Shown: positions 1-64,000 of the stretch, in pieces
How the letters are laid out: every line of letters begins with the position of its first letter
Position numbering within the stretch: the stretch's first letter is position 1
From: Mya arenaria
Taxonomy: Eukaryota; Mollusca; Bivalvia; Myida; Myidae
Assembly (NCBI RefSeq): GCF_026914265.1
Contig: NC_069124.1
Span: forward strand, 13,161,723 to 13,225,722
DNA: 64,000 nucleotides
Direction: 5' to 3'
Notes under the pieces: model-generated
What the model was told of the DNA's origin: nothing
Seen by the model: only the letters and a program-made list of their open reading frames with translations
Database searches by the model: none
Translations under genes and position numbers: made by a program

Positions 1-1495
1 CAAATCCTTGTAACATTCGTCCACTCAGTGTCAATCCGTGTACCATTCGTCAGTTCAGGGTCACATCCGTGTACCCAATTTACCAATTCAGTTTCAAATC
101 CGTGTAACATTCGTCAATTCAGGGTCACATCCGTGTACCATTCATCAATTCAGGGCCACATCCGTGTACCATTCACCAATTCAGGGTCACATCCGTGTAC
201 CATTCACCAATTCAGGGTCACATCCGTTTACCATTGTCAATTCAGGGTCACATCCGTGTACCATTGTCAATTTGCGTGCACCATTCGTCAATTCAGAGTC
301 AAATCCGTGCACCATTCGTCAATTCAGAGTCAATTCCGTGAACCATTCGTTATTCAGAGTCAAATCCGTGAACCATTCGTAATTCAGAGTCAAATCCGTG
401 AACCATTCGTCAATTCAGAGTCAAATCCGTGAACCATTCGTTATTCAGAGTCAAATCCGTGAACCATTCGTAATTCAGAGTCAAATCCGTGTACCATTCG
501 TTATTCAGAGTCAAATCCGTGAACCATTCGTTATTCAGAGTCAAATCCGTGAACCATTCGTAATTCAGAGTCAAATCCGTGTACCATTTGTCAATTCAGA
601 GTCAAATCCGTGAACCATTCGTCAATTCAGGGTCGAATTCGTGTACCATTCGTCAATTCAGAGTCAAATCCGTGTACCATTCGTCAATTCAGAGTCAAAT
701 CCGTGTAGCATTCGTAATTCAGAGTCAAATCCGTGTACCATTCGTTATTCAGAGTCAAATCCGTGAACCATTCGTTATTCAGAGTCAAATCCGTGAACCA
801 TTCGTAATTCAGAGTCAAATACGTGTACCATTCGTCAATTCAGAGTCAAATCCGTGAACCATTCGTAATTCAGAGTCAAATCCGTGTACCATTCGTCAAT
901 TCAGAGTCAAATCCGTGTACCATTCGTCAATTCAGAGTCAAATCCGTGTAGCATTCGTTATTCAGAGTCAAATCCGTGAACCATTCGTAATTCAGAGTCA
1001 AATCCGTGCACCATTCGTCAATTCAGAGTCAAATCCGTGTACCATTTGTCGATTCAGGGTCGAATTCGTATACCATTCGTCAATTCAGAGTCAAATCCGT
1101 GAACCATTCGTCAATTCAGAGTCAAATCCGTGTACCATTCGTCAATTCAGGGTCGAATCCGTGCACCATTCGTCAATTCAGGGTCTAATCCGTGAACCAT
1201 TCGTCAAATCAGAGTCAAATCCGTGAACCATTCGTCTACTCAGGGTAAAATACGTGTACCATTCGTCAATTTAGGGTTACATTCATGTACCATTCGTCAA
1301 ATTATAGTCGAATCCTTTTACCATCCTTTAATTCAGAGGCATATCAATATACCATTGTCAAATTAGAGCCAAATCGGTAAACCGTTCGTCAAATTAGAGC
1401 CAAATCGGTAAACCATTCGTCATTTCAAAGCCAAATCGGTAAACCATTCGTCAAATTAAAGCCAAATCGGTGAACCATTCGTCAATTCGATATCA
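1..1495. repeat. 31-bp minisatellite, about 48 units
   Basis: Direct repeats of a unit of about 30-31 bp with the core ATTCAGAGTCAAATCCGTG followed by a (G/T)(A/T/C)ACCATTCGT segment. Units are nearly identical from about 300 to 1230 and decay rightward; after 1260 only diverged copies (AGCCAAATCGGTAAACC type) remain. The array probably continues left of the window. It lies upstream of the first visible lipoxygenase exon, so it is likely intronic. Forward open frames through it are a by-product of the unit length and are not genes. Confidence 0.93.
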
Positions 1496-2127
1496 TCGCA
1501 GCAAAACTGGATTCAATGTCATCCAGCATGCATAGCCTAATCTTCATTTTTCATTCCTATTAATTGAGAGATACAACGACGAACATGATTCAGGCAACAT
1601 TGCTTACATTCTTTCTTATTTAACATCCTGATGTATATGATTGTGGTCATGCTTATATGGTTACACTGTTTACATTTTGTGTATCTATCAGTCGGGGTTT
1701 ATCGCGTATTGATACCCAAGTATTTTATCTTGAAAGTGTTCCAAATAAACGATTGTGTTTGCTTTTCTATTATCAATAATACATGTAGCGTATTTAAACC
1801 ACATTCCAGCTTCATTTATTACATAACGTTTATGCAAAAAATGAGCTTAGCTCATTTGGAAAAAAATGACACATTATTTCATATTACACTGTTTTTGGAC
1901 AGTACTGCCAAAGAAGTGCCGTTCATAGGTATCATGCTACTTTTCGACAGACATGCATCATATTGCCCCGGCTTCAAACCTCAAACAGAAGCGTTCAGGA
2001 ACCAGTGTTTAGTTGATATAAAGATATGCAAGTTGATTGATTTATTTATCGTTTTCCGTTTGCAAATCGGGTCTATTTTGTCCATAACTATTGCCATAAT
2101 CCTATAATGTAATTCAGTCATACTCCT

Positions 2128-2211
2128 CATAGTTCAGGCTTACGGCTTAGATGGAAGTGCGTTCCGTAAAGGCTGCTCTCTCAAACTATAACTATACTAT
2201 TCATATTTCAG
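2128..2211 (+). repeat. Decayed tandem copy of a lipoxygenase splice-acceptor junction
   Basis: A TTCAGGCTT at 2133 is followed by sequence resembling the start of the true exon: GCGTTCC, GGCTGCTCTCTCAA against GCCGTTCC, GGTTGTTCCCTCAA. The same junction recurs 74 bp downstream as the functional acceptor and exon beginning at 2212. The upstream copy is shorter and diverged and does not keep the exon's reading frame, so it reads as a fossil duplication of the intron end plus exon start. Confidence 0.6.
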
Positions 2212-5200
2212 GCTTGGGGTTACAGAGGAGATGTTAAAGCCGTTCCTTGAAGGTTGTTCCCTCAAGGAAATGCTTGACGCCAAAAGGCTGTTCATCGTCG
2301 ACCACAACATTCTCACCGGCCTCCCACATCGCAAAGGATTCTACGTGAGTACCACAAATTTAACCCCATAAAGAGGGTGGACCAACCTAACAACGCCAAG
2401 TTTCAGCGTACCGCGTTCCATCCTCCTGGCTCTTGAGAACTCTTGTGAACGACCCCTAAATATCACGTACAGTCAAACATGGTTGAACGGTCACCTGCTT
2501 TAAAAGGCCACCTGCCTTATCGGGCCACCCCAACTTCCCCCCGATACAAAAAAATGGAAGGTTCAGACTCACGAAACATGAGGGATCTTATATTTGTAAA
2601 GCCATTTGTAATAAAAAGTGTCTGCAAGATCAGTCTTTACTGGCATGTTTGCTGGCATTTCGCATTCTCAATGATCAACGTGATTTATCTCATGTAAAAT
2701 AAAAACAATCCTGTAGTACGCCAATACAAATGCCAGCGAAGCTCATTTGTTAAATTAAGAAAAAGACATGTTTTACCACACGCTTTGAATTCAATTTCAA
2801 ATAGCTTTATTTGCTATCTTGGTAAACTTTCAAGCACGTTTAACCACCGCGATATTTGTATAGAGTAATTGTATATTATCCTTCCAAATAGTTTTTACAC
2901 CTCATTGACTGTCTGAATCAGATGTTATAACCAGTAATATAAACAGTAATGCATAACAGCGTTTTCTAAATTTAAAGATTTTGATAGACCTTAAATCAGT
3001 ATTGACAGCTTTAAGCTCAGACTATTGTTCAGCTACAAAGATTGTTTTTGCTCAGACATGTGCATCAAAACAGTAGGAATTGCATTGAAATATTTATAAA
3101 TGATTTTGGGGGCAATTTCAAATGGCGTCTCAGCCCCTTTACCCTGCCCTTAGCGTGACATCTTCGTACTTGAAGAGACTCACGGCTATTTCTCAGGATT
3201 TACAATTTTCAGTTTAACGTTTTACATAGCATTATATGCAAGGTCTGGTCTAGGAAACACACAGTGGTAAATAATTTGTTGTATTATTGCAAATCGGAAC
3301 ACTTTTTATTAACTCAGCTTTGATTGAATAGTTTATATGAAATATAATTGGTATATTTACAGACATGTGTGCCGATCGCGCTGTTTTTCGTGAACGAGAA
3401 GCAGCACCTTGTCCCCATAGCAATCCAGCTCCACCAGGAGAAGGGCCCCGACAATCCGGTAAGCCATACCCACCTGGCATAAGACAATGGTTCCTTGAAA
3501 TGAGTATATCACGCCTCCAACATGAATGACGCAATGCCATTGGTCCAGAACTGGTCATGCGATGAACTGGTCACGCGGTGAACTGGTCACGCGGTGACCC
3601 CATATTTGGCCATATTGGGTCACTAATATCTATATTGTACTAAAATGGCGTCTATTTCCCGATTCCGGTGCATAAATGAACATTTCCCAGATTAGTTTGG
3701 CGTTTTGGTCAATGTTAATGGGTTTTCGACGTGATATGTAAGTTACGGGGTTAGTAGGTGACCCGATATGGGATATACGGGGCAAAACCATATCGGTTGA
3801 GATCGAAGCTCGAACCCGAATATGATTCCCTGCGCCCCATATATCCCATATCGGGTCACGTAATAGCCCCGTAACTTATAGTATGCGTCGTGGGAGGGGT
3901 ATGCATAGGTGTTTTGTAGGTTAGCAAGGGGATGGCTTGGTTGGGGTTGTTTGGATGGTTTTGTTTGAAGGGGATTAAAGCGGTAGTTTCAACCAAAATG
4001 CGACTGATTGCATCGAAGATAACATGAACGATTTTTCACTTTAAATAAAAATGCAAACCAGGGGTGAGCAATGTTGTTCTGCAATGGTGCAAATAATTTA
4101 TATTTGAGCTTGTACAATTTCACCGGTAGAGATAATTCAGGTGGAAACTTTCCTTTGAAATGATTGTACAGGATGATTATTAACCATACAGGTATATGCA
4201 TTTAACAATCATAATTTTATTTCACTAAACCTTTATATTCAGTACTTGTGAAATATCTTCTCATCTTTCAGATATTTTTACCCGACGACAGCCCTAATGT
4301 CTGGCTGAAGGCAAAGATGTGGTTCAACAATGCCGACGCCAACGTTCATCAGTCACTCACACATTTAGGTGGGTGGAGATATGAGATGTGGTTAAGATTG
4401 TTTGCGTTCAAAAGACCCAACCTGTCCAAGCATAGCCTAAATAAACATTAAATGTGTTGTATGAAGATAACGTTTTCACGATATGTATAAAGATATTGTT
4501 TGATTTTAGTATTAGCTTATCGTGCTTCATACTTTTGAGAGGAGCTAATGCTTTTAAAACGTAACACAGATACGAACATTTTAAGGACAGTGTAAGGTAG
4601 GTTTATCCCAACCGGAGCGTAGTGTGTTTTGCGAAAACGAGGTTTACCGAGTTTGCACAGAACACCCTGCGCGAAGGTTGGAATGAACCACTATTTCGCG
4701 AGTGGCCATGGTAGAGACGTTTTCTCCCACTTCAGTTAAACAAAATAGAGTAAAAATGCATTTTCATTTAATTTTCACATACGGGTACTTAAGATAATAT
4801 AGTGCAATATAAGGATTTCCAGCATGGCCAGCATGGCCAAATATCTGGATCTATTTATCTGGGGTGGGTTCTGAAAGCAAGTTAATGTGGACTTTAGCTG
4901 GTTATGTCGTAACATTGTAATGTTTAGGGTATGGCTCATTGCTCTTGGATTCAGTATTTGAGTGTATGTTGAATACCCGTATCTGTTCGCTTAAAACTAA
5001 TTTGATATTGTGGAAACATTTGTGTATTTATAGTTGTGAATATAACACTGACAAACGTTCCAAGATTGAAGTGTTCAAACTGAAATGTTTATCTTTTGGC
5101 GAGATTTGTAGGTACAATGCATCCGACTTAAGGTTTTGTTGAAATTCAGCGCCACTGAACAAAAAAGTGTAACTGAAAATGTGAAAATTTATGTTTAAAA

Positions 5201-8200
5201 TGTGTCGGCAATTGAAATAGACATTCATCCAGAGTGCTTTATTAGCAATTTAACATTTTATGTGCAAAACTAGTATTACAATTTCGCGTATGCTTGCTCA
5301 TAAATCCATGAAGTATTCATTACTTTGAAAATGATATTATTCTCTGCAGGTCCAAGCATAATAGCTTACCAAATGGCATACGTTTTATAAGAAATTGAAT
5401 TAAAAACCGTTTAGGCTCCCCGGCATGAAAATATTCATACAAAATAATAATAAAAGTGGAAAATATATATTTGGTGGTGAGACTCTGATACGTTTTAACG
5501 ATGACTTATTAATTGAAATTCTACACAGTCTCAACAGAATGGAACAGATATCTGATCAGTTAGAAAACACATGTGCAATTAATCAGTTCATGGAAGCATA
5601 TGTTGCTCGTTACAAAATTCCACTTTTGACCCCTGCTATGAATCCGCTGCTAAAGTCTTCACTCTCTTCAACAAGCAAGAACATATAATTGCATTGATAT
5701 ACTTATAAACATGTATTGTTAAACATAACTACTTCTCAAAAAAGTTTTGAGCTGAAATTAAAATTGAAATAACTATATAGAAAAGTCGTATCGTCCACGA
5801 GCATGGAATAACCATAAAACTATTGTATATGTGAATTTGATGCTCAAAAAATAGCGGTCGACCTTTTATTATATATCGTTTTTATCCATACTTATTTATC
5901 ACCACGTGACTATATTTGTAGGATACACGCACCTGCTCATGGAGGGCATCACCGTGGTTACACACCGGAACCTCTCCCAGTCACATCCCATCTTCAAACT
6001 CCTAGCACCACACTTCCTCTATCTTATTGCCATCAACACGTGAGTTCCACTGTTACAGTAGATGTTTGGGTTGTCGAGTTGTAAGCATGTCTGTTTTTCG
6101 AAGAAAAAAACTAACTTGGTGTGATATGACAGTCTTGGCGTCGTTGTCGTTCAAAACCTTTAACGTTGATCATAACTCAAAAAACATTCAAAATATTGGA
6201 ATGCAAATTGGTGCACAAGTTTCCAGAGACTAAACGCACATATGTAGCAAGGTTCAATAAATATGGTTTCAATAACTGTCGAGTTATGTCCTTTGTTATA
6301 ATGAAAAAAACACACAAACGGACGAGCGTTTGCATTCGCTCTACGGCGCTCTTGCGGTTTCCGTGTTATAAGAATGATTAAAGATTTACTCACAAACCAA
6401 GGGAAGAATAAAACCCCTCTCCAAGATTCACGTGATAATCGAAAACGTATCAATATACTTGAAATACCGTTAAAATACTTCGATGAGTAAACTGGGACCA
6501 TCTATTTGAATCGTATCTGAATGTACTTCCATTATGTAAATCTCCCCATGTTTCAGGCGAGGGTTAGAGCTGCTTGTGTCTCCAAATGGCTGGGTAGACA
6601 AGACGATGAACGTCGGGATCGCTGGCATGTTTGAACTCATCAGGAGAGGGTAGGCGCTTGGGTTACTTTGAAGTTGCAATCGCATTTCTTACTTATATCA
6701 GGGATTTCAAGAGCAGTCGGTCCACAACTTAATCGTACCATATTTGGAGAAGTCGTCCCATGAACATGTTACAATGTTAATATTAATAACGTATATGCAT
6801 GTCTTTTAAGGGTTGGATCGGGTAATGAAAGATATTCACTAAAAGTCAGAAAATATGACAAATTGACCTTTGTTAACACTAGGTTACAAAAGATAGAATA
6901 CACATTTTATGGGACGATTTTATCCAATATGCTGCGACTTCATAATGGAGATCGTGTTGATACGACTTCTCATGAACCCATATAAGTGCTGTTTTGAAAA
7001 TAAAAAGAGGCCCTTTGTTCTTCGAGATAATGTTACATTATATTTTTGATCGTACTATCACATCATCTGGCACTTTACATTAAACATACAGGGTAGAGAA
7101 TATTATTAATAGCATTTCGTTCGATGCCGAATGAAGGTATGTTTGTAAATAGCGCGAGAATTGACCCTGTTTGAAATTCATTGATGTGTATGCTTGCAGA
7201 CTCAATAAGTGGAGGATGGATGTGGAAGGAACCTTGCCAAACGATTTGAAGAGAAGAGGGGTAGGTCTAGTTGGATGTTACTTTGATATTCACGCAGCAA
7301 AGATTTATTTCTAGTGTATCCCTTTGTCGGCGAAGATTGTCGATGTATATGTCATAGTGCTGGGGTCGGCGAAGACAGTCGAAGTATATGCCATAGTGCT
7401 GGTGTTGTCGAGGACGGAATCTGTAGAATGAACCACAATAGTTGTCTTAGCTCATAAACCAATTATGGCAATGAAATGAAGCTTGGTACACGTATAACTA
7501 ATCAGAATACAGTGTTTCGCAGTAAGATCCATAGCTCCGACTTAACAATTCTGGTTTTAACAAGAACGTACTGGGGAAAACAACATTTGAGTTCTGGATT
7601 GTTGATACTCTTGTCTGTAATTGTCTTTTTTTTATATTTATTAACAGGTGTTGGACCAGAATATATTACCTGGCTACCATTTCCGTGACGACGCACTCTT
7701 GATCTACAACGCCATAAATACATACGTTCGCAAATATGTGGACCTTTATTATGGTAAGTATTGTTTGCGTGTAGCTTGCGGTGTGAATGGACACAAGTTG
7801 AACGTCTTACGCAGAGGTCCGTCGGAAATAATTAATTTTTAACACACATAACGTACAATAGTACATGGAGTCGACATTTATAAACCAGTTGAAATGAGAA
7901 TGCGAGACCAATTTTGACGTGATGCTTTCAACCGCTTTTTTATTTCAAGATTACCAACTTTAACCAAGCACGGAGTTTTTCTTTATTGAATTCAGCTTAA
8001 CAGTGGAAACAGATATTTAAGAGATAGTCTTAAGAATCTTGCAGATTTGCCAAGTGAATTGTTACTTTCCTGGTAGTTGGGCTACTGCTGTTTTTTTGCC
8101 CGTCTTAATGCACGTAAAACGAACAATTGTGGCACAAATGATAATGCCACATAATGCCATAATGCCAAATCATGCCACAATTCCATTCTCATTTTCAGAC

Positions 8201-9918
8201 TCGCCGGAGAAGATCACGGGCGACTGGGAGATCCAGGCATGGGGCGCCGAGCTCGTCAAGGACCGAGCGCAAGGAGGATGTGGGCTCAATGTCAGTCTGA
8301 CAGACGCTTAACTTAATTTACAACAAAGAGCCATACAAATTTGAAAGATATCAGGCTAAAATATACATTGACAGATTTCCTAAGAATTGTGAGGAGTAGG
8401 TACTGTTTTGTTAAATGAATATTGTTCAATAAACAACGTTCCTGAACATTTGACAGTATGGCAACATATCTTTGAGCTCTTTGTAAAAAACCTTAAATAC
8501 ATTATTTTCATTTACACAGGGCGTTCCCAGTAATGGTCAATTCGCCAGCAAGGACGACTTGTATCTGGTGTTGACGTCAATTATCTACTCGTGCAGCGTT
8601 GCGCATGCGTCAACCAACTTCCCCCAGTACGACGAATATGCTTTCCCGCCTAATTACCCAGCTTTACTGAATGGGGAACCACCCAAAGACAAGGTAAAGT
8701 TCAACTGGTGTTTCCTCGATTTAAACAGTTTTGTTTTAAATGACAAAGGCAAAAAAACGTCCAATTATTCTCCAAACGCATGTTAAATTGTGCAAATACA
8801 AGTTATCTCCCCTCGTTTTCTTTTCCTTACCTTATGCCGTATGTGTAGAGAAAATAGCGTCCCTTTGTTTTTAAATAAGTACCCTTTAACTGCACGAATA
8901 ATACTCCAATGTATTCTTCAGACGCACCTCAACCGCCCCGCCCCCCCCCCCCTCCCCCCAATAGAACATAGAACATGATACATTATGAGACAGGAATTGG
9001 GGAGCTTAAGGAGTTAAGCATTTTTAAACGATGGTGTACAAGTTGACTGCAGCGTTCAATCGCTTTGCTCAACTCATGTTTAACGAAGCGTTAACTTACG
9101 CACCGTTACGGAATGTTAAGGTTACATGGAATGAACTGGGCAATTGGAGCAACCGGCCCCAGTACTGACGTCTCTCCAAGAAACTGATTCAAGCGTTATT
9201 TTGTAATCTATCTGCTTCATCACAATCAAGCATGTGTTGTATAAACTACCTTACTTCTTTTTTTATAACAGACACCTATCGAGGAGAGTGAGCTGGTGAG
9301 TATGTTACCGGACAAACCTACCACGCTGGACATGATGACCGTCACTAAGATCCTTAGCTCGCGGGGAACCAAGAGTCTGGGGGACTTTGAGGTCCAGTAC
9401 ATATTTGAGCCGGAGGCCAGGAAGATAGTCGATGAGTAAGTGCATGGTGTTCTCTTTCATTTCAGTTATTTACAGACGGCGGGAAAAGTTGTCAGATGTG
9501 AACAGTTTCACATTACATTAAAGTTCACTGGTAAACAGTGATTGGCGGCCGCGCACTAGTAAAATGATTTTTTTTTATTTTACTATCAAAATTGGGTTTG
9601 TATAAGACATTTCTATGCCTTTTGCCGTTGGCTTATAGCAATATAATGTGGCGGTTCAACCCTAACCGCTTGTCAAATAGTGTCAAGCTAAAATAAGTGT
9701 TATTATAAGGCTAAAGACGCGTCATTCCAACGATTCTCCAAAAGCAATTAACGTTGCTTTACTTTCATTGGATTTACTTTTATACATTATATTTCTTATT
9801 CAGATTCCGAGCGGACTTGGCCGAGATTAGCAAGACGGTGAAGGAGAGGAACAAGAAACGGGACATTCCGTACCCCCATCTGGACCCCGAGATTGTCCCC
9901 AACTCAATCAGTATCTAG
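2212..9918 (+). CDS. Animal lipoxygenase, C-terminal 415 residues (5' end outside window)
   Basis: Lipoxygenase, a non-heme iron dioxygenase that adds O2 to polyunsaturated fatty acids such as arachidonate. Eleven exons: 2212-2344, 3363-3458, 4272-4368, 5922-6039, 6557-6649, 7200-7260, 7648-7753, 8199-8290, 8520-8693, 9272-9435, 9804-9918. All junctions keep phase and give 415 codons plus TAG. Catalytic-domain motifs in order: [29 protein letters not shown] followed across an intron by THLLMEG (iron-ligand histidines), [41 protein letters not shown] (third His plus Asn ligand), and C-terminal PNSISI, whose terminal Ile is the last iron ligand. The family is usually about 650-700 residues; the N-terminal PLAT/C2 domain and start are not seen here. 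Closest by eye to 5-LOX and coral-type enzymes; position specificity cannot be assigned. All metal ligands are intact, so it looks functional. The donor after 8290 is GTCAGT, weaker than the rest. Confidence 0.93.
3540..3900. repeat. Fold-back element with 44-bp arms, plus short direct repeats
   Basis: Arms at 3740-3783 and 3834-3877 are near-perfect inverted repeats (the left carries GACCCGATATGGGATATACG, the right its complement), separated by about 50 bp, so the strand can form a long hairpin. Just before it, at 3556-3600, the phrase GAACTGGTCACGCGGTGA is repeated. It lies in a lipoxygenase intron. The sequence resembles a fold-back MITE; no target-site duplication was established. Confidence 0.6.
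4570..4885. repeat. Dispersed repeat, also present at about 53.37-53.85 kb
   Basis: The segment with GGAGCGTAGTGTGTTTTGCG and AAACGAGGT, and the later GGATCTATTTATCTG, recurs in diverged form near 53390-53450 and 53800-53830 (CCGAGCGTAGGGTGTTTTGC, GGATCTACTTATCTG). The internal GGTTTATCCCAACC and GGTTGGAATGAACC are inverted relative to each other. It lies in a lipoxygenase intron. Family unknown. Confidence 0.5.
6155..6390. repeat. Probable dispersed non-coding repeat in a lipoxygenase intron
   Basis: A block ending in GACGAGCGTTTGCATTCGCT and CTACGGCGCTCTTGCGG, with TGGTGCACAAGTTTCC upstream, has the look of a common mollusc interspersed repeat. No second full copy is present in this window, so the call rests on general resemblance only. 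Confidence 0.3.
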
Positions 9919-11159
9919 ACACGCCCACCTGTACGTGCCACGCACACCCGTACATGCTACGCCTGTTTTAGATGCCACGCGCACGAACTCCGTCTCGCAC
10001 TGTACAAAACAAGCCTTGTTCACTTCGAAGTTCAACTATGTTTATTAAACAATTACAACGACCTTCTTCGGATAGTGACATTTTATTCGGATGGTGTCAT
10101 GTGTTCATTGAAGTTGAGTTGGTGATTTGTGAAGAAAGTCATGTATATGTGTATATATACTCGTACATGCATGATCAAAATATACATACACTTTGAGAAC
10201 TCTACATTCAATGGTGGTTTTGTAGAAGAGGTCTGAAATGTCTCCAAAATATCCAATTGTTATAGATATATGAGTGTTAAACATTTTGTTATTTCAAAAT
10301 CATGAAAAGTACTAATTTTTGCAGCACCTAGATAGAAATAGGTCACGGACAAAGATGAATCAATGGTATTTATCGTTAGTTATTTTACATTTTTTTTCTC
10401 ATTTTTTACATGTATATAATGATAAAGAGATGTTTATTTAGTTCCGTTTTATGTGTTCAATCGTCCCCGGAGATGGTAAGTCATGGGGAATATAGTACAC
10501 AACAAAATACTGTTGTGTATGTGACATCTGATTTAGATTTTCAAGAAAATACTCACAAAATATAATTCTTTTTTGGTTTACTAAAGTGGTAGTAAAGTGG
10601 TAGACAGTCGAACACACGTATACAGATCTGCGCATTTTCTTATACTTTTAATGTTGTTTTGACAACTTTTGTAAGTAGTTAACCTTTTTGCTTTTTATGA
10701 GTAGGTGTAAATTATATTATTGCAATACTTACTTGTATTTGTGTTGTTTTTCATTCTGATTATGCATTAGATTTAAACCTCGTTCCAATAGATATCTAAC
10801 ATTTATATTTTTTCACATTAAAATTTGTTCACTTTATTGCATTTTCTCAGTGTAAATATCTGTAATTTCTTTTCTAATAAAATTCCGAACAATAACTATT
10901 TTGTATCTTACATTATCTGGGTTAGTTTTTACGCTCATGCCCCTGCCAGTAGTATCACCAGCAGGGTTTACATTAAGAAAGTCTATTTTACAATTATTAA
11001 ATGTTACGTATTGTATATTGCCACTTTTTTCACTTATGTAACTTTAATATCCGTTATCCTTATTTGAACGAAGTTAAATGTCATTTACTGGTATAACGTG
11101 TATTTCAACATGCATGCACTATAACTACTAAATAGTTTTACACTGCGAAATGAAATCAG
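9919..11159 (+). other. Lipoxygenase 3' untranslated region and intergenic DNA
   Basis: AT-rich sequence with no supported gene. A canonical AATAAA lies at 10876-10881, about 960 bases after the lipoxygenase stop, and is the best visible poly(A) signal, though several T-rich and A-rich stretches make the true end uncertain. The short open frames here show no recognisable protein. Confidence 0.5.
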
Positions 11160-14100
11160 AAGGGGCATGAAACAAGCCTTTGCAATGCATGTAAACCAGT
11201 CAATCATAAACTATCAGAAGGGATACGAAACAAGCCTTCACAGTACATGTAAACCAGTCAATCATAAACTATCATAAGAGATATGAAACAAGCCTTTTTA
11301 CAGTACATGTAAACCAGTCAATCATAAACTATCATAAGAGATATGAAACAAGCCTTTTTACAGTACATGTAAACCAGTCAATCATAAACTATCAGAAGGG
11401 AAATGAAAGAAGTCTTAACAATACATGTAAACCAGTCATATAATATCAAAACATAAATGAAATAAGCCTTCACAGTACATGTAAACCAGTCAACTACAAG
11501 AAAGCATTTACAGTATATGTAAACCAGTCAATCATAAACTATCTGAAGGGAAATGACACAAGGGTTTACAGAACATGTAAACAAGTCAATCATAAACTAT
11601 CACAAGCGAAATGAAACAAGCCTTTACAGTACATGTAAACCAGTCAATCATAAACTTTCAAAAGATATATGAAACGAGCCTTTACAGTACATGTAAACCA
11701 GTAAACCATAAACAATCAGAAGGGAAATGAAATAAGCCTTAACAGTACATGTAAACCAGTCAATCATAAACTATCAGAAGAGAAATGAAACAAGCCTTCA
11801 CAGAATATGTAAACCAGTCAACTACAAGCAAGCATTTACAGTATGTGTAAACCAGTCAATCATAAACTATCAGAAGGGAAATGACACAAGGGTTTACAGT
11901 ACATGTAAACAGGTCAATCATAAACTGTCAGAAGGGAAATGAATTAAGCCTTTACAGTACATGTAAACCAGTCAATTATAAACCATCATAAGAAATATGA
12001 AACAGAAAACCAGTTAATCATAAACCATAATTGGTGATATGAAACAAGCCTTTACAGTACATGTAAACCAGTCAATCATAAACTATCATATGAAATATGA
12101 ATCAAGCCTTTACAGTACATGTAAACCAGTCAATCATAAACTATCATATGAAATATGAATCAAGCCTTTACAGTACATGTAAGCCAGTCAATCATAAACC
12201 ATCAGAAGAGAAATGAAACAAGCCTTCACAAAATATGTCAACCAGTCAACTACAAGCAAGCATTTGTAGTATATGTAAACCAGCCAATCATAAACTATCA
12301 TAAGAGATATGAAATAAGCATTTACAGTACATGTAAACCAGTCAATCATAAACTATCAGAAGCGAAATGAAACAAGCCTTTACAGTACATGTAAACCAGT
12401 CAATCATAAACTGTCAGAAGGGAAATGAATCAAGCCTTTACAGTACATGTAAACCAGTCAATTATAAACCATCATATGAAATATGAATCAAGCCTTTACA
12501 GTACATGTAAGCCAGTCAATTATAAACTATCAGAAGAGAAATGAAACAAGCCTTCACAAAATATGTCAACCAGTCAACTACAAGCAAGCATTTACAGTAT
12601 ATGTAAACCAGCCAATCATAAACTATCAGAAGGGAAATGACACAAGGTTTTACAGTACATGTAAACCAGTCAATCATAAACTATCAGAAGCGAAATGAAA
12701 CAAGCCTTTACAGTACATGTAAACCAGTCAATCATAATTTAACTATCATAAGAGATATGAAACAAGCCTTTACAATACATGTAAACCAGTCAACCATAAA
12801 CTATCAGAAGGGGAATGAAATAAGCCTTCACAGTACATGTAAACCAGTCAATCATAAACTATCAGAAGGGAAATGAATCAAGCCTTTACAGTACATGTAA
12901 ACCAGTCAATTATAAACCATCATAAGAAATATGAAACAAGCCTTTACAGTACATGTAAGCCAGTCAATCATAAACTATCAGAAGAGAAATGAAACAAGCC
13001 TTCACAAAATATGTAAAGCAGTCAACTACAAGCAAGCATTTACAGTATATGTAAACCAGCCAATCATAAACTATCAGAAGGGAAATTACACAAGGTTTTA
13101 CAGTATATGTAAACCAGCCAATCATAAACTATCATAAGAGATATGAAATAAGCATTTACAGTACATGTAAACCAGTCAATCATAAACTATCAGAAGCAAA
13201 ATGAAACAAGCCTTTTCAGTACATGTAAACCAGTCAATCATAAACTGTCAGAAGGGAAATGAATCAAGCCTTTACAGTACATGTAAACCAGTCAATTATA
13301 AACCATCATAAGAAATATGAAACAAGCCTTTACAGTACATGTAAGCCAGTCAATCATAAACTATCAGAAGAGAAATGAAACAAGCCTTCACAAAATATGT
13401 CAACCAGTCAACTACAAGCAAGCATTTACAGTATATGTAAACCAGCCAATCATAAACTATCAGAAGGGAAATGACACAAGGTTTTACAGTACATGTAAAC
13501 CAGTCAATCATAAACTATCAGAAGCGAAATGAAACAAGCCTTTACAGTACATGTAAACCAGTCAATCATAATTAAACTATCATAAGAGATATGAAACAAG
13601 CCTTTACAATACATGTAAACCAGTCAACCATAAACTATCAGAAGGGGAATGAAATAAGCCTTCACAGTACATGTAAACCAGTCAATCATAAACTATCAGA
13701 AATGAAATGAATCAAGCCTTTACAGTACATGTAAACCAGTCAATTATAAACCATCATATGAAATATGAATCAAGCCTTTACAGTACATGTAAGCCAGTCA
13801 ATCATAAACTATCAGAAGAGAAATGAAACAAGCCTTCACAAAATATGTAAACCAGTCAACTACAAGCAAGCATTTACAGTATATGTAAACCAGCCAATCA
13901 TAAACTATCAGAAGGGAAATGACACAAGGTTTTACAGTACATGTAAACAAGTCAATCATAAACTATCAGAAGCGAAATGAAACAAGCCTTTACAGTACAT
14001 GTAAACCAGTCAATCATAATTAAACTATCATAAGAGATATGAAACAAGCCATTACAATACATGTAAACCAGTCAACCATAAACTATCAGAAGGGGAATGA

Positions 14101-14520
14101 AATAAGCCTTCACAGTACATGTAAACCAGTCAATCATAAACTATCAGAAATGAAATGAATCAAGCCTTTACAGTACATGTAAACCAGTCAATCATAAACT
14201 ATCAGAAGAGAAATGAAACAAGACTTCACAGAATATGTAAACCAGGCAATCATAAACTATCAGAAGAGATATGAAACAAGCCTTTCCAGTACAGAAAACC
14301 AGTCAATCATAAACCATAATTGGTGATATGAATCAAGCCTTTACAGTACATGTAAACCAGTCAATTATAAACTATCATATGAAATATGAATCAAGCCTTT
14401 ACAGTACATGTAAACCAGTCAATTATAAACTATCATATGAAATATGAATCAAGCCTTTACAGTACATGTAAACCAGTCAATTATAAACTATCATAAGATA
14501 AATGAAATAAGCCTTTATAG
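11160..14520. repeat. 58-bp satellite with an ~834-bp higher-order repeat
   Basis: About 58 tandem units of some 58 bp with the core CAGTACATGTAAACCAGTCA then ATCATAAACTATCAGAAG and ATGAAACAAGCCTTTA. Variant units (CTTCACAAAATATGTCAACC, CAACTACAAGCAAGCATTTA, GACACAAGGTTTTACAG) recur in fixed order: blocks starting at 12483 and 12931 are repeated at 13317 and 13765, an offset of 834 bp in both cases. Left and right ends are less regular. Open frames of 60-80 codons here are satellite artefacts. The array lies between the lipoxygenase and the receptor gene. Confidence 0.93.
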
Positions 14521-14968
14521 TACAAATTACGCATGTTAAAGGGTTCCATTAACGTTAATACATAAATTATAGCTGTGACGGAGTTCGTCAACATTGCAAC
14601 ATTGCAAATAAAAGAGCAAACATTAAAACATTTTTATGTTTTTAATACAAAGTTAACAAATCTGGGACAATTGTTATTTTCGTTTAAACTATTCGCTATA
14701 AGAAAGGTTAATTAGAAAATGTGCAAGAGGCCTAATGCCGCCAGTATTTTTTTTTTTCGTGAATATCTACAAACAGACTGGATAAAATAGAGAGTCTTTA
14801 AACTAGTAATTAGTTTCGCTTTCAGAATACTATACTACAGCACTATGTTCATCTTATAATTTAACCCACTCATGCTTCTTATCAGTAGTAAAGCTTGATG
14901 TTTGTTTAACTATATCTTCAAGAGCTGCATTAACCTTTAGTTAAATATGTATTCTTCGTATAATTATC

Positions 14969-15457
14969 CAAACTCCGCGCAGTGTTACTTCCCTTGCAGT
15001 ACAGTAATCACTGCCTTCACAAATATCACGTGATGATAGAAACGGCACGTGATTGCAATTTACAAAATGGACGGAACACCTTTAAAAGAAATTCCAGCAA
15101 CATGTTTCATTTGTTTAGAAAATAAACGATTTTATTCCATAAAAGGAAAAAATGCAAAACGTTCGATACATGTCTGAATAGCTAACAACACATCCATGTT
15201 GATATTGTAATTTGTAAATCCTACTTTCAATTTGAAAAAAGACCGAACATTTCCGAATGTTTTTTTTAATTGTTATTTTTTTATAAAACATATTATGCCT
15301 ATCAACTGGCGTAAAGTAATTATTTAAGAAAGGATATAAGAATAAATATATATGATTAAAAAAAATGCCATTAAAAGTTTTCATCCAATTTTGGATGAAA
15401 ATCTTGTGGTGGCAGTGATTACTGTACTGCAAGGGAAGTAACACTGCGCGGAGTTTG
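14969..15457. mobile_element. 489-bp MITE with ~50-bp inverted ends and 9-bp target duplication
   Basis: Inverted terminal repeats begin CAAACTCCGCGCAGTGTTAC and extend through GCAGTACAGTAATCACTGCC on the left, mirrored at 15411-15457 on the right. The element is flanked on both sides by the direct repeat ATAATTATC (14960-14968 and 15458-15466), a 9-bp target-site duplication. There is no transposase, so it is non-autonomous. Long inverted ends with a 9-bp duplication are typical of Mutator-like (MULE) elements; the family is inferred from these two features only. Confidence 0.85.
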
Positions 15458-15466
15458 ATAATTATC

Positions 15467-16968
15467 ATCGCGATACGACTAGAAATTAATCTCTGGGGGA
15501 GTGTACTTGACTGACAAAAAGACATTATGACTATTGAAAATAGATCATTTTACGTTTAAATACAGGGGCCCGTTTCAAAACATATTTTAGTCGTATCTTA
15601 AATAACCTTCAATCTGTAAAAACGTCACAAATGGCAACACATTTTTATTTTATAAACTGTGAGTTCATTTTTGGTACAGGCTAAAGTTCAATTCGCGCCA
15701 ATATGTTGCAAGTCAATGAACCTATGATACTACGGTAATTTCAATTTAAGGCTAAAATGTACTGATATAATTATGGACCAACCAAATAGCAAGATACCTA
15801 CTGAAATGTCTATCAACTAGTTTTAAGGCCGTACAACCAGTTATGGGGACAAACTCTAACGCAGTGACCCCCGAACATGTATGTAATGAGGTATGTTTTC
15901 CCAGTGTTAACTTGAGGATGACATATTGGTGTGACGGCACGTCTCGGATTATAATCGGATATGATGATGGTCTAAGACGAGGTTTGGAACCACCCATGTT
16001 GTCTGGTTCCCAGCGTACTCTGCACAACCAGAGTAATGAAATGGTAAGGGCAGGTAACCCAGGGTACCACCCATGGCGATATTCTAGCCTTCGAACCAAG
16101 TTGACGAGCACAGAAGCTGGACGGACGTCAATCTAAGGTGGCTGGTCTAAGCCGAGGTTGCGAACCACCATTTGGGGTGTTTATTGCACTCCAACCGAGT
16201 TTAGCCGAACCGAGCTAGCACAGAAGCTGGTCAAACCTCTAAGGAGCCTGGCCCCTCTTCTCCTCTTTTCTCGATTTTCTCGATCGTGGAACGTTATAGA
16301 TATTATGCATCGTGGTTATTCAACCGTTTTTGGTGGTCTACATTATTCTCTCTGGTGCCATACCTGATTCAATGATGAGGGCAAATTGCCCCTTTTGAAC
16401 GTCTAATAAATTACCATTTAAACTTGACCAGGATGCGGCGCAGTCATGCAATAATGCATCCGATAGACGCTAGTCTAACACCTTCCCCCCTCTAGCGTAA
16501 CATGAGCACAGACAATCACCAATTAAAATAATGTTGCATCGTTATCTATGGGAATTGGTAAGTTACATAATGAGTCAGGGTGTCTTTTACCGTCTTAGTT
16601 ACGTTTCGTCATTGGTACGCCTTTTGCTCCAGCAAAACCGGAATCGCGTGTAAAAGTCATAGTAAACTATGATCCATCTAGGGTCCGTGACGTCCACAAT
16701 GAAAACACCATAAACATTTATGGTTTTCAAACACTTGACTGTTTGGTCAGTAATATATGAGTGATGATAAACCTTTTCATTTTTCAATAAACCCGTGAGT
16801 ATTTAATCACAACACAAACAGCTGTAAATTGTGGATGGCACCTCGACCCTACTCCACCCTCAATTCTCACGAGGTAGCCCAGCAAGTATTTGGATTCCTT
16901 CTAGACGTTAACTGATTTTAAAGAATAAAATTTCGCATGATTTGCATTTATTTTCAAATAAAAACAAA
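15467..16968. other. Intergenic region upstream of the FTP/EGF receptor
   Basis: No gene is supported. Overlapping open frames on both strands (about 15.75-16.14 kb) match no family I recognise. Short direct repeats occur: the phrase GTCTAAG(A/C)CGAGGTT(T/G) with GAACCACC at about 15972 and 16146, and AGCACAGAAGCTGG at about 16107 and 16217, pointing to an old local duplication. The receptor promoter must lie in or before the right end; no clear TATA box was found. Confidence 0.5.
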
Positions 16969-19900
16969 ATGTTGGAATACTTGACATTGATTGTCTTTTT
17001 CGTCAATGTGAAAACCATATTATCCGCAAAAGGTAATAATTAAAAAACATATTAGTATTTATTACATTCAAAGAATTTAATATCTTTCATTAATTTTTGC
17101 GTTTTGGCATTAATATTTGTTTAAATATAATAAATTGCTTACTTTCTTATATTTCTTGGCTGAGCCATGAGTAGGGGCTTATACAGAATAATAAAGTACA
17201 TGTACCAGTTCTAAAAATAGAAAAAAACTATCAAAAGATCTATATATACCCTACAAATACATATTCTTTTTCAAGTTGACAATATAGCTTTGAACAAAAC
17301 GGCCGATCAAGCGTACCCATATACGGACGGAAACGGAGTAGAATGGAGCGCAGGAAAAGCGGTGGAAGGGTGTATTCTGAGTGACTTACCGGAGAGCCAG
17401 CTGTGCTGCAGCGCCACCTTACCTACGTCCGGACAGACGGATAACTACTGGCAGGTGAATCTAGGAGGCGTCCGCGCCATCGGTGCGATCATTGTGTACG
17501 GGCGGAGCGACGGAAAACAAGGTGAGCACATGCTACATGGTTACAAAGTAAATATCAGTAGTATTTTTGTTTTGTTTTAAAGCTTTTTACGCTCATATTT
17601 GTCATGTTAAAGTGAATCGCTCATGTTTTTAGACCAAAAATTAGTTTTCCCGGTAATGCATCTGAAACACTTATTTTATCATTATTTTACTCTATGGTAT
17701 CGAAATTGCAGAAAAAAATACAGCTATAGCATAAAAAAGGTATTTTGGTTTAATTGGGGTTCGAACCCACGCAGGAAATGTCAAGAAAAAAATAAAACAG
17801 CCGGCTAGTCCATACGGCCACCGGGACACTAATAAACGTAGTTGATATGTTGAACTTTTAATGGTGCATTGATAACATCACGTGATAATGTCAATCAACC
17901 AATGACGCAACATCACAGTCGTAATTATTTTTTTAATCGCGTTATAAACACTAATGAAAATTGTGGTCTTCAAAGACGATGTTTGAGCAAATATCTACAT
18001 TTGCTGAAAGGGTTCCAGCTTTTGGTATTTTGTTTTAACACTCCTTATGATTTGCCACACTTTATTTCGTAATTAAAGACATATTTCGTAATTAAAAAAG
18101 TGCACTTTACAAACCATGAGCGAGTCACCTTAAAGTGACACTCTTATTCAAAATCAATACATGCACATGAATAAAAAAACCCATCAATTATGACTGATAA
18201 ACCTTCAACTACTAACTGAATAATGCTTTTATGAAAAATATTACTTGCTGATAACAAGATAGTAGCCGTGAATTTAATAGCAGAACGCGAAACAATATTA
18301 AGATTATGATTGGTGAATGCCAAATGATTTACTATGGTCTACTTTATTTTCATAAGGTAGAAATACCGTGTTTTATGCTCATTTTATTTCAAACTAAACT
18401 CAATATCCTTCATAAGAACCATTGTTTTCGACTTTTTGGTATATCAAAACAACATTATAAATTGTGGTAAATCTTATTTGGGAGTAATAATGCATCTTTA
18501 ATTAATGGAATCAATAATTGAATGAGTCGGAATAAATACTGTCATAAACGCCCAACCAATAAAACAAATTAATTTTTGTTCGTTTTACTAACACATTGTG
18601 ATATGATATCGGCTGGAATTTCAGTATCGGTTAATCGGACAGACAGACCGACTAAGTAGTCGGATTAATCGATTAATATCAGAAATTTTAAAGGAAAACA
18701 TTTGGTGGCATTTCGCATCTAGCTACCTACTGAATGGCTTTAGAATAAAATAAAATAAAAAAGTGTAATATTTATGTGGTTTTGAACTTTGTATCTGTTT
18801 CCAACAAACTGACAATCACTTATAACTCAAATTGTCAACAAAACAACCAATAACGAAACATTTGATAAACTTTGTGTGAACTTAGTCACAACATTGAATT
18901 ATCAATGCATCGTGATGACTCACCGTCAGTCCCTGACTGTAATAAAATGATTTCAAACTCATAAAATCATAAGTGCCAAGTGCATTTACACTTTTAGATA
19001 TAATGACTAGAAGTTGTTAAACAAAATAATCTCAAGAAATCTCAAGGAAATGAATTTATCACCCGGTCTGTCTAATTGTCAATATTACTATATTACTGGG
19101 TAATAAATATTACAACTAAAGCTCAGCTAAAACTTTTTCTCATTTCGTATGGTTATGGTTTATGGTATGATTCATATTACAGTAAAATGTACTTTAAAAT
19201 GTTTTGTCAAATCTCATTTTATGTTTAAGGCAATGCATTATATTGCTGTCATACATGTTCAAGTATGTGTAAAATATCATTCAAATATCATTTTGGATAG
19301 TTCAACTGATTTATTATGACTAAATTTAAACATGAGCTCCTGTCATCAAGCCACTGTGGGCAAAATATATTGGAACGAAAGAGAAAAGAAAATAGACGGG
19401 AAGACATAGAACTCGAATTCGGTCCCATTCGGAGCTCCTCGGCCATTGTTATCGAAAACAACATCGGATGTATTTGGACGGTTTACATACTCAAAAAGTG
19501 GTACGTTTAAGTCCGCTGCAAGTTGATCGCGTAGTAATTTTATTTAGCAATTAAACTTTATGACGTAACTTTTGGGAATCTTAATTATGTTTGCAATATT
19601 ACTCGTCGCTGGCAATCAATTTAAACTTAGATCAATAAATACAACTCTAAAACACTACATTTAATAAATGATATAATTAAAAAAATACGAACTACTTCAA
19701 CTGATGTACCGGCATACATCCGAGGTTGTTTTCCATAAAAATGGCCGAGGAGTTCGGCTCCAGAGTATACGGCACCAATTCTTCGATTAATCGATACAAG
19801 CTAAACGTCGTCTCCGAGTGTTGACTTTTAGCCCGCGGCGACGATTTACATAAAACAGAGTCGTTTGATCAACACAATCATTGTTGTAGCAATTATACAC

Positions 19901-22900
19901 CGAATGAATTTAACAACAATATTCTAGAACAAGTTCTTAAAACGCATTTATCACTCACTATTTCTAACCTTCAGTCCAGCTAGCAGGGTTCCAGGTATAC
20001 GGACTGCTAACTTCCGGTGGGGCGAAGGAACACCTGTACAACAGCACGGGTGTGGAATACCCGGTAGATGGAATCTTCAACATTACCGTGAAACCCGAGA
20101 AGAACGCATCCATAATCCGGGTGGAGAAGCCGCCGGGTGATTCCATTATCACGCTGTGTGAGGTGGAGGTGTTTGAAGGTATGCAAGAGCCATGCACACC
20201 ATTTTCAAACATAAATACATGCACGATTATTATGCTACATTTTTTTGTGATATGGTCATGTTATTGTTTAACTACAACATATATAAATACAAAGTATTGC
20301 AACTGACAAGTCCAAACTATCGTATGCAGGTAGTGAGTTTGGTAATAAAACTGATATTGAACTGCAACATAATAAAGTATATCAATACAACGTATTGCAG
20401 CTTCCAAGTCTAAATATCCTACAAGAAATGAGATTGGTAACATGATCTTGCTTTGTTTAAACTACAACATATATCAATACAAAGTCTTGCAACTAACATG
20501 TCCAGAAGTCCTTACAGAAGTGAGTGTGGGCTTGTTTCAATGATTTGGTGAAAGGATATTTATGGAGAACAAAAATGGCCAACTAACAATGTATATAGGC
20601 AAATTCAAACGCAGAACATATGCAGCTTTCCAATGATTGGTTACAATATTTTAGCAGTCTTAACTTGATTCAGGCCGACCTTATGAATGCTTTCGAATAT
20701 TACACATCTAACCTGAATACTCACCTACCCTGTACAGCCTGTGACGACGGTACTTACGGAAGCGGATGTGAGGAGCGGTGCGGAAAATGCGCGGACGGAG
20801 GCGCCTGTGACAAGGTGACTGGTACCTGTCCGCCGGGCGGCTGCGAGGCGGGCTGGACGGGCGACATGTGTTGGGCCAGTAAGTATTTTCATTGATTATA
20901 TGGAAGATGGGGTGACTGTAAATTAAATATTGGTTAGTTGCCATATCATAAGTAATAATTAAACGAGAAACATCACGAGCTAATTCAATTGATTGAACAT
21001 TTATTTTGATAAATATTACTTGAAACAATTTAAAGATGCACTCTTACTCCCTAATAAGATATACCACAATTAATTATATTGTTTTAATATTACAAAAAGG
21101 ACGAATACATGTAGAATAATGGTTTTATGAAGGATACCGAGTTTAATTTGAAAGAATTAAGCATAAAACACGGTATTTCTACTTAGTAATGATATAACAG
21201 TCGACCACAGTAAATCTTTTAGAATTCACCAGTTATTGAATATTTTTGCGCTTTCTTACAATCTTGTTATCAGTAATCAATATTTTCCATAAATGTATCA
21301 TTTAGGAGGTAGTTACAGGTTTATCAGTAAAAATGTATGTTTGTTATACATTCATATGCATGTATTGATTTTGAATAAGATTGTCACTTTTAGTAGATCA
21401 AATAAATTATATATCCATGAATAATAATACTTTTTCGATTCCCATCGCTCAATCGATCATTCAAAATCAATCGAATGCTTGGTGTATGTTTTATGTGAAG
21501 CATACTAAATACCTTATTTTGCGAACTAAAGGGGCGAACATACTGCTACTGAAACCTGCCACCCAAACGAGCACCATGAACGGCCGGAACGCCAGCCTGG
21601 CAGTGGACGGTTGTGCTGACCAGGGAACACCGAGCTGCTGCAGCTCGACTGGGGCAGAGGGCAACGCGTCCCTCATCCTCAACCCCGGTGGTGTTTACGA
21701 AATTGGCCGGATCGTGGTCTACGGCGAGACAGGAGGAGCAGGTGATATGGTTTTAAATGGATGGACAAATTTCATAAGTTCCTCATAAGATCACCATTGT
21801 AGATACACAGTATGGAGTGGTATTTCAACCTATCAGCATGTTTTGTAGCCGCGAAGAGAATTTAGAGTTTAAAAATATAATAATACTCATCGGCATGTAA
21901 AAGATATAGCCTTTTTACATATTATGATAATTAATTCAAATACATTTAACAAGTTTTTTCACTTTTTTTCTCAGATAAGCTTGCGGGTTTCATGTTGTAC
22001 GACAGCCCATCGATGCAACCCCGCATGCTGTTATACGATAGTAGCCCCCAACCATATGGAACCGGTATCTATGACTTCCCCGTCGACCCGCCCGTTGCCT
22101 CCCAGTCCCTCATCCTAGAGCGGATATCCGACTCGCCGGCTGCATTGGTCGTCTGTGAGGTGCAAGCGTACATAGGTACACGTTACTAAGTTCGAATTTT
22201 GGAGGGTTGTCATAGGATTTAGGGAAGTTTCGGGAATTCGATTGTTATCAAAAAGGGTCGTTATTGTTTATTCATTCAGATATCCCTATACCTCCAAAAT
22301 TGATCTCTTACTTATACACAATTAAAGAAATACATGCCGGTTTCAAGTGACACTCTTATTCAAAATCATTATATACACATGTATAACAAACGTACATTTT
22401 GAGTGATAAACCTTTAACTGCTACCTAAATAATGCATTAATGGAAAATATTAATTACTGATAACAAGATTGTAACCGTGTATTTAATAACTTAAAACCCA
22501 AATGTATTAAATGACTGGTGAGTGCTAAAAGGTTTTCTGCAATCTACTATCGTCTCACAAGGTAGAAATATGGTGTATTTCTGCACCATTTTTCGAATTA
22601 AATTCGGTGTCCATCATAAAAACCCTTGTTTTCGACATTTATTCGTCCTTTGTTGGTATATTAAAACAATGATATTATTTGTGGTAAATTTGATTTGGGA
22701 AAAAGAGTGTATTCTTAAGCCGATACTTCAAAAAAAAATTGAGCATTTCGTTTTACCGAAAATGATATACATATATTGTATTTGTATAATAATTTGTTTC
22801 ACAATATTAAAATATTTGACTATCTTACTTATAGCAGGTCAAATGTATTCTCATTAGGGTACAAGTGATTGGAATTAAGTAAACACTAATTTCACATGTA

Positions 22901-25900
22901 TCTTGTCTATTAAGAGCCTGAATTCTTGAACTGAAGATATTTTTTTTTAAATTACACCAATTATATTTTTCCGTAACATGTTTTCTCTTTATTAACCATT
23001 TTTCTATCGTTCATGTTATTACTATTTTCTTTGTTCTCCCTGCTTATGTTTCCTGCATTGCAGAACTTAGTGTTAATCTGAATGGAAGTTGAAATCAAAC
23101 GTTAATGCGGACTTAAAAAAACAATTGGAAAATACGTAAAATATAAAAAAAATAAAATGAACATTTGCGTTTACTTACCTTTCTGTTCAAGTCTGCCCGG
23201 CCGGTTTCTATGGCGACCGATGCGAGGACACGTGTGGAAACTGTGTACAAAATGACACGTGCCACGGTATAATTGGCAGGTGCTCGAATGGCTGCGCGGC
23301 GGGATGGCGGGAAGATCTCTGTAAAACAGGTACACAATGTGCCAGCTTCTCATTTTAAATTGTTTTAATATACAGACGAGAATGTATTTTAGTTGATATA
23401 CATATTGATATGCTACGTTTATATATTATAGTTAGCTAAAAGGGTTCTAGAAGTGAGTTTGCTATCTCTATCTTCCATACCATGTTAGGTTGTCAGAACG
23501 GAACATTCGGTGAGAACTGCAACATGACATGTGGTGCGTGCAAAGACAACGTGCCTTGTAACATCGCCACAGGGGCGTGTCCAGACGGATGCGAGTCCGG
23601 TTACCAAGGAGACACGTGTCTAAATGGTATGACCCGTTTTTAAATTTTTAAATGAATTTAATGTCTTTTTTAGCTCGACGATTAGTGAGTTTTTCTACTA
23701 ACATTTGCGTTGGCGTCGCTACTTGTAGTCCATATAAACAGCCGCTTCAGAGTCTTTGACGATTTTTGTTTTAGCGACTCTGCGCTTAGGGAACAAAATG
23801 AATGTCCAAATGTTAAAATAGTTCTCTAAACGCGCATTATTGTGGCTACACTACTTGGTGCAAGCTACCATCAAGCCCATATCACAGTGACCATTTGTTG
23901 TATTTGATTGCTTATTAAGACGAGGCTTTTAAGCCATCAAACCAACTAACAAAACAATGAGTAAGACAACTGGAACTTGCATATAATGCAAATTATGACC
24001 CTAATTTGCCGCATAAATTCTGGTTAAAGTTGTGCGTACATACAACACTAAATGTGTTTATTGAAACACAAAACTAAGCTAACCATTCAACTTACCTACT
24101 TAATTATTCGAGTTGGGTAATGGTTGATTTAATTTTATGTCAAATTCGTGACATGCTATTATACAACTTTTAGGGCCATCTTGATCCTCTTTTTTACTTG
24201 GATTGGTCAACATTCCCAGTCATAATTTGCGTTGTTGTAACAAATATAATTTGATTTGAATAGTCAAGTCTGTTTATAATGAAAGACAAAAAACACAACA
24301 GTAATGGCATGATGTAAGGATCAAACACAAATAGTATCTCCGGACAACATTTATTGACCTACATTGATTTTTCTCTCAGAGTGCAGTAACGGAACATGGG
24401 GTTGGAATTGTAACGAGACGTGCGGATATTGTGCAGACGGTGCGTCTTGCAACGCAAGCACGGGCACCTGCATGGACGGCTGTGCTTCCGGCTACAGTGG
24501 AGACATGTGCATGGAGGGTAACAATTGGAGCAATACTCCATGCATGCTATGTTTAAAGCTTGTTTCACTCGTTTTTATCTATTTCATAAACGGACCCCTA
24601 TCGTTCCATCAATATCATAGTAAGCGAATATGTTGGATGAATAACTATGTTCAAATAAAATGTCAGGAAATCAAATCGTTCAAAAGCACTTAAGGGTGAT
24701 GTGGTTGAGGCATGTGGTTAAAGCAACTGTGCACCAGACGATCAATATGCAAGAAAAAAAGAAAATTGTCGAAAACTGTCATAAACATGGTATTCATGTG
24801 TACAATGCATTGAAACTTACCAACTGAAGTACCACATAGTTTACAATTTAGTTAAGTTTAGCAGTTATTTAATATTTTTCCATTAAAAATGATTACTGGG
24901 TATGTCTACCTAGTAGAATTCATTCCTTATGCGTGATTGGCTAGTCGGTGTTATCACGTGATATTACCGAGTTAGGTCTATAGCTTAATTATGTCACATG
25001 ATTCAAGTAAGCCATCGTAGCCCAGTGGATACGACGCTGGATTGCAATTTTGGCGACACGGGTTCGAACCCGGTCTCCGACACATTTTTTTTTACATTTT
25101 TTACAATTATGATATCAAAGCGTAACACATTTTATTAAATAATTGTCCTGAGATTCGATACAGAAAAAAACTTTTTTTGCTGCCAATCTGCTGTACAGTC
25201 CCTTTTACATCTATTGGCGAACATATTTCTTATCTTGTATCTCATGCGTTCTTATAATTTTAAAGTAACATTCGTATTTAAAATCAATCCACACTCAATC
25301 AAACAAACATAATTTTTGAGTGAAAAACCTTTTATTTAACTATGAAAAATATGATTATGACTCTAAACGTGTATTTAAAAACTGAAAACGCACAAATATT
25401 AAATGACTGGTAGGTCCTAAAATATTTACAGTGAACAATTATCGACTCATAAGGTCGAACTACCGCGTTTTCTGTACCTTAAAAAACTTTCAAATTAAAC
25501 ACGGTATCCCTCATAAGAACCATTGTGTTCTATTATATTTATTCATCCTTTTCGGTGAATTAAAACGATTTATTTTCATCTAATATGGGAGGAAGAGTGC
25601 AATCTTAAATACGCCAACAAATGACATAGGGAAGTCAAGAATGTTTGCAGATATTGTTTTTTTCTGTTGTATAATTTAAGTTTTTTTCTTCTCTTTTTTA
25701 CTCCAGAATGTGTCTCGCCTCAGTTTGGTCCTGACTGTCTGTCCATGTGCTACTGTACAGATAACGCCACGTGCAACCACGTGACTGGCGAGTGTCCGAG
25801 TTTCTGCCAACCTGGCTGGCAGGGGGACTCGTGCAGTAATGGTAAGCTTATTGATTTTCTTATAGCAGTATGAACTGTGAAGAATACTAGCTATATTAGA

Positions 25901-26218
25901 CAGAAAGAAATAAAACCCACATATTGATTGTCGATATCGTTTGTAAAACAACGTATTCACAATTCATAATAAACGTATAACACATGCCAATGTCCACAGC
26001 TTGTGACAACAGCACGTTTGGACAGAATTGTTCCGGGCAGTGTGGTCAGTGTATGGATAACGTCACATGTGACGTCATCGACGGCACGTGCGAGGATGGG
26101 TGTGCACCTGGCTGGCTGCTCGATACCTGCGCACAAAGTAAGTTGCTGTTGTTTATAAAGACATCCATCTGATAGCAGCATTTTACAGAAGATTATCCAT
26201 TCTGTGGGATGCCTTTTA

Positions 26219-26292
<74 letters not shown>

Positions 26293-29200
26293 TCAGTGCT
26301 GGCATGACAAATATAATATAGGAGCTTGGACTAAAACCATTCCGCACTCGGTTGACGTACATATAATAAAAGTAATAAGAGATAAAAAAAACTCTATTTT
26401 CTTTTTTAAAAATGTTTTTTTATGATTATCCGCCAGAGTGCGAAGAAGGTTATTTCGGCGCAAACTGCAGCGAAACGTGCGGTCAGTGTGCGGACGGCGC
26501 ATCCTGTGATCACGAGACGGGCGCATGCGCAGCTGGGTGCGCCTCGGGTTGGAAGGGCAGTGAAACGTCTTGCAAAACTGGTATGATGACTTAATCCGGG
26601 TTTTTATCCTGCAGGGCGTGTTTATCATTGACTATTGAAATATCAAATACAAATCTCGTTTATCATGTTTGACTAAAACATCCGTTGATCCTATTCTCAA
26701 AATAAACACCGATTGGTATATTTTGTTTACATTTATCGGTCTTAATCATGTTGTCTAGGTAGTGCTGATGCTGACATGCTTGAAGGGAAATGCATCGATT
26801 GTAAGTATAAAGCATTTACACTTTATCTCTTAATCAGTACATAATCGACTCTGCGTATTTATAATGTCCCTTCTTCAGAATGTTCATCTGGTGAGTTCGG
26901 AGCTGACTGCGCAGGTCGGTGTTTCTGCGCGGATGGCGTGCCGTGTAACGCAACTTCCGGTCTGTGTCCGAGCGAATGTGATGCCGGTATCGTAGGGGAA
27001 TTCTGTGAAATAGGTGGGTATAAAGAAAGTATATATAAAAATACTGTTTATAAATACATTGTGAAGTCAATTTGTAAAGTAATAACGTGACAGGAGACCA
27101 TGGGCAGTATTCAAAGACCAACTCATTACAAAAAAATCATCATGATAATAAAAAGAGTTGTTTTATAATATAATATTATAAAAGCTTAATTTGTTTATTC
27201 ACCTAAAAATGAACATAAGCAAGAAAAAGATCCAAATGATAAAACTGTAGGGTATTTAAAATATTCGTTGTTGATTTTTTCACTAAGTTGTAAGTTTTCA
27301 CTAAGTTACTTTATGGATACGGCCCCAGTACTATTTGATGGGATTACAGCAATGTCTTTATGAATTCTGATGTCAGCTCAATTAGTAGGAACCTACCAGA
27401 TAAAAACGACAACAAAAACAAAATAATTATTCCGACGGAGAGACTTTTATTGTATTCTGCCTTCAACAAATTCCAGATTTAAACAGGGCAAAAAATAAAC
27501 CAGCGGCGCAATCGTCGACAGAGTTCGCTTACGGTTTCAACTTCAGCGCTAGCCTCGCGGTGGACGGTAACTGGGAACAAGCGGAGCCGAATAAGAGTCG
27601 CACGTGCAGCTTGACTAAGACTTTCCCGCCAGATGTTAACCCCTGGTGGTATGTCGATATGCAAGGCGTCTCAAGGATAGAATCAGTCCTTGTTTATGGC
27701 AGGAACGGTAATTACGTGTTTATATCTCCGAATCTAAATGTTAAGATCAACAGGATGGGTAAAATAAGTGTTGTTGTTTTTCGGCGTGCTGCATTGCCAG
27801 TCTTTACGAACAATCTCAAGTCCGCCTATATAGACACTGCCTCAGAAAAACAAACATTTGAAACGAACAAAATCATTTAAATTACATTTTTTACAGTATC
27901 TATGTAATTCCGTCTTAATATTTCGTCTTGTATAAAGTCAGCAGTATTCTCTGCCAATGCTCTGCAGCATACACTTGTAGTTTTGAGTCTCGAGGTTGAA
28001 AACAGACTTGAGAATGTTCGTAAAAACATTGGCAAAGAGGATTGACTATTCTGATCTCTACTTTGTCCGAACCAAGTGTTCGTCCTGATTACCAGTTGCT
28101 TAAGATGTATTTATAATTATCGTATATACTAGCACTGCTAGTGACTCATGCTTCATCGAAATATACACACATATTGTTATATTTCAACGGTAAAAAGAAC
28201 ATTTTATGTTTTCATAGATACTGAAGGACCTCAGTATTTGAGCGGGTTCTTGTTGTATGCCGTAAACAACACCGACGTCGGCAGCGCCATGCCGGATTAT
28301 ACTAACACTGGCGACTATGGTGATGGAGTGTTCAACGTAACATTTGATGACGTCATTTTCGCCAGATACGTGTACATCACGTTAAATAAAACAGAATCGC
28401 TCAGTTTATGTGAAGTTCGAGTATTGGGTGGTATGTTGTTCATGTGTAATTATATGTCATTGGCCGACTCTGGATTCAAATATGTATTAAAACTAAGTGT
28501 AATTGTATAAATTTCGATTGTCGTTTAAAAAGATTTTTCCATACGTTACCATTATTTTGTACAGTCGAACCCCGTTGGCTCGAACGCCCAAGGACCACTT
28601 CGAGCCAACGAGAAATTCGAGTCAAGCGAGTTCGAGCCAACGGGGTTCGTTTGCATAAACATATCAATTTTCTATGCAATGCTAATGATCACTCCTCAAT
28701 GGCATTGATTGGCTTAAGCAGGTCAAGAGAAGTCTTAGACCAACATTTTATAGAGCTTTAAAACGCCAACATTTCCTTATTCACCTCAAGTGGTTTTCCC
28801 CTCCCTGTAGAATGCGCGGACGGTACGTTTGGTCTGTCTTGTGAGGGTCGGTGTTACTGCGCAGAAGGAGCCGCCTGTGACAAGGAGACGGGTGTCTGTC
28901 CCCCGGGCGGATGTGAGCCTGGCTACACCGGGGACATGTGTGATACTCGTGCGTATTAGTATTACACTTGAAGCGATTTAGATCATGTAGATGCAAAACC
29001 TTAATTTATAAATTTTGACTAGATAACATTTAAATACATGCTAAGAAGGAACTCGAATTAAGAACTTTATTTAAAAAAAAAGAAACGGTGAAAGTTGACA
29101 TGGTGTTTGCGGAATATTATATACAAGAGTGTATAAAAACAACACTCTCAAAACAAAACAGTATAGTTTCTCTGATTGACTGAAAAGATATACAGTTTTA

Positions 29201-32200
29201 CTCAAACGAAAAGAGACACATTCAGTTTTTTAATCTATAATACTGATATATTTATGGACAATTTGGTAAATGAAAATCTCTGTAATTCTAGTAATTTGGA
29301 TTTAAGCGCGTTGTGAAAACATTCATGTAGAATGTATATCAGTTAAGGCCACTTGCTCAATATTTATACAGTTTTAGTTAGGAAGTCGCCGGAATTAATT
29401 TCCCAGAGGGTACGCAACAGGAAAATGGGAACCTTAAGATAAATTACTGAAAAACAATGATATTGAAAGAAATTATTTCTGTTCTTCGTACATAAACTTT
29501 CAAATATAATTTATTTAATGTGTTTCTACAGGCATTCACTCGTAATTGAGATCTGGTAAAAAGTTAATTATGATTTAAAGTCATACCCATTTGGCGCCTC
29601 TTTACTTAAAATATAAACCAATCAAAATTATGTAATTTCTGTTTGTGTCATGATTTAGCACCGCCTCTTATTTACAACATTCAAATGGATCAAAATCAAG
29701 AGTGCATTTCATTTAAAGAATGTATCTCGATGGTTCTGACAACAAAAAGAAGTTGAGAAAAAATCAGTGTTTCAGGTATCCGACACCAAGTATGTTAATT
29801 TTGGATGACCGGTGACTCCAAATGATTATGGTATCATTTGAAAGGGGTTTGTTTGTATGAAGAAAAACACGTAAATATGAAAATCGAAAATGATACAATT
29901 AACAGGTATTTTTGGCCTTCAAATATTAAGATAATATGACTTTTAAGTCCGTTTGCAGCTGAAGAAAAGAGCATAAATACAATATTTATGCATGATCTAC
30001 ATTTTTACATAAAATATATCAGCAGGCAACTACTCTACAAATGATACCAAATGTATACGGGGACACAATGCATCAGCATTCAACACTACGGTTAATGAAG
30101 CTATCAGAGAACTAGCTTATTTGTGGATCAGCAGATTCCTTAATTGAATTGTTTTGATGACTTATCAATGGTTTTGAGCCTCGATTGCTCTATATATGCT
30201 AAGCAAAACACGTTTTAGTATCGTATTTTATATAGCCAAACTACTTGCTTAAACATGACAAGACAGATTGTAATTATCTTTACCAAACTCTAACATGGAG
30301 AAAATTGCACTTAGACCAAAATAATGTGTGAAACATTTCCAGAGTGCGCAAATGACACGTACGGAACAGGATGTTTGGAGACGTGCGGCGCATGCGCGGA
30401 CGACGGCACTTGTGATTTTGTGACGGGCGTTTGTCCGAATAGCTGCTCGGCTGGATGGCTGGGAGAAATGTGCGACACAGGTAAGGGCTGTAAGCTTAAA
30501 TCGAATTCTTGGATTGGGACAGGAATGGTCGCTGTCTTATGCACAACCCCCAATGGAATATACTGCTGATTTTTTAAGTGACATTGAACCTTAATGTATG
30601 AACGGGGTCACACCTACCACCGATCTACCATAACAACTATGAGCTACTGAGGTTTATCCCTTCAAAGGACCGTGGTTTCACCTTAACTTGCCGAACTTTG
30701 GTGCTGCCGGTGAAAATATGTAAATGTCGGTTTATTTATATTTAGTTAAAGCTAGTTGTATTTCATTAGTTGGCGCCCAGAACTATATTTGATATTACTT
30801 TAGAAATATTCCAACTTAGGGACTAGTTCATAAATTGCAGAACAATGCTTTCAATAGTTTCCACGTTGCATGATAAAATATGAAGTTTAGTTTGTTTTAT
30901 AAAACTTTACACTTTAATTGACAATGAAACCGAAAGTTATAACAGCCATGCTTATCATTTTGAAAATTTTGATTTTAAATACCAACTCAATCATAACAAC
31001 TCGGCCATCTCCGAGAAAGATACAGGCCGATGAGTTCCGATTGATATCAAATAGATGAAGGTTATACGGTACTATTAAAATATCCTTTGTTGTAAATGTA
31101 ATGTTTGTAAACCTCCTACACAGTAATCTCCCTTGGTGACAGCAAAATGCCGAGATTTGAAAAAATAATCTTGAGCTTAATTGTTTGTTTTGAAAATGTC
31201 ACTCGAAGGAATGAACTCCAGATAATTCCCCTTTGATGTATATATATAGTGTTTTGATCCCCGTTCTATATACTCATATCATGAGTGAAATGTGTTACAA
31301 AAACTTATACAAAATATAAAGCAAGGAATTAACATAACATGCCGGTACAAATAAAAGGTGAAGTTCATGCAATTGAAATCTATGTATTAGACCATTGACT
31401 CTATATCATCCGAAGAAACGTATGTATATTTTGAAAATACGCCTCCGACACTAGGGAACATTCGTTGTAAAATCAAGAGAAACGAAAATTATACACAACA
31501 TGACAGTGGTAGCAAAAAGGTTTATTTTTTATTTATTAAAAAAGTCGACAATTCGAATACCGATTTTGACATTCGAATACCAAACGTTCGATCTAATATT
31601 CGAATATTCGTATGCATCCCTAATATTTTTGTTATAATTTTAAATTAGTTTTAACCGGAGGATTAGCTTGAGGAAAAAACAGAATATCTTTAATTCCGGG
31701 CTTAAACTATTGTAACAATATTATTAACCATAATGTCCTTCGAGCATATGTACACCCAACATAAAACAAAATATTATCATTGAAATAATAACCAATTTTG
31801 GTTATCTGCATGCACGTTTTTCTTCTAATTTCATTGCGCCGACTTGATGCTATGCATCAACTTTTTTCTTGTATTTATTTGGCGAGTGTTGAATTAGCAA
31901 TGATGAACTGCGTCTTAGAAAGATCTGCTTCAACATTACACATAAATATAAGTTCATTTCGATGTACAAAATATTCACCACTGTCTATCCTGTCCTATGT
32001 CTTGCAGTATGCTCTTTCGGTGCTTATGGCGATGAGTGCAATGGCACGTGCGGATGGTGCAAGGATAACGTCACGTGCAATCACGTGACAGGAATGTGTA
32101 TGGACGGATGCGCGGCGGGTTACAATGGTACCATGTGCACGGAAGGTATGTCAGTAATGAAATACAACTAAGAGTATATACGTGTACTCGGTTAATGATA

Positions 32201-34326
32201 AAAAGATGATTAAAGTAATGCAATCAAATAAAAGCATTATACAATTTATAAGTTTAATAAAAATCTAACGAATATCTTAAAACCGTAAATATGTCTGGGA
32301 GGACTATGTCCGCCAGTGCAACATGGATGCACGGGAACGGCGGGAGATTATGTCCGCCAGAGGAACATGGGGACAGCGGGACGGCTGTGGATTATTTCCA
32401 CCAGAGTAACACGGGAACACGGGGACGGTGGTGATTATTTCCGCCAGAGTAACATGGGGACACCGGGACGGCTGTGGATAATTTCAACCAGAGTAACATG
32501 GGAACACGGGTACGGTGGTAATTATTTCCGCCAGAGTAACATGGGGGCACGGGGATGGCTGAGGATTACTTCCGCTATAGTTTCATGGGGGCACGGGGAT
32601 GGCAGGGGATTATTTCCGCTATAGTTTCATGGGGGCACGGGGATGGCAAGGGATTATGTCCGCTATAGTTCATGGGGACACGGGGATATAAGGGGATTAT
32701 TTCCGCTATAGTTTCATGGAGGTACGGGGACGGCGGGGATTATTCCCGCCAGAGTAACATGTGGACACGGGGATTGCAGGGGAATATTTCCGCCAGAGTT
32801 ATTATAATGAGGACACGGGGACGACAGGGGATCGTTTCCGCCATAGTTTCATGGGGGCACGGGGACGGCGGGGATTATTCCTGCCAGAGGAACATTAGGA
32901 CACGTGGACGACAGGGGATAATTTGTTCGTACCCGGCCTAGTCCCAAACAGTATAAATTTATTATATATAAATGGTACTTATAATTCAAGAATGTGTGAA
33001 CGGGACGTACGGAGAAAACTGCGCTCAGATTTGCGGCCGTTGTGTAAATGACACGGTCTGTGACCTTTACAACGGAAGTTGTGAATTCGGATGCGCGGAG
33101 GGATTCACTGGGCTGCAGTGTTCACCAGGTTGGTAGAACTACTGTAGACGCACTAAAACAATGAAATTATATTTCAAAGTCTCAATATGATTGGTTTATG
33201 TTTTAAATTGCAATCATCAATTACATAATAACAAATAAAACAAATGGTTTATACAATTTTCAATTTAATATACTGATAATCTAATATTCTTCAGCTTTAT
33301 ATTTATATATTGAATGAATAAAGTTTCAGTCTTTCAGACTTAATTTAATTCCTCTCGCATGTAATCCTGATATTGTATTTTCTCCAATTAGCGAGACAGA
33401 CGGGTGATGATGATAGTTCCGATGATGGGAACAACACGGGTGCCATTGTCGGCGGCATCTTTGGCGCTTTGGGAGTCATTGCGGTCGGTGCGGTCGCGTA
33501 CAAGTTCTACATGAGACAAAAGTGAGTGTGTCAGTGATCCGCTTGTGGTTTTTGTTTTGATTTACACGTACATGTAAAAAATGACAAGCTGAATATAACA
33601 ATTATACGACGTATATCAGTTAGAGTAAATGAACATATTTTTTTGTCTTCTACAACTTATGAAACTTTCAGGTCTCCTGGAGGGAGCGCGATGAAATACA
33701 ATCCATCTCTTGCCAACTCGGGGTACACAAGCACAACTTCCATGGCATCATCACCGGAACACCAATATGCCGGAATTTCTCCTGTGGGTACGTATACTCT
33801 ATATCCGACATATTGTAACTTACAGTTCGTACGCAATTAAGAAAAAATCCACTAGAAGCTTCGTAAATTACTTAGACAGATTCTTATACTCTGTAGACAG
33901 ATTTGACCCGCGTATGTACGCATATTATTCAGGCAGATTGCACCCGAGGATAAAAAACTCTTGAAACAGATTTCACCTAAGGGTACGTTTACTCCTAGAG
34001 TACGCATTCTCTTAGGGTACGTTTACTCCTAGAGTACGCATTCTCTTAGGGTACGTATACTTTTCAGACATAGTGTACCTATAAGAGTACGTATTTTTGT
34101 GGACAGAATAAGACTAACACTGTTTTGACAAATATCATCTTAGTGGAGTACGTACCCTTTGTAGACAGACTCCACCTTCAAGACTAACACTGTTTTGACA
34201 AATAGCATCTTAGTGGATGAGTTTCATTTACCATGACGCAAAGAAATATGCATTCATAATGAGTTGGTATTTTCAGTAACCGGAAGGGTCGAGTCCTACA
34301 GTTTTGATTCCAACACGAGATTATAA
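16969..34326 (+). CDS. Type I membrane receptor: three FTP lectin-like domains, 12 EGF-like repeats
   Basis: Complete 22-exon gene, 1102 residues. Exons: 16969-17032, 17288-17521, 19975-20178, 20738-20878, 21532-21741, 21975-22175, 23192-23329, 23489-23626, 24380-24517, 25707-25841, 26000-26137, 26437-26580, 26879-27013, 27477-27707, 28218-28427, 28811-28948, 30343-30480, 32008-32145, 32991-33128, 33392-33521, 33672-33787, 34277-34326. Order: signal peptide (1-21), FTP1, EGF1, FTP2, EGF2-8, FTP3, EGF9-12, acidic stalk, transmembrane helix (about 1021-1043), tail of about 55 residues. All extracellular exons are phase 1-1. EGF repeats have eight cysteines in the MEGF/SREC/Draper style. The combination suggests a cell-surface recognition or scavenger receptor, as MEGF10/11 and Draper are in phagocytosis; ligand and role are inferred. 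The tail has YAGI and YSFD tyrosines but no clear paired ITAM. The start was chosen because the first codon gives a hydrophobic leader that splices in phase. Confidence 0.9.
17755..17832 (-). repeat. Weak tRNA-derived sequence (B-box-like)
   Basis: On the minus strand a GGTGGCCGTATGGACTAG A-box-like stretch is followed by GGGTTCGAACCCC, a perfect RNA polymerase III B box. The stems of a real tRNA do not pair, and there is a long A/T run between the boxes. It is most likely a SINE or pseudo-tRNA remnant. Confidence 0.35.
18130..18501 (+). mobile_element. MITE, TTAAAG family, copy A
   Basis: A 372-bp element with short inverted ends (TTAAAGTGACACTCTTATTC and the complement of TGCATCTTTAA). The internal landmarks GATAACAAGAT, AAGGTAGAAATACCGTGTTT and CCTTCATAAGAACCATTGTT are shared with three further copies in this gene. 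No coding capacity. Confidence 0.75.
19430..19762. repeat. Fold-back repeat with ~45-bp arms
   Basis: The left arm at 19430-19473 (GGAGCTCCTCGGCCATTGTT then AAAACAACATCGGATGTAT) is the inverted complement, with a few differences, of 19714-19762 (ATACATCCGAGGTTGTTTTC then GGCCGAGGAGTTCGGCTCC). The spacer is about 240 bp without a gene. It probably represents a non-autonomous DNA element in intron 2 of the receptor. Confidence 0.6.
20738..20878 (+). other. Exon for EGF-like repeat 1
   Basis: A single 141-base phase 1-1 exon encodes one repeat beginning ACDDGTYGSGCEERCGKCA and ending GWTGDMCWAS. Eight cysteines are spaced about C-x8-C-x3-C-x2-C-x5-C-x6-C-x4-C-x8-C. It stands alone between FTP1 and FTP2, whereas other repeats occur in runs. 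Confidence 0.85.
21029..21392 (-). mobile_element. MITE, TTAAAG family, copy B (inverted)
   Basis: Reverse-orientation copy of the element at 18130. It begins TTTAAAGATGCACTCTTACT and ends with the complement of the TTAAAAGTGACA terminus. ACACGGTATTTCTACTTA and ACAATCTTGTTATCAG mirror internal landmarks of copy A. Confidence 0.75.
21532..22175 (+). other. Exon pair for FTP domain 2
   Basis: Phase-1 exons 21532-21741 and 21975-22175. The first half contains NASLAVDGCADQG, a CC pair and EIGRIVVYGETGG; the second ends ALVVCEVQAYIG. The acceptor before 21532 (ACTAAAG) is weak but is the only one that keeps phase. The arginine and aspartate of the fucose motif after VYG are missing here (ETGG), so classic fucose binding is unlikely in this domain. 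Confidence 0.75.
22341..22719 (+). mobile_element. MITE, TTAAAG family, copy C
   Basis: A third copy of the family, starting TTTCAAGTGACACTCTTATT and sharing GATAACAAGATTGTAACCGT and CACAAGGTAGAAATA with copy A. It ends near AGTGTATTCTTAAG. More diverged at its termini than copies A and B. Confidence 0.7.
24719..25206. mobile_element. MITE-like element containing a tRNA-like segment, copy 1
   Basis: A 488-bp element with inverted ends (AAGCAACTGTGCACCAGA on the left; TCTGCTGTACAGTCCCTTTT on the right), homologous along its length to 48592-49059. Inside, at about 25013-25083, a tRNA-like head with A box (TAGCCCAGTGGATACGAC) and B box (GGGTTCGAACCC) is well preserved. Stems of a functional tRNA do not form at the ends, so it is a tRNA-derived insert, not a tRNA gene. 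Confidence 0.7.
25260..25609 (+). mobile_element. MITE, TTAAAG family, copy D
   Basis: A fourth copy, about 350 bp, beginning TTAAAGTAACATTCGTATTT and ending GAGTGCAATCTTAAA. Shares AAATGACTGGTAGG, CATAAGGTCGAACTACCG and CATAAGAACCATTGTG with the other copies. It lies directly downstream of the tRNA-containing element. Confidence 0.7.
26218..26288. repeat. (ATT)n microsatellite
   Basis: About 23 uninterrupted trinucleotide units in the intron between EGF repeats 6 and 7. The long isoleucine open frame through it is an artefact. Confidence 0.97.
27477..28427 (+). other. Exon pair for FTP domain 3
   Basis: Phase-1 exons 27477-27707 and 28218-28427. The first half contains SASLAVDGNWEQ, PWWYVDMQGVSRIESVLVYG; the second ends SLSLCEVRVLG. 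This copy has the canonical AVDGN and PWW landmarks of the family but RNG in place of RxD after VYG. The intron position matches that of the other two FTP domains. Confidence 0.8.
28562..28653. repeat. Short palindromic element with perfect 20-bp arms
   Basis: CGAACCCCGTTGGCTCGAAC at 28566-28585 is exactly inverted at 28630-28649, with a further related CGAGCCAACGAG in the loop. It resembles a remnant of a DNA-transposon end. It lies in a receptor intron. Confidence 0.65.
31555..31625. mobile_element. Terminal fragment of a hAT-like MITE
   Basis: Repeated ATTCGAATA words end in CGTATGCATCCCTAA, similar in style to the ends of the element at 56976-57790 (TGCCATCCCT). Only one end is present, so it is a truncated remnant. 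Confidence 0.4.
32295..32936. repeat. G-rich ~43-bp minisatellite
   Basis: About 14 units with a core GATTATTTCCGCCAGAGTAA followed by CATGGGGACACGGGGACGGC. Variants with GCTATAGTTTCATGG alternate in the second half. It lies in the intron between EGF repeats 11 and 12. Forward open frames across it are repeat artefacts. Confidence 0.9.
33392..34326 (+). other. Transmembrane and cytoplasmic exons of the receptor
   Basis: Exons 33392-33521 (acidic stalk GDDDSSDDGNN and helix GAIVGGIFGALGVIAVGAVA), 33672-33787 and 34277-34326. The tail has about 55 residues with KYNPSL, SGYTST, HQYAGI and VESYSF tyrosines. YAGI fits a YxxPhi sorting motif. An NPxY or full ITAM is not evident, so signalling of the Draper type is not supported by sequence. 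It ends NTRL. Confidence 0.85.
34003..34215. repeat. Short local duplications in the last receptor intron
   Basis: A unit of about 41 bp (GGGTACGTTTACTCCTAGAG, TACGCATTCTCTTA) is repeated directly, and a segment of about 43 bp (GACTAACACTGTTTTGACAA) occurs at both about 34111 and 34173. Confidence 0.75.
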
Positions 34327-34743
34327 CGGAAAGCAACAAAGCCATGGACGTTTGACAAACGATGTGAGCTGTGAACTAGGAATCTCCGAGAGCATATTAC
34401 AGGCGACTTCTTCGTGTGCGATAGATCAAGGAGAAGTGCCGAAGACTTCCATTCGACTTTTTTTTATTAAACACTAAAGAACATGCGTGTTTGCTACAGT
34501 TCTCTTGGTTCATTAATGCTCAAATATACCTTTTATTGTTAATAATAATCTGCAAGTGCTGTTTTGTGAATATTTTTATTAAGTGTATGTATAAAAGCTA
34601 TAATTTATATTTCATATTATTAAATAAGTATTACTTTACTAGTAGGCATTTAGTTTCAGTATGTTGTATTCAGTCTGTGTTGAATCATCATTTTCTTATT
34701 ACAAGTACTTGTGACATTGTATTAAACTGTAAAATGTTTATCA

Positions 34744-34749
34744 AATAAA
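34744..34749 (+). terminator. Poly(A) signal AATAAA of the receptor gene
   Basis: A canonical hexamer 418 bases after the receptor stop codon, followed by a T-rich stretch. It is the first canonical hexamer seen downstream and the likely 3' processing signal. Confidence 0.6.
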
Positions 34750-35227
34750 TTTTATTTTTAAACTGTCCTTTTTATTTAAAAACAACAACATGAGTTTCAG
34801 AGGTTAAAGATGTGATTCCTCATATACCTTATATTTGAAACTGTTGATTAACTTCGAATGCATGAGAATATTCCATTTACGCGTTCTACTTATTTGAACT
34901 TCGATTATATTTGGAACGAGTTAATTTGCTGTCATTCATTTGTAAGAATAAATACATCAAATACAGGGTATTCATCTAGTGTGAACGTAATTGAGTCCAT
35001 GTAGTTCCTTATTAATGCGTGACTTTAAATTCCATTTCAAGAGCTAAATAAGTCATCGAAAATCGATTGATTTCTATTTGTATTCTATTGATATCGTTAA
35101 GATAGTGGAAGGCAAGTAGGAAAACTCATTATAACATTATAAGCCATCTCTGAAAATTTAAATGAAAAATGAATAAGAGCTTTTGGATGAAAACAATGTC
35201 TTGAATAAATAAAGAAATTGCTGGACA
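34750..35227. other. Spacer between the receptor and CUB genes
   Basis: AT-rich DNA of about 480 bp with no gene or clear repeat. The promoter and 5' leader of the CUB gene should lie in its right part, but no unambiguous TATA box was seen. Confidence 0.5.
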
Positions 35228-38200
35228 ATGGATGTTTTGGAGCTTTGCGTTTCGGTTTTTCTTCTCGTCGTATCTTTTCATTCTACAGAGTCGCAAGGTA
35301 ATATCTTCCACATATCTATAATAAAGCAAACTATCGAGTGTAGTTAAAAGAGACTAGTACTTTGTCCAATTATGGGTCATACATAATCTACCATGTTGTC
35401 ATAGACATAGTTATATAGAAGTTCAATATTGTGTTGCTTGCTCCAAATATATTGTGTTGCTAGCTCCAAATATATTGTGTTGCTAGCTCCAAATATATTG
35501 TGTTGCTTGCTCCAAATATATTGTGTTGCTTGCTCCAAATATATTGTGTTGCTTGCTCCAAATATATTGTGTTGCTTGCTCCAAATATATTGTGTTCCTA
35601 GCTCCAAACATATTGTGTTCCTAGCTCCAAATATATTACGTTGCTTGCTCCAAGTATATTGTGTTCCTAGCTCCAAACATATTGTGTTGCTAGTTCCAAA
35701 TATATTACGTTGCTTGCTCCAAGTATATTGTGTTCCTAGCTTCAAAAATATTGTGTTCCTAGCTCCAAATATATTGTGTTGCTAGCTCCAAATATATTGT
35801 GTTGCTTGCTCCAAATATAGTGTGTTGCTTGCTCCAAATATAGTGTGTTGCTTGCTCCAAATATAGTGTGTTGCTAGCTCCAAATATATTATGTTCCTAG
35901 CTTCAAATATATTGTGTTGCTTGCTCCAAATATATTATGTTCCTAGCTTCAAATATATTGTGTTCCTAGCTCCAAATATATTGTGTTGCTAGCTCCATAT
36001 TGTGTTGCTTGCTCCAAATATATTGTGTTGCTAGCTCCAAATATATTGTGTTGCTAGCTCCAAATATATTGTGTTGCTTGCTCCAAATATAGTGTGTTGC
36101 TTGCTCCAAATATATTGTGTTGCTAGCTCCAAATATATTGTGTTGCTTGCTCCAAATATAGTGTGTTGCTTGCTCCAAATAAATTGTGTTCCTAGCTCCA
36201 AACATATTGTGTTCCTAGCTCCAAATATATTGTGTTGCTAGCTCCAAATATATTGTGTTGCTTGCTCCAAATATAGTGTGTTGCTTGCTCCAAATATATT
36301 GTGTTCCTAGCTCCAAACATATTGTGTTCCTAGCTCCAAATATATTGTGTTGCTAGCTCCAAATATATTGTGTTGCTAGCTCCAAAAAAGATTGTATTGC
36401 TAGCTCCAAATATATTGCGTTGCTAGCTCCAAACATATTGTGTTGCTAGCTCAAAATAGATTGTGTTGCTAGCTCCAAATATATTGTGCTGCTAGCTTCA
36501 AATGTATTGTGTTCCTAGCTCCAAATATATTGTGTTGCTAGCTTCAAATGTATTGTGTTCCTAGCTCCAAATATATTGTGCTGCTAGCTTCAAATGTATT
36601 GTTTCAAAAATATTGCGCATACACTCATAAGAGAAATCATAGGAATGTTATTAAGACGGGCAATTGTTCATCTACAATTTGTGTGTCATTTCACTCGATC
36701 TATCTAAAGTTATACCAGTAAGTTAAGTTACACTTACATGAAATTCATAGGAATGATAGTCTGTGCGGACAGTTGTGCACAAGCTAGTTGTTTCACATTT
36801 TACGCAGTCTTTGGGCATTCATTATTTCTGTGATTGATATATTTAAAACACTTTTGTTGTACTTTCTTCTTTTGAACTTTTGTTACGGTACCGAATTCCG
36901 ACATGCTTCGTGTGTCGTCCTTTGCCAAATACATTTTTCATGTTACATGAACATCACTTGTGACGTAAATAAATGTAAAATTTAACTTGAACTGTATCGT
37001 TCTTCGATTGCAGTCAATCCACAAGAGTTTTTAAATAATTACTGTGACCAACTTGACGTCATAAATGAGGGTGTTTCTGGCCAAGTGACGTCACCACAGT
37101 ACCCGGGAAATTATCCTCGGTAAGAGAAATGTTCAATTATATATGTTATAAGTTTTCGTCCGGAAATATCAGGATCTAACTGTTTGTCTCTTATAAGTTT
37201 TCGTCGGAACGTAAAGCTCCATTTGCCAACATATATACATGATTTTGCAACAAACAAATTGAGTTTTATTAACATCAGTTCGACGAAAAGGGGTCACTGC
37301 CTGGCCGTCCGACAGGCGGAGGTGTCCATAATTCTGGAGGTGACATCACTGGACTTGGAGGACAGCTCCGGTTGCGCCGCCGACAACGTTTCAATCTACA
37401 CTGGTACGTTATCGCAGTTATCGATGTTATTGTTACTGGAGGGTGACGTCACTGGACGTTGAAACAGCCCGAGGTTAGCCACCGAAAACTCCTCCAAATA
37501 TGTTGGTATGTAATCCATGTTTGGTAATTATTAATGGAGGCGGAGGACAGTCCGGTTGAGCTACCGACAACTCATTCATAAATGCTGGTACGTTATCCCA
37601 TCTACATCATTGTTACTGGAGCTGAAGGACAGCCTGGGTAAGCCTCCGACTACATGTATTCTAAATTCAAATGTTTGAAATATAGTCCAATGATTGTTTT
37701 TTTTTAATATTTATACAGTTATGAGTCGCCGCATTACTGCCCCCCCCCCCCACCAATTTTAGCTGAAACATAATTATTACTCCTTTAAGTTCAGCTGAGA
37801 CATTAGTATTCCCCCTTCAAGTGGACATATTACTATTCCGAATGTCTCCTTCAAGTTCAACTGACACACCATTATTTCGCCTTCAACTTCAGCCGATTTT
37901 TTACTATTTCGAAAAACCCCTTTAAGTTCAGCTGACACATTACTATTCCGAATGTCCCATTTTTGATCATCTGACAAATTACTAAGTCCCCTTAAAGTTC
38001 AGCTGACACATTACTTAGTCCCCTTAAAGTTCAGCTGACACATTTCGTATCCCGAATGTCCCCTTGAAATGCAGCTAACACTTTACTATTCCAAATGTCC
38101 CTTTCAATTTCAGCTGATACATTACCATTCCCAGTTGCGCTGACACATTACGATGCCCCCTTCAAGTTCTGGTGACACATTACTATCCCCTTCTAGTTCA

Positions 38201-39974
38201 GATGACACATTACTATCCCCCTTTTAGTTTCAATTGACACATTACTACCACCCAACCCCCTTCAAGCTCAGCTGACACATGACTATCCCCTTCAAGTTCA
38301 GCTGACAAATAACTACCCCTCCCTTCAAGCTCAACTGGCACATAACTATCCCCCTTCTTGTTCAGCTGACACATTACTAAACCCCTTCTAGTTCAGCTGA
38401 CACATTACTTAACCCCCTTCCAGTACGCTTACACATTAATATGTCCCCTTAACGTTTAGCTGACACATTACTATCACCCTTCTAGTTCAGTTGACACATT
38501 ACTATGCCCCTTAAAATTCAGCTGACACATTACCATCCCCCGTCACGTTCAGCTGACACATTACTATACCCCTTAAAGCTCAGATGACACATTACTACCC
38601 TCTTCTAGTTCAGTTGACACATTACTATATCACCTTAAATGTCAGTTGACACATTACTATATCACCTTAAAGTTCAGTTGACACATTACTATATCACCGT
38701 CAAGTTCAGCTGACACATTGATATGTCCCCTTAAAGATAAGCTGACACATTACTACCCTCTTCTAGTTCAGTTGACACAGTATTATGCACCCTTCAAGTT
38801 CAACTGACACATTACTATGTCCCCTTTAAGTTGAGCTGACACTTTACTATGTCCTTACAGTTAAGCTATCACATTATTATGCCCACTTCTAGTTCAGCTG
38901 ACACATAAGTGTTTTCCCTTCAAGTTCAGCTGACACATTAATATTCCCCCTTAAAGTTCAGCTGTTACATTTCACTCCCTTTCTAGTTCAGCTGACACAT
39001 TACTCTGTCCACTTCAAGTTTAGCTGACACATTACTATGTCCCCTTCAAGTTCAACTGACACATAACTATATGTCCCCTTCAAGTTCAACTGACACATTA
39101 CTATATGTCCCCTTCAAGTTCAACTGACACATTACTATGTCCGCTTCTAGTTCAGCTGCCACCTAAGTGTTTTCAATTTAAGTTTAGCTGACACATTTAT
39201 TGCGTAATGTATTTCAGAGACGAAGGATTTTACTCTCACGGCTATCCTGTGCGGCAATGACCTTACCCAGATGCCCAAACTAGATGCCGGAAGGGCCGCC
39301 CTGTTACAATTCTGGTCCAATAACGAGACCGAGGGGCAGGGATTTGTTATAAAATACTCAACAAAACAAAAGGAAATAGGTGACATAAGTATAACGTGTG
39401 GTTATTTCTTTTTCAATTTTAATGCTATACTCAAAATGATGTTCTTTTTTTTGCGTTCACAGGGTCGTAGCTAGCACCAGAAAATAATAGGAGTCAGTAA
39501 AATTATATTTTTTTTCTTCTGTTTTATAATCAAAAACGTTTTCTATGTTGCTGCTGTGTGGTGACAGGCTGAAGTTATGCACATAAAACATAGCCATGGC
39601 GATAACGTTGTTTTAATGTTTATTTTTTAATGATCACTTAAAAGACTGCATAATTGTTTGTTGTTACCTTATATCACTGTAAAGTAACATATAAACATAA
39701 CGTTTCGCGGCAGAACATTTTTATGCGTATTTTTTTATGTTTACATCAATTTTCAGAGCACGACCGGGATTCAGACCGCCATGATGACGGTGACGGTAGT
39801 GGCCGCTCGAACAACTGGGGCGTGGTCATCATAGTGGTTTTCTCCGTCCTGATTGCCGCCATGGTCGGCGCGACAGTGACAATCTGCATCTTTCACCGTC
39901 GGCATAAGGCCGCCAAGGTGGTCAAGTTTAGCGGAGATGTCGTCGAGCCATCTGGTGTGGCCAAGAACGTTTAA
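35228..39974 (+). CDS. Small single-CUB-domain type I transmembrane protein
   Basis: Five exons, 35228-35297, 37014-37119, 37291-37403, 39218-39379 and 39757-39974, giving 222 residues in one continuous frame. The first exon encodes a signal peptide (MDVLELCVSVFLLVVSF). Exons 2-4 encode one CUB domain: four cysteines (NNYCDQL, GHCLAV, SGCAAD, ILCGND), the signature SPQYPGNYPR, LDLEDSS-C-AADNVSIYT, and a closing GFVIKYS. Exon 5 gives a His/Asp-rich stalk, a helix WGVVIIVVFSVLIAAMVGAT (about 171-196), a basic HRRHKAAK stop-transfer and a tail of about 26 residues. An alternative acceptor at 37278 would add four residues. CUB domains bind proteins or glycans outside the cell; the role of this protein is unknown. 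One isolated CUB with almost no tail suggests a co-receptor or adhesion accessory; this is inference. Confidence 0.82.
35425..36612. repeat. 23-bp minisatellite, about 50 units
   Basis: Tandem 23-bp unit with the core ATTGTGTTGCTAGCTCCAAA, with variants GCTTGC and CCTAGC in place of GCTAGC. Because 23 is not a multiple of three and the unit lacks stops in several frames, long open frames occur on both strands; none is a gene. It lies in intron 1 of the CUB gene. The right end decays from 36,380. Confidence 0.96.
37333..37665 (+). repeat. Three decayed tandem copies of the CUB exon-3 donor junction
   Basis: The end of exon 3 and the start of its intron (CTGGAGGTGACATCACTGGA ... ACTGGTACGTTATCGC) recur as diverged copies starting at about 37434, 37532 and 37613. 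The first two keep a donor-like end (GTTGGTATGTAATCC, GCTGGTACGTTATCCC); the third is cut short. Spacing is about 80-100 bp. Their frames are broken, so they look like non-functional exon duplicates. Confidence 0.75.
37740..39200. repeat. ~32-bp minisatellite in CUB intron 3
   Basis: About 44 units with the core GTTCAGCTGACACATTACTA followed by TGTCCCCTTCAA. Units vary in the spacer, and a poly(C) tract opens the array at 37741. The last unit ends 20 bp before the splice acceptor of exon 4 (39218). Most units carry CAGCTG. Confidence 0.94.
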
Positions 39975-42951
39975 ATGTATAATATTATGTTAACACGTTC
40001 TATAAAGTGTCTACATTACGTTTTGTTGCTTTACATGCGCCTTGTTTATTCGAGGTTTTAATAGTGATACGTAGACGTTCAATCTACACTTTACACTATT
40101 ATATAAATGTGCACTTTTAAATTTTAATGATCTGATGATTGTACAGAAACACATCCTTGGAACTGGACTGAATATAGTACCTAGACATTAAGTTACATTT
40201 GTAGCGTCATGTATTATAAAAGTCAGCTTCCTTGCAAGGCGGATCGGAAATTCCTTCTCGATTGCACGGGCGGCAGGATATCAACTACTCGCGCGCTATA
40301 TCAGCACATACCAATCATCGGATGATTGAAGTTCAGCGTAATATCGAAATTTATTTCACCGTATGGTCATAAACAGCATTATTAAAAAGTATAATTTATT
40401 GTAATCACGAGTGGTATAAATTAAAAACATTTTCTTTTCTTTTACGATAGAAAGCATGAAGTGTCAACTTAATTGACATTAAATGGAAAATCGGATGATA
40501 TACATTGGGTCTTGTCATAGTTTTGCTGAAGTCATTTCAGTTAGTTTTAACCCAGTACAATGACCGCTACGTTACTTTGTTTAACAAAAATTAAAACAAA
40601 ACTCTGTAAAAGCAGTGCAATTATAAAGATTGATAATAACATCAGTAAAAATAACATGCTTTTTCACCGAAAAGTTAAAAGCAATGCATACATTTTAGAG
40701 AAAAGCTATAAAGAAACCCGATTGGTCGAACTTTCTATGCCGATAATGGGCAACCAATTTTAATCTAAACCCTTCTGATACATCTAAGACCCTTTAAAAT
40801 GACCTGCATATCCTAGAAAAAATAGGAGTTAGACTGGGGTATATGATTCTTCCATCCTTCCTTTTGCCCGCCACTTTGCGTATTTACGTATCGTCGTACT
40901 TTTCCAGCAAAAAGATATGACAGGAACCGATCACAATTTATTCATATAGTGTGCAATGTACGTAAATGTTGTTAAATCGATAACTAAATCACAGTACGAG
41001 ATTGTATGTCAAGGCCGTACCTATCTGATCTGATATTTAACGTTAATTCTTATTTGAAAACCTACCTACTCAGAATGTCAACAACAACAGCAACAACAAA
41101 AAAATACCCAAAAGCATTATAAACAGAACACGACCCTTAAACTGTTTACAACTATTGTCGTTGATAGATTTCCACAATGAAAATCATACATCCGTTTCCA
41201 TGTCTCTGTTTTGTGTGTGTTTTTGCAAAGATCATGGTTATTTTAATTACTATGCCACAGAGGTCAGAATTAAACAAAATATACCTATATGTATGTGTAT
41301 AGTAGCAAAACATAAATATATAGTTTGCACGTCTTGTCCTCTGTGATTAAAATTCTATATCTTTCCTTAATTCAGGTTTTGGTAAATTGTTTAGTTTTTT
41401 TCTCCAGACTGTAAACCCAACCGATGTAACTTTCATAAATATTAATTAATTAGACTAGTGACATGGTTTAATATAAAGTTGTAAAACCAGTTTGCAAGAA
41501 AGAGAACTGTAACTGCAAAATTCGACATAAAGCTTTAAGATTTAGTTTCCGTGATCTCCGTCCTGTGGTAGGATAACCGGTTTCAACCAAATAAATCCTG
41601 TTCACGAGCAGGGCTGATAAATGCAGATTCGATTGATACTGTGTATTTAGTGTAAAATGATAGCATCGTATGCATGCTTGTTTGTTCGTGTGGCTGTTTA
41701 TATTAGCGTTATGAACACGTTTTACACGTAGTAATGAGAGGCAGAAAGAAAATACTGACATAATAGTGACGAGTACTATTCAATATTTTCTGCATGAGTG
41801 TATATTTCTATGATGTATACATGCATATATGCAGACGCGTAGCTAGGGCCAGTTTGGGTATACGCAGATCGATGCCTTGGGTGCATATTAACCCCTTCAT
41901 CCCCTACCCCGCTTCGGTTTTATTTCAAATTCGGGGGTATTGGTATGACAAAAACTTCGACCTGTCAAAATTTCGGTACGCAACTGCATATTTGCGTACA
42001 GTCAGCTACGCGCCTGATATTAATTGTTGTTGTTTGGTCTGGAATGCCAAACTTAATATTTAATTGGTGTTGATTAAATCCCAGTACATGTTTTGCTTTG
42101 TGTGTAGCTGCACTGTAAACTGTATGAATACAAACACACTTTACATATAAGTAACACTGTGGTCTCGAAAATAAAAACAACAACAACAACACATTATTAA
42201 AACAGATACTGGTACTAATAGTATGGTATAAAGCTGCGCTTATGTTGTCTTTCTGGCAGCTGTTGACCAGTCAAATTGTTGAAAAATTATAATAATTACA
42301 TATCTTCTTCAAATCACAGACATTCATAAAAATATATACATGTTTGTGAACGCAATATTGACGGTCTTTATGATATATATGCATATGAACGGTTATAGTT
42401 TAATAACCTTAGTTTTACACTGTACGGCTGCATACACTGTATTCGATTACTTCATTCAATGATTTCTTTGAGGTTTTCGTGTAACATTAGGAATTTGAAC
42501 TCCCTTCAGTATAACTGAATGGTGTGCTATAGGTAACCACTTTAGTAGATAAAAAAATGCTTTTCTGCTCACATTTTTCTTCTGAACTTTAACTTAAAAT
42601 ACGTCAAAAGCTTCACTAAAGATAATTTTTTAATCATACTGACAATTATTTAAAAAATAATTGTATTTTGAGCATTTTCTGTGTATTTTATCTGATGAGA
42701 AATCATCAACTTAAACCCCTTACCCTTATTTTTGATTCATAACAAAGTATTTAAATAAACAACGACTAATATATATATGCCATCTAGTAGTGTAATGATT
42801 GAATTATACAAAACTGAAAACCGCGAGTCTCTAGCTTTAGTCGTTTATTCGCAATTGGCATTTTTGTCGTAGACTGAAAGCACACTTCAAATTTTACCTC
42901 AAACCAAATACCACACATGTTTACTGCTGTCTATTAGGTCCGCGCGTATGA
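39975..42951. other. Intergenic DNA between the CUB and histone H1 genes
   Basis: About 3 kb without a supported gene. No canonical AATAAA is evident in the first 500 bases after the CUB stop. It holds the small element at 41832-42016 and otherwise AT-rich DNA. Confidence 0.5.
41832..42016. mobile_element. Short MITE with CAG(A/G)CGCGTAGCT ends, copy 1
   Basis: A 185-bp element whose ends CAGACGCGTAGCTAGGGC and GTCAGCTACGCGCCTG are inverted repeats. A second, diverged copy lies at 58974-59167, sharing ATGCCTTG-GCATATTAACCC, CTTCGGTTTTA, GGTATGACAAAA and ACCTGTCAAAATTT. CAG-type ends resemble hAT elements, but no 8-bp target duplication was found. Confidence 0.6.
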
Positions 42952-42959
42952 TATAAATA
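42952..42959 (+). promoter_or_regulatory. TATA box of the histone H1 gene
   Basis: TATAAATA lies 83 bases upstream of the H1 start codon, leaving room for a short leader. It is the clearest core promoter element in the window. Confidence 0.65.
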
Positions 42960-43034
42960 CAACTGACTGGTAGCGTGTGTCTCGATTTGTTATATCATTT
43001 AGCAGTTGGATACGCAAATCAAAAGAAAGAGAAA

Positions 43035-44766
43035 ATGTCAACCGACGTTGCCGTGCCTTTGGACACTGTGCCCGCAAACGGGGATGCGGAAATATCGCCG
43101 ATGGAGACGGACTCTGGGGCGGAGGGTACAGCCGCCGCAGTTGCGCCGGTTAAATCACGAAAGCGCGGTGCAAAAGCCGCCGCGGGAACGGATAATAAGA
43201 TAGCGTCGCCTAAGAAAAACAAACAGACGAAAGTTCCGAGCGCGGGCAAGGTACATGTAGCTACAACAGAAATTGTTCATCCGAAGTATAATGAAATGAT
43301 TGCAGCAGCGATTGTCGCCCTCAAAGAGCGACACGGGTCATCGAGACAGGCGATTCTCAAGTACATTCTCGCCAATTACACCGTACAGATAGACGAACGG
43401 AAGGTGAACAACCACCTGAAGATGTCGCTACGGGCTGGTGTGAAAAACGGCAAACTCCAGCAGTCGAAGGGGTCCGGTGCTTGTGGTAAGCTGAGATTGA
43501 TTTCGAGACTTATTAAACTGTTAATTGTGTGTTTGTTTAGTTAGGTCACATGTATTTAAATTGAATGAATGGTAACTGGTGCCGAATGTATTATATATAC
43601 CTTTTTAGCTATTCCTTTTTCAAAATGCTGTTGTTTTGGGAGATTTGGGAGATGGTACATGTATAATTGCATGGCTAAAGAACATTAATCTGTTTGTACT
43701 CGTCAAAAGTGTCAATTTTAACAAAACACAGAACAGATGCAAGTTATGCACCAGTCAATTGTTACAAAGCCCGCCACCACCGCACCACCCCCACCCCCAC
43801 GTCCCTGTGTATACCGGGGATAGCCGAGGAAACGGGCCGTGTTTTTACCTTCCAGGTGGCCCCGCAGTGCCGGGTGAATGCGGTGGTTTTGTTTTCGTGC
43901 TAAAAATAGCGGGGAATGGGCCTTACCTAGGGTCCCTGTGTGCGGGGCATTTGGCTTTCCCGCACGGCGGGGTTTTTACCCGTGCTTTGCTGGACCGGAA
44001 GTCAACGTCCCCGGACCTGGGGGGGGGGGGCGTGGCTACAATTGACTGGTTGACTGGTGCATTATTAAGGAATGCATCTATCACATAAAACCTAGTTACA
44101 ATTTGCTTCGTTGATGATGTGATTTTTACACTCATTGATTATTGATTTTCAATATTAAATTCATTTATTTTCAATCTTATTTCAGGCTCCTATAAACTTG
44201 CATCACCATCCAAAACAAAAGCTGCAACTCCCAAGCCAGCCCAGGGATCATCCCCTTCTAAAGCACTGACCAAGGTCAAGGTCCCTGAGGTAGCAAGGAC
44301 CAAAATCACTCACGAAAAAAAATCTAAGAAATCCGGCAAGATGTCTGTATCCCCAAAGAAAGCCACTAAATCAGCAAAGAAGGCCGTCGCTGTATCACCA
44401 GCTAAACAAACTAAAGCTTCACCGGTGAAGGCCAAAACGCCGGCTCAGGCACCTAATAAGGTTATCAAGGAAACGAAGACACCAGTGACAAATGACAAAT
44501 CAAAGAAAGCTCCCAAAATGGAAAAAAATGCTAACGCCGGTAAAAAGACTAAAGTCAGCCCTGAGTCTACAGATGTCTCCGCGGAACCAAAGGCCGTTGA
44601 TGGCGAATCGGTTGAAGAAGCTCTTCCCACTTCACAGACAAAGCCGGTGGTGGCACCTGCGGTTGAGACCCCTGCGACCAACAACACCACAGTTACGCAG
44701 CCCGCCATTCCAGAAGCGGCTAAAACAACCAAGGGCCGCGGTCGATCTAAGAAAACTACGCACTAA
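43035..44766 (+). CDS. Linker histone H1 (intron-containing, polyadenylated type)
   Basis: Exons 43035-43485 and 44186-44766 encode 343 residues. The N-terminal tail of about 80 residues mixes acidic (ISPMETDSGAEG) and basic (KSRKRGAKAAA) parts. The globular winged-helix domain spans about 81-155, with HPKYNEMIAAAIVALKER, SSRQAILKYILANY, HLKMSLRAGVKNGKLQQSKG and GSYKLA; the intron splits GACG/GSYKLA. The C-terminal tail of about 190 residues is rich in Lys, Ala and Pro with repeated SPKK/SPAK-type sites. Role: binds linker DNA at the nucleosome dyad and compacts chromatin. The TATA box, intron and AATAAA indicate a replication-independent variant. The ATG at 43035 was chosen over an in-frame ATG at 42975, which lies almost on the TATA box. 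Confidence 0.92.
43747..44061. mobile_element. PIF/Harbinger-like MITE in the H1 intron
   Basis: A 315-bp GC-rich element with ends TGCACCAGTCAATTGTTAC and its inverted counterpart GTGGCTACAATTGACTGG ... CTGGTGCA, flanked by TTA on both sides (43744-43746, 44062-44064). Internal landmarks are ACCGGGGATAGCCGAGGAAA and GCTTTGCTGGACCGGAAG. Related copies lie at 47606-47886, 48339-48371 and 55787-56090. The 3-bp TTA/TAA duplication points to PIF/Harbinger; no transposase is present. Confidence 0.75.
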
Positions 44767-45016
44767 GCGTCTCAAAACATAGTGACATGTGTGCGAGAGC
44801 GTTGTATGCCGACACAACAGTCAAGTTGTGGGTTCATGACACGTCATTATTTTGATACTTAAGTTTTGTTTATTAGTTCATGAAACTGTTTCGACTATTA
44901 CTCAACGTTTTGAAAATCAGTCCATTTGTTTTATGTGTTCATTGAACTGTTCATGTTCGTGAGATTCATACTCATATATGATGTCATAAATGCATTTTGT
45001 TAAATGTCGAGGTGAC

Positions 45017-45022
45017 AATAAA
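45017..45022 (+). terminator. Poly(A) signal AATAAA of the H1 gene
   Basis: A canonical hexamer 251 bases after the H1 stop, followed by a TTGTTGTTGTTTTTTT downstream element. No histone 3' stem-loop was seen, in line with a polyadenylated transcript. Confidence 0.7.
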
Positions 45023-47605
45023 ACCAAAACATGAGTATATTGTTGTTGTTTTTTTCAAGAAAGACTCGAGAAAGTTAGCTAGACTTGTATTCAATATTGA
45101 TCTTAATTGGATCTGAGAAAGATGTAGCTAATCGGATTACTGGTAAATTAATAACGGACCAATAGGAGAATGAAGTCGATAGTGTATGACCATAAGATTA
45201 ACTTAAGTTGAATATTCAATACCACCCCTTGTATTGTCCATGTCCACGTCGACAAACATGATGTACACATGGAAACTCATGGATGGCAGGTTTTGCAATA
45301 AACGGCTACAAGGAATCAGTATCGCTTTAATATTTATTTACGAAAGCGTAATCGGAACAAGAAATATCGTTGAGAAAGAAAAACGGCGATCAATTTGTAA
45401 ACAAGGTATTGAAGAGAATAAACTGAGCATGTGCAATAATATTGTTTCATTTAAAAAATGTTTCAAGTATTGCTGAGGTTGAAGAGTGTATTTTTGCAAC
45501 CTTTTTACTCAAAATGAAGAATTCAGAGTCTATTTTGATGGGAAGAGAAAACTGAATCCGTCGACTATTTTTGAATAAGTTACCAAAAGGATACGTCACA
45601 AAACTGGAGATAACGAGAGGCTCGCAAGGGGACTATATACGATAAATAAATGAAAACATATGTTTAATAAATAATTTAATGTTCTGTACTTAAATTAATA
45701 CATTTGGTGTGCTTCAACCGAAAGTTATTTTATAACGAAGGCAATAAGAAGTAACTAACCAGAAAAAATCAGTTTAAAGTTTATCTTATTAGTGCCCTTC
45801 GTAGCCTCGCCGACTTAACTACCACCCAATCAAAACGCTTCATTTCCTTCCTTTATTTGATTGCTCTGTAATCTAAGTCATTTTTCTAACATCAAGGTCA
45901 AAACTCAAATTAAACAGATATCGTCGAAAAATGGTTTATCATAAGAGTCGAACCTGCTCGAAAAGTGATAAGTTTAAGGCAGGCCCTTCTTTTCCTACTT
46001 CTCCCTACTTTTTTTGTTGAGTTCCTACTTTTTCTTGAAAAAGCCCTACTATCCCTACGTTTTTGTAATAATGATTCGAGAAATAATAGAAAAGTTTAAA
46101 CTAAATGCATTGTTTGAAATTATCTCAATCTTGATTTGAAAAAGAAGCCATTTCTAGTATTTTTGTAGGATTAGTTTGATGCAGTAGGTATCCAGTGGTG
46201 CAATAGAGGTTCTATGATGAGAATGTGTGGTGCATGTTGACAAGTCAGAGACACCATTTCCAGGTTCATCTCTCTATCCTGTGGCTGAATCCCTCTTGAA
46301 GCACTGGTTTCTAAGCAAAGATAACTTGCATGTATATTGCAACTGATGAATAGGTTTAGTTGTCATTTATTTGCATCTAGAAATGTAAGTGAAGAGCCCT
46401 ACTATCCCTACTTTTTCCTCTTATATCCCTATATATCCCTACTTTAAAAAAAAAATCTCCTACTTTTATCCCTACTTTATCTTATTGGTCACTAAATGAA
46501 AGCCTGCTAAGGCGCTCCAGACCGCGCACGAGGGCAAATTACACCAATTCCAAAGTGACTACTCTGTTTTACATATGTGTTTTATTTTTCTTGTTTTATT
46601 TTTCTTGTTATTTCCCCCTTTTTAATGAAAGTGAATCAAAGCATCTCGGACCATTGGCTACCTTCTAACTGTAAAGGCATTGAAGCTGAATGTTGTTTTT
46701 GGACTAGGCACTTGTGGCCTAGTTCATAGCCATAAACGCGATACCTGCATTCTCAAGCCGCATCTGGGGGTTCACTGACCTAATGTATTCATACGCTGTA
46801 TTTTGATTGGATTGCGGTTAGCGAATTTGAATAATCAAAGTAGTACCAGAACTGATTACAATGAAAACATCCAATAAAAATAATTCTCCTAACAATTCAA
46901 GCTAACTGTATGTTCTTTTAATGAAGCACAAGAAATTCATACGTAGCGAGTGAGTTAATCGGGTTAACAACATGAATGTTCTTGCATACGGTCAGATTAT
47001 ATGCAATAAGAATATGAACATATTGGAAAAGTACGCATCGAAATTTTTCCGTTCAATGCTCTGTATTGATAGACTGGTACCCTCTTTCAATTTTATCCGA
47101 AATGAAACCAGTATCAGCTAACCGCGGTGCCCGTCACGCATTCGAAATGTCTTGTGAATTCATACGTAAAGCGAATAAAGCGTGCGGTGTAAGTAGAAAA
47201 CAACAAGGAAAGTTGGTTTAAAAAAAGTATTGTTATCCTTTGTATAGAATGTTGGTATTCCGAAGTCGGTTCCTGTTATTTTTTTTCGACATAATTTGCA
47301 TATTTCCGTGATATTTTCTTTTCGATACAAAGTTTTTTTTAACTAATCATCGCATGGCACTTAGTACTTTTTCAAATACAACATGATTTTTGGTATTTAT
47401 TGTTCAAATACTATTAATGTTAACTAAAAACCATATGCCGCGTACCTGTATAACTTATATTTTTTTAGGAAAAGTAAATCCGGGTACCAGTCTTCTTATT
47501 GACCTCAAAATGTACTCTGATCAGAGCGTCCGAATGATTCAGACATGTACAGTATGTTATCACTACTTCCGGATGCTGATGATGTGAATTTCATAGTGTT
47601 TTATT

Positions 47606-47886
47606 GAGGAAATAAAGCCCCCCCCCGGTCCCGGAATAGCGGGGACTTTTACTTTCGGTCCAGCCAACCCCAGCTAAAATCACCGCCCTATGGAGATAAT
47701 CTGATGGTAAAGTCCCCACCAAATGCCCCCGAACCCAAGGGACATTAGGTTAAGCCCCATCCACACTGTATTTTCCGGGAAGACCCGGCACTGCGGGGCC
47801 ACCTGAAAGGTAAAAACATGGCACATTTTGCCGGCTATCCCCGGTAAACCCCCGGATGTAAGAGCCGTATTTACAATTGACTGCAT
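47606..47886 (-). mobile_element. PIF-like MITE, inverted copy, left end truncated
   Basis: Inverted relative to the copy in the H1 intron: GCCGGCTATCCCCGGTAAAC, ACCTGAAAGGTAAAAACA and TTTACAATTGACTGCAT mirror its landmarks. The left end starts in poly(C) without the terminal TGCACCAG. Confidence 0.65.
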
Positions 47887-48338
47887 AATGATCCATAGTG
47901 ATCCATTCTCATGCCAAGATGATTTCTGGTCTGACATCGCGAGGTTAGTTATTCTTAAGCATACAAAAGCCTGGACAGCATTTGAGAAAGACTGCTGTGA
48001 GGTTAAATCTTCATTACTTCACTATTCCACAACATTTGGTGATAAGGGAACTTTATTAAATATTTTGATTTTAATTTTGTTCCCTAAACGCCACAAGTTA
48101 ACTGATTAATTAACACAAATTCAATTCTATCTCCACAATATTCGGCACTGCATTGTAAAATAAAACACTTGTAAATTATTTAACTAAATACCTTTCCCTC
48201 AAATATTTCACAAATTTATATTGATCTATCAACAACAATGCATCACCATACTGTATCTCTGACTGATTATTGATTTTCATTCCTGGCTAGAAAACAAAAA
48301 GTGAGCACAAAGCGTCTGCAGAAAAAGAACTTGTAAAG

Positions 48339-48371
48339 AATGCACCAGTCAATTGTAACCCCCCCCCCGTT
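48339..48371. mobile_element. Solo terminal fragment of the PIF-like MITE
   Basis: ATGCACCAGTCAATTGTAAC followed by poly(C) is the terminal sequence of the family with no body attached. Confidence 0.6.
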
Positions 48372-48591
48372 CAACATGAGATAAATGACTGTGCAAATCT
48401 GTATGTATCATCCAAATATCAGTACATTGCAGGGTGAATGTTATTTGTTAAAATTATACTAAGTGAGCTTTCAAGATTACCTTTCCAATCGCATACACAA
48501 TGCAGTTTGAAACCTGGATAATTAAAACAAATCTTGGTTAGAGACCATAACTATTAAATATTTGATAAGTCACAGAAATTAAAAGGTACAG

Positions 48592-49059
48592 TTTAAAGGG
48601 GCTGTAGTCAGTTAATGATGAAAAAGCAAAAATTTAAAGAAAATTGTAGAAAATTTACATAAACTTGGTATCCATGTGTACAATTAATGCATTGAAACTT
48701 ACTAACTGATGATCCCCAGAGTTTACAAATGATTTATCAATAGCAGTTAGTTCGTGTTTTTCCATTAAAAAAAGATTACTAGGTATGTCTACCGAGTAGA
48801 ATTCATTCCTTATGCGTGATCTGCCGTTGATGTTATTACATGATATTAGCGAGTTAGGTATACATCGGGTAAATTCCACCCAGTAAAAGTAAGTCTTCAT
48901 AGCATAGTAGATACGACACTTCACTGCAATTTTTTTTCATTTTGGTTTTTTATTTACAATAACGATATCAAAGAGTAAAATATTTTATTAAAAAAGTGTC
49001 CTTAGATTCGTTACAGGAAAAAAAACTTTTTGGTGCCAATCTGGTGTACAGTCCCTTTC
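48592..49059. mobile_element. MITE-like element with decayed tRNA-like segment, copy 2
   Basis: Homologous to 24719-25206 along its whole length (shared GGTATGTCTACC, AGTAGAATTCATTCCTTATG, GTGTACAGTCCCTTT end). Ends AAAGGGGCTGTAGTCAG and CTGTACAGTCCCTTTC are inverted. The tRNA-like part keeps only the A-box region (AGCATAGTAGATACGAC); the B box is gone. Confidence 0.7.
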
Positions 49060-49241
49060 ATAAACAACAAGTGAAGCCAATGCTGTATTAATTTGAGACA
49101 AACAAAAAGAAGACAGCACAAAGTTCAAAAAGTGTGACTAATGTGAGAATACCTTACATGATTTATAAGTTTGCATGCGATCCAGACAATTTTAATGCTA
49201 GAAATCACACAAAATCATTCCCTTGAATTATTCCTGTCATA

Positions 49242-49604
49242 GTTTAAAGCTGCACTCTCACAGATTTACCGTTTTTACCACTTTTTTATTTTTTGTCTTG
49301 GAAAGAGCATATTTTTGCGTTAACATCTTCAAACAATGATATCAGATTGCTGACAAACAATCAGCTCGTAGTTTGTCATATTTCCTTTCGAAAATTAATG
49401 TTGTATGGCTTAAACCGTTACTAACAGTTTAAGAATAATCCTTAAAGCATCATTTTTTAACTTTAACTTTAATATAAAATTTAAATTTTGGTCAGCAGTC
49501 TTATATAACTGGTTTCCATGGATTTTCGCAAAAATTGGCTCGTTTCAAGACAAAAACTAAAAAAGTTGTCAAAACGTTCAATGTGTGAGAGTGCAGCTTT
49601 AAAC
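49242..49604. mobile_element. 363-bp MITE with GTTTAAAGCTGCACTCTCAC ends and 5-bp duplication
   Basis: Left terminus GTTTAAAGCTGCACTCTCAC is exactly inverted at the right (GTGAGAGTGCAGCTTTAAAC). The flanking direct repeat TCATA (49237-49241 and 49605-49609) fits a 5-bp target duplication. The terminus resembles that of the TTAAAG family in the receptor gene, so the two may be distant relatives. Confidence 0.8.
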
Positions 49605-52600
49605 TCATAATAAAATTTCAATGCACTGCATTTGACATGAAAAAATGTTATTTTTAAAAAGCACAATATATCCTTTATGTGACCTTACATTATAATGATT
49701 TATTCAGATCATAATAATGTGACTTTTCTTGCACTTAAATGTGAACAAGTCAAAGCTTGGGATTGAACACTAAATGAAACAAAAATGAAACTAAATGAAT
49801 CACAAAATATCATCAAAATTATACACACAAATGTTCTTTGATATACAAAAAATGAAAGTATTTTTGACTTTCAAAAATTTAACATTTACTAAATACGGTT
49901 ATATAAAATGATGAATACATTTGTAGGATTTGATATCCTACTAGATGTAACTCGGCTTCGTTCATTTTTCTAAACTTTTCTCAGTGATGAGGAATAAATT
50001 TTATTCACTGCAGTTGTTTTCTAAGTTTATGAAAATAAGAGCAATTGAAACAATTCATTAACTACTGTTGATCAGTGCAGATTGTGGGAGGTCATGGTTG
50101 ATTTCAATGAACCACCAATAAGCCCTGCCAAAATTGGATACTGATTGGTCAGTCAGGTGCTTTTGGTAGGCATTATTAGCATGAATTTTCATTTTAACCA
50201 TCATTTATGAATGTTTACAAAATCATTGAATATTGAAATAACAAGCAAAATGTTAGTTTGAATGATGAAAGCCATGAAATATGTGAAGTATTCCAAAAGA
50301 AAACAGTTTTTCAGCTTGTGTAAATAATGAGAAAATTGTTAAGTAAAATTATTTATTGTTTATCAGGAAAATGTTGAAATCTCATGTTTAGGCCTATAGT
50401 GATCATACTTGATTGCTATGTTATTAGCACTTATTGCAATATGTTTTATTCATTGCAATATTTATGTAAAACATTAATTATTATGTTGACTTAAGTTTGA
50501 AGATAAGATCTAATGGTATAGGTGATGTGAGAATGATCTCGTAAGTCTTTAAAACCACTTTTAGTATTGTGATTTTTTTTTGCTCCAGTCTTGTTCAGTT
50601 TAGCTTTTGAAGATTTTCAAAGTAACTGCAAAACAAGTCCAGCTGTCTAGAAAGACTATGTCAAACCCTGACCAGATATAATTTCTTGTCTTTTCAAATT
50701 ACCAACTTGGCAATGGTTTTTTCATAACATAGGATATTGGTTTTAAAGAACATGTTAGTGTTTTTGTTTGTGGAATGAAATATCATAAGTGGCACTAAAT
50801 TGAACATAATTTATAGTTCTCATTGATATTACATATAGCCCCAAGTACATGTTGATCTAAGATTTAAGGCTCGGGTGTAGTCAGGGCAAGAAAAATGCAT
50901 GTTAATACATTGTACTTTCCAATGCAAGAACTGTTTGTTTATTCAAGTAAATAAAGCAATCCCCACACCAAGGAACTGCAGTATTGCTTAACCAGATTAA
51001 TTGACATTATGAGTTGGAGTTCAAATGGCTGCAATTAAAGGCACATCTAGTTTACAAACTCTGATTTAGCAACCTTAATATAGTTATATGAACTACTTTT
51101 GCGAAATGAAAGCTTTTTTAGATTTACAAGGACGGGTGAAAAGTATTTGCCAAATGTACTGCAACACCTGATACCTGTTGCCTAGGAATCCAACAAATTC
51201 TTGGCACTTCGAATGTTACAGTACTATTCAATTTGGAGTGCCTGAAAAGAAAGCTTTTTGATTCTACATTCAACATCTTCTTTCTGTATGACATATTGGA
51301 CCAGGAGAATTATGAACCTACAACCTTTTGCATCTATTGAGATAGGGAGCGTTCAGGACAGTGATAGAGGACAATACAAGAATGGCCAACTGCTGCATTT
51401 ATTGAGTTATCTAATGCATACAAATTAAGACGGAGAAAAGAATTCTTAATATTTCCAAACTACTTCCTTAAGCATCTTGTATGTAGTTGTCTTTTACAAT
51501 GATTGTCAAAGTTACAATGGCCCTGTGGGTAAAAGATGATCTGTCCACGGGGTAGCATGGTTTGTACATAATAGGGTTATAAGTACTGCATTTTGATCCA
51601 GGAGGTTATATTCAACTCAAGTAGATTTTTGCAGATTTGGATTTCACAAGGCACAAGCCGAGTAAAATCAAAATCTACAAAAAAACCTACCAGAATCAAA
51701 TATGACATTCGGCCATATCCGGATCAAAACGCAGTACTAATAACCCTTTTATTATATACATTACTGATTAGATCACTTAGAAGCCACATCTTTGCATAAT
51801 AAATTTCATTTTAAGGATGCACTCATTGCTTCAATGACGTCAATTTAATATTGCGCAACATACTTGTTATGACGTGACGTCACAAGAATGGTATCTATGG
51901 CCGTATTGCACTGGAGCGGAATATGGGTTAAAGTATTTTGTGATATGTATTGCATGTGGATTAATGATGGGTATATAATAAATAATTATAAATAAAATTA
52001 TGTTTGGTATTTCATTCTCACTAGCAGTGTGATTAAATGCTGACACCATGTTATGAAATTTGATGGTCAAAGTATTTAAAAGACATTTCAATATTTCATT
52101 CTTTAAAAACGATATTCATCTCATCTTAGTCTACTCAACTTGCTTTGCTATGTACAAAAGTCTGCAGCAGTAATATGAATAGCATTAGACAGAAGGCAGT
52201 GCTTAGTATTCATCAACAGCACTAAGTTATCATGGTAACATGTTATATGAATTGAATACCAAGCACAAATTAAGAGGGAGAAAATAATTCTTCACTTTTT
52301 TAAATAAACACTACATTGTGTAGTCTGAATAGGTGTACAATGTAGATGTATTTTACAAAGATTGTTCAAAGTACGGCCCTGTGGTTTAAAGCTCCCCTGA
52401 AAGGAGGTGACAGGTTTTCTATATAGTATATAATTACATCATTGAAAATCTTCTCTGAAACTGCAAATAACAGACCTTCGATACAAAAGGATTTGATCAA
52501 ATTAAAGAGGTATGTGTGCCAACCACGTAAATTAATTTGTACAAGTCTGATTTAACGACTTTGAGAAATTCAAAAGAACTATGACTTTCTCTGATTTAAC

Positions 52601-53369
52601 GCTTTAGCCCCCCCCCCCCCCCACACACACACCCCTCACTCTACGCACACTTAACTAGATTTTTCAAATTTCCTTTGCAGCTTGCAAGCAATTTTAGTCT
52701 TAAATTGAAGCTAGCCCATCAAACAGTGACCCCTTGTGATGTGAGCCGATTTTGTCAAAGCATAGAACATGGTTGTCAACATTCCCCTAAATGAAGCCCT
52801 AGTCCATCAGTGCTTTCAGCACTTTGATTTAAATTTGAACTTGCTGAACATAATAGAACTTAGTCTATTTTTTTTTTTTTACAGGTTTACGGCATTGTTT
52901 GTACTCCTACACAGGATGTGGTCACTTTATCGAAAACACAGTGGTTCCGTTTAACCCATTTTATTTTTCTTATTCGGTGTTAAAGGTTTATGTAACACAC
53001 AAGTGGAACATTCAAGTTTCCAATATATGATGTTAGGGGTCGTAAAACATTAGAAATCTGTGTGTGTGTGTGTGGGGGGGGGGGGGGGGTCGCGTTCAAA
53101 AAGGTCAATTGACTATATTATACGTAGGACATAAGTCTGATGCAATCTAGACCGCTCCATCGAGGATTACACAAAACAAAGTTAAAGCGTGCAGTAACAC
53201 ATTTGAATCAAACTCAATTCTCATTGGTCCAAAATGAATCGCATGCACTAAATCATGAGCGAGGGTGAGTATTTTAACGTGAGAAATATGCAGTGCTGGG
53301 AATTGTCCCCAATGTCGAGTATACACCTCCATAAGTGGAGAACGTTGTGAACCGAGATTATAGGTATCT

Positions 53370-53850
53370 TCCATGGCCGAGAGTGTAAGATAGGTTCATT
53401 CCGACCCGAGCGTAGGGTGTTTTGCGGAAACGAGGTGTATTTTTTGCTGGAACTTTGTGCTAAGTGAAAATAATTGCGTATTGATATGCGATAGCACGTG
53501 GTTGTCATGGATACGCGGACAGTGATCCAGTTAATGTTAATAGTCAAATCGGTCTTTTTAAATAGTTCTAAGGAAAATGAAGCATTATTTCTTGAATGGT
53601 GCGTGAAAACTGTTTTATGGTGACATTTGAAGCGAGAAATAATTAATTAGCGTTCTAAATATTACCATAAGACAAGATTTCCTTGATGCTACTGACGACA
53701 GTCTTCAACAAGGGAGGTAGTTATAATGTGGTGACCGTTAAAAAGAAGTTCCATACGGGCATTTTATCTTCGCCCGTGGGCAAGATAAGATTATCTAGCA
53801 TGGTTAAATAATTGGATCTACTTATCTGAGGTTGGAGAAATTTCTTGCAA
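53370..53850. repeat. Second copy of the dispersed repeat seen at 4570-4885
   Basis: Shares GGTTCATTCCGACCCGAGCG, TAGGGTGTTTTGCGG, AAACGAGGT and GGATCTACTTATCTGAGG with the first copy, with unrelated or strongly diverged DNA between. Family unknown. Confidence 0.45.
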
Positions 53851-53989
53851 CCGCTCCATATTTAAACCTTTAGATAAGGGCGTTGACGCTGTACAAACAA
53901 GGCAACTATTAGAATTGGCAGGTATAGGCGGGCAGTGGTAAACAAATTGCCGATGTTCGCACGGTCGACCACCTGTCTCCAGAAAGGTG

Positions 53990-54271
53990 ACGGTGTGTTA
54001 GCTTATTTATACTGGCACATTGGTCTTGCCCATTTGGCGAGTGCTCCGTTAAGATTGTAAGTCATTTTAGGTTGTTGGGGCACAGTGCACAGACAGAATG
54101 TAACCCTGGTTAGAGCTACCCTGGTTCTTTAAAGTGCACCAGTGAATATCACTGTCACATTTAACATCCCTCCCGGAGGACGATTAGTATTTTTAGTGGT
54201 GCGACGGGAATCGAACCTGATTCCCTGGATCGATAGTCATGTGTGTTACCACTAGACCATGGATCCGCCGT
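53990..54271 (-). mobile_element. tRNA-derived SINE (downstream member of a tandem pair)
   Basis: On the minus strand the tRNA-like head has A box TGGTCTAGTGGTAACAC and B box AGGTTCGATTCCCGTCGC, followed by a body with a TGGTTAGAGCTACCCTGG landmark (plus-strand reading) and a conserved centre. tRNA stems are not intact. The head-to-tail neighbour at 54272 is of the same family. Confidence 0.65.
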
Positions 54272-54563
54272 CTTTAGAAATGGGTGTGTAATCTTATTTA
54301 TGCTCGAACCCTTATTCGGCAAGTGCTCCGATAAGATTGTTAGGCATTTTAGGTTTTTGGAGTCTAGTACAGACACAATAAAGCCCTGGTTAGAGCTACC
54401 CTGGTTCTTTAACGCGCATCCGCTGAGTAAAGCACTGTCACGCGCGGGACCCTCATTTAACGTCCTTCGTGGAAGGCGATAAGCATTTTTAGTGGTGCGT
54501 TGGGGAATCGAACCTGCAAACCCTTGACTGACAGTCAAGTGTGTTACCATTAGATCACATGAT
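54272..54563 (-). mobile_element. tRNA-derived SINE (upstream member of a tandem pair)
   Basis: Same family as the previous entry: minus-strand head CTAATGGTAACACACTTGAC and GGTTCGATTCCCCAACGC, body landmark CTGGTTAGAGCTACCCTGGT (plus strand). The two copies are adjacent and in the same orientation with a period of about 290 bp, so this is a SINE dimer or a tandem duplication. Confidence 0.65.
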
Positions 54564-55480
54564 TTTCATCATAGTGCATTTATTAATATTATACCTTTTC
54601 ACACTCTTTCAGTACAGTACTTGATATTCATGAAACGAGTCAGAAATGCAAACATGGAAACTTTTTCCAATCGTAACTATTAATTGTTGCACAATGCATC
54701 AAAGTGGACTGTCGTTACCTGACCGTCGCCTGTCAATTATCAAAATAGCTGGACTGCTTACACAATGTATAATGTTTGTTTCAATGTTTAATGTTTAAAG
54801 AAGAAGTACAAGATGTCAGCTTTAAAACGCATTTTAAGATATCCATTTTTTTTTTCAATTCTTACACTTGTCTTCCTCAAACTTCATATATTATCTCTCA
54901 GTATAAAAAAACAACAACAGCATGAGCATTGTTTTCTGTTGCCCTGCATCTTACATCAATGACAAATTGCATACATTAAGACATACTGTTTTTATATATT
55001 GTATTCCATTTTAAAACATATTTTTATTTCTTTTCACGAAACAGGTAGGGTCGATTTTTAACGTTGAAAATATATGTGGGCTCTTTGTTTATATAAATGC
55101 TGAAATCATGATTTGCCTGAAGACGAATGTGTTTCATATAAATTTGTTATTTAAAATGAAACATTATTAAATCAAACATACCAGCGAAAATAATTGTCAA
55201 TTTTGTTTACCAAACATCGGCAACACAATCCATTGCCTTGAGCCATTTGTTATTTAAATTCCTGGACTTAGGAGTCTGTATAAGACCGGATAATACGGAG
55301 AGAGGCCGGGAAATAGTATCTCCCGACATTTAATACGGAAGAACGGATAAGGTGCTTCCCCTTTTTCCAAAACTGTCATTGATTATGACTTTAAATGATA
55401 TAGTTTTTACAGTTTCATAGAGACTTAAATAGTATATTTGCCATATATTTAAGAGGGACATGTAGACTAATTATATATAA

Positions 55481-57795
55481 ATGATAGCATTTAGTGAAAT
55501 CATTAAAAATGCATTTACATTTTCGAATATTGTTTCTCAAGCATTTGGTGAGGAAGTGAGGGCATGGAATGAAAAATCTGTTCAAAACGCCCTCAGTTGG
55601 GCTCACTACTGCATGAAGGTGGGTTATTGCTTAAAGAGCGGAACGGCCATGCTTATTTTCTCCTTTCATATATTATTTTCATGACAGTTATTTGAAAAAT
55701 TGTGTATTTTTGCATTTTAAGTTAAAGAAAAATATTGAAAATTGTCACCAAATCTGCAAATTCTCACCTGGGCTAAAGCAAAATAATGCACAAGTCAATT
55801 TTAACCTCGGCCCCCCCATGTCCGGGGGTATACTGGGGATAGCTGGGGAAATGGGCCGTGTTTTACCTTTTCAGGTTGCCCCGCACTGCCTTTTGAATGC
55901 GGTGGTTTTATCATCGCAGCACAAATAGTGGGTAATGGTCCTTACCTATGGTGCCTGGGGTGCGGGGGCAGTTGGAGGGGATTAAACCAGTCCCCTCAGG
56001 GCGGGGATTTTACCCGGGCTTAGCTGGACCAAAAGACAAAATCCCCGCTTTTCCCCGGACCTAGTGGAGCTGTGGTTACAATTTGGCGCATAAGTTTAAG
56101 CAGAAATATGAATAACCACTTTGCATATATTTCTTATATACTGTATACTCCAAAACATTTTTTATCAGTGTATCTTAACCAGTAAGCTCAGTTTTCCATC
56201 CTGGTTTACTGTCGCATCATTGCAGGTCGCAGAAGAGACAAAGGGCTGTAGTTACCGATCTGATTTAGATAGACATATTCAGGGTTTGACGATTTTACTA
56301 AACCCTGTATCCCTATTGCATCTTGACCTGAACTTGCTGACCAAGGCACCATCGATTCTGACTAAGGTTAAATTTTCATTTTAAACATGATAGCAACATG
56401 ATAGCAAATACTGCTGAGTACAAACTACTTATCATATTAGTTGATTAATTGTCTATTTATTTTAAAACATACATGTAATAACTAGCAAATACTGCTGAAT
56501 ACAAACATGTATTTGTCATTAATAGTTGATTATTGCGGCTCGCCTTAAGTTGTTACTGTCATTTGAATACTATTCATAATCTGCTGATTGTTCAACTAAA
56601 AATGTGTTTAAGAAGTTTGTATATAATCGTGACCATTTGTCATTTTGTTTTGTTTGATCTGTCAATGGTTTTGAATGTGATGCTTTTATTTCAGATCTTG
56701 TTAAAAAATCCTCACCTCCCTCGGCATCTATCTGCTGTGGTTCAATCCAATGGGTCTCCAGAATATTCCCAGGTTCCCCTAGATGTCTTACCTGTATACA
56801 GAGTGTTGTGCAGTGAAGAACTAGCCATACAAGGCTGTGTTAGAGACCAGGGACAGCATGTTCTGGACAGGCTGGTGTTCTTACATGGCCTGACAAACTC
56901 CTCACACAGGTTTACATCTTTAAATGGCTTTGGAATATAAACACTTTAGTTTAGATTATTATTATTATTATTATTAGGGATGGCAATGAGTAGTAAAATT
57001 GGTACTCGAGTACTCGGACAATCTTTCGATCGAGTACTCGGGTACTCGATTACTTGGAAAAAAAATGTATTTGGGAAAGACAAGATCATGTATACATGTA
57101 TCGTTCATGGCATTGTGCGTTGGTCATATTTTTGGTCAATTCCATCTATAAATCAGAATTTCATAAAGCAATTAATTAAAATTGGGGACAAAATACACCT
57201 CTGTCTTAAACCTTGTTTTACCTTGATGCAGCAAGTCACATTCTTATAAACTGCCTGCGTGATACATTTTGCTATTAATAGTACTGTATTATTGTTGTTT
57301 ACCTCATTAATATTCATAATTCTTGATTTCAGATATCAACCAATCAATTGTGATAAATCATTACAAAAATAGTTAAAATACGCCGATTAAGAAATCAATG
57401 CTCGTAATGGTCGTTACTCGTTCGCTCGTTAGCATCCATTGTTTGGTGAAAGGTCTGTATTTGGTAAACAATAGAATTGTGTAGGTGAAAGTTCCGCTAT
57501 CAAAACTTTGCTAATTGACATCAGTTCTAATTGGAAATAGGGCCCCTTTGTTGACAGTTTGCAACTCTCAACTAATTTATTAGCCTAAGGGTCAATTGTG
57601 TACACAGCGGGGATTAGAGGGACCGTATATTGTCCTCTTTGCAACTAACCAGATCTGTTACTTCGTCTGTAAATCGTGTATTTGGTGATGTTTATAGATT
57701 TTTTAATTTTTTTCCGAGTACTTGAGTAGTGATTTGGCACTCGAGTACTCGGACGATCAATCGAGTGCTTGGGTACTCGTTGCCATCCCTAATTA

Positions 57796-57855
<60 letters not shown>

Positions 57856-60800
57856 TTATTTGATTAAGAACTCATTTTTAGTTTCCATTTTACAATAGGT
57901 TGTTATGATCCTGTTTTATAAACTTAAAAAATTCATTTTGATAGCACATGTGGTTGTACCTTTCTATGTTATAACACTGGTAGAAAGTGTATATTCTGCA
58001 ATAAAAATATGGAAACTAAAGCTTTTAGAAACGAAAACACCATTTTGTAAAATTTAAAGCTTTTCAGATGTAATTTTAAAATTTTATTAAGATGCTTCCT
58101 TAAGACTGTACCTATCTTTTTATGTCTATGTAACTGTTTTCATGTATGTTCGTCATTAATGTATATGGAGCTTTTGAGTTTGGTGTTTCGTTGAAACAAA
58201 TTTCTTTTTTAGATTTGAGAAGTTTATTGATAGACTTATAGCAGACTTATCATCGCTGCCAAATTGCCAGGTACATGTATATAATTAATTTTAATTTATC
58301 TTATTTCAAATATTATTCCTTTAAACTAGTGTAAAAGTGTTCTTTGATAAAAACCAATATGCAACATTTTATAATTGGGTAAATTATCATTGTAGTCTTG
58401 GATAAAAATGAGAGCTTAAATGAATAAAATACTAAAGATATAATTCATTGCAGGACATCATTTTGTGCACGCTAGCTTAAGTAAATGGACAAAAATGAGA
58501 GTGTCAATAAGTAAAATACTTAAGCTATAGTTCGTTGCAGGACATCATCCTGTGCACTCTCCTGGCTGAGGTAAAGAACAACAACGGTTATGAAGCAGCT
58601 GTAAACCTCAAGGAGAGAATTTCGTCTTTGATGTTTGAAAAACATATGAGGTAATTATTAAGACAACAGTTTTTACGTTGTTTTTTTACATGTTCAAAAA
58701 AGAACTTAAATATCAGCGTTTATGTATGTACAAGTTTTAAACCAGTCACACCTGTTTTGCACACAGAAAATGTTTGGAAGTCACTGGTCATGAATTTGTA
58801 GAAATTAGCTTTGTATTTCTTAGTATTGTACAACTACAGGTTCAGCCATACCATTTTACAATGTATGCGAAACTACTGAAGTAAACAATATACTCAAAAT
58901 ATCAATAAAATAGATTGATAAAACCCATCACTGATTGTTTCGTTTGAGTTCCCTCTTCTGTGATGTCATGTATAGACACATAGCTACTGAGCTTGGGATT
59001 ACACAGATCTATGCCTTGACAGCATATTAACCCTGTCACCCTGTACCACCCTTCCCCTTCGGTTTTTAGTTCAAATTTGGGGGTTTTGGTATGACAAAAC
59101 TTTGACCTGTCAAAATTTTATTACGCAACTGCGTATATGCATATAATTATAGTCAGCTATGTGGCTGACTTATTGGACCCTGTACCTCTTTGATGTCACT
59201 GATTGTTCTGTTTAAGTGCATTGTACTCCTGTGATGTCACTGATTGTTCTGTTTTAGTGCCCTGTACTCCTGTGATGTCACTGATTGTTCCGTTTTAGTG
59301 CCCTGTACCCCTGTGATGTCACTGATTGTTCTGTTTTAGTGCGAGGTACTCCTGTGATGTCACTAATTGTTCTGTTTTAGTGCCCTGTACCCCTGCGATG
59401 TCACTGATTGTTCTGTTTTAGTGACCTGTACCCCTGCGATGTCACTGACTGTTCTGTTTTAGAGACCTTTTCCCCTGCAATTTCACTTTGTCACTGACTG
59501 TTCTGTTTTAGTGCCCTGTACTCCTGCGATGTCACTGACTGTTCTGTTTTAGTGCCCTGTACTCCTGTGATGTCACTGATTGTTCTGTTTTAGAGACCTT
59601 TTCCCCTGTGATGTCACTGATTGTTCTGTTTTAGTGCCATGTACCCCTGCGATGTCACTGATTGTTCTGTTTTAGTGCCCTGTACCCCTGCGATGTCACT
59701 GACTGTTCTGTTTTAGAGACCTTTTCCCCTGCGATATCACTGATTGTTCTGTTTTAGAGACCTTTTCCCCTGTGATGTCACTGATTGTTCTGTTTTAGAA
59801 ACCTTTTCCCCTGCGATGTCACTGATTGTTCTGTTTTAGTGCCCTGTACCTCTGCTATGTCACTGACTGTTCTGTTTTAGAGACCTTTTCCCCTGCGATG
59901 TCACTGATTGTTCTGTTTAAGAGACCTTTTCCCCTGCGATGTCACTGATTGTTCTGTTTAAGAGACCTTTTCCCCTGCGATGTCACTGATTGTTCTGTTT
60001 TAGTGCCCTGTACCCCTGCGATGTCACTGATTGTTCTGTTTTAGTGCCCTGTACCCCTGCGATGTCACTGATTGTTCTGTTTTTGAGACCTTTTCCCCTG
60101 CGATGTCACTGATTGTTCTGTTTTAGTTCACTGTACTCCTATTGAGATGTCACTGATTGTTCTGTTTTAGTGCCCTGTACTCCTGTGGTGTAACACTAGT
60201 GTGTTCAGCTTGTGCCCTGGATGACCAGTTCTGTACAAAGTATCTTGAGTTTCTGCAACACTGGGGTGACAGCATGAAGCCACAATATGGCCTGACGCAG
60301 GAAGGACAACTGTACTGTTGGAGGTTATACTATTCAAGATTTTAAATCTTTGATGAGGTAAACTGAGGTAAAATGAGGATATGATGTAAACAAAAAATCA
60401 CCCTTTTAATATTTCAAAGTTAAAATATGTAATATGAATCTTTTCCTACATTTGTACATGGAACTACAAACACGATAAGGTATTTTGTATAACAGCACAA
60501 ATAATGTCCAAAATAAACGACATTTAGATTTAACTTCAATGTTCTTGAAAAACATACCCTTAAGTATTACACTTATTTAGTAATAATATTTTATTCCTAA
60601 TGTAAGTGCCAGCACGGAAGATGTGTGAGTGAACTAGAACATTTTCTATTATATGATGAATACGCTTTAAGTTCGACTATTCGAAGAATAAGGAGGGCTA
60701 TACTATTCGCCCCAGCATCGGCGTCAGGGTCGGTGTCGGTGTCCGGTTAAAGTTTTAGGGCAAGTTAAAGTTTTAGGGCAAGTTGGGATTTTCACTTATA

Positions 60801-63657
60801 AGTCCAATACCCTTTATTCAATTGACTTAATACTTCACACAGTTGTTCAGGGCCATCACGTAATGAGGTTAGATAACTCCATATTATCCTTTATACAAAT
60901 TATAGCCCCTGATTGACTATGGAACTTAGGTTAAAGTTTTAGGGCAGGTTGGGATATTTATTAATTACTTCTATACCATTCGTTCAATTAACTTAATACT
61001 TCACACAGTTGTTCAGGACCATCACACAATGAGGTTACATAAATCCATATTATCTTTAATTCAAGTTATGGCCCCTGATTGACTTAGGTTAAAGTTTTAG
61101 GGCAAGTTAAAGTTTTAGGGCAAGTTGGGATTTTCACTTATAAGTCCAATACCCTTCATTCAATTGACTTCATACTTCACACAGTTGTTCAGGGCCATCA
61201 CGTAATGAGGTTAGATAACTCCATATTATCCTTTATACAAATTATAGCCCCTGATTGACTATGGACCTTAGGTTAAAGTTTTAGGGCAGGTTGGGATATT
61301 TATTAATTACTTCTTTACCATTCGTTCAATTGACTTAATACTTCACACAGTTGTTCAGGACCATCACACAATGAGGTTACATAACTCCATATTATCCTTA
61401 ATTCAAGTTATGGCCCCTGACTGACTTAGGTTAAAGTTTAAGGGCAGGTTAAAGTTTTAGGGCAAGTTGGGATTTTCACTTATAAGTCCAATACCCTTCA
61501 TTCAATTGACTTCATACTTCACACAGTTGTTCAGGGCCATCACGTAATGAGGTTAGATAACTCCATATTATCCTTTATACAAATTATAGCCCCTGATTGA
61601 CTATGGACCTTAGGTTAAAGTTTTAGGGCAGGTTGAGATATTTATTAATTACTTCTTTACCATTCGTTCAATTGACTTAATACTTCACAAAGTTGTTCAG
61701 GACCATCACACAATGAGGTAACATAACTCCATATTATCCTTAATTCAAGTTATGGCCCGTGACTGACTTAGGTTAAAGTTTTAGGGCAGGTTAAAGTTTT
61801 AGGGCAAGTTGGGATTTTCACCTATAAGTCCAATACCCTTCATTCAATTGACTTTACACAATTGTTCATGGTCATCACATAATGAGGTAAGATACATGTA
61901 ACTCCATATTATATTATATACAAATTATTGCCCCTGATTGACTATGGAACTTCGGTTAAAGTTTTAGGGCAGGTTGGGATATTTATTGATAACTTCTATA
62001 CCGTTCATTCAATTGACTTAATACTTCACACAGTTGTTTAGGACCATCACACAATGAGGTTACATAACTCCATATTATCCTTAATACAAGTTTTGGCCCC
62101 TGATTGACTTAGGTTAAAGTTTAAGGGCAGGTTAAAGTTTTAGGGCAAGTTGGGATTTCATTAAAAAAAACTTCTATACCCTTCATTCAATACACTTAAT
62201 ACTTCGCAGAATTATTGACGACCATCTTACAACAAGGAACATAACTTCAATATAGCCCTAAATACAAACTATTGCCCTTGAATGTTTTCTTTTAATTTCT
62301 TTCGAAAGGCACACCTTTATATTCCTAACCACATTTTCATAAAGGGAAAAAAAGTTATTTGAATGACTTGCGTCATTGTTTTCGGGCGTTCTCTTGTTAG
62401 GGCAGCGTCAAAGTCGCCTTATGTATCGAATAATTTTAGCTAGGTTTGACATAAAGAGACCAAACTTGGTATATACAAAGAGTTTATGGAGGCCTTTTAT
62501 GGGAATGTGTTTGAGGCCCCTAGGATCAAGGTCAAGGTTACTATTAATAGAAAAAGGGTTGGTATTAAATAACTTAAGTAAGGGTCTTCATATTGGTACC
62601 AAATTTGGTATATAGGAAGAGTTTATAGAGACCTTTCCTGAGATTGTGTTTTGGGCCCAGAGAGTTATGGTCTAGGTCAAGGTCAAAATAGAAATATAGT
62701 TAGTACTGAATAACTCAAGTAAGTGTTGACATCGTGTGACCAAACTTGGTATATAGGATAAGTTTATGCAGAGCTTTCATGGATTGCCTTTTGGCCCCCT
62801 AGGGTCAAGGTCACTGTTACTAAAAATAGATAACTGTTTCAGTTATAGTTGACATACTGTAACCAAACTTGATATGTAGGAATAGTTTATGGAGGTCTTC
62901 CATGGGATTGTGTTTTTTCTAAAAAAAAATAGAAGATACAGTTGAAACTGATTTTTTTCTGCCAATCATTAAAAACCTGGTTTTGTCACATTGCGATTCT
63001 TGTTCACTTTTCAATTTGATTGTTTTATTGCTTTTGACAGGCACATATTACATCGTTATTGTATTCACATCTAAGTCAAAGCGGCGTAGTCGAGCGCGCT
63101 TACAGCTCTGAGTTTTTATGTCGCATACACAGTATGGAATGCATATACTTGTTTGTATCATGTAGTCTGAGGTCGTCGTCGTCCTCGTCTGTGGCGTCGC
63201 ACTTTTATTTTTCGCTCTCTAACTTGAGCATTTGTTATCCAATCTACCAAACTTGGTTACACTGATGATTACCATACCATCGCAACTGAGTTCTGTCAAC
63301 AGCCAGATCGTACTATTAACACTTCAGTATTAAAAAAAATACTAACTTCTCATTCCAAAACGTAGGCACCACCAACAGGCGTCACATTGAACTCGAGGAA
63401 TTCCAGATAAAAACAAAACTCTCCGAAAAATTGAACAATTTAAAAGTTTTATTTTATAACTACTCTTTTTTAATTTCAGATATGAGCAGACAGACTTGGA
63501 GTTAAACCGAAGCTTCAAAAGACTAGCGACTTTGATTTCTGCGTTGCAAAACAAAAACAAGAAAACAAGATTAAAAGTTTCTGAGATGATGAAGGACAGT
63601 TCTAAACGGACCTTTGTTAATGTTTGGAAAGATATGGAACACAAATGTATAGCATGA
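55481..63657 (+). CDS. FANCF: Fanconi anemia complementation group F protein
   Basis: Seven exons: 55481-55618, 56226-56366, 56695-56909, 58213-58270, 58541-58650, 60171-60323, 63480-63657; 330 residues in unbroken frame (human FANCF has 374). The N-terminus MIAFSEIIKNAFTFSNIVSQ and VRAWNEKSVQNALSWAHYC align by eye with the human start and TWDPATVRRALQWARYL. RFEKFIDRLIADLSSLP with DIILCTLLAE matches the ERLPQNNFLKVIAVALL region, and CTKYLEFLQHWGDSM matches the SPVYLGLLTDWGQRL helix of the helical-repeat C-terminal domain. FANCF is an adaptor of the nuclear Fanconi core complex that holds FANCC/E and FANCM together for FANCD2 ubiquitination in crosslink repair. Human FANCF is a single exon; this gene is split by six introns. 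Identification rests on recalled motifs, without a database search. Confidence 0.83.
55787..56090 (+). mobile_element. PIF-like MITE in FANCF intron 1
   Basis: A 304-bp copy in the same orientation as that in the H1 intron: TGCACAAGTCAATTTTAAC start, GGGGATAGCTGGGGAAATGG and TTAGCTGGACCAAAAGAC inside, GTTACAATTTGGCGCA end. Flanked by TAA on both sides (55784-55786, 56091-56093), supporting a 3-bp TWA duplication. Confidence 0.75.
56976..57790. mobile_element. hAT-like MITE inserted in an (ATT)n microsatellite
   Basis: An 815-bp element with inverted ends AGGGATGGCAATGAGTA and GGGTACTCGTTGCCATCCCT, each followed inward by CGAGTACTCGGAC(A/G)ATC-type repeats for about 50 bp. It sits between (ATT)n on both sides (56957-56975 and 57793-57854), so it split a microsatellite. 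The ends suggest a hAT relative; the repetitive target hides the duplication. No coding capacity. Located in FANCF intron 3. Confidence 0.75.
58400..58540 (+). repeat. Tandem copy of the FANCF exon-5 acceptor junction
   Basis: TTCATTGCAGGACATCATTT then TGTGCACGCTAGCTTAAG at 58444-58482 duplicates the real junction (TTCGTTGCAGGACATCATCC, TGTGCACTCTCCTGGCTGAG) 87 bp downstream, with shared upstream intron (AAAAATGAGAG, AATAAAATACT). The copy runs into a stop (TAA) soon after the acceptor, so use of it would break the frame. Confidence 0.8.
58974..59167. mobile_element. Short CAG-end MITE, copy 2
   Basis: Diverged copy of 41832-42016. It interrupts the left edge of the 41-bp array: one array-like unit (CACTGATTGTTTCGTTTGAG, TGTGATGTCA) lies before it and the main array resumes after it. 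Confidence 0.6.
59168..60170 (+). repeat. 41-bp minisatellite built from the FANCF exon-6 splice acceptor
   Basis: About 24 units of ATGTCACTGATTGTTCTGTT, TTAG, TGCCCTGTACTCCTGTG. Every unit contains the same polypyrimidine-AG acceptor and the first 15 or so bases of exon 6, which itself starts at 60171 with TGCCCTGTACTCCTGTGGTG after TTCTGTTTTAG. A second unit type has AGACCTTTTCCCCTGCG after the AG. The array is thus an amplified intron-exon boundary. Confidence 0.93.
60660..62265. repeat. ~340-bp tandem repeat made of two related ~165-bp halves
   Basis: About four and a half units. Each has two halves sharing GGTTAAAGTTTTAGGGCA, TTCAATTGACTT, ACTTCACACAGTTGTTCAGG and ATAACTCCATATTATCC. 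One half has AAGTTGGGATTTTCACTTAT and AGGGCCATCACGTAATGAGG; the other has GGTTGGGATATTTATTAATT and GGACCATCACACAATGAGG. It begins after GGAGGGCTATACTATTCGCC and a GTCGG-rich stretch at 60690-60750. It lies in the last FANCF intron. Confidence 0.88.
62370..63270. repeat. Dispersed-repeat region with ACCAAACTTGGTATATA units
   Basis: At least four diverged units of about 140 bp with GACCAAACTTGGTATATA, GGAAGAGTTTATGGAG, CATGGGATTGTGTTT and GGGTCAAGGTCA landmarks from 62445 to 62920, ending near CTACCAAACTTGGTTACACT at 63246. It follows directly on the 340-bp repeat, so both may belong to one composite mollusc repeat. No coding capacity. Confidence 0.65.
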
Positions 63658-64000
63658 ATTGACCCGCTTTTTACCCGACGTGTTGGTATTTGTTCTGAAA
63701 TGTTTATATTAATGTATCGATGCATTTTATATGTATATTAATTACTGTTTGTTGACGCATGCTGTGTGTTATGTGTAATGTGTTATGAAGTTTGTTTTGT
63801 TTAAGTATTTCTTAAATAAAAGTAGATGCACCCGTTCCCTTGCAAGACTTAAATTATATATTCTTTTGTATTGATTACTCCCGTCGAATTATTGTTCATG
63901 GGCTAAAAATGTACACCAAAAGTGTACGCCACTCGTGAAAGGTTGAAATATAATTTTATAACGATCTTACTCAGAAACAGACAACTATCCTCTATGTATT
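63658..64000 (+). other. FANCF 3' untranslated region with poly(A) signal at 63815-63820
   Basis: AATAAA at 63815-63820 lies 158 bases after the FANCF stop codon and is the probable 3' processing signal. The remaining 180 bases to the window end show no gene. Confidence 0.65.

Follow-up and report, generated by a model that had tools for sequence, protein, structure and literature searches.

How is the start of a last exon chosen when the acceptor in front of it occurs in about two dozen nearly identical copies? This question is raised by a FANCF gene of the clam Mya arenaria, which lies in the 64,000-nucleotide stretch of DNA analysed here (the window), and in which a minisatellite array covers the 3' end of intron 5 and reaches 17 nt into the last coding exon. 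An answer depends on whether the gene and its last exon are correctly modelled, on what the repeat unit contains, on whether similar arrays occur elsewhere in the same genome, and on how well the copies have been kept.

Gene model and identity

The gene is modelled at 55481-60345 on the + strand, with six coding exons and a predicted product of 278 residues:

55481..55618, + strand: FANCF coding exon 1 (ATG, GT donor, FANCF profile 3-44 matched)
56226..56366, + strand: FANCF exon 2 (AG/GT boundaries, frame open)
56695..56909, + strand: FANCF exon 3 (AG/GT boundaries, frame open)
58213..58270, + strand: FANCF exon 4 (AG/GT boundaries, frame open)
58541..58650, + strand: FANCF exon 5 (donor CATATGAG/GTAATT; phase 2, ends AG)
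60171..60345, + strand: FANCF exon 6, the last coding exon (frame; TAA at 60343-60345)
60512..60517, + strand: AATAAA, candidate polyadenylation signal (sequence; fits a terminal exon)

Searched with Pfam family PF11107 (FANCF), the product scores 54.6 bits (E 1.2e-14) over residues 6-257 and profile positions 3-277 of 346, and thus passes the curated cut-off of 24 bits. A FANCF-family search of the whole genome picked up this gene through its exon 1; a second, weaker match, on another chromosome, falls under the cut-off at 16.1 bits. A phmmer search of the product against PDB sequences gave three matches at E values up to 10, and a solved FANCF was not among them; the product has probably diverged too far for a single-sequence search of the PDB. 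The name of the gene is taken from the Pfam match.

The acceptor array at the intron 5/exon 6 junction

59178..60185, + strand: 41-bp minisatellite, 24.3 copies, 87% matches (TRF, unit table)
59217..60170, + strand: decoy stretch, opening with the first decoy exon start and closing one base short of exon 6 (unit table, frames)
60156, + strand: A in the branch-point-like motif CTGAT, 15 nt ahead of exon 6 (sequence; putative function)

The repeat unit spans the splice junction; it consists of 24 intron-like nt (ATGTCACTGATTGTTCTGTTTTAG) that end in the acceptor, followed by 17 exon-like nt. The AG of the acceptor is kept in 23 of 24 copies, the exception (exon-like part from 60086) reading TTTTTG, and three of the 24 carry TTTAAG at this place. 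A T-rich tract is also part of the unit, and CTGAT or CTGAC stands at the branch-point-like place in 23 of 24 copies. Within 59217-60170 lie the exon-like starts of 23 copies, 22 of them after AG, while the last copy has its exon start at 60171.

This last copy alone restores the FANCF C-terminus: when position 58650 is joined to 60171, the frame is open to the TAA at 60343-60345, and exon 5 runs into Ser-Ala-Leu-Tyr and then into the FANCF C-terminus. If any of the other 23 copies is joined to exon 5, a stop follows after 6-36 residues (a hypothetical product in the case of the AG-less copy). The anatomy that an earlier, sequence-only reading of this locus had proposed is therefore borne out. 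The amplification of an acceptor and the start of exon 6 into about 24 copies, with the real site last, agrees with the unit table and with the 24.3 copies counted by TRF; the donor that it named at 58650 is present (CATATGAG/GTAATT); and the claim that only the last copy continues into open coding sequence is confirmed by the stops behind all the others. Its extent needs correction, as there is indeed an array at 59168-60220, but this span is 10 and 35 nt wider than the TRF limits of 59178-60185.

How alike the copies can be is best seen at the decoy at 59258, which matches the real junction without a difference for 42 contiguous nt, 25 of them upstream and 17 downstream. Where a decoy and the real site agree over as many as 42 nt, the choice between them must use a wider context. 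A 25-nt core of the unit was also searched, allowing up to 2 mismatches, in the 1,216,080,610 bases of 18 contigs, with the reversed core as a control; the core gave 24 matches, all of them in the FANCF array, and the reversed core gave 0 in the same 1.216 Gb, which excludes chance. Some 210-250 bp upstream of the array, at 58928-58966 of the window, there is an isolated and degenerate unit-like stretch (78.6% over 42 columns, E 4e-5).

Support for exon 6

The FANCF profile score of exons 1-5 alone is 41.8 bits, which becomes 42.7 when a typical decoy tail is added and 54.6 with exon 6; with part of the exon 6 core masked, it is 41.1. The first nine residues after exon 5 behave differently. 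Deleting them lowers the score to 47.3 and masking them with X to 52.1, but reversed (56.0) or shuffled (56.1) they score slightly above the real order (54.6). We thus reject sequence support for the identity of these residues, and only the length of the exon 6 start is supported. Taken by themselves, exons 5 and 6 (94 residues) gave no FANCF match in a Pfam search, so it is in the context of the whole protein that the body and the length of exon 6 are backed.

Ten AGs are found further inside exon 6, and just two of them, which would start the exon at 60273 and 60324, keep the frame; as judged by eye, neither is preceded by a good pyrimidine tract. As far as frame and FANCF homology show, exon 6 starts at 60171. 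The sequence-only reading had hung on two points, that exon 6 does not start elsewhere and that the unit shares its junction; frame and homology point to 60171, and the units of the array do carry the exon 6 junction.

A second duplication in the same gene

58399..58557, + strand: two-copy 87-bp tandem duplication over the exon 5 acceptor (TRF 1.8 copies, 83%)

The acceptor of exon 5 is also repeated, if only once; in a self-BLAST, 58486-58560 aligns with 58399-58473 (E 3.7e-18). Use of the decoy exon 5 start, at 58454, would lead to a stop after 8 residues (DIILCTLA, then stop).

Junction-spanning arrays elsewhere in the genome

We sampled 100 exon matches from the same genome, made up of 30 of the 96 listed myosin head matches and 70 of the 132 listed kinesin matches, and asked of their 200 match edges whether they lie in tandem repeats. 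This was so at four loci (L036, L037, L066 and L084). The two myosin loci, L036 and L037, were discarded: an array meets the match edge there, but in both some 50 nt separate it from the start of the exon at 1594. The other two are junction-spanning donor arrays, giving 2 in 100 sampled kinesin and myosin exon matches, a rough figure as the sample is biased to conserved motors and includes paralogous pairs.

In L066 (797-1567; G000:C9, about 23518157-23518330, minus strand), a KIF1A-like kinesin P-loop exon is followed by 13 tandem donors of the form CCTCAG/GYAAGAG (11 GT, 2 GC), in steps of 53/59 nt. The first donor alone joins the next exon (LCEDLF) without a stop, each of the 12 later donors brings one, and the joined protein aligns with KIF1A with no gap at the junction. 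In L084 (732-1371; G000:C14, about 58289728), the donor of a KIFC-like kinesin P-loop exon starts a 17-bp array, which has 37.9 copies (TRF) to the end of the stretch examined, with 17 AGGT among about 38 units. In eight further regions, L072-L079, no self-repeats of at least 28 nt were found. A side observation, made away from the match edges tested, concerns L045 (1-567; G000:C4, about 42502187-42502753), where a 38-bp array of about 15 copies runs right up to a kinesin exon, so that the pyrimidine tract of the acceptor is part of the array.

Tandem repeats of period at least 10 make up about 18% of the window, as compared to 5.95% of the sampled exon flanks. Besides the FANCF array, the window contains the following:

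1-1488, 11155-14524, 32301-32924, 35426-36602, 37779-39162 and 60745-62281: other window minisatellites

Arrays cover 2.8% of positions within 50 nt of a match edge and about 8% beyond 350 nt; as the coverage falls towards the match edges, arrays are generally excluded from exon borders and not drawn there. A tandem-donor pattern searched through the genome, with both strands taken together, was found with gaps of 10-40 in 1518 places vs 957 for the reversed pattern, and with gaps of 40-70 in 2043 places vs 751; in both counts, overlapping places within one array enter repeatedly. Whether junction-spanning minisatellites are a recurrent feature of the clam genome, affecting hundreds of genes or more with the exon-proximal site being chosen, is a matter on which we find ourselves evenly divided.

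Relation to known repeats at splice junctions

A study on amphioxus globin genes describes minisatellite-like duplications of intron-exon boundaries named 'mirages' (PMC3087553), a name that it traces to earlier work on Adh3 by Canestro and colleagues in 2002. Mirage units of Adh3 are given there as 10-72 bp; in BflGb6, with units of 150-160 bp, one haplotype carries 6 of them and another 3, and BflGb9 has one 157-bp duplicate (PMC3087553). According to the same study, the Adh3 data together with globin RT-PCR suggest that regular splicing is undisturbed in amphioxus (PMC3087553).

As far as that account goes, the FANCF array resembles the globin mirages in that the unit spans a splice junction and in that many, though not all, copies carry AG/GT signals; in amphioxus, 5' and 3' boundaries are both affected, and the duplicates can be told apart from the authentic transcribed section. 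What we find in FANCF is a unit with both sides of the boundary, AG in 23 of 24 copies and one authentic junction, as in a mirage; that the authentic junction sits at the exon end of the array is our own reading and lies outside the mirage definition of these papers. The FANCF array differs from the globin mirages as described in that text in belonging to another phylum and a different gene, and in its roughly 24 units of 41 bp. Splicing of the amphioxus mirages was checked by RT-PCR, whereas the FANCF array is known from the genomic sequence of one assembly.

In lancelet PGBD5, a further report describes imperfect 60- and 108-bp tandem repeats over 5' and 3' splice sites, which its authors liken to mirages and think harmless to splicing, with Adh and troponin C also being mentioned (PMC3902484). 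Going by this description, the 108-bp repeat is a triplication and in another gene, unlike the FANCF array. The human interferon-inducible gene 6-16 (IFI6) reportedly carries a tandemly repeated splice donor at an exon boundary; it is said to differ from the FANCF array in being a donor instead of an acceptor and in its short unit. Our search of the open literature turned up no paper that brings minisatellites together with bivalve introns and splice sites, and junction-spanning arrays are not described in the available text of papers on an earthworm metallothionein gene, human DDX3Y and the zebra mussel genome. As far as the literature was searched, the FANCF array is thus of a known type of structure, a large acceptor mirage in a new phylum; what is new here is this large acceptor mirage in a clam, along with evidence of further cases in the same genome.

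Unevenness within the repeat unit

In the FANCF array, 7 of 24 intron-like columns are variable vs 13 of 17 exon-like ones (Fisher p 0.004), a value to be read with the columns not being independent, as 9 of 24 copies share one common variant exon-like block; the exon-like half comes in two types, TGCCCTGTAC-like in 15 of 24 copies and AGACCTTTTC-like in 9. With an ungapped scan, which caught 23 of 24 FANCF copies and 10 of 13 KIF1A-like ones, unevenness is 7.1 in the FANCF array and 22.6 in the KIF1A-like one, as compared to 1.3-3.6 for five other arrays of the window. The least variable block coincides with the intron-like half in the FANCF unit, and in the KIF1A-like unit it contains the splice site.

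A gap-aware scan treated in the same way 22 arrays from the window and from loci L012 upwards, all with a period of 15-100 and six or more copies. FANCF, at 5.1, comes fourth; the KIF1A-like array scores 6.7, L119 7.0, L045 7.3 and the KIFC-like donor array 2.9. In L119, about 200 nt lie between the array and the sampled exon, and the other end of the array is past the stretch; as far as is visible, this array is intronic. As this array, away from its sampled exon, outranks FANCF, we make no claim of constraint, and the notion that selection on the decoys keeps the intron-like half better was dropped, FANCF being only fourth of 22 with L119 above it.

Explanations for the array

We consider it probable, by analogy with amphioxus, that the FANCF array is a mirage of neutral decoys which is tolerated because the exon-proximal acceptor is chosen. 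A tandem duplication of a short segment across the intron 5/exon 6 junction would have come first, and the repeat would then have grown on its intron side by unequal exchange or slippage; because the unit spans the junction, an initial duplication and such exchange or slippage can account for it. Under exon definition, the splice site closest to the body of the exon is taken. Here, the 3' site would be paired across the terminal exon with the polyadenylation site and enhancers, so that the mature FANCF mRNA would come from the acceptor nearest the exon body and the upstream copies would mostly be silent decoys. Growth into the exon would break the protein, and growth into the intron need not, provided that the exon-proximal site is used. 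Array length probably varies between animals, and the cost may be minor at most, with occasional decoy use giving FANCF that lacks its last 58 residues.

The copy that yields an open frame adjoins the exon in each case: it is the last in the FANCF exon 5 and exon 6 acceptor repeats and the first in the KIF1A-like donor array, as expected if arrays grow only into the intron. This polarity fits a choice of the site nearest the exon body, and no function of the array is needed. Arrays are also common yet thin out towards exons, as for tolerated sequence. Against a neutral reading stand the undecayed state of the decoys, which have lost the AG in 1 of 24, and the better-kept intron-like half; plain neutrality predicts neither. 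In addition, exon definition does not outright exclude the decoys, since all of them lie upstream of the same polyadenylation site.

It is conceivable, though we think it unlikely, that splicing is noisy and that a sizeable fraction of transcripts uses the first-transcribed decoys, giving FANCF without its last 58 residues and with a short repeat-derived tail. Stops in a terminal exon mostly escape exon-junction-dependent decay; as the decoy stops are of this kind, the mRNAs that carry them would mostly be spared too, and array length would then tune the share of full-length product. The AG in 23 of 24 copies, the local context of the best decoy, which is identical to that of the real site, and the branch-point-like motif and T-rich tract of the unit all speak for such noise, as does the intron-like half being the better-kept one, although unevenness within the unit is not unique to the FANCF array. 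On the other hand, regular splicing in amphioxus is reported to proceed undisturbed by mirages, and strong misuse in a repair gene should be counter-selected. The sequence-only reading had suggested that splicing could be scanning-dependent or noisy, or that FANCF expression could be tied to array length; the amphioxus mirages, as the nearest precedent, speak against such effects.

The better-kept intron-like half would also suit acceptors that cooperate, e.g. as a platform recruiting branch-point or pyrimidine-tract factors, to aid the distant last exon, and that are kept by selection. This very improbable explanation draws further on the ungapped unevenness (7.1 and 22.6 for FANCF and the KIF1A-like array vs 1.3-3.6 in the five window arrays) and on the least variable blocks, which are the intron-like half and a block including the splice site, respectively. 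The gap-aware values tell against it, as 5.1 and 6.7 compare with 7.0 for L119, about 200 nt from its exon, and with 7.3 for the acceptor-abutting L045 array, and the KIFC-like donor array reaches only 2.9 and has 17 AGGT in about 38 units. A different origin, with the array born inside intron 5 and its last unit having become the acceptor, would make the first residues of exon 6 repeat-derived, in keeping with their exact identity not being backed by the FANCF profile (56.0 reversed and 56.1 shuffled vs 54.6). Their length is backed, however (47.3 with the nine residues deleted, 52.1 with X), and of the 10 inner AGs of exon 6, just 2 are in frame, neither having a good pyrimidine tract by eye; we regard such a takeover as quite unlikely.

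We thus return to a tolerated mirage, in which, again by analogy with amphioxus, splicing of FANCF may well be undisturbed. The finding extends to a bivalve a structure which, in the papers found, is described for lancelets, and places it within a DNA-repair gene. The choice among equal splice sites is usually studied in built minigenes, and clam FANCF is a natural case, offering 23 AG-bearing acceptors in a genome that also has donor arrays of the opposite polarity. At stake is whether a site is chosen by its place with respect to the exon, by the order in which the copies are transcribed, or by neither. If such arrays do recur, the clam genome would provide a natural experiment in which one site has to be picked out of as many as dozens of nearly identical ones, and in which array length is what varies.
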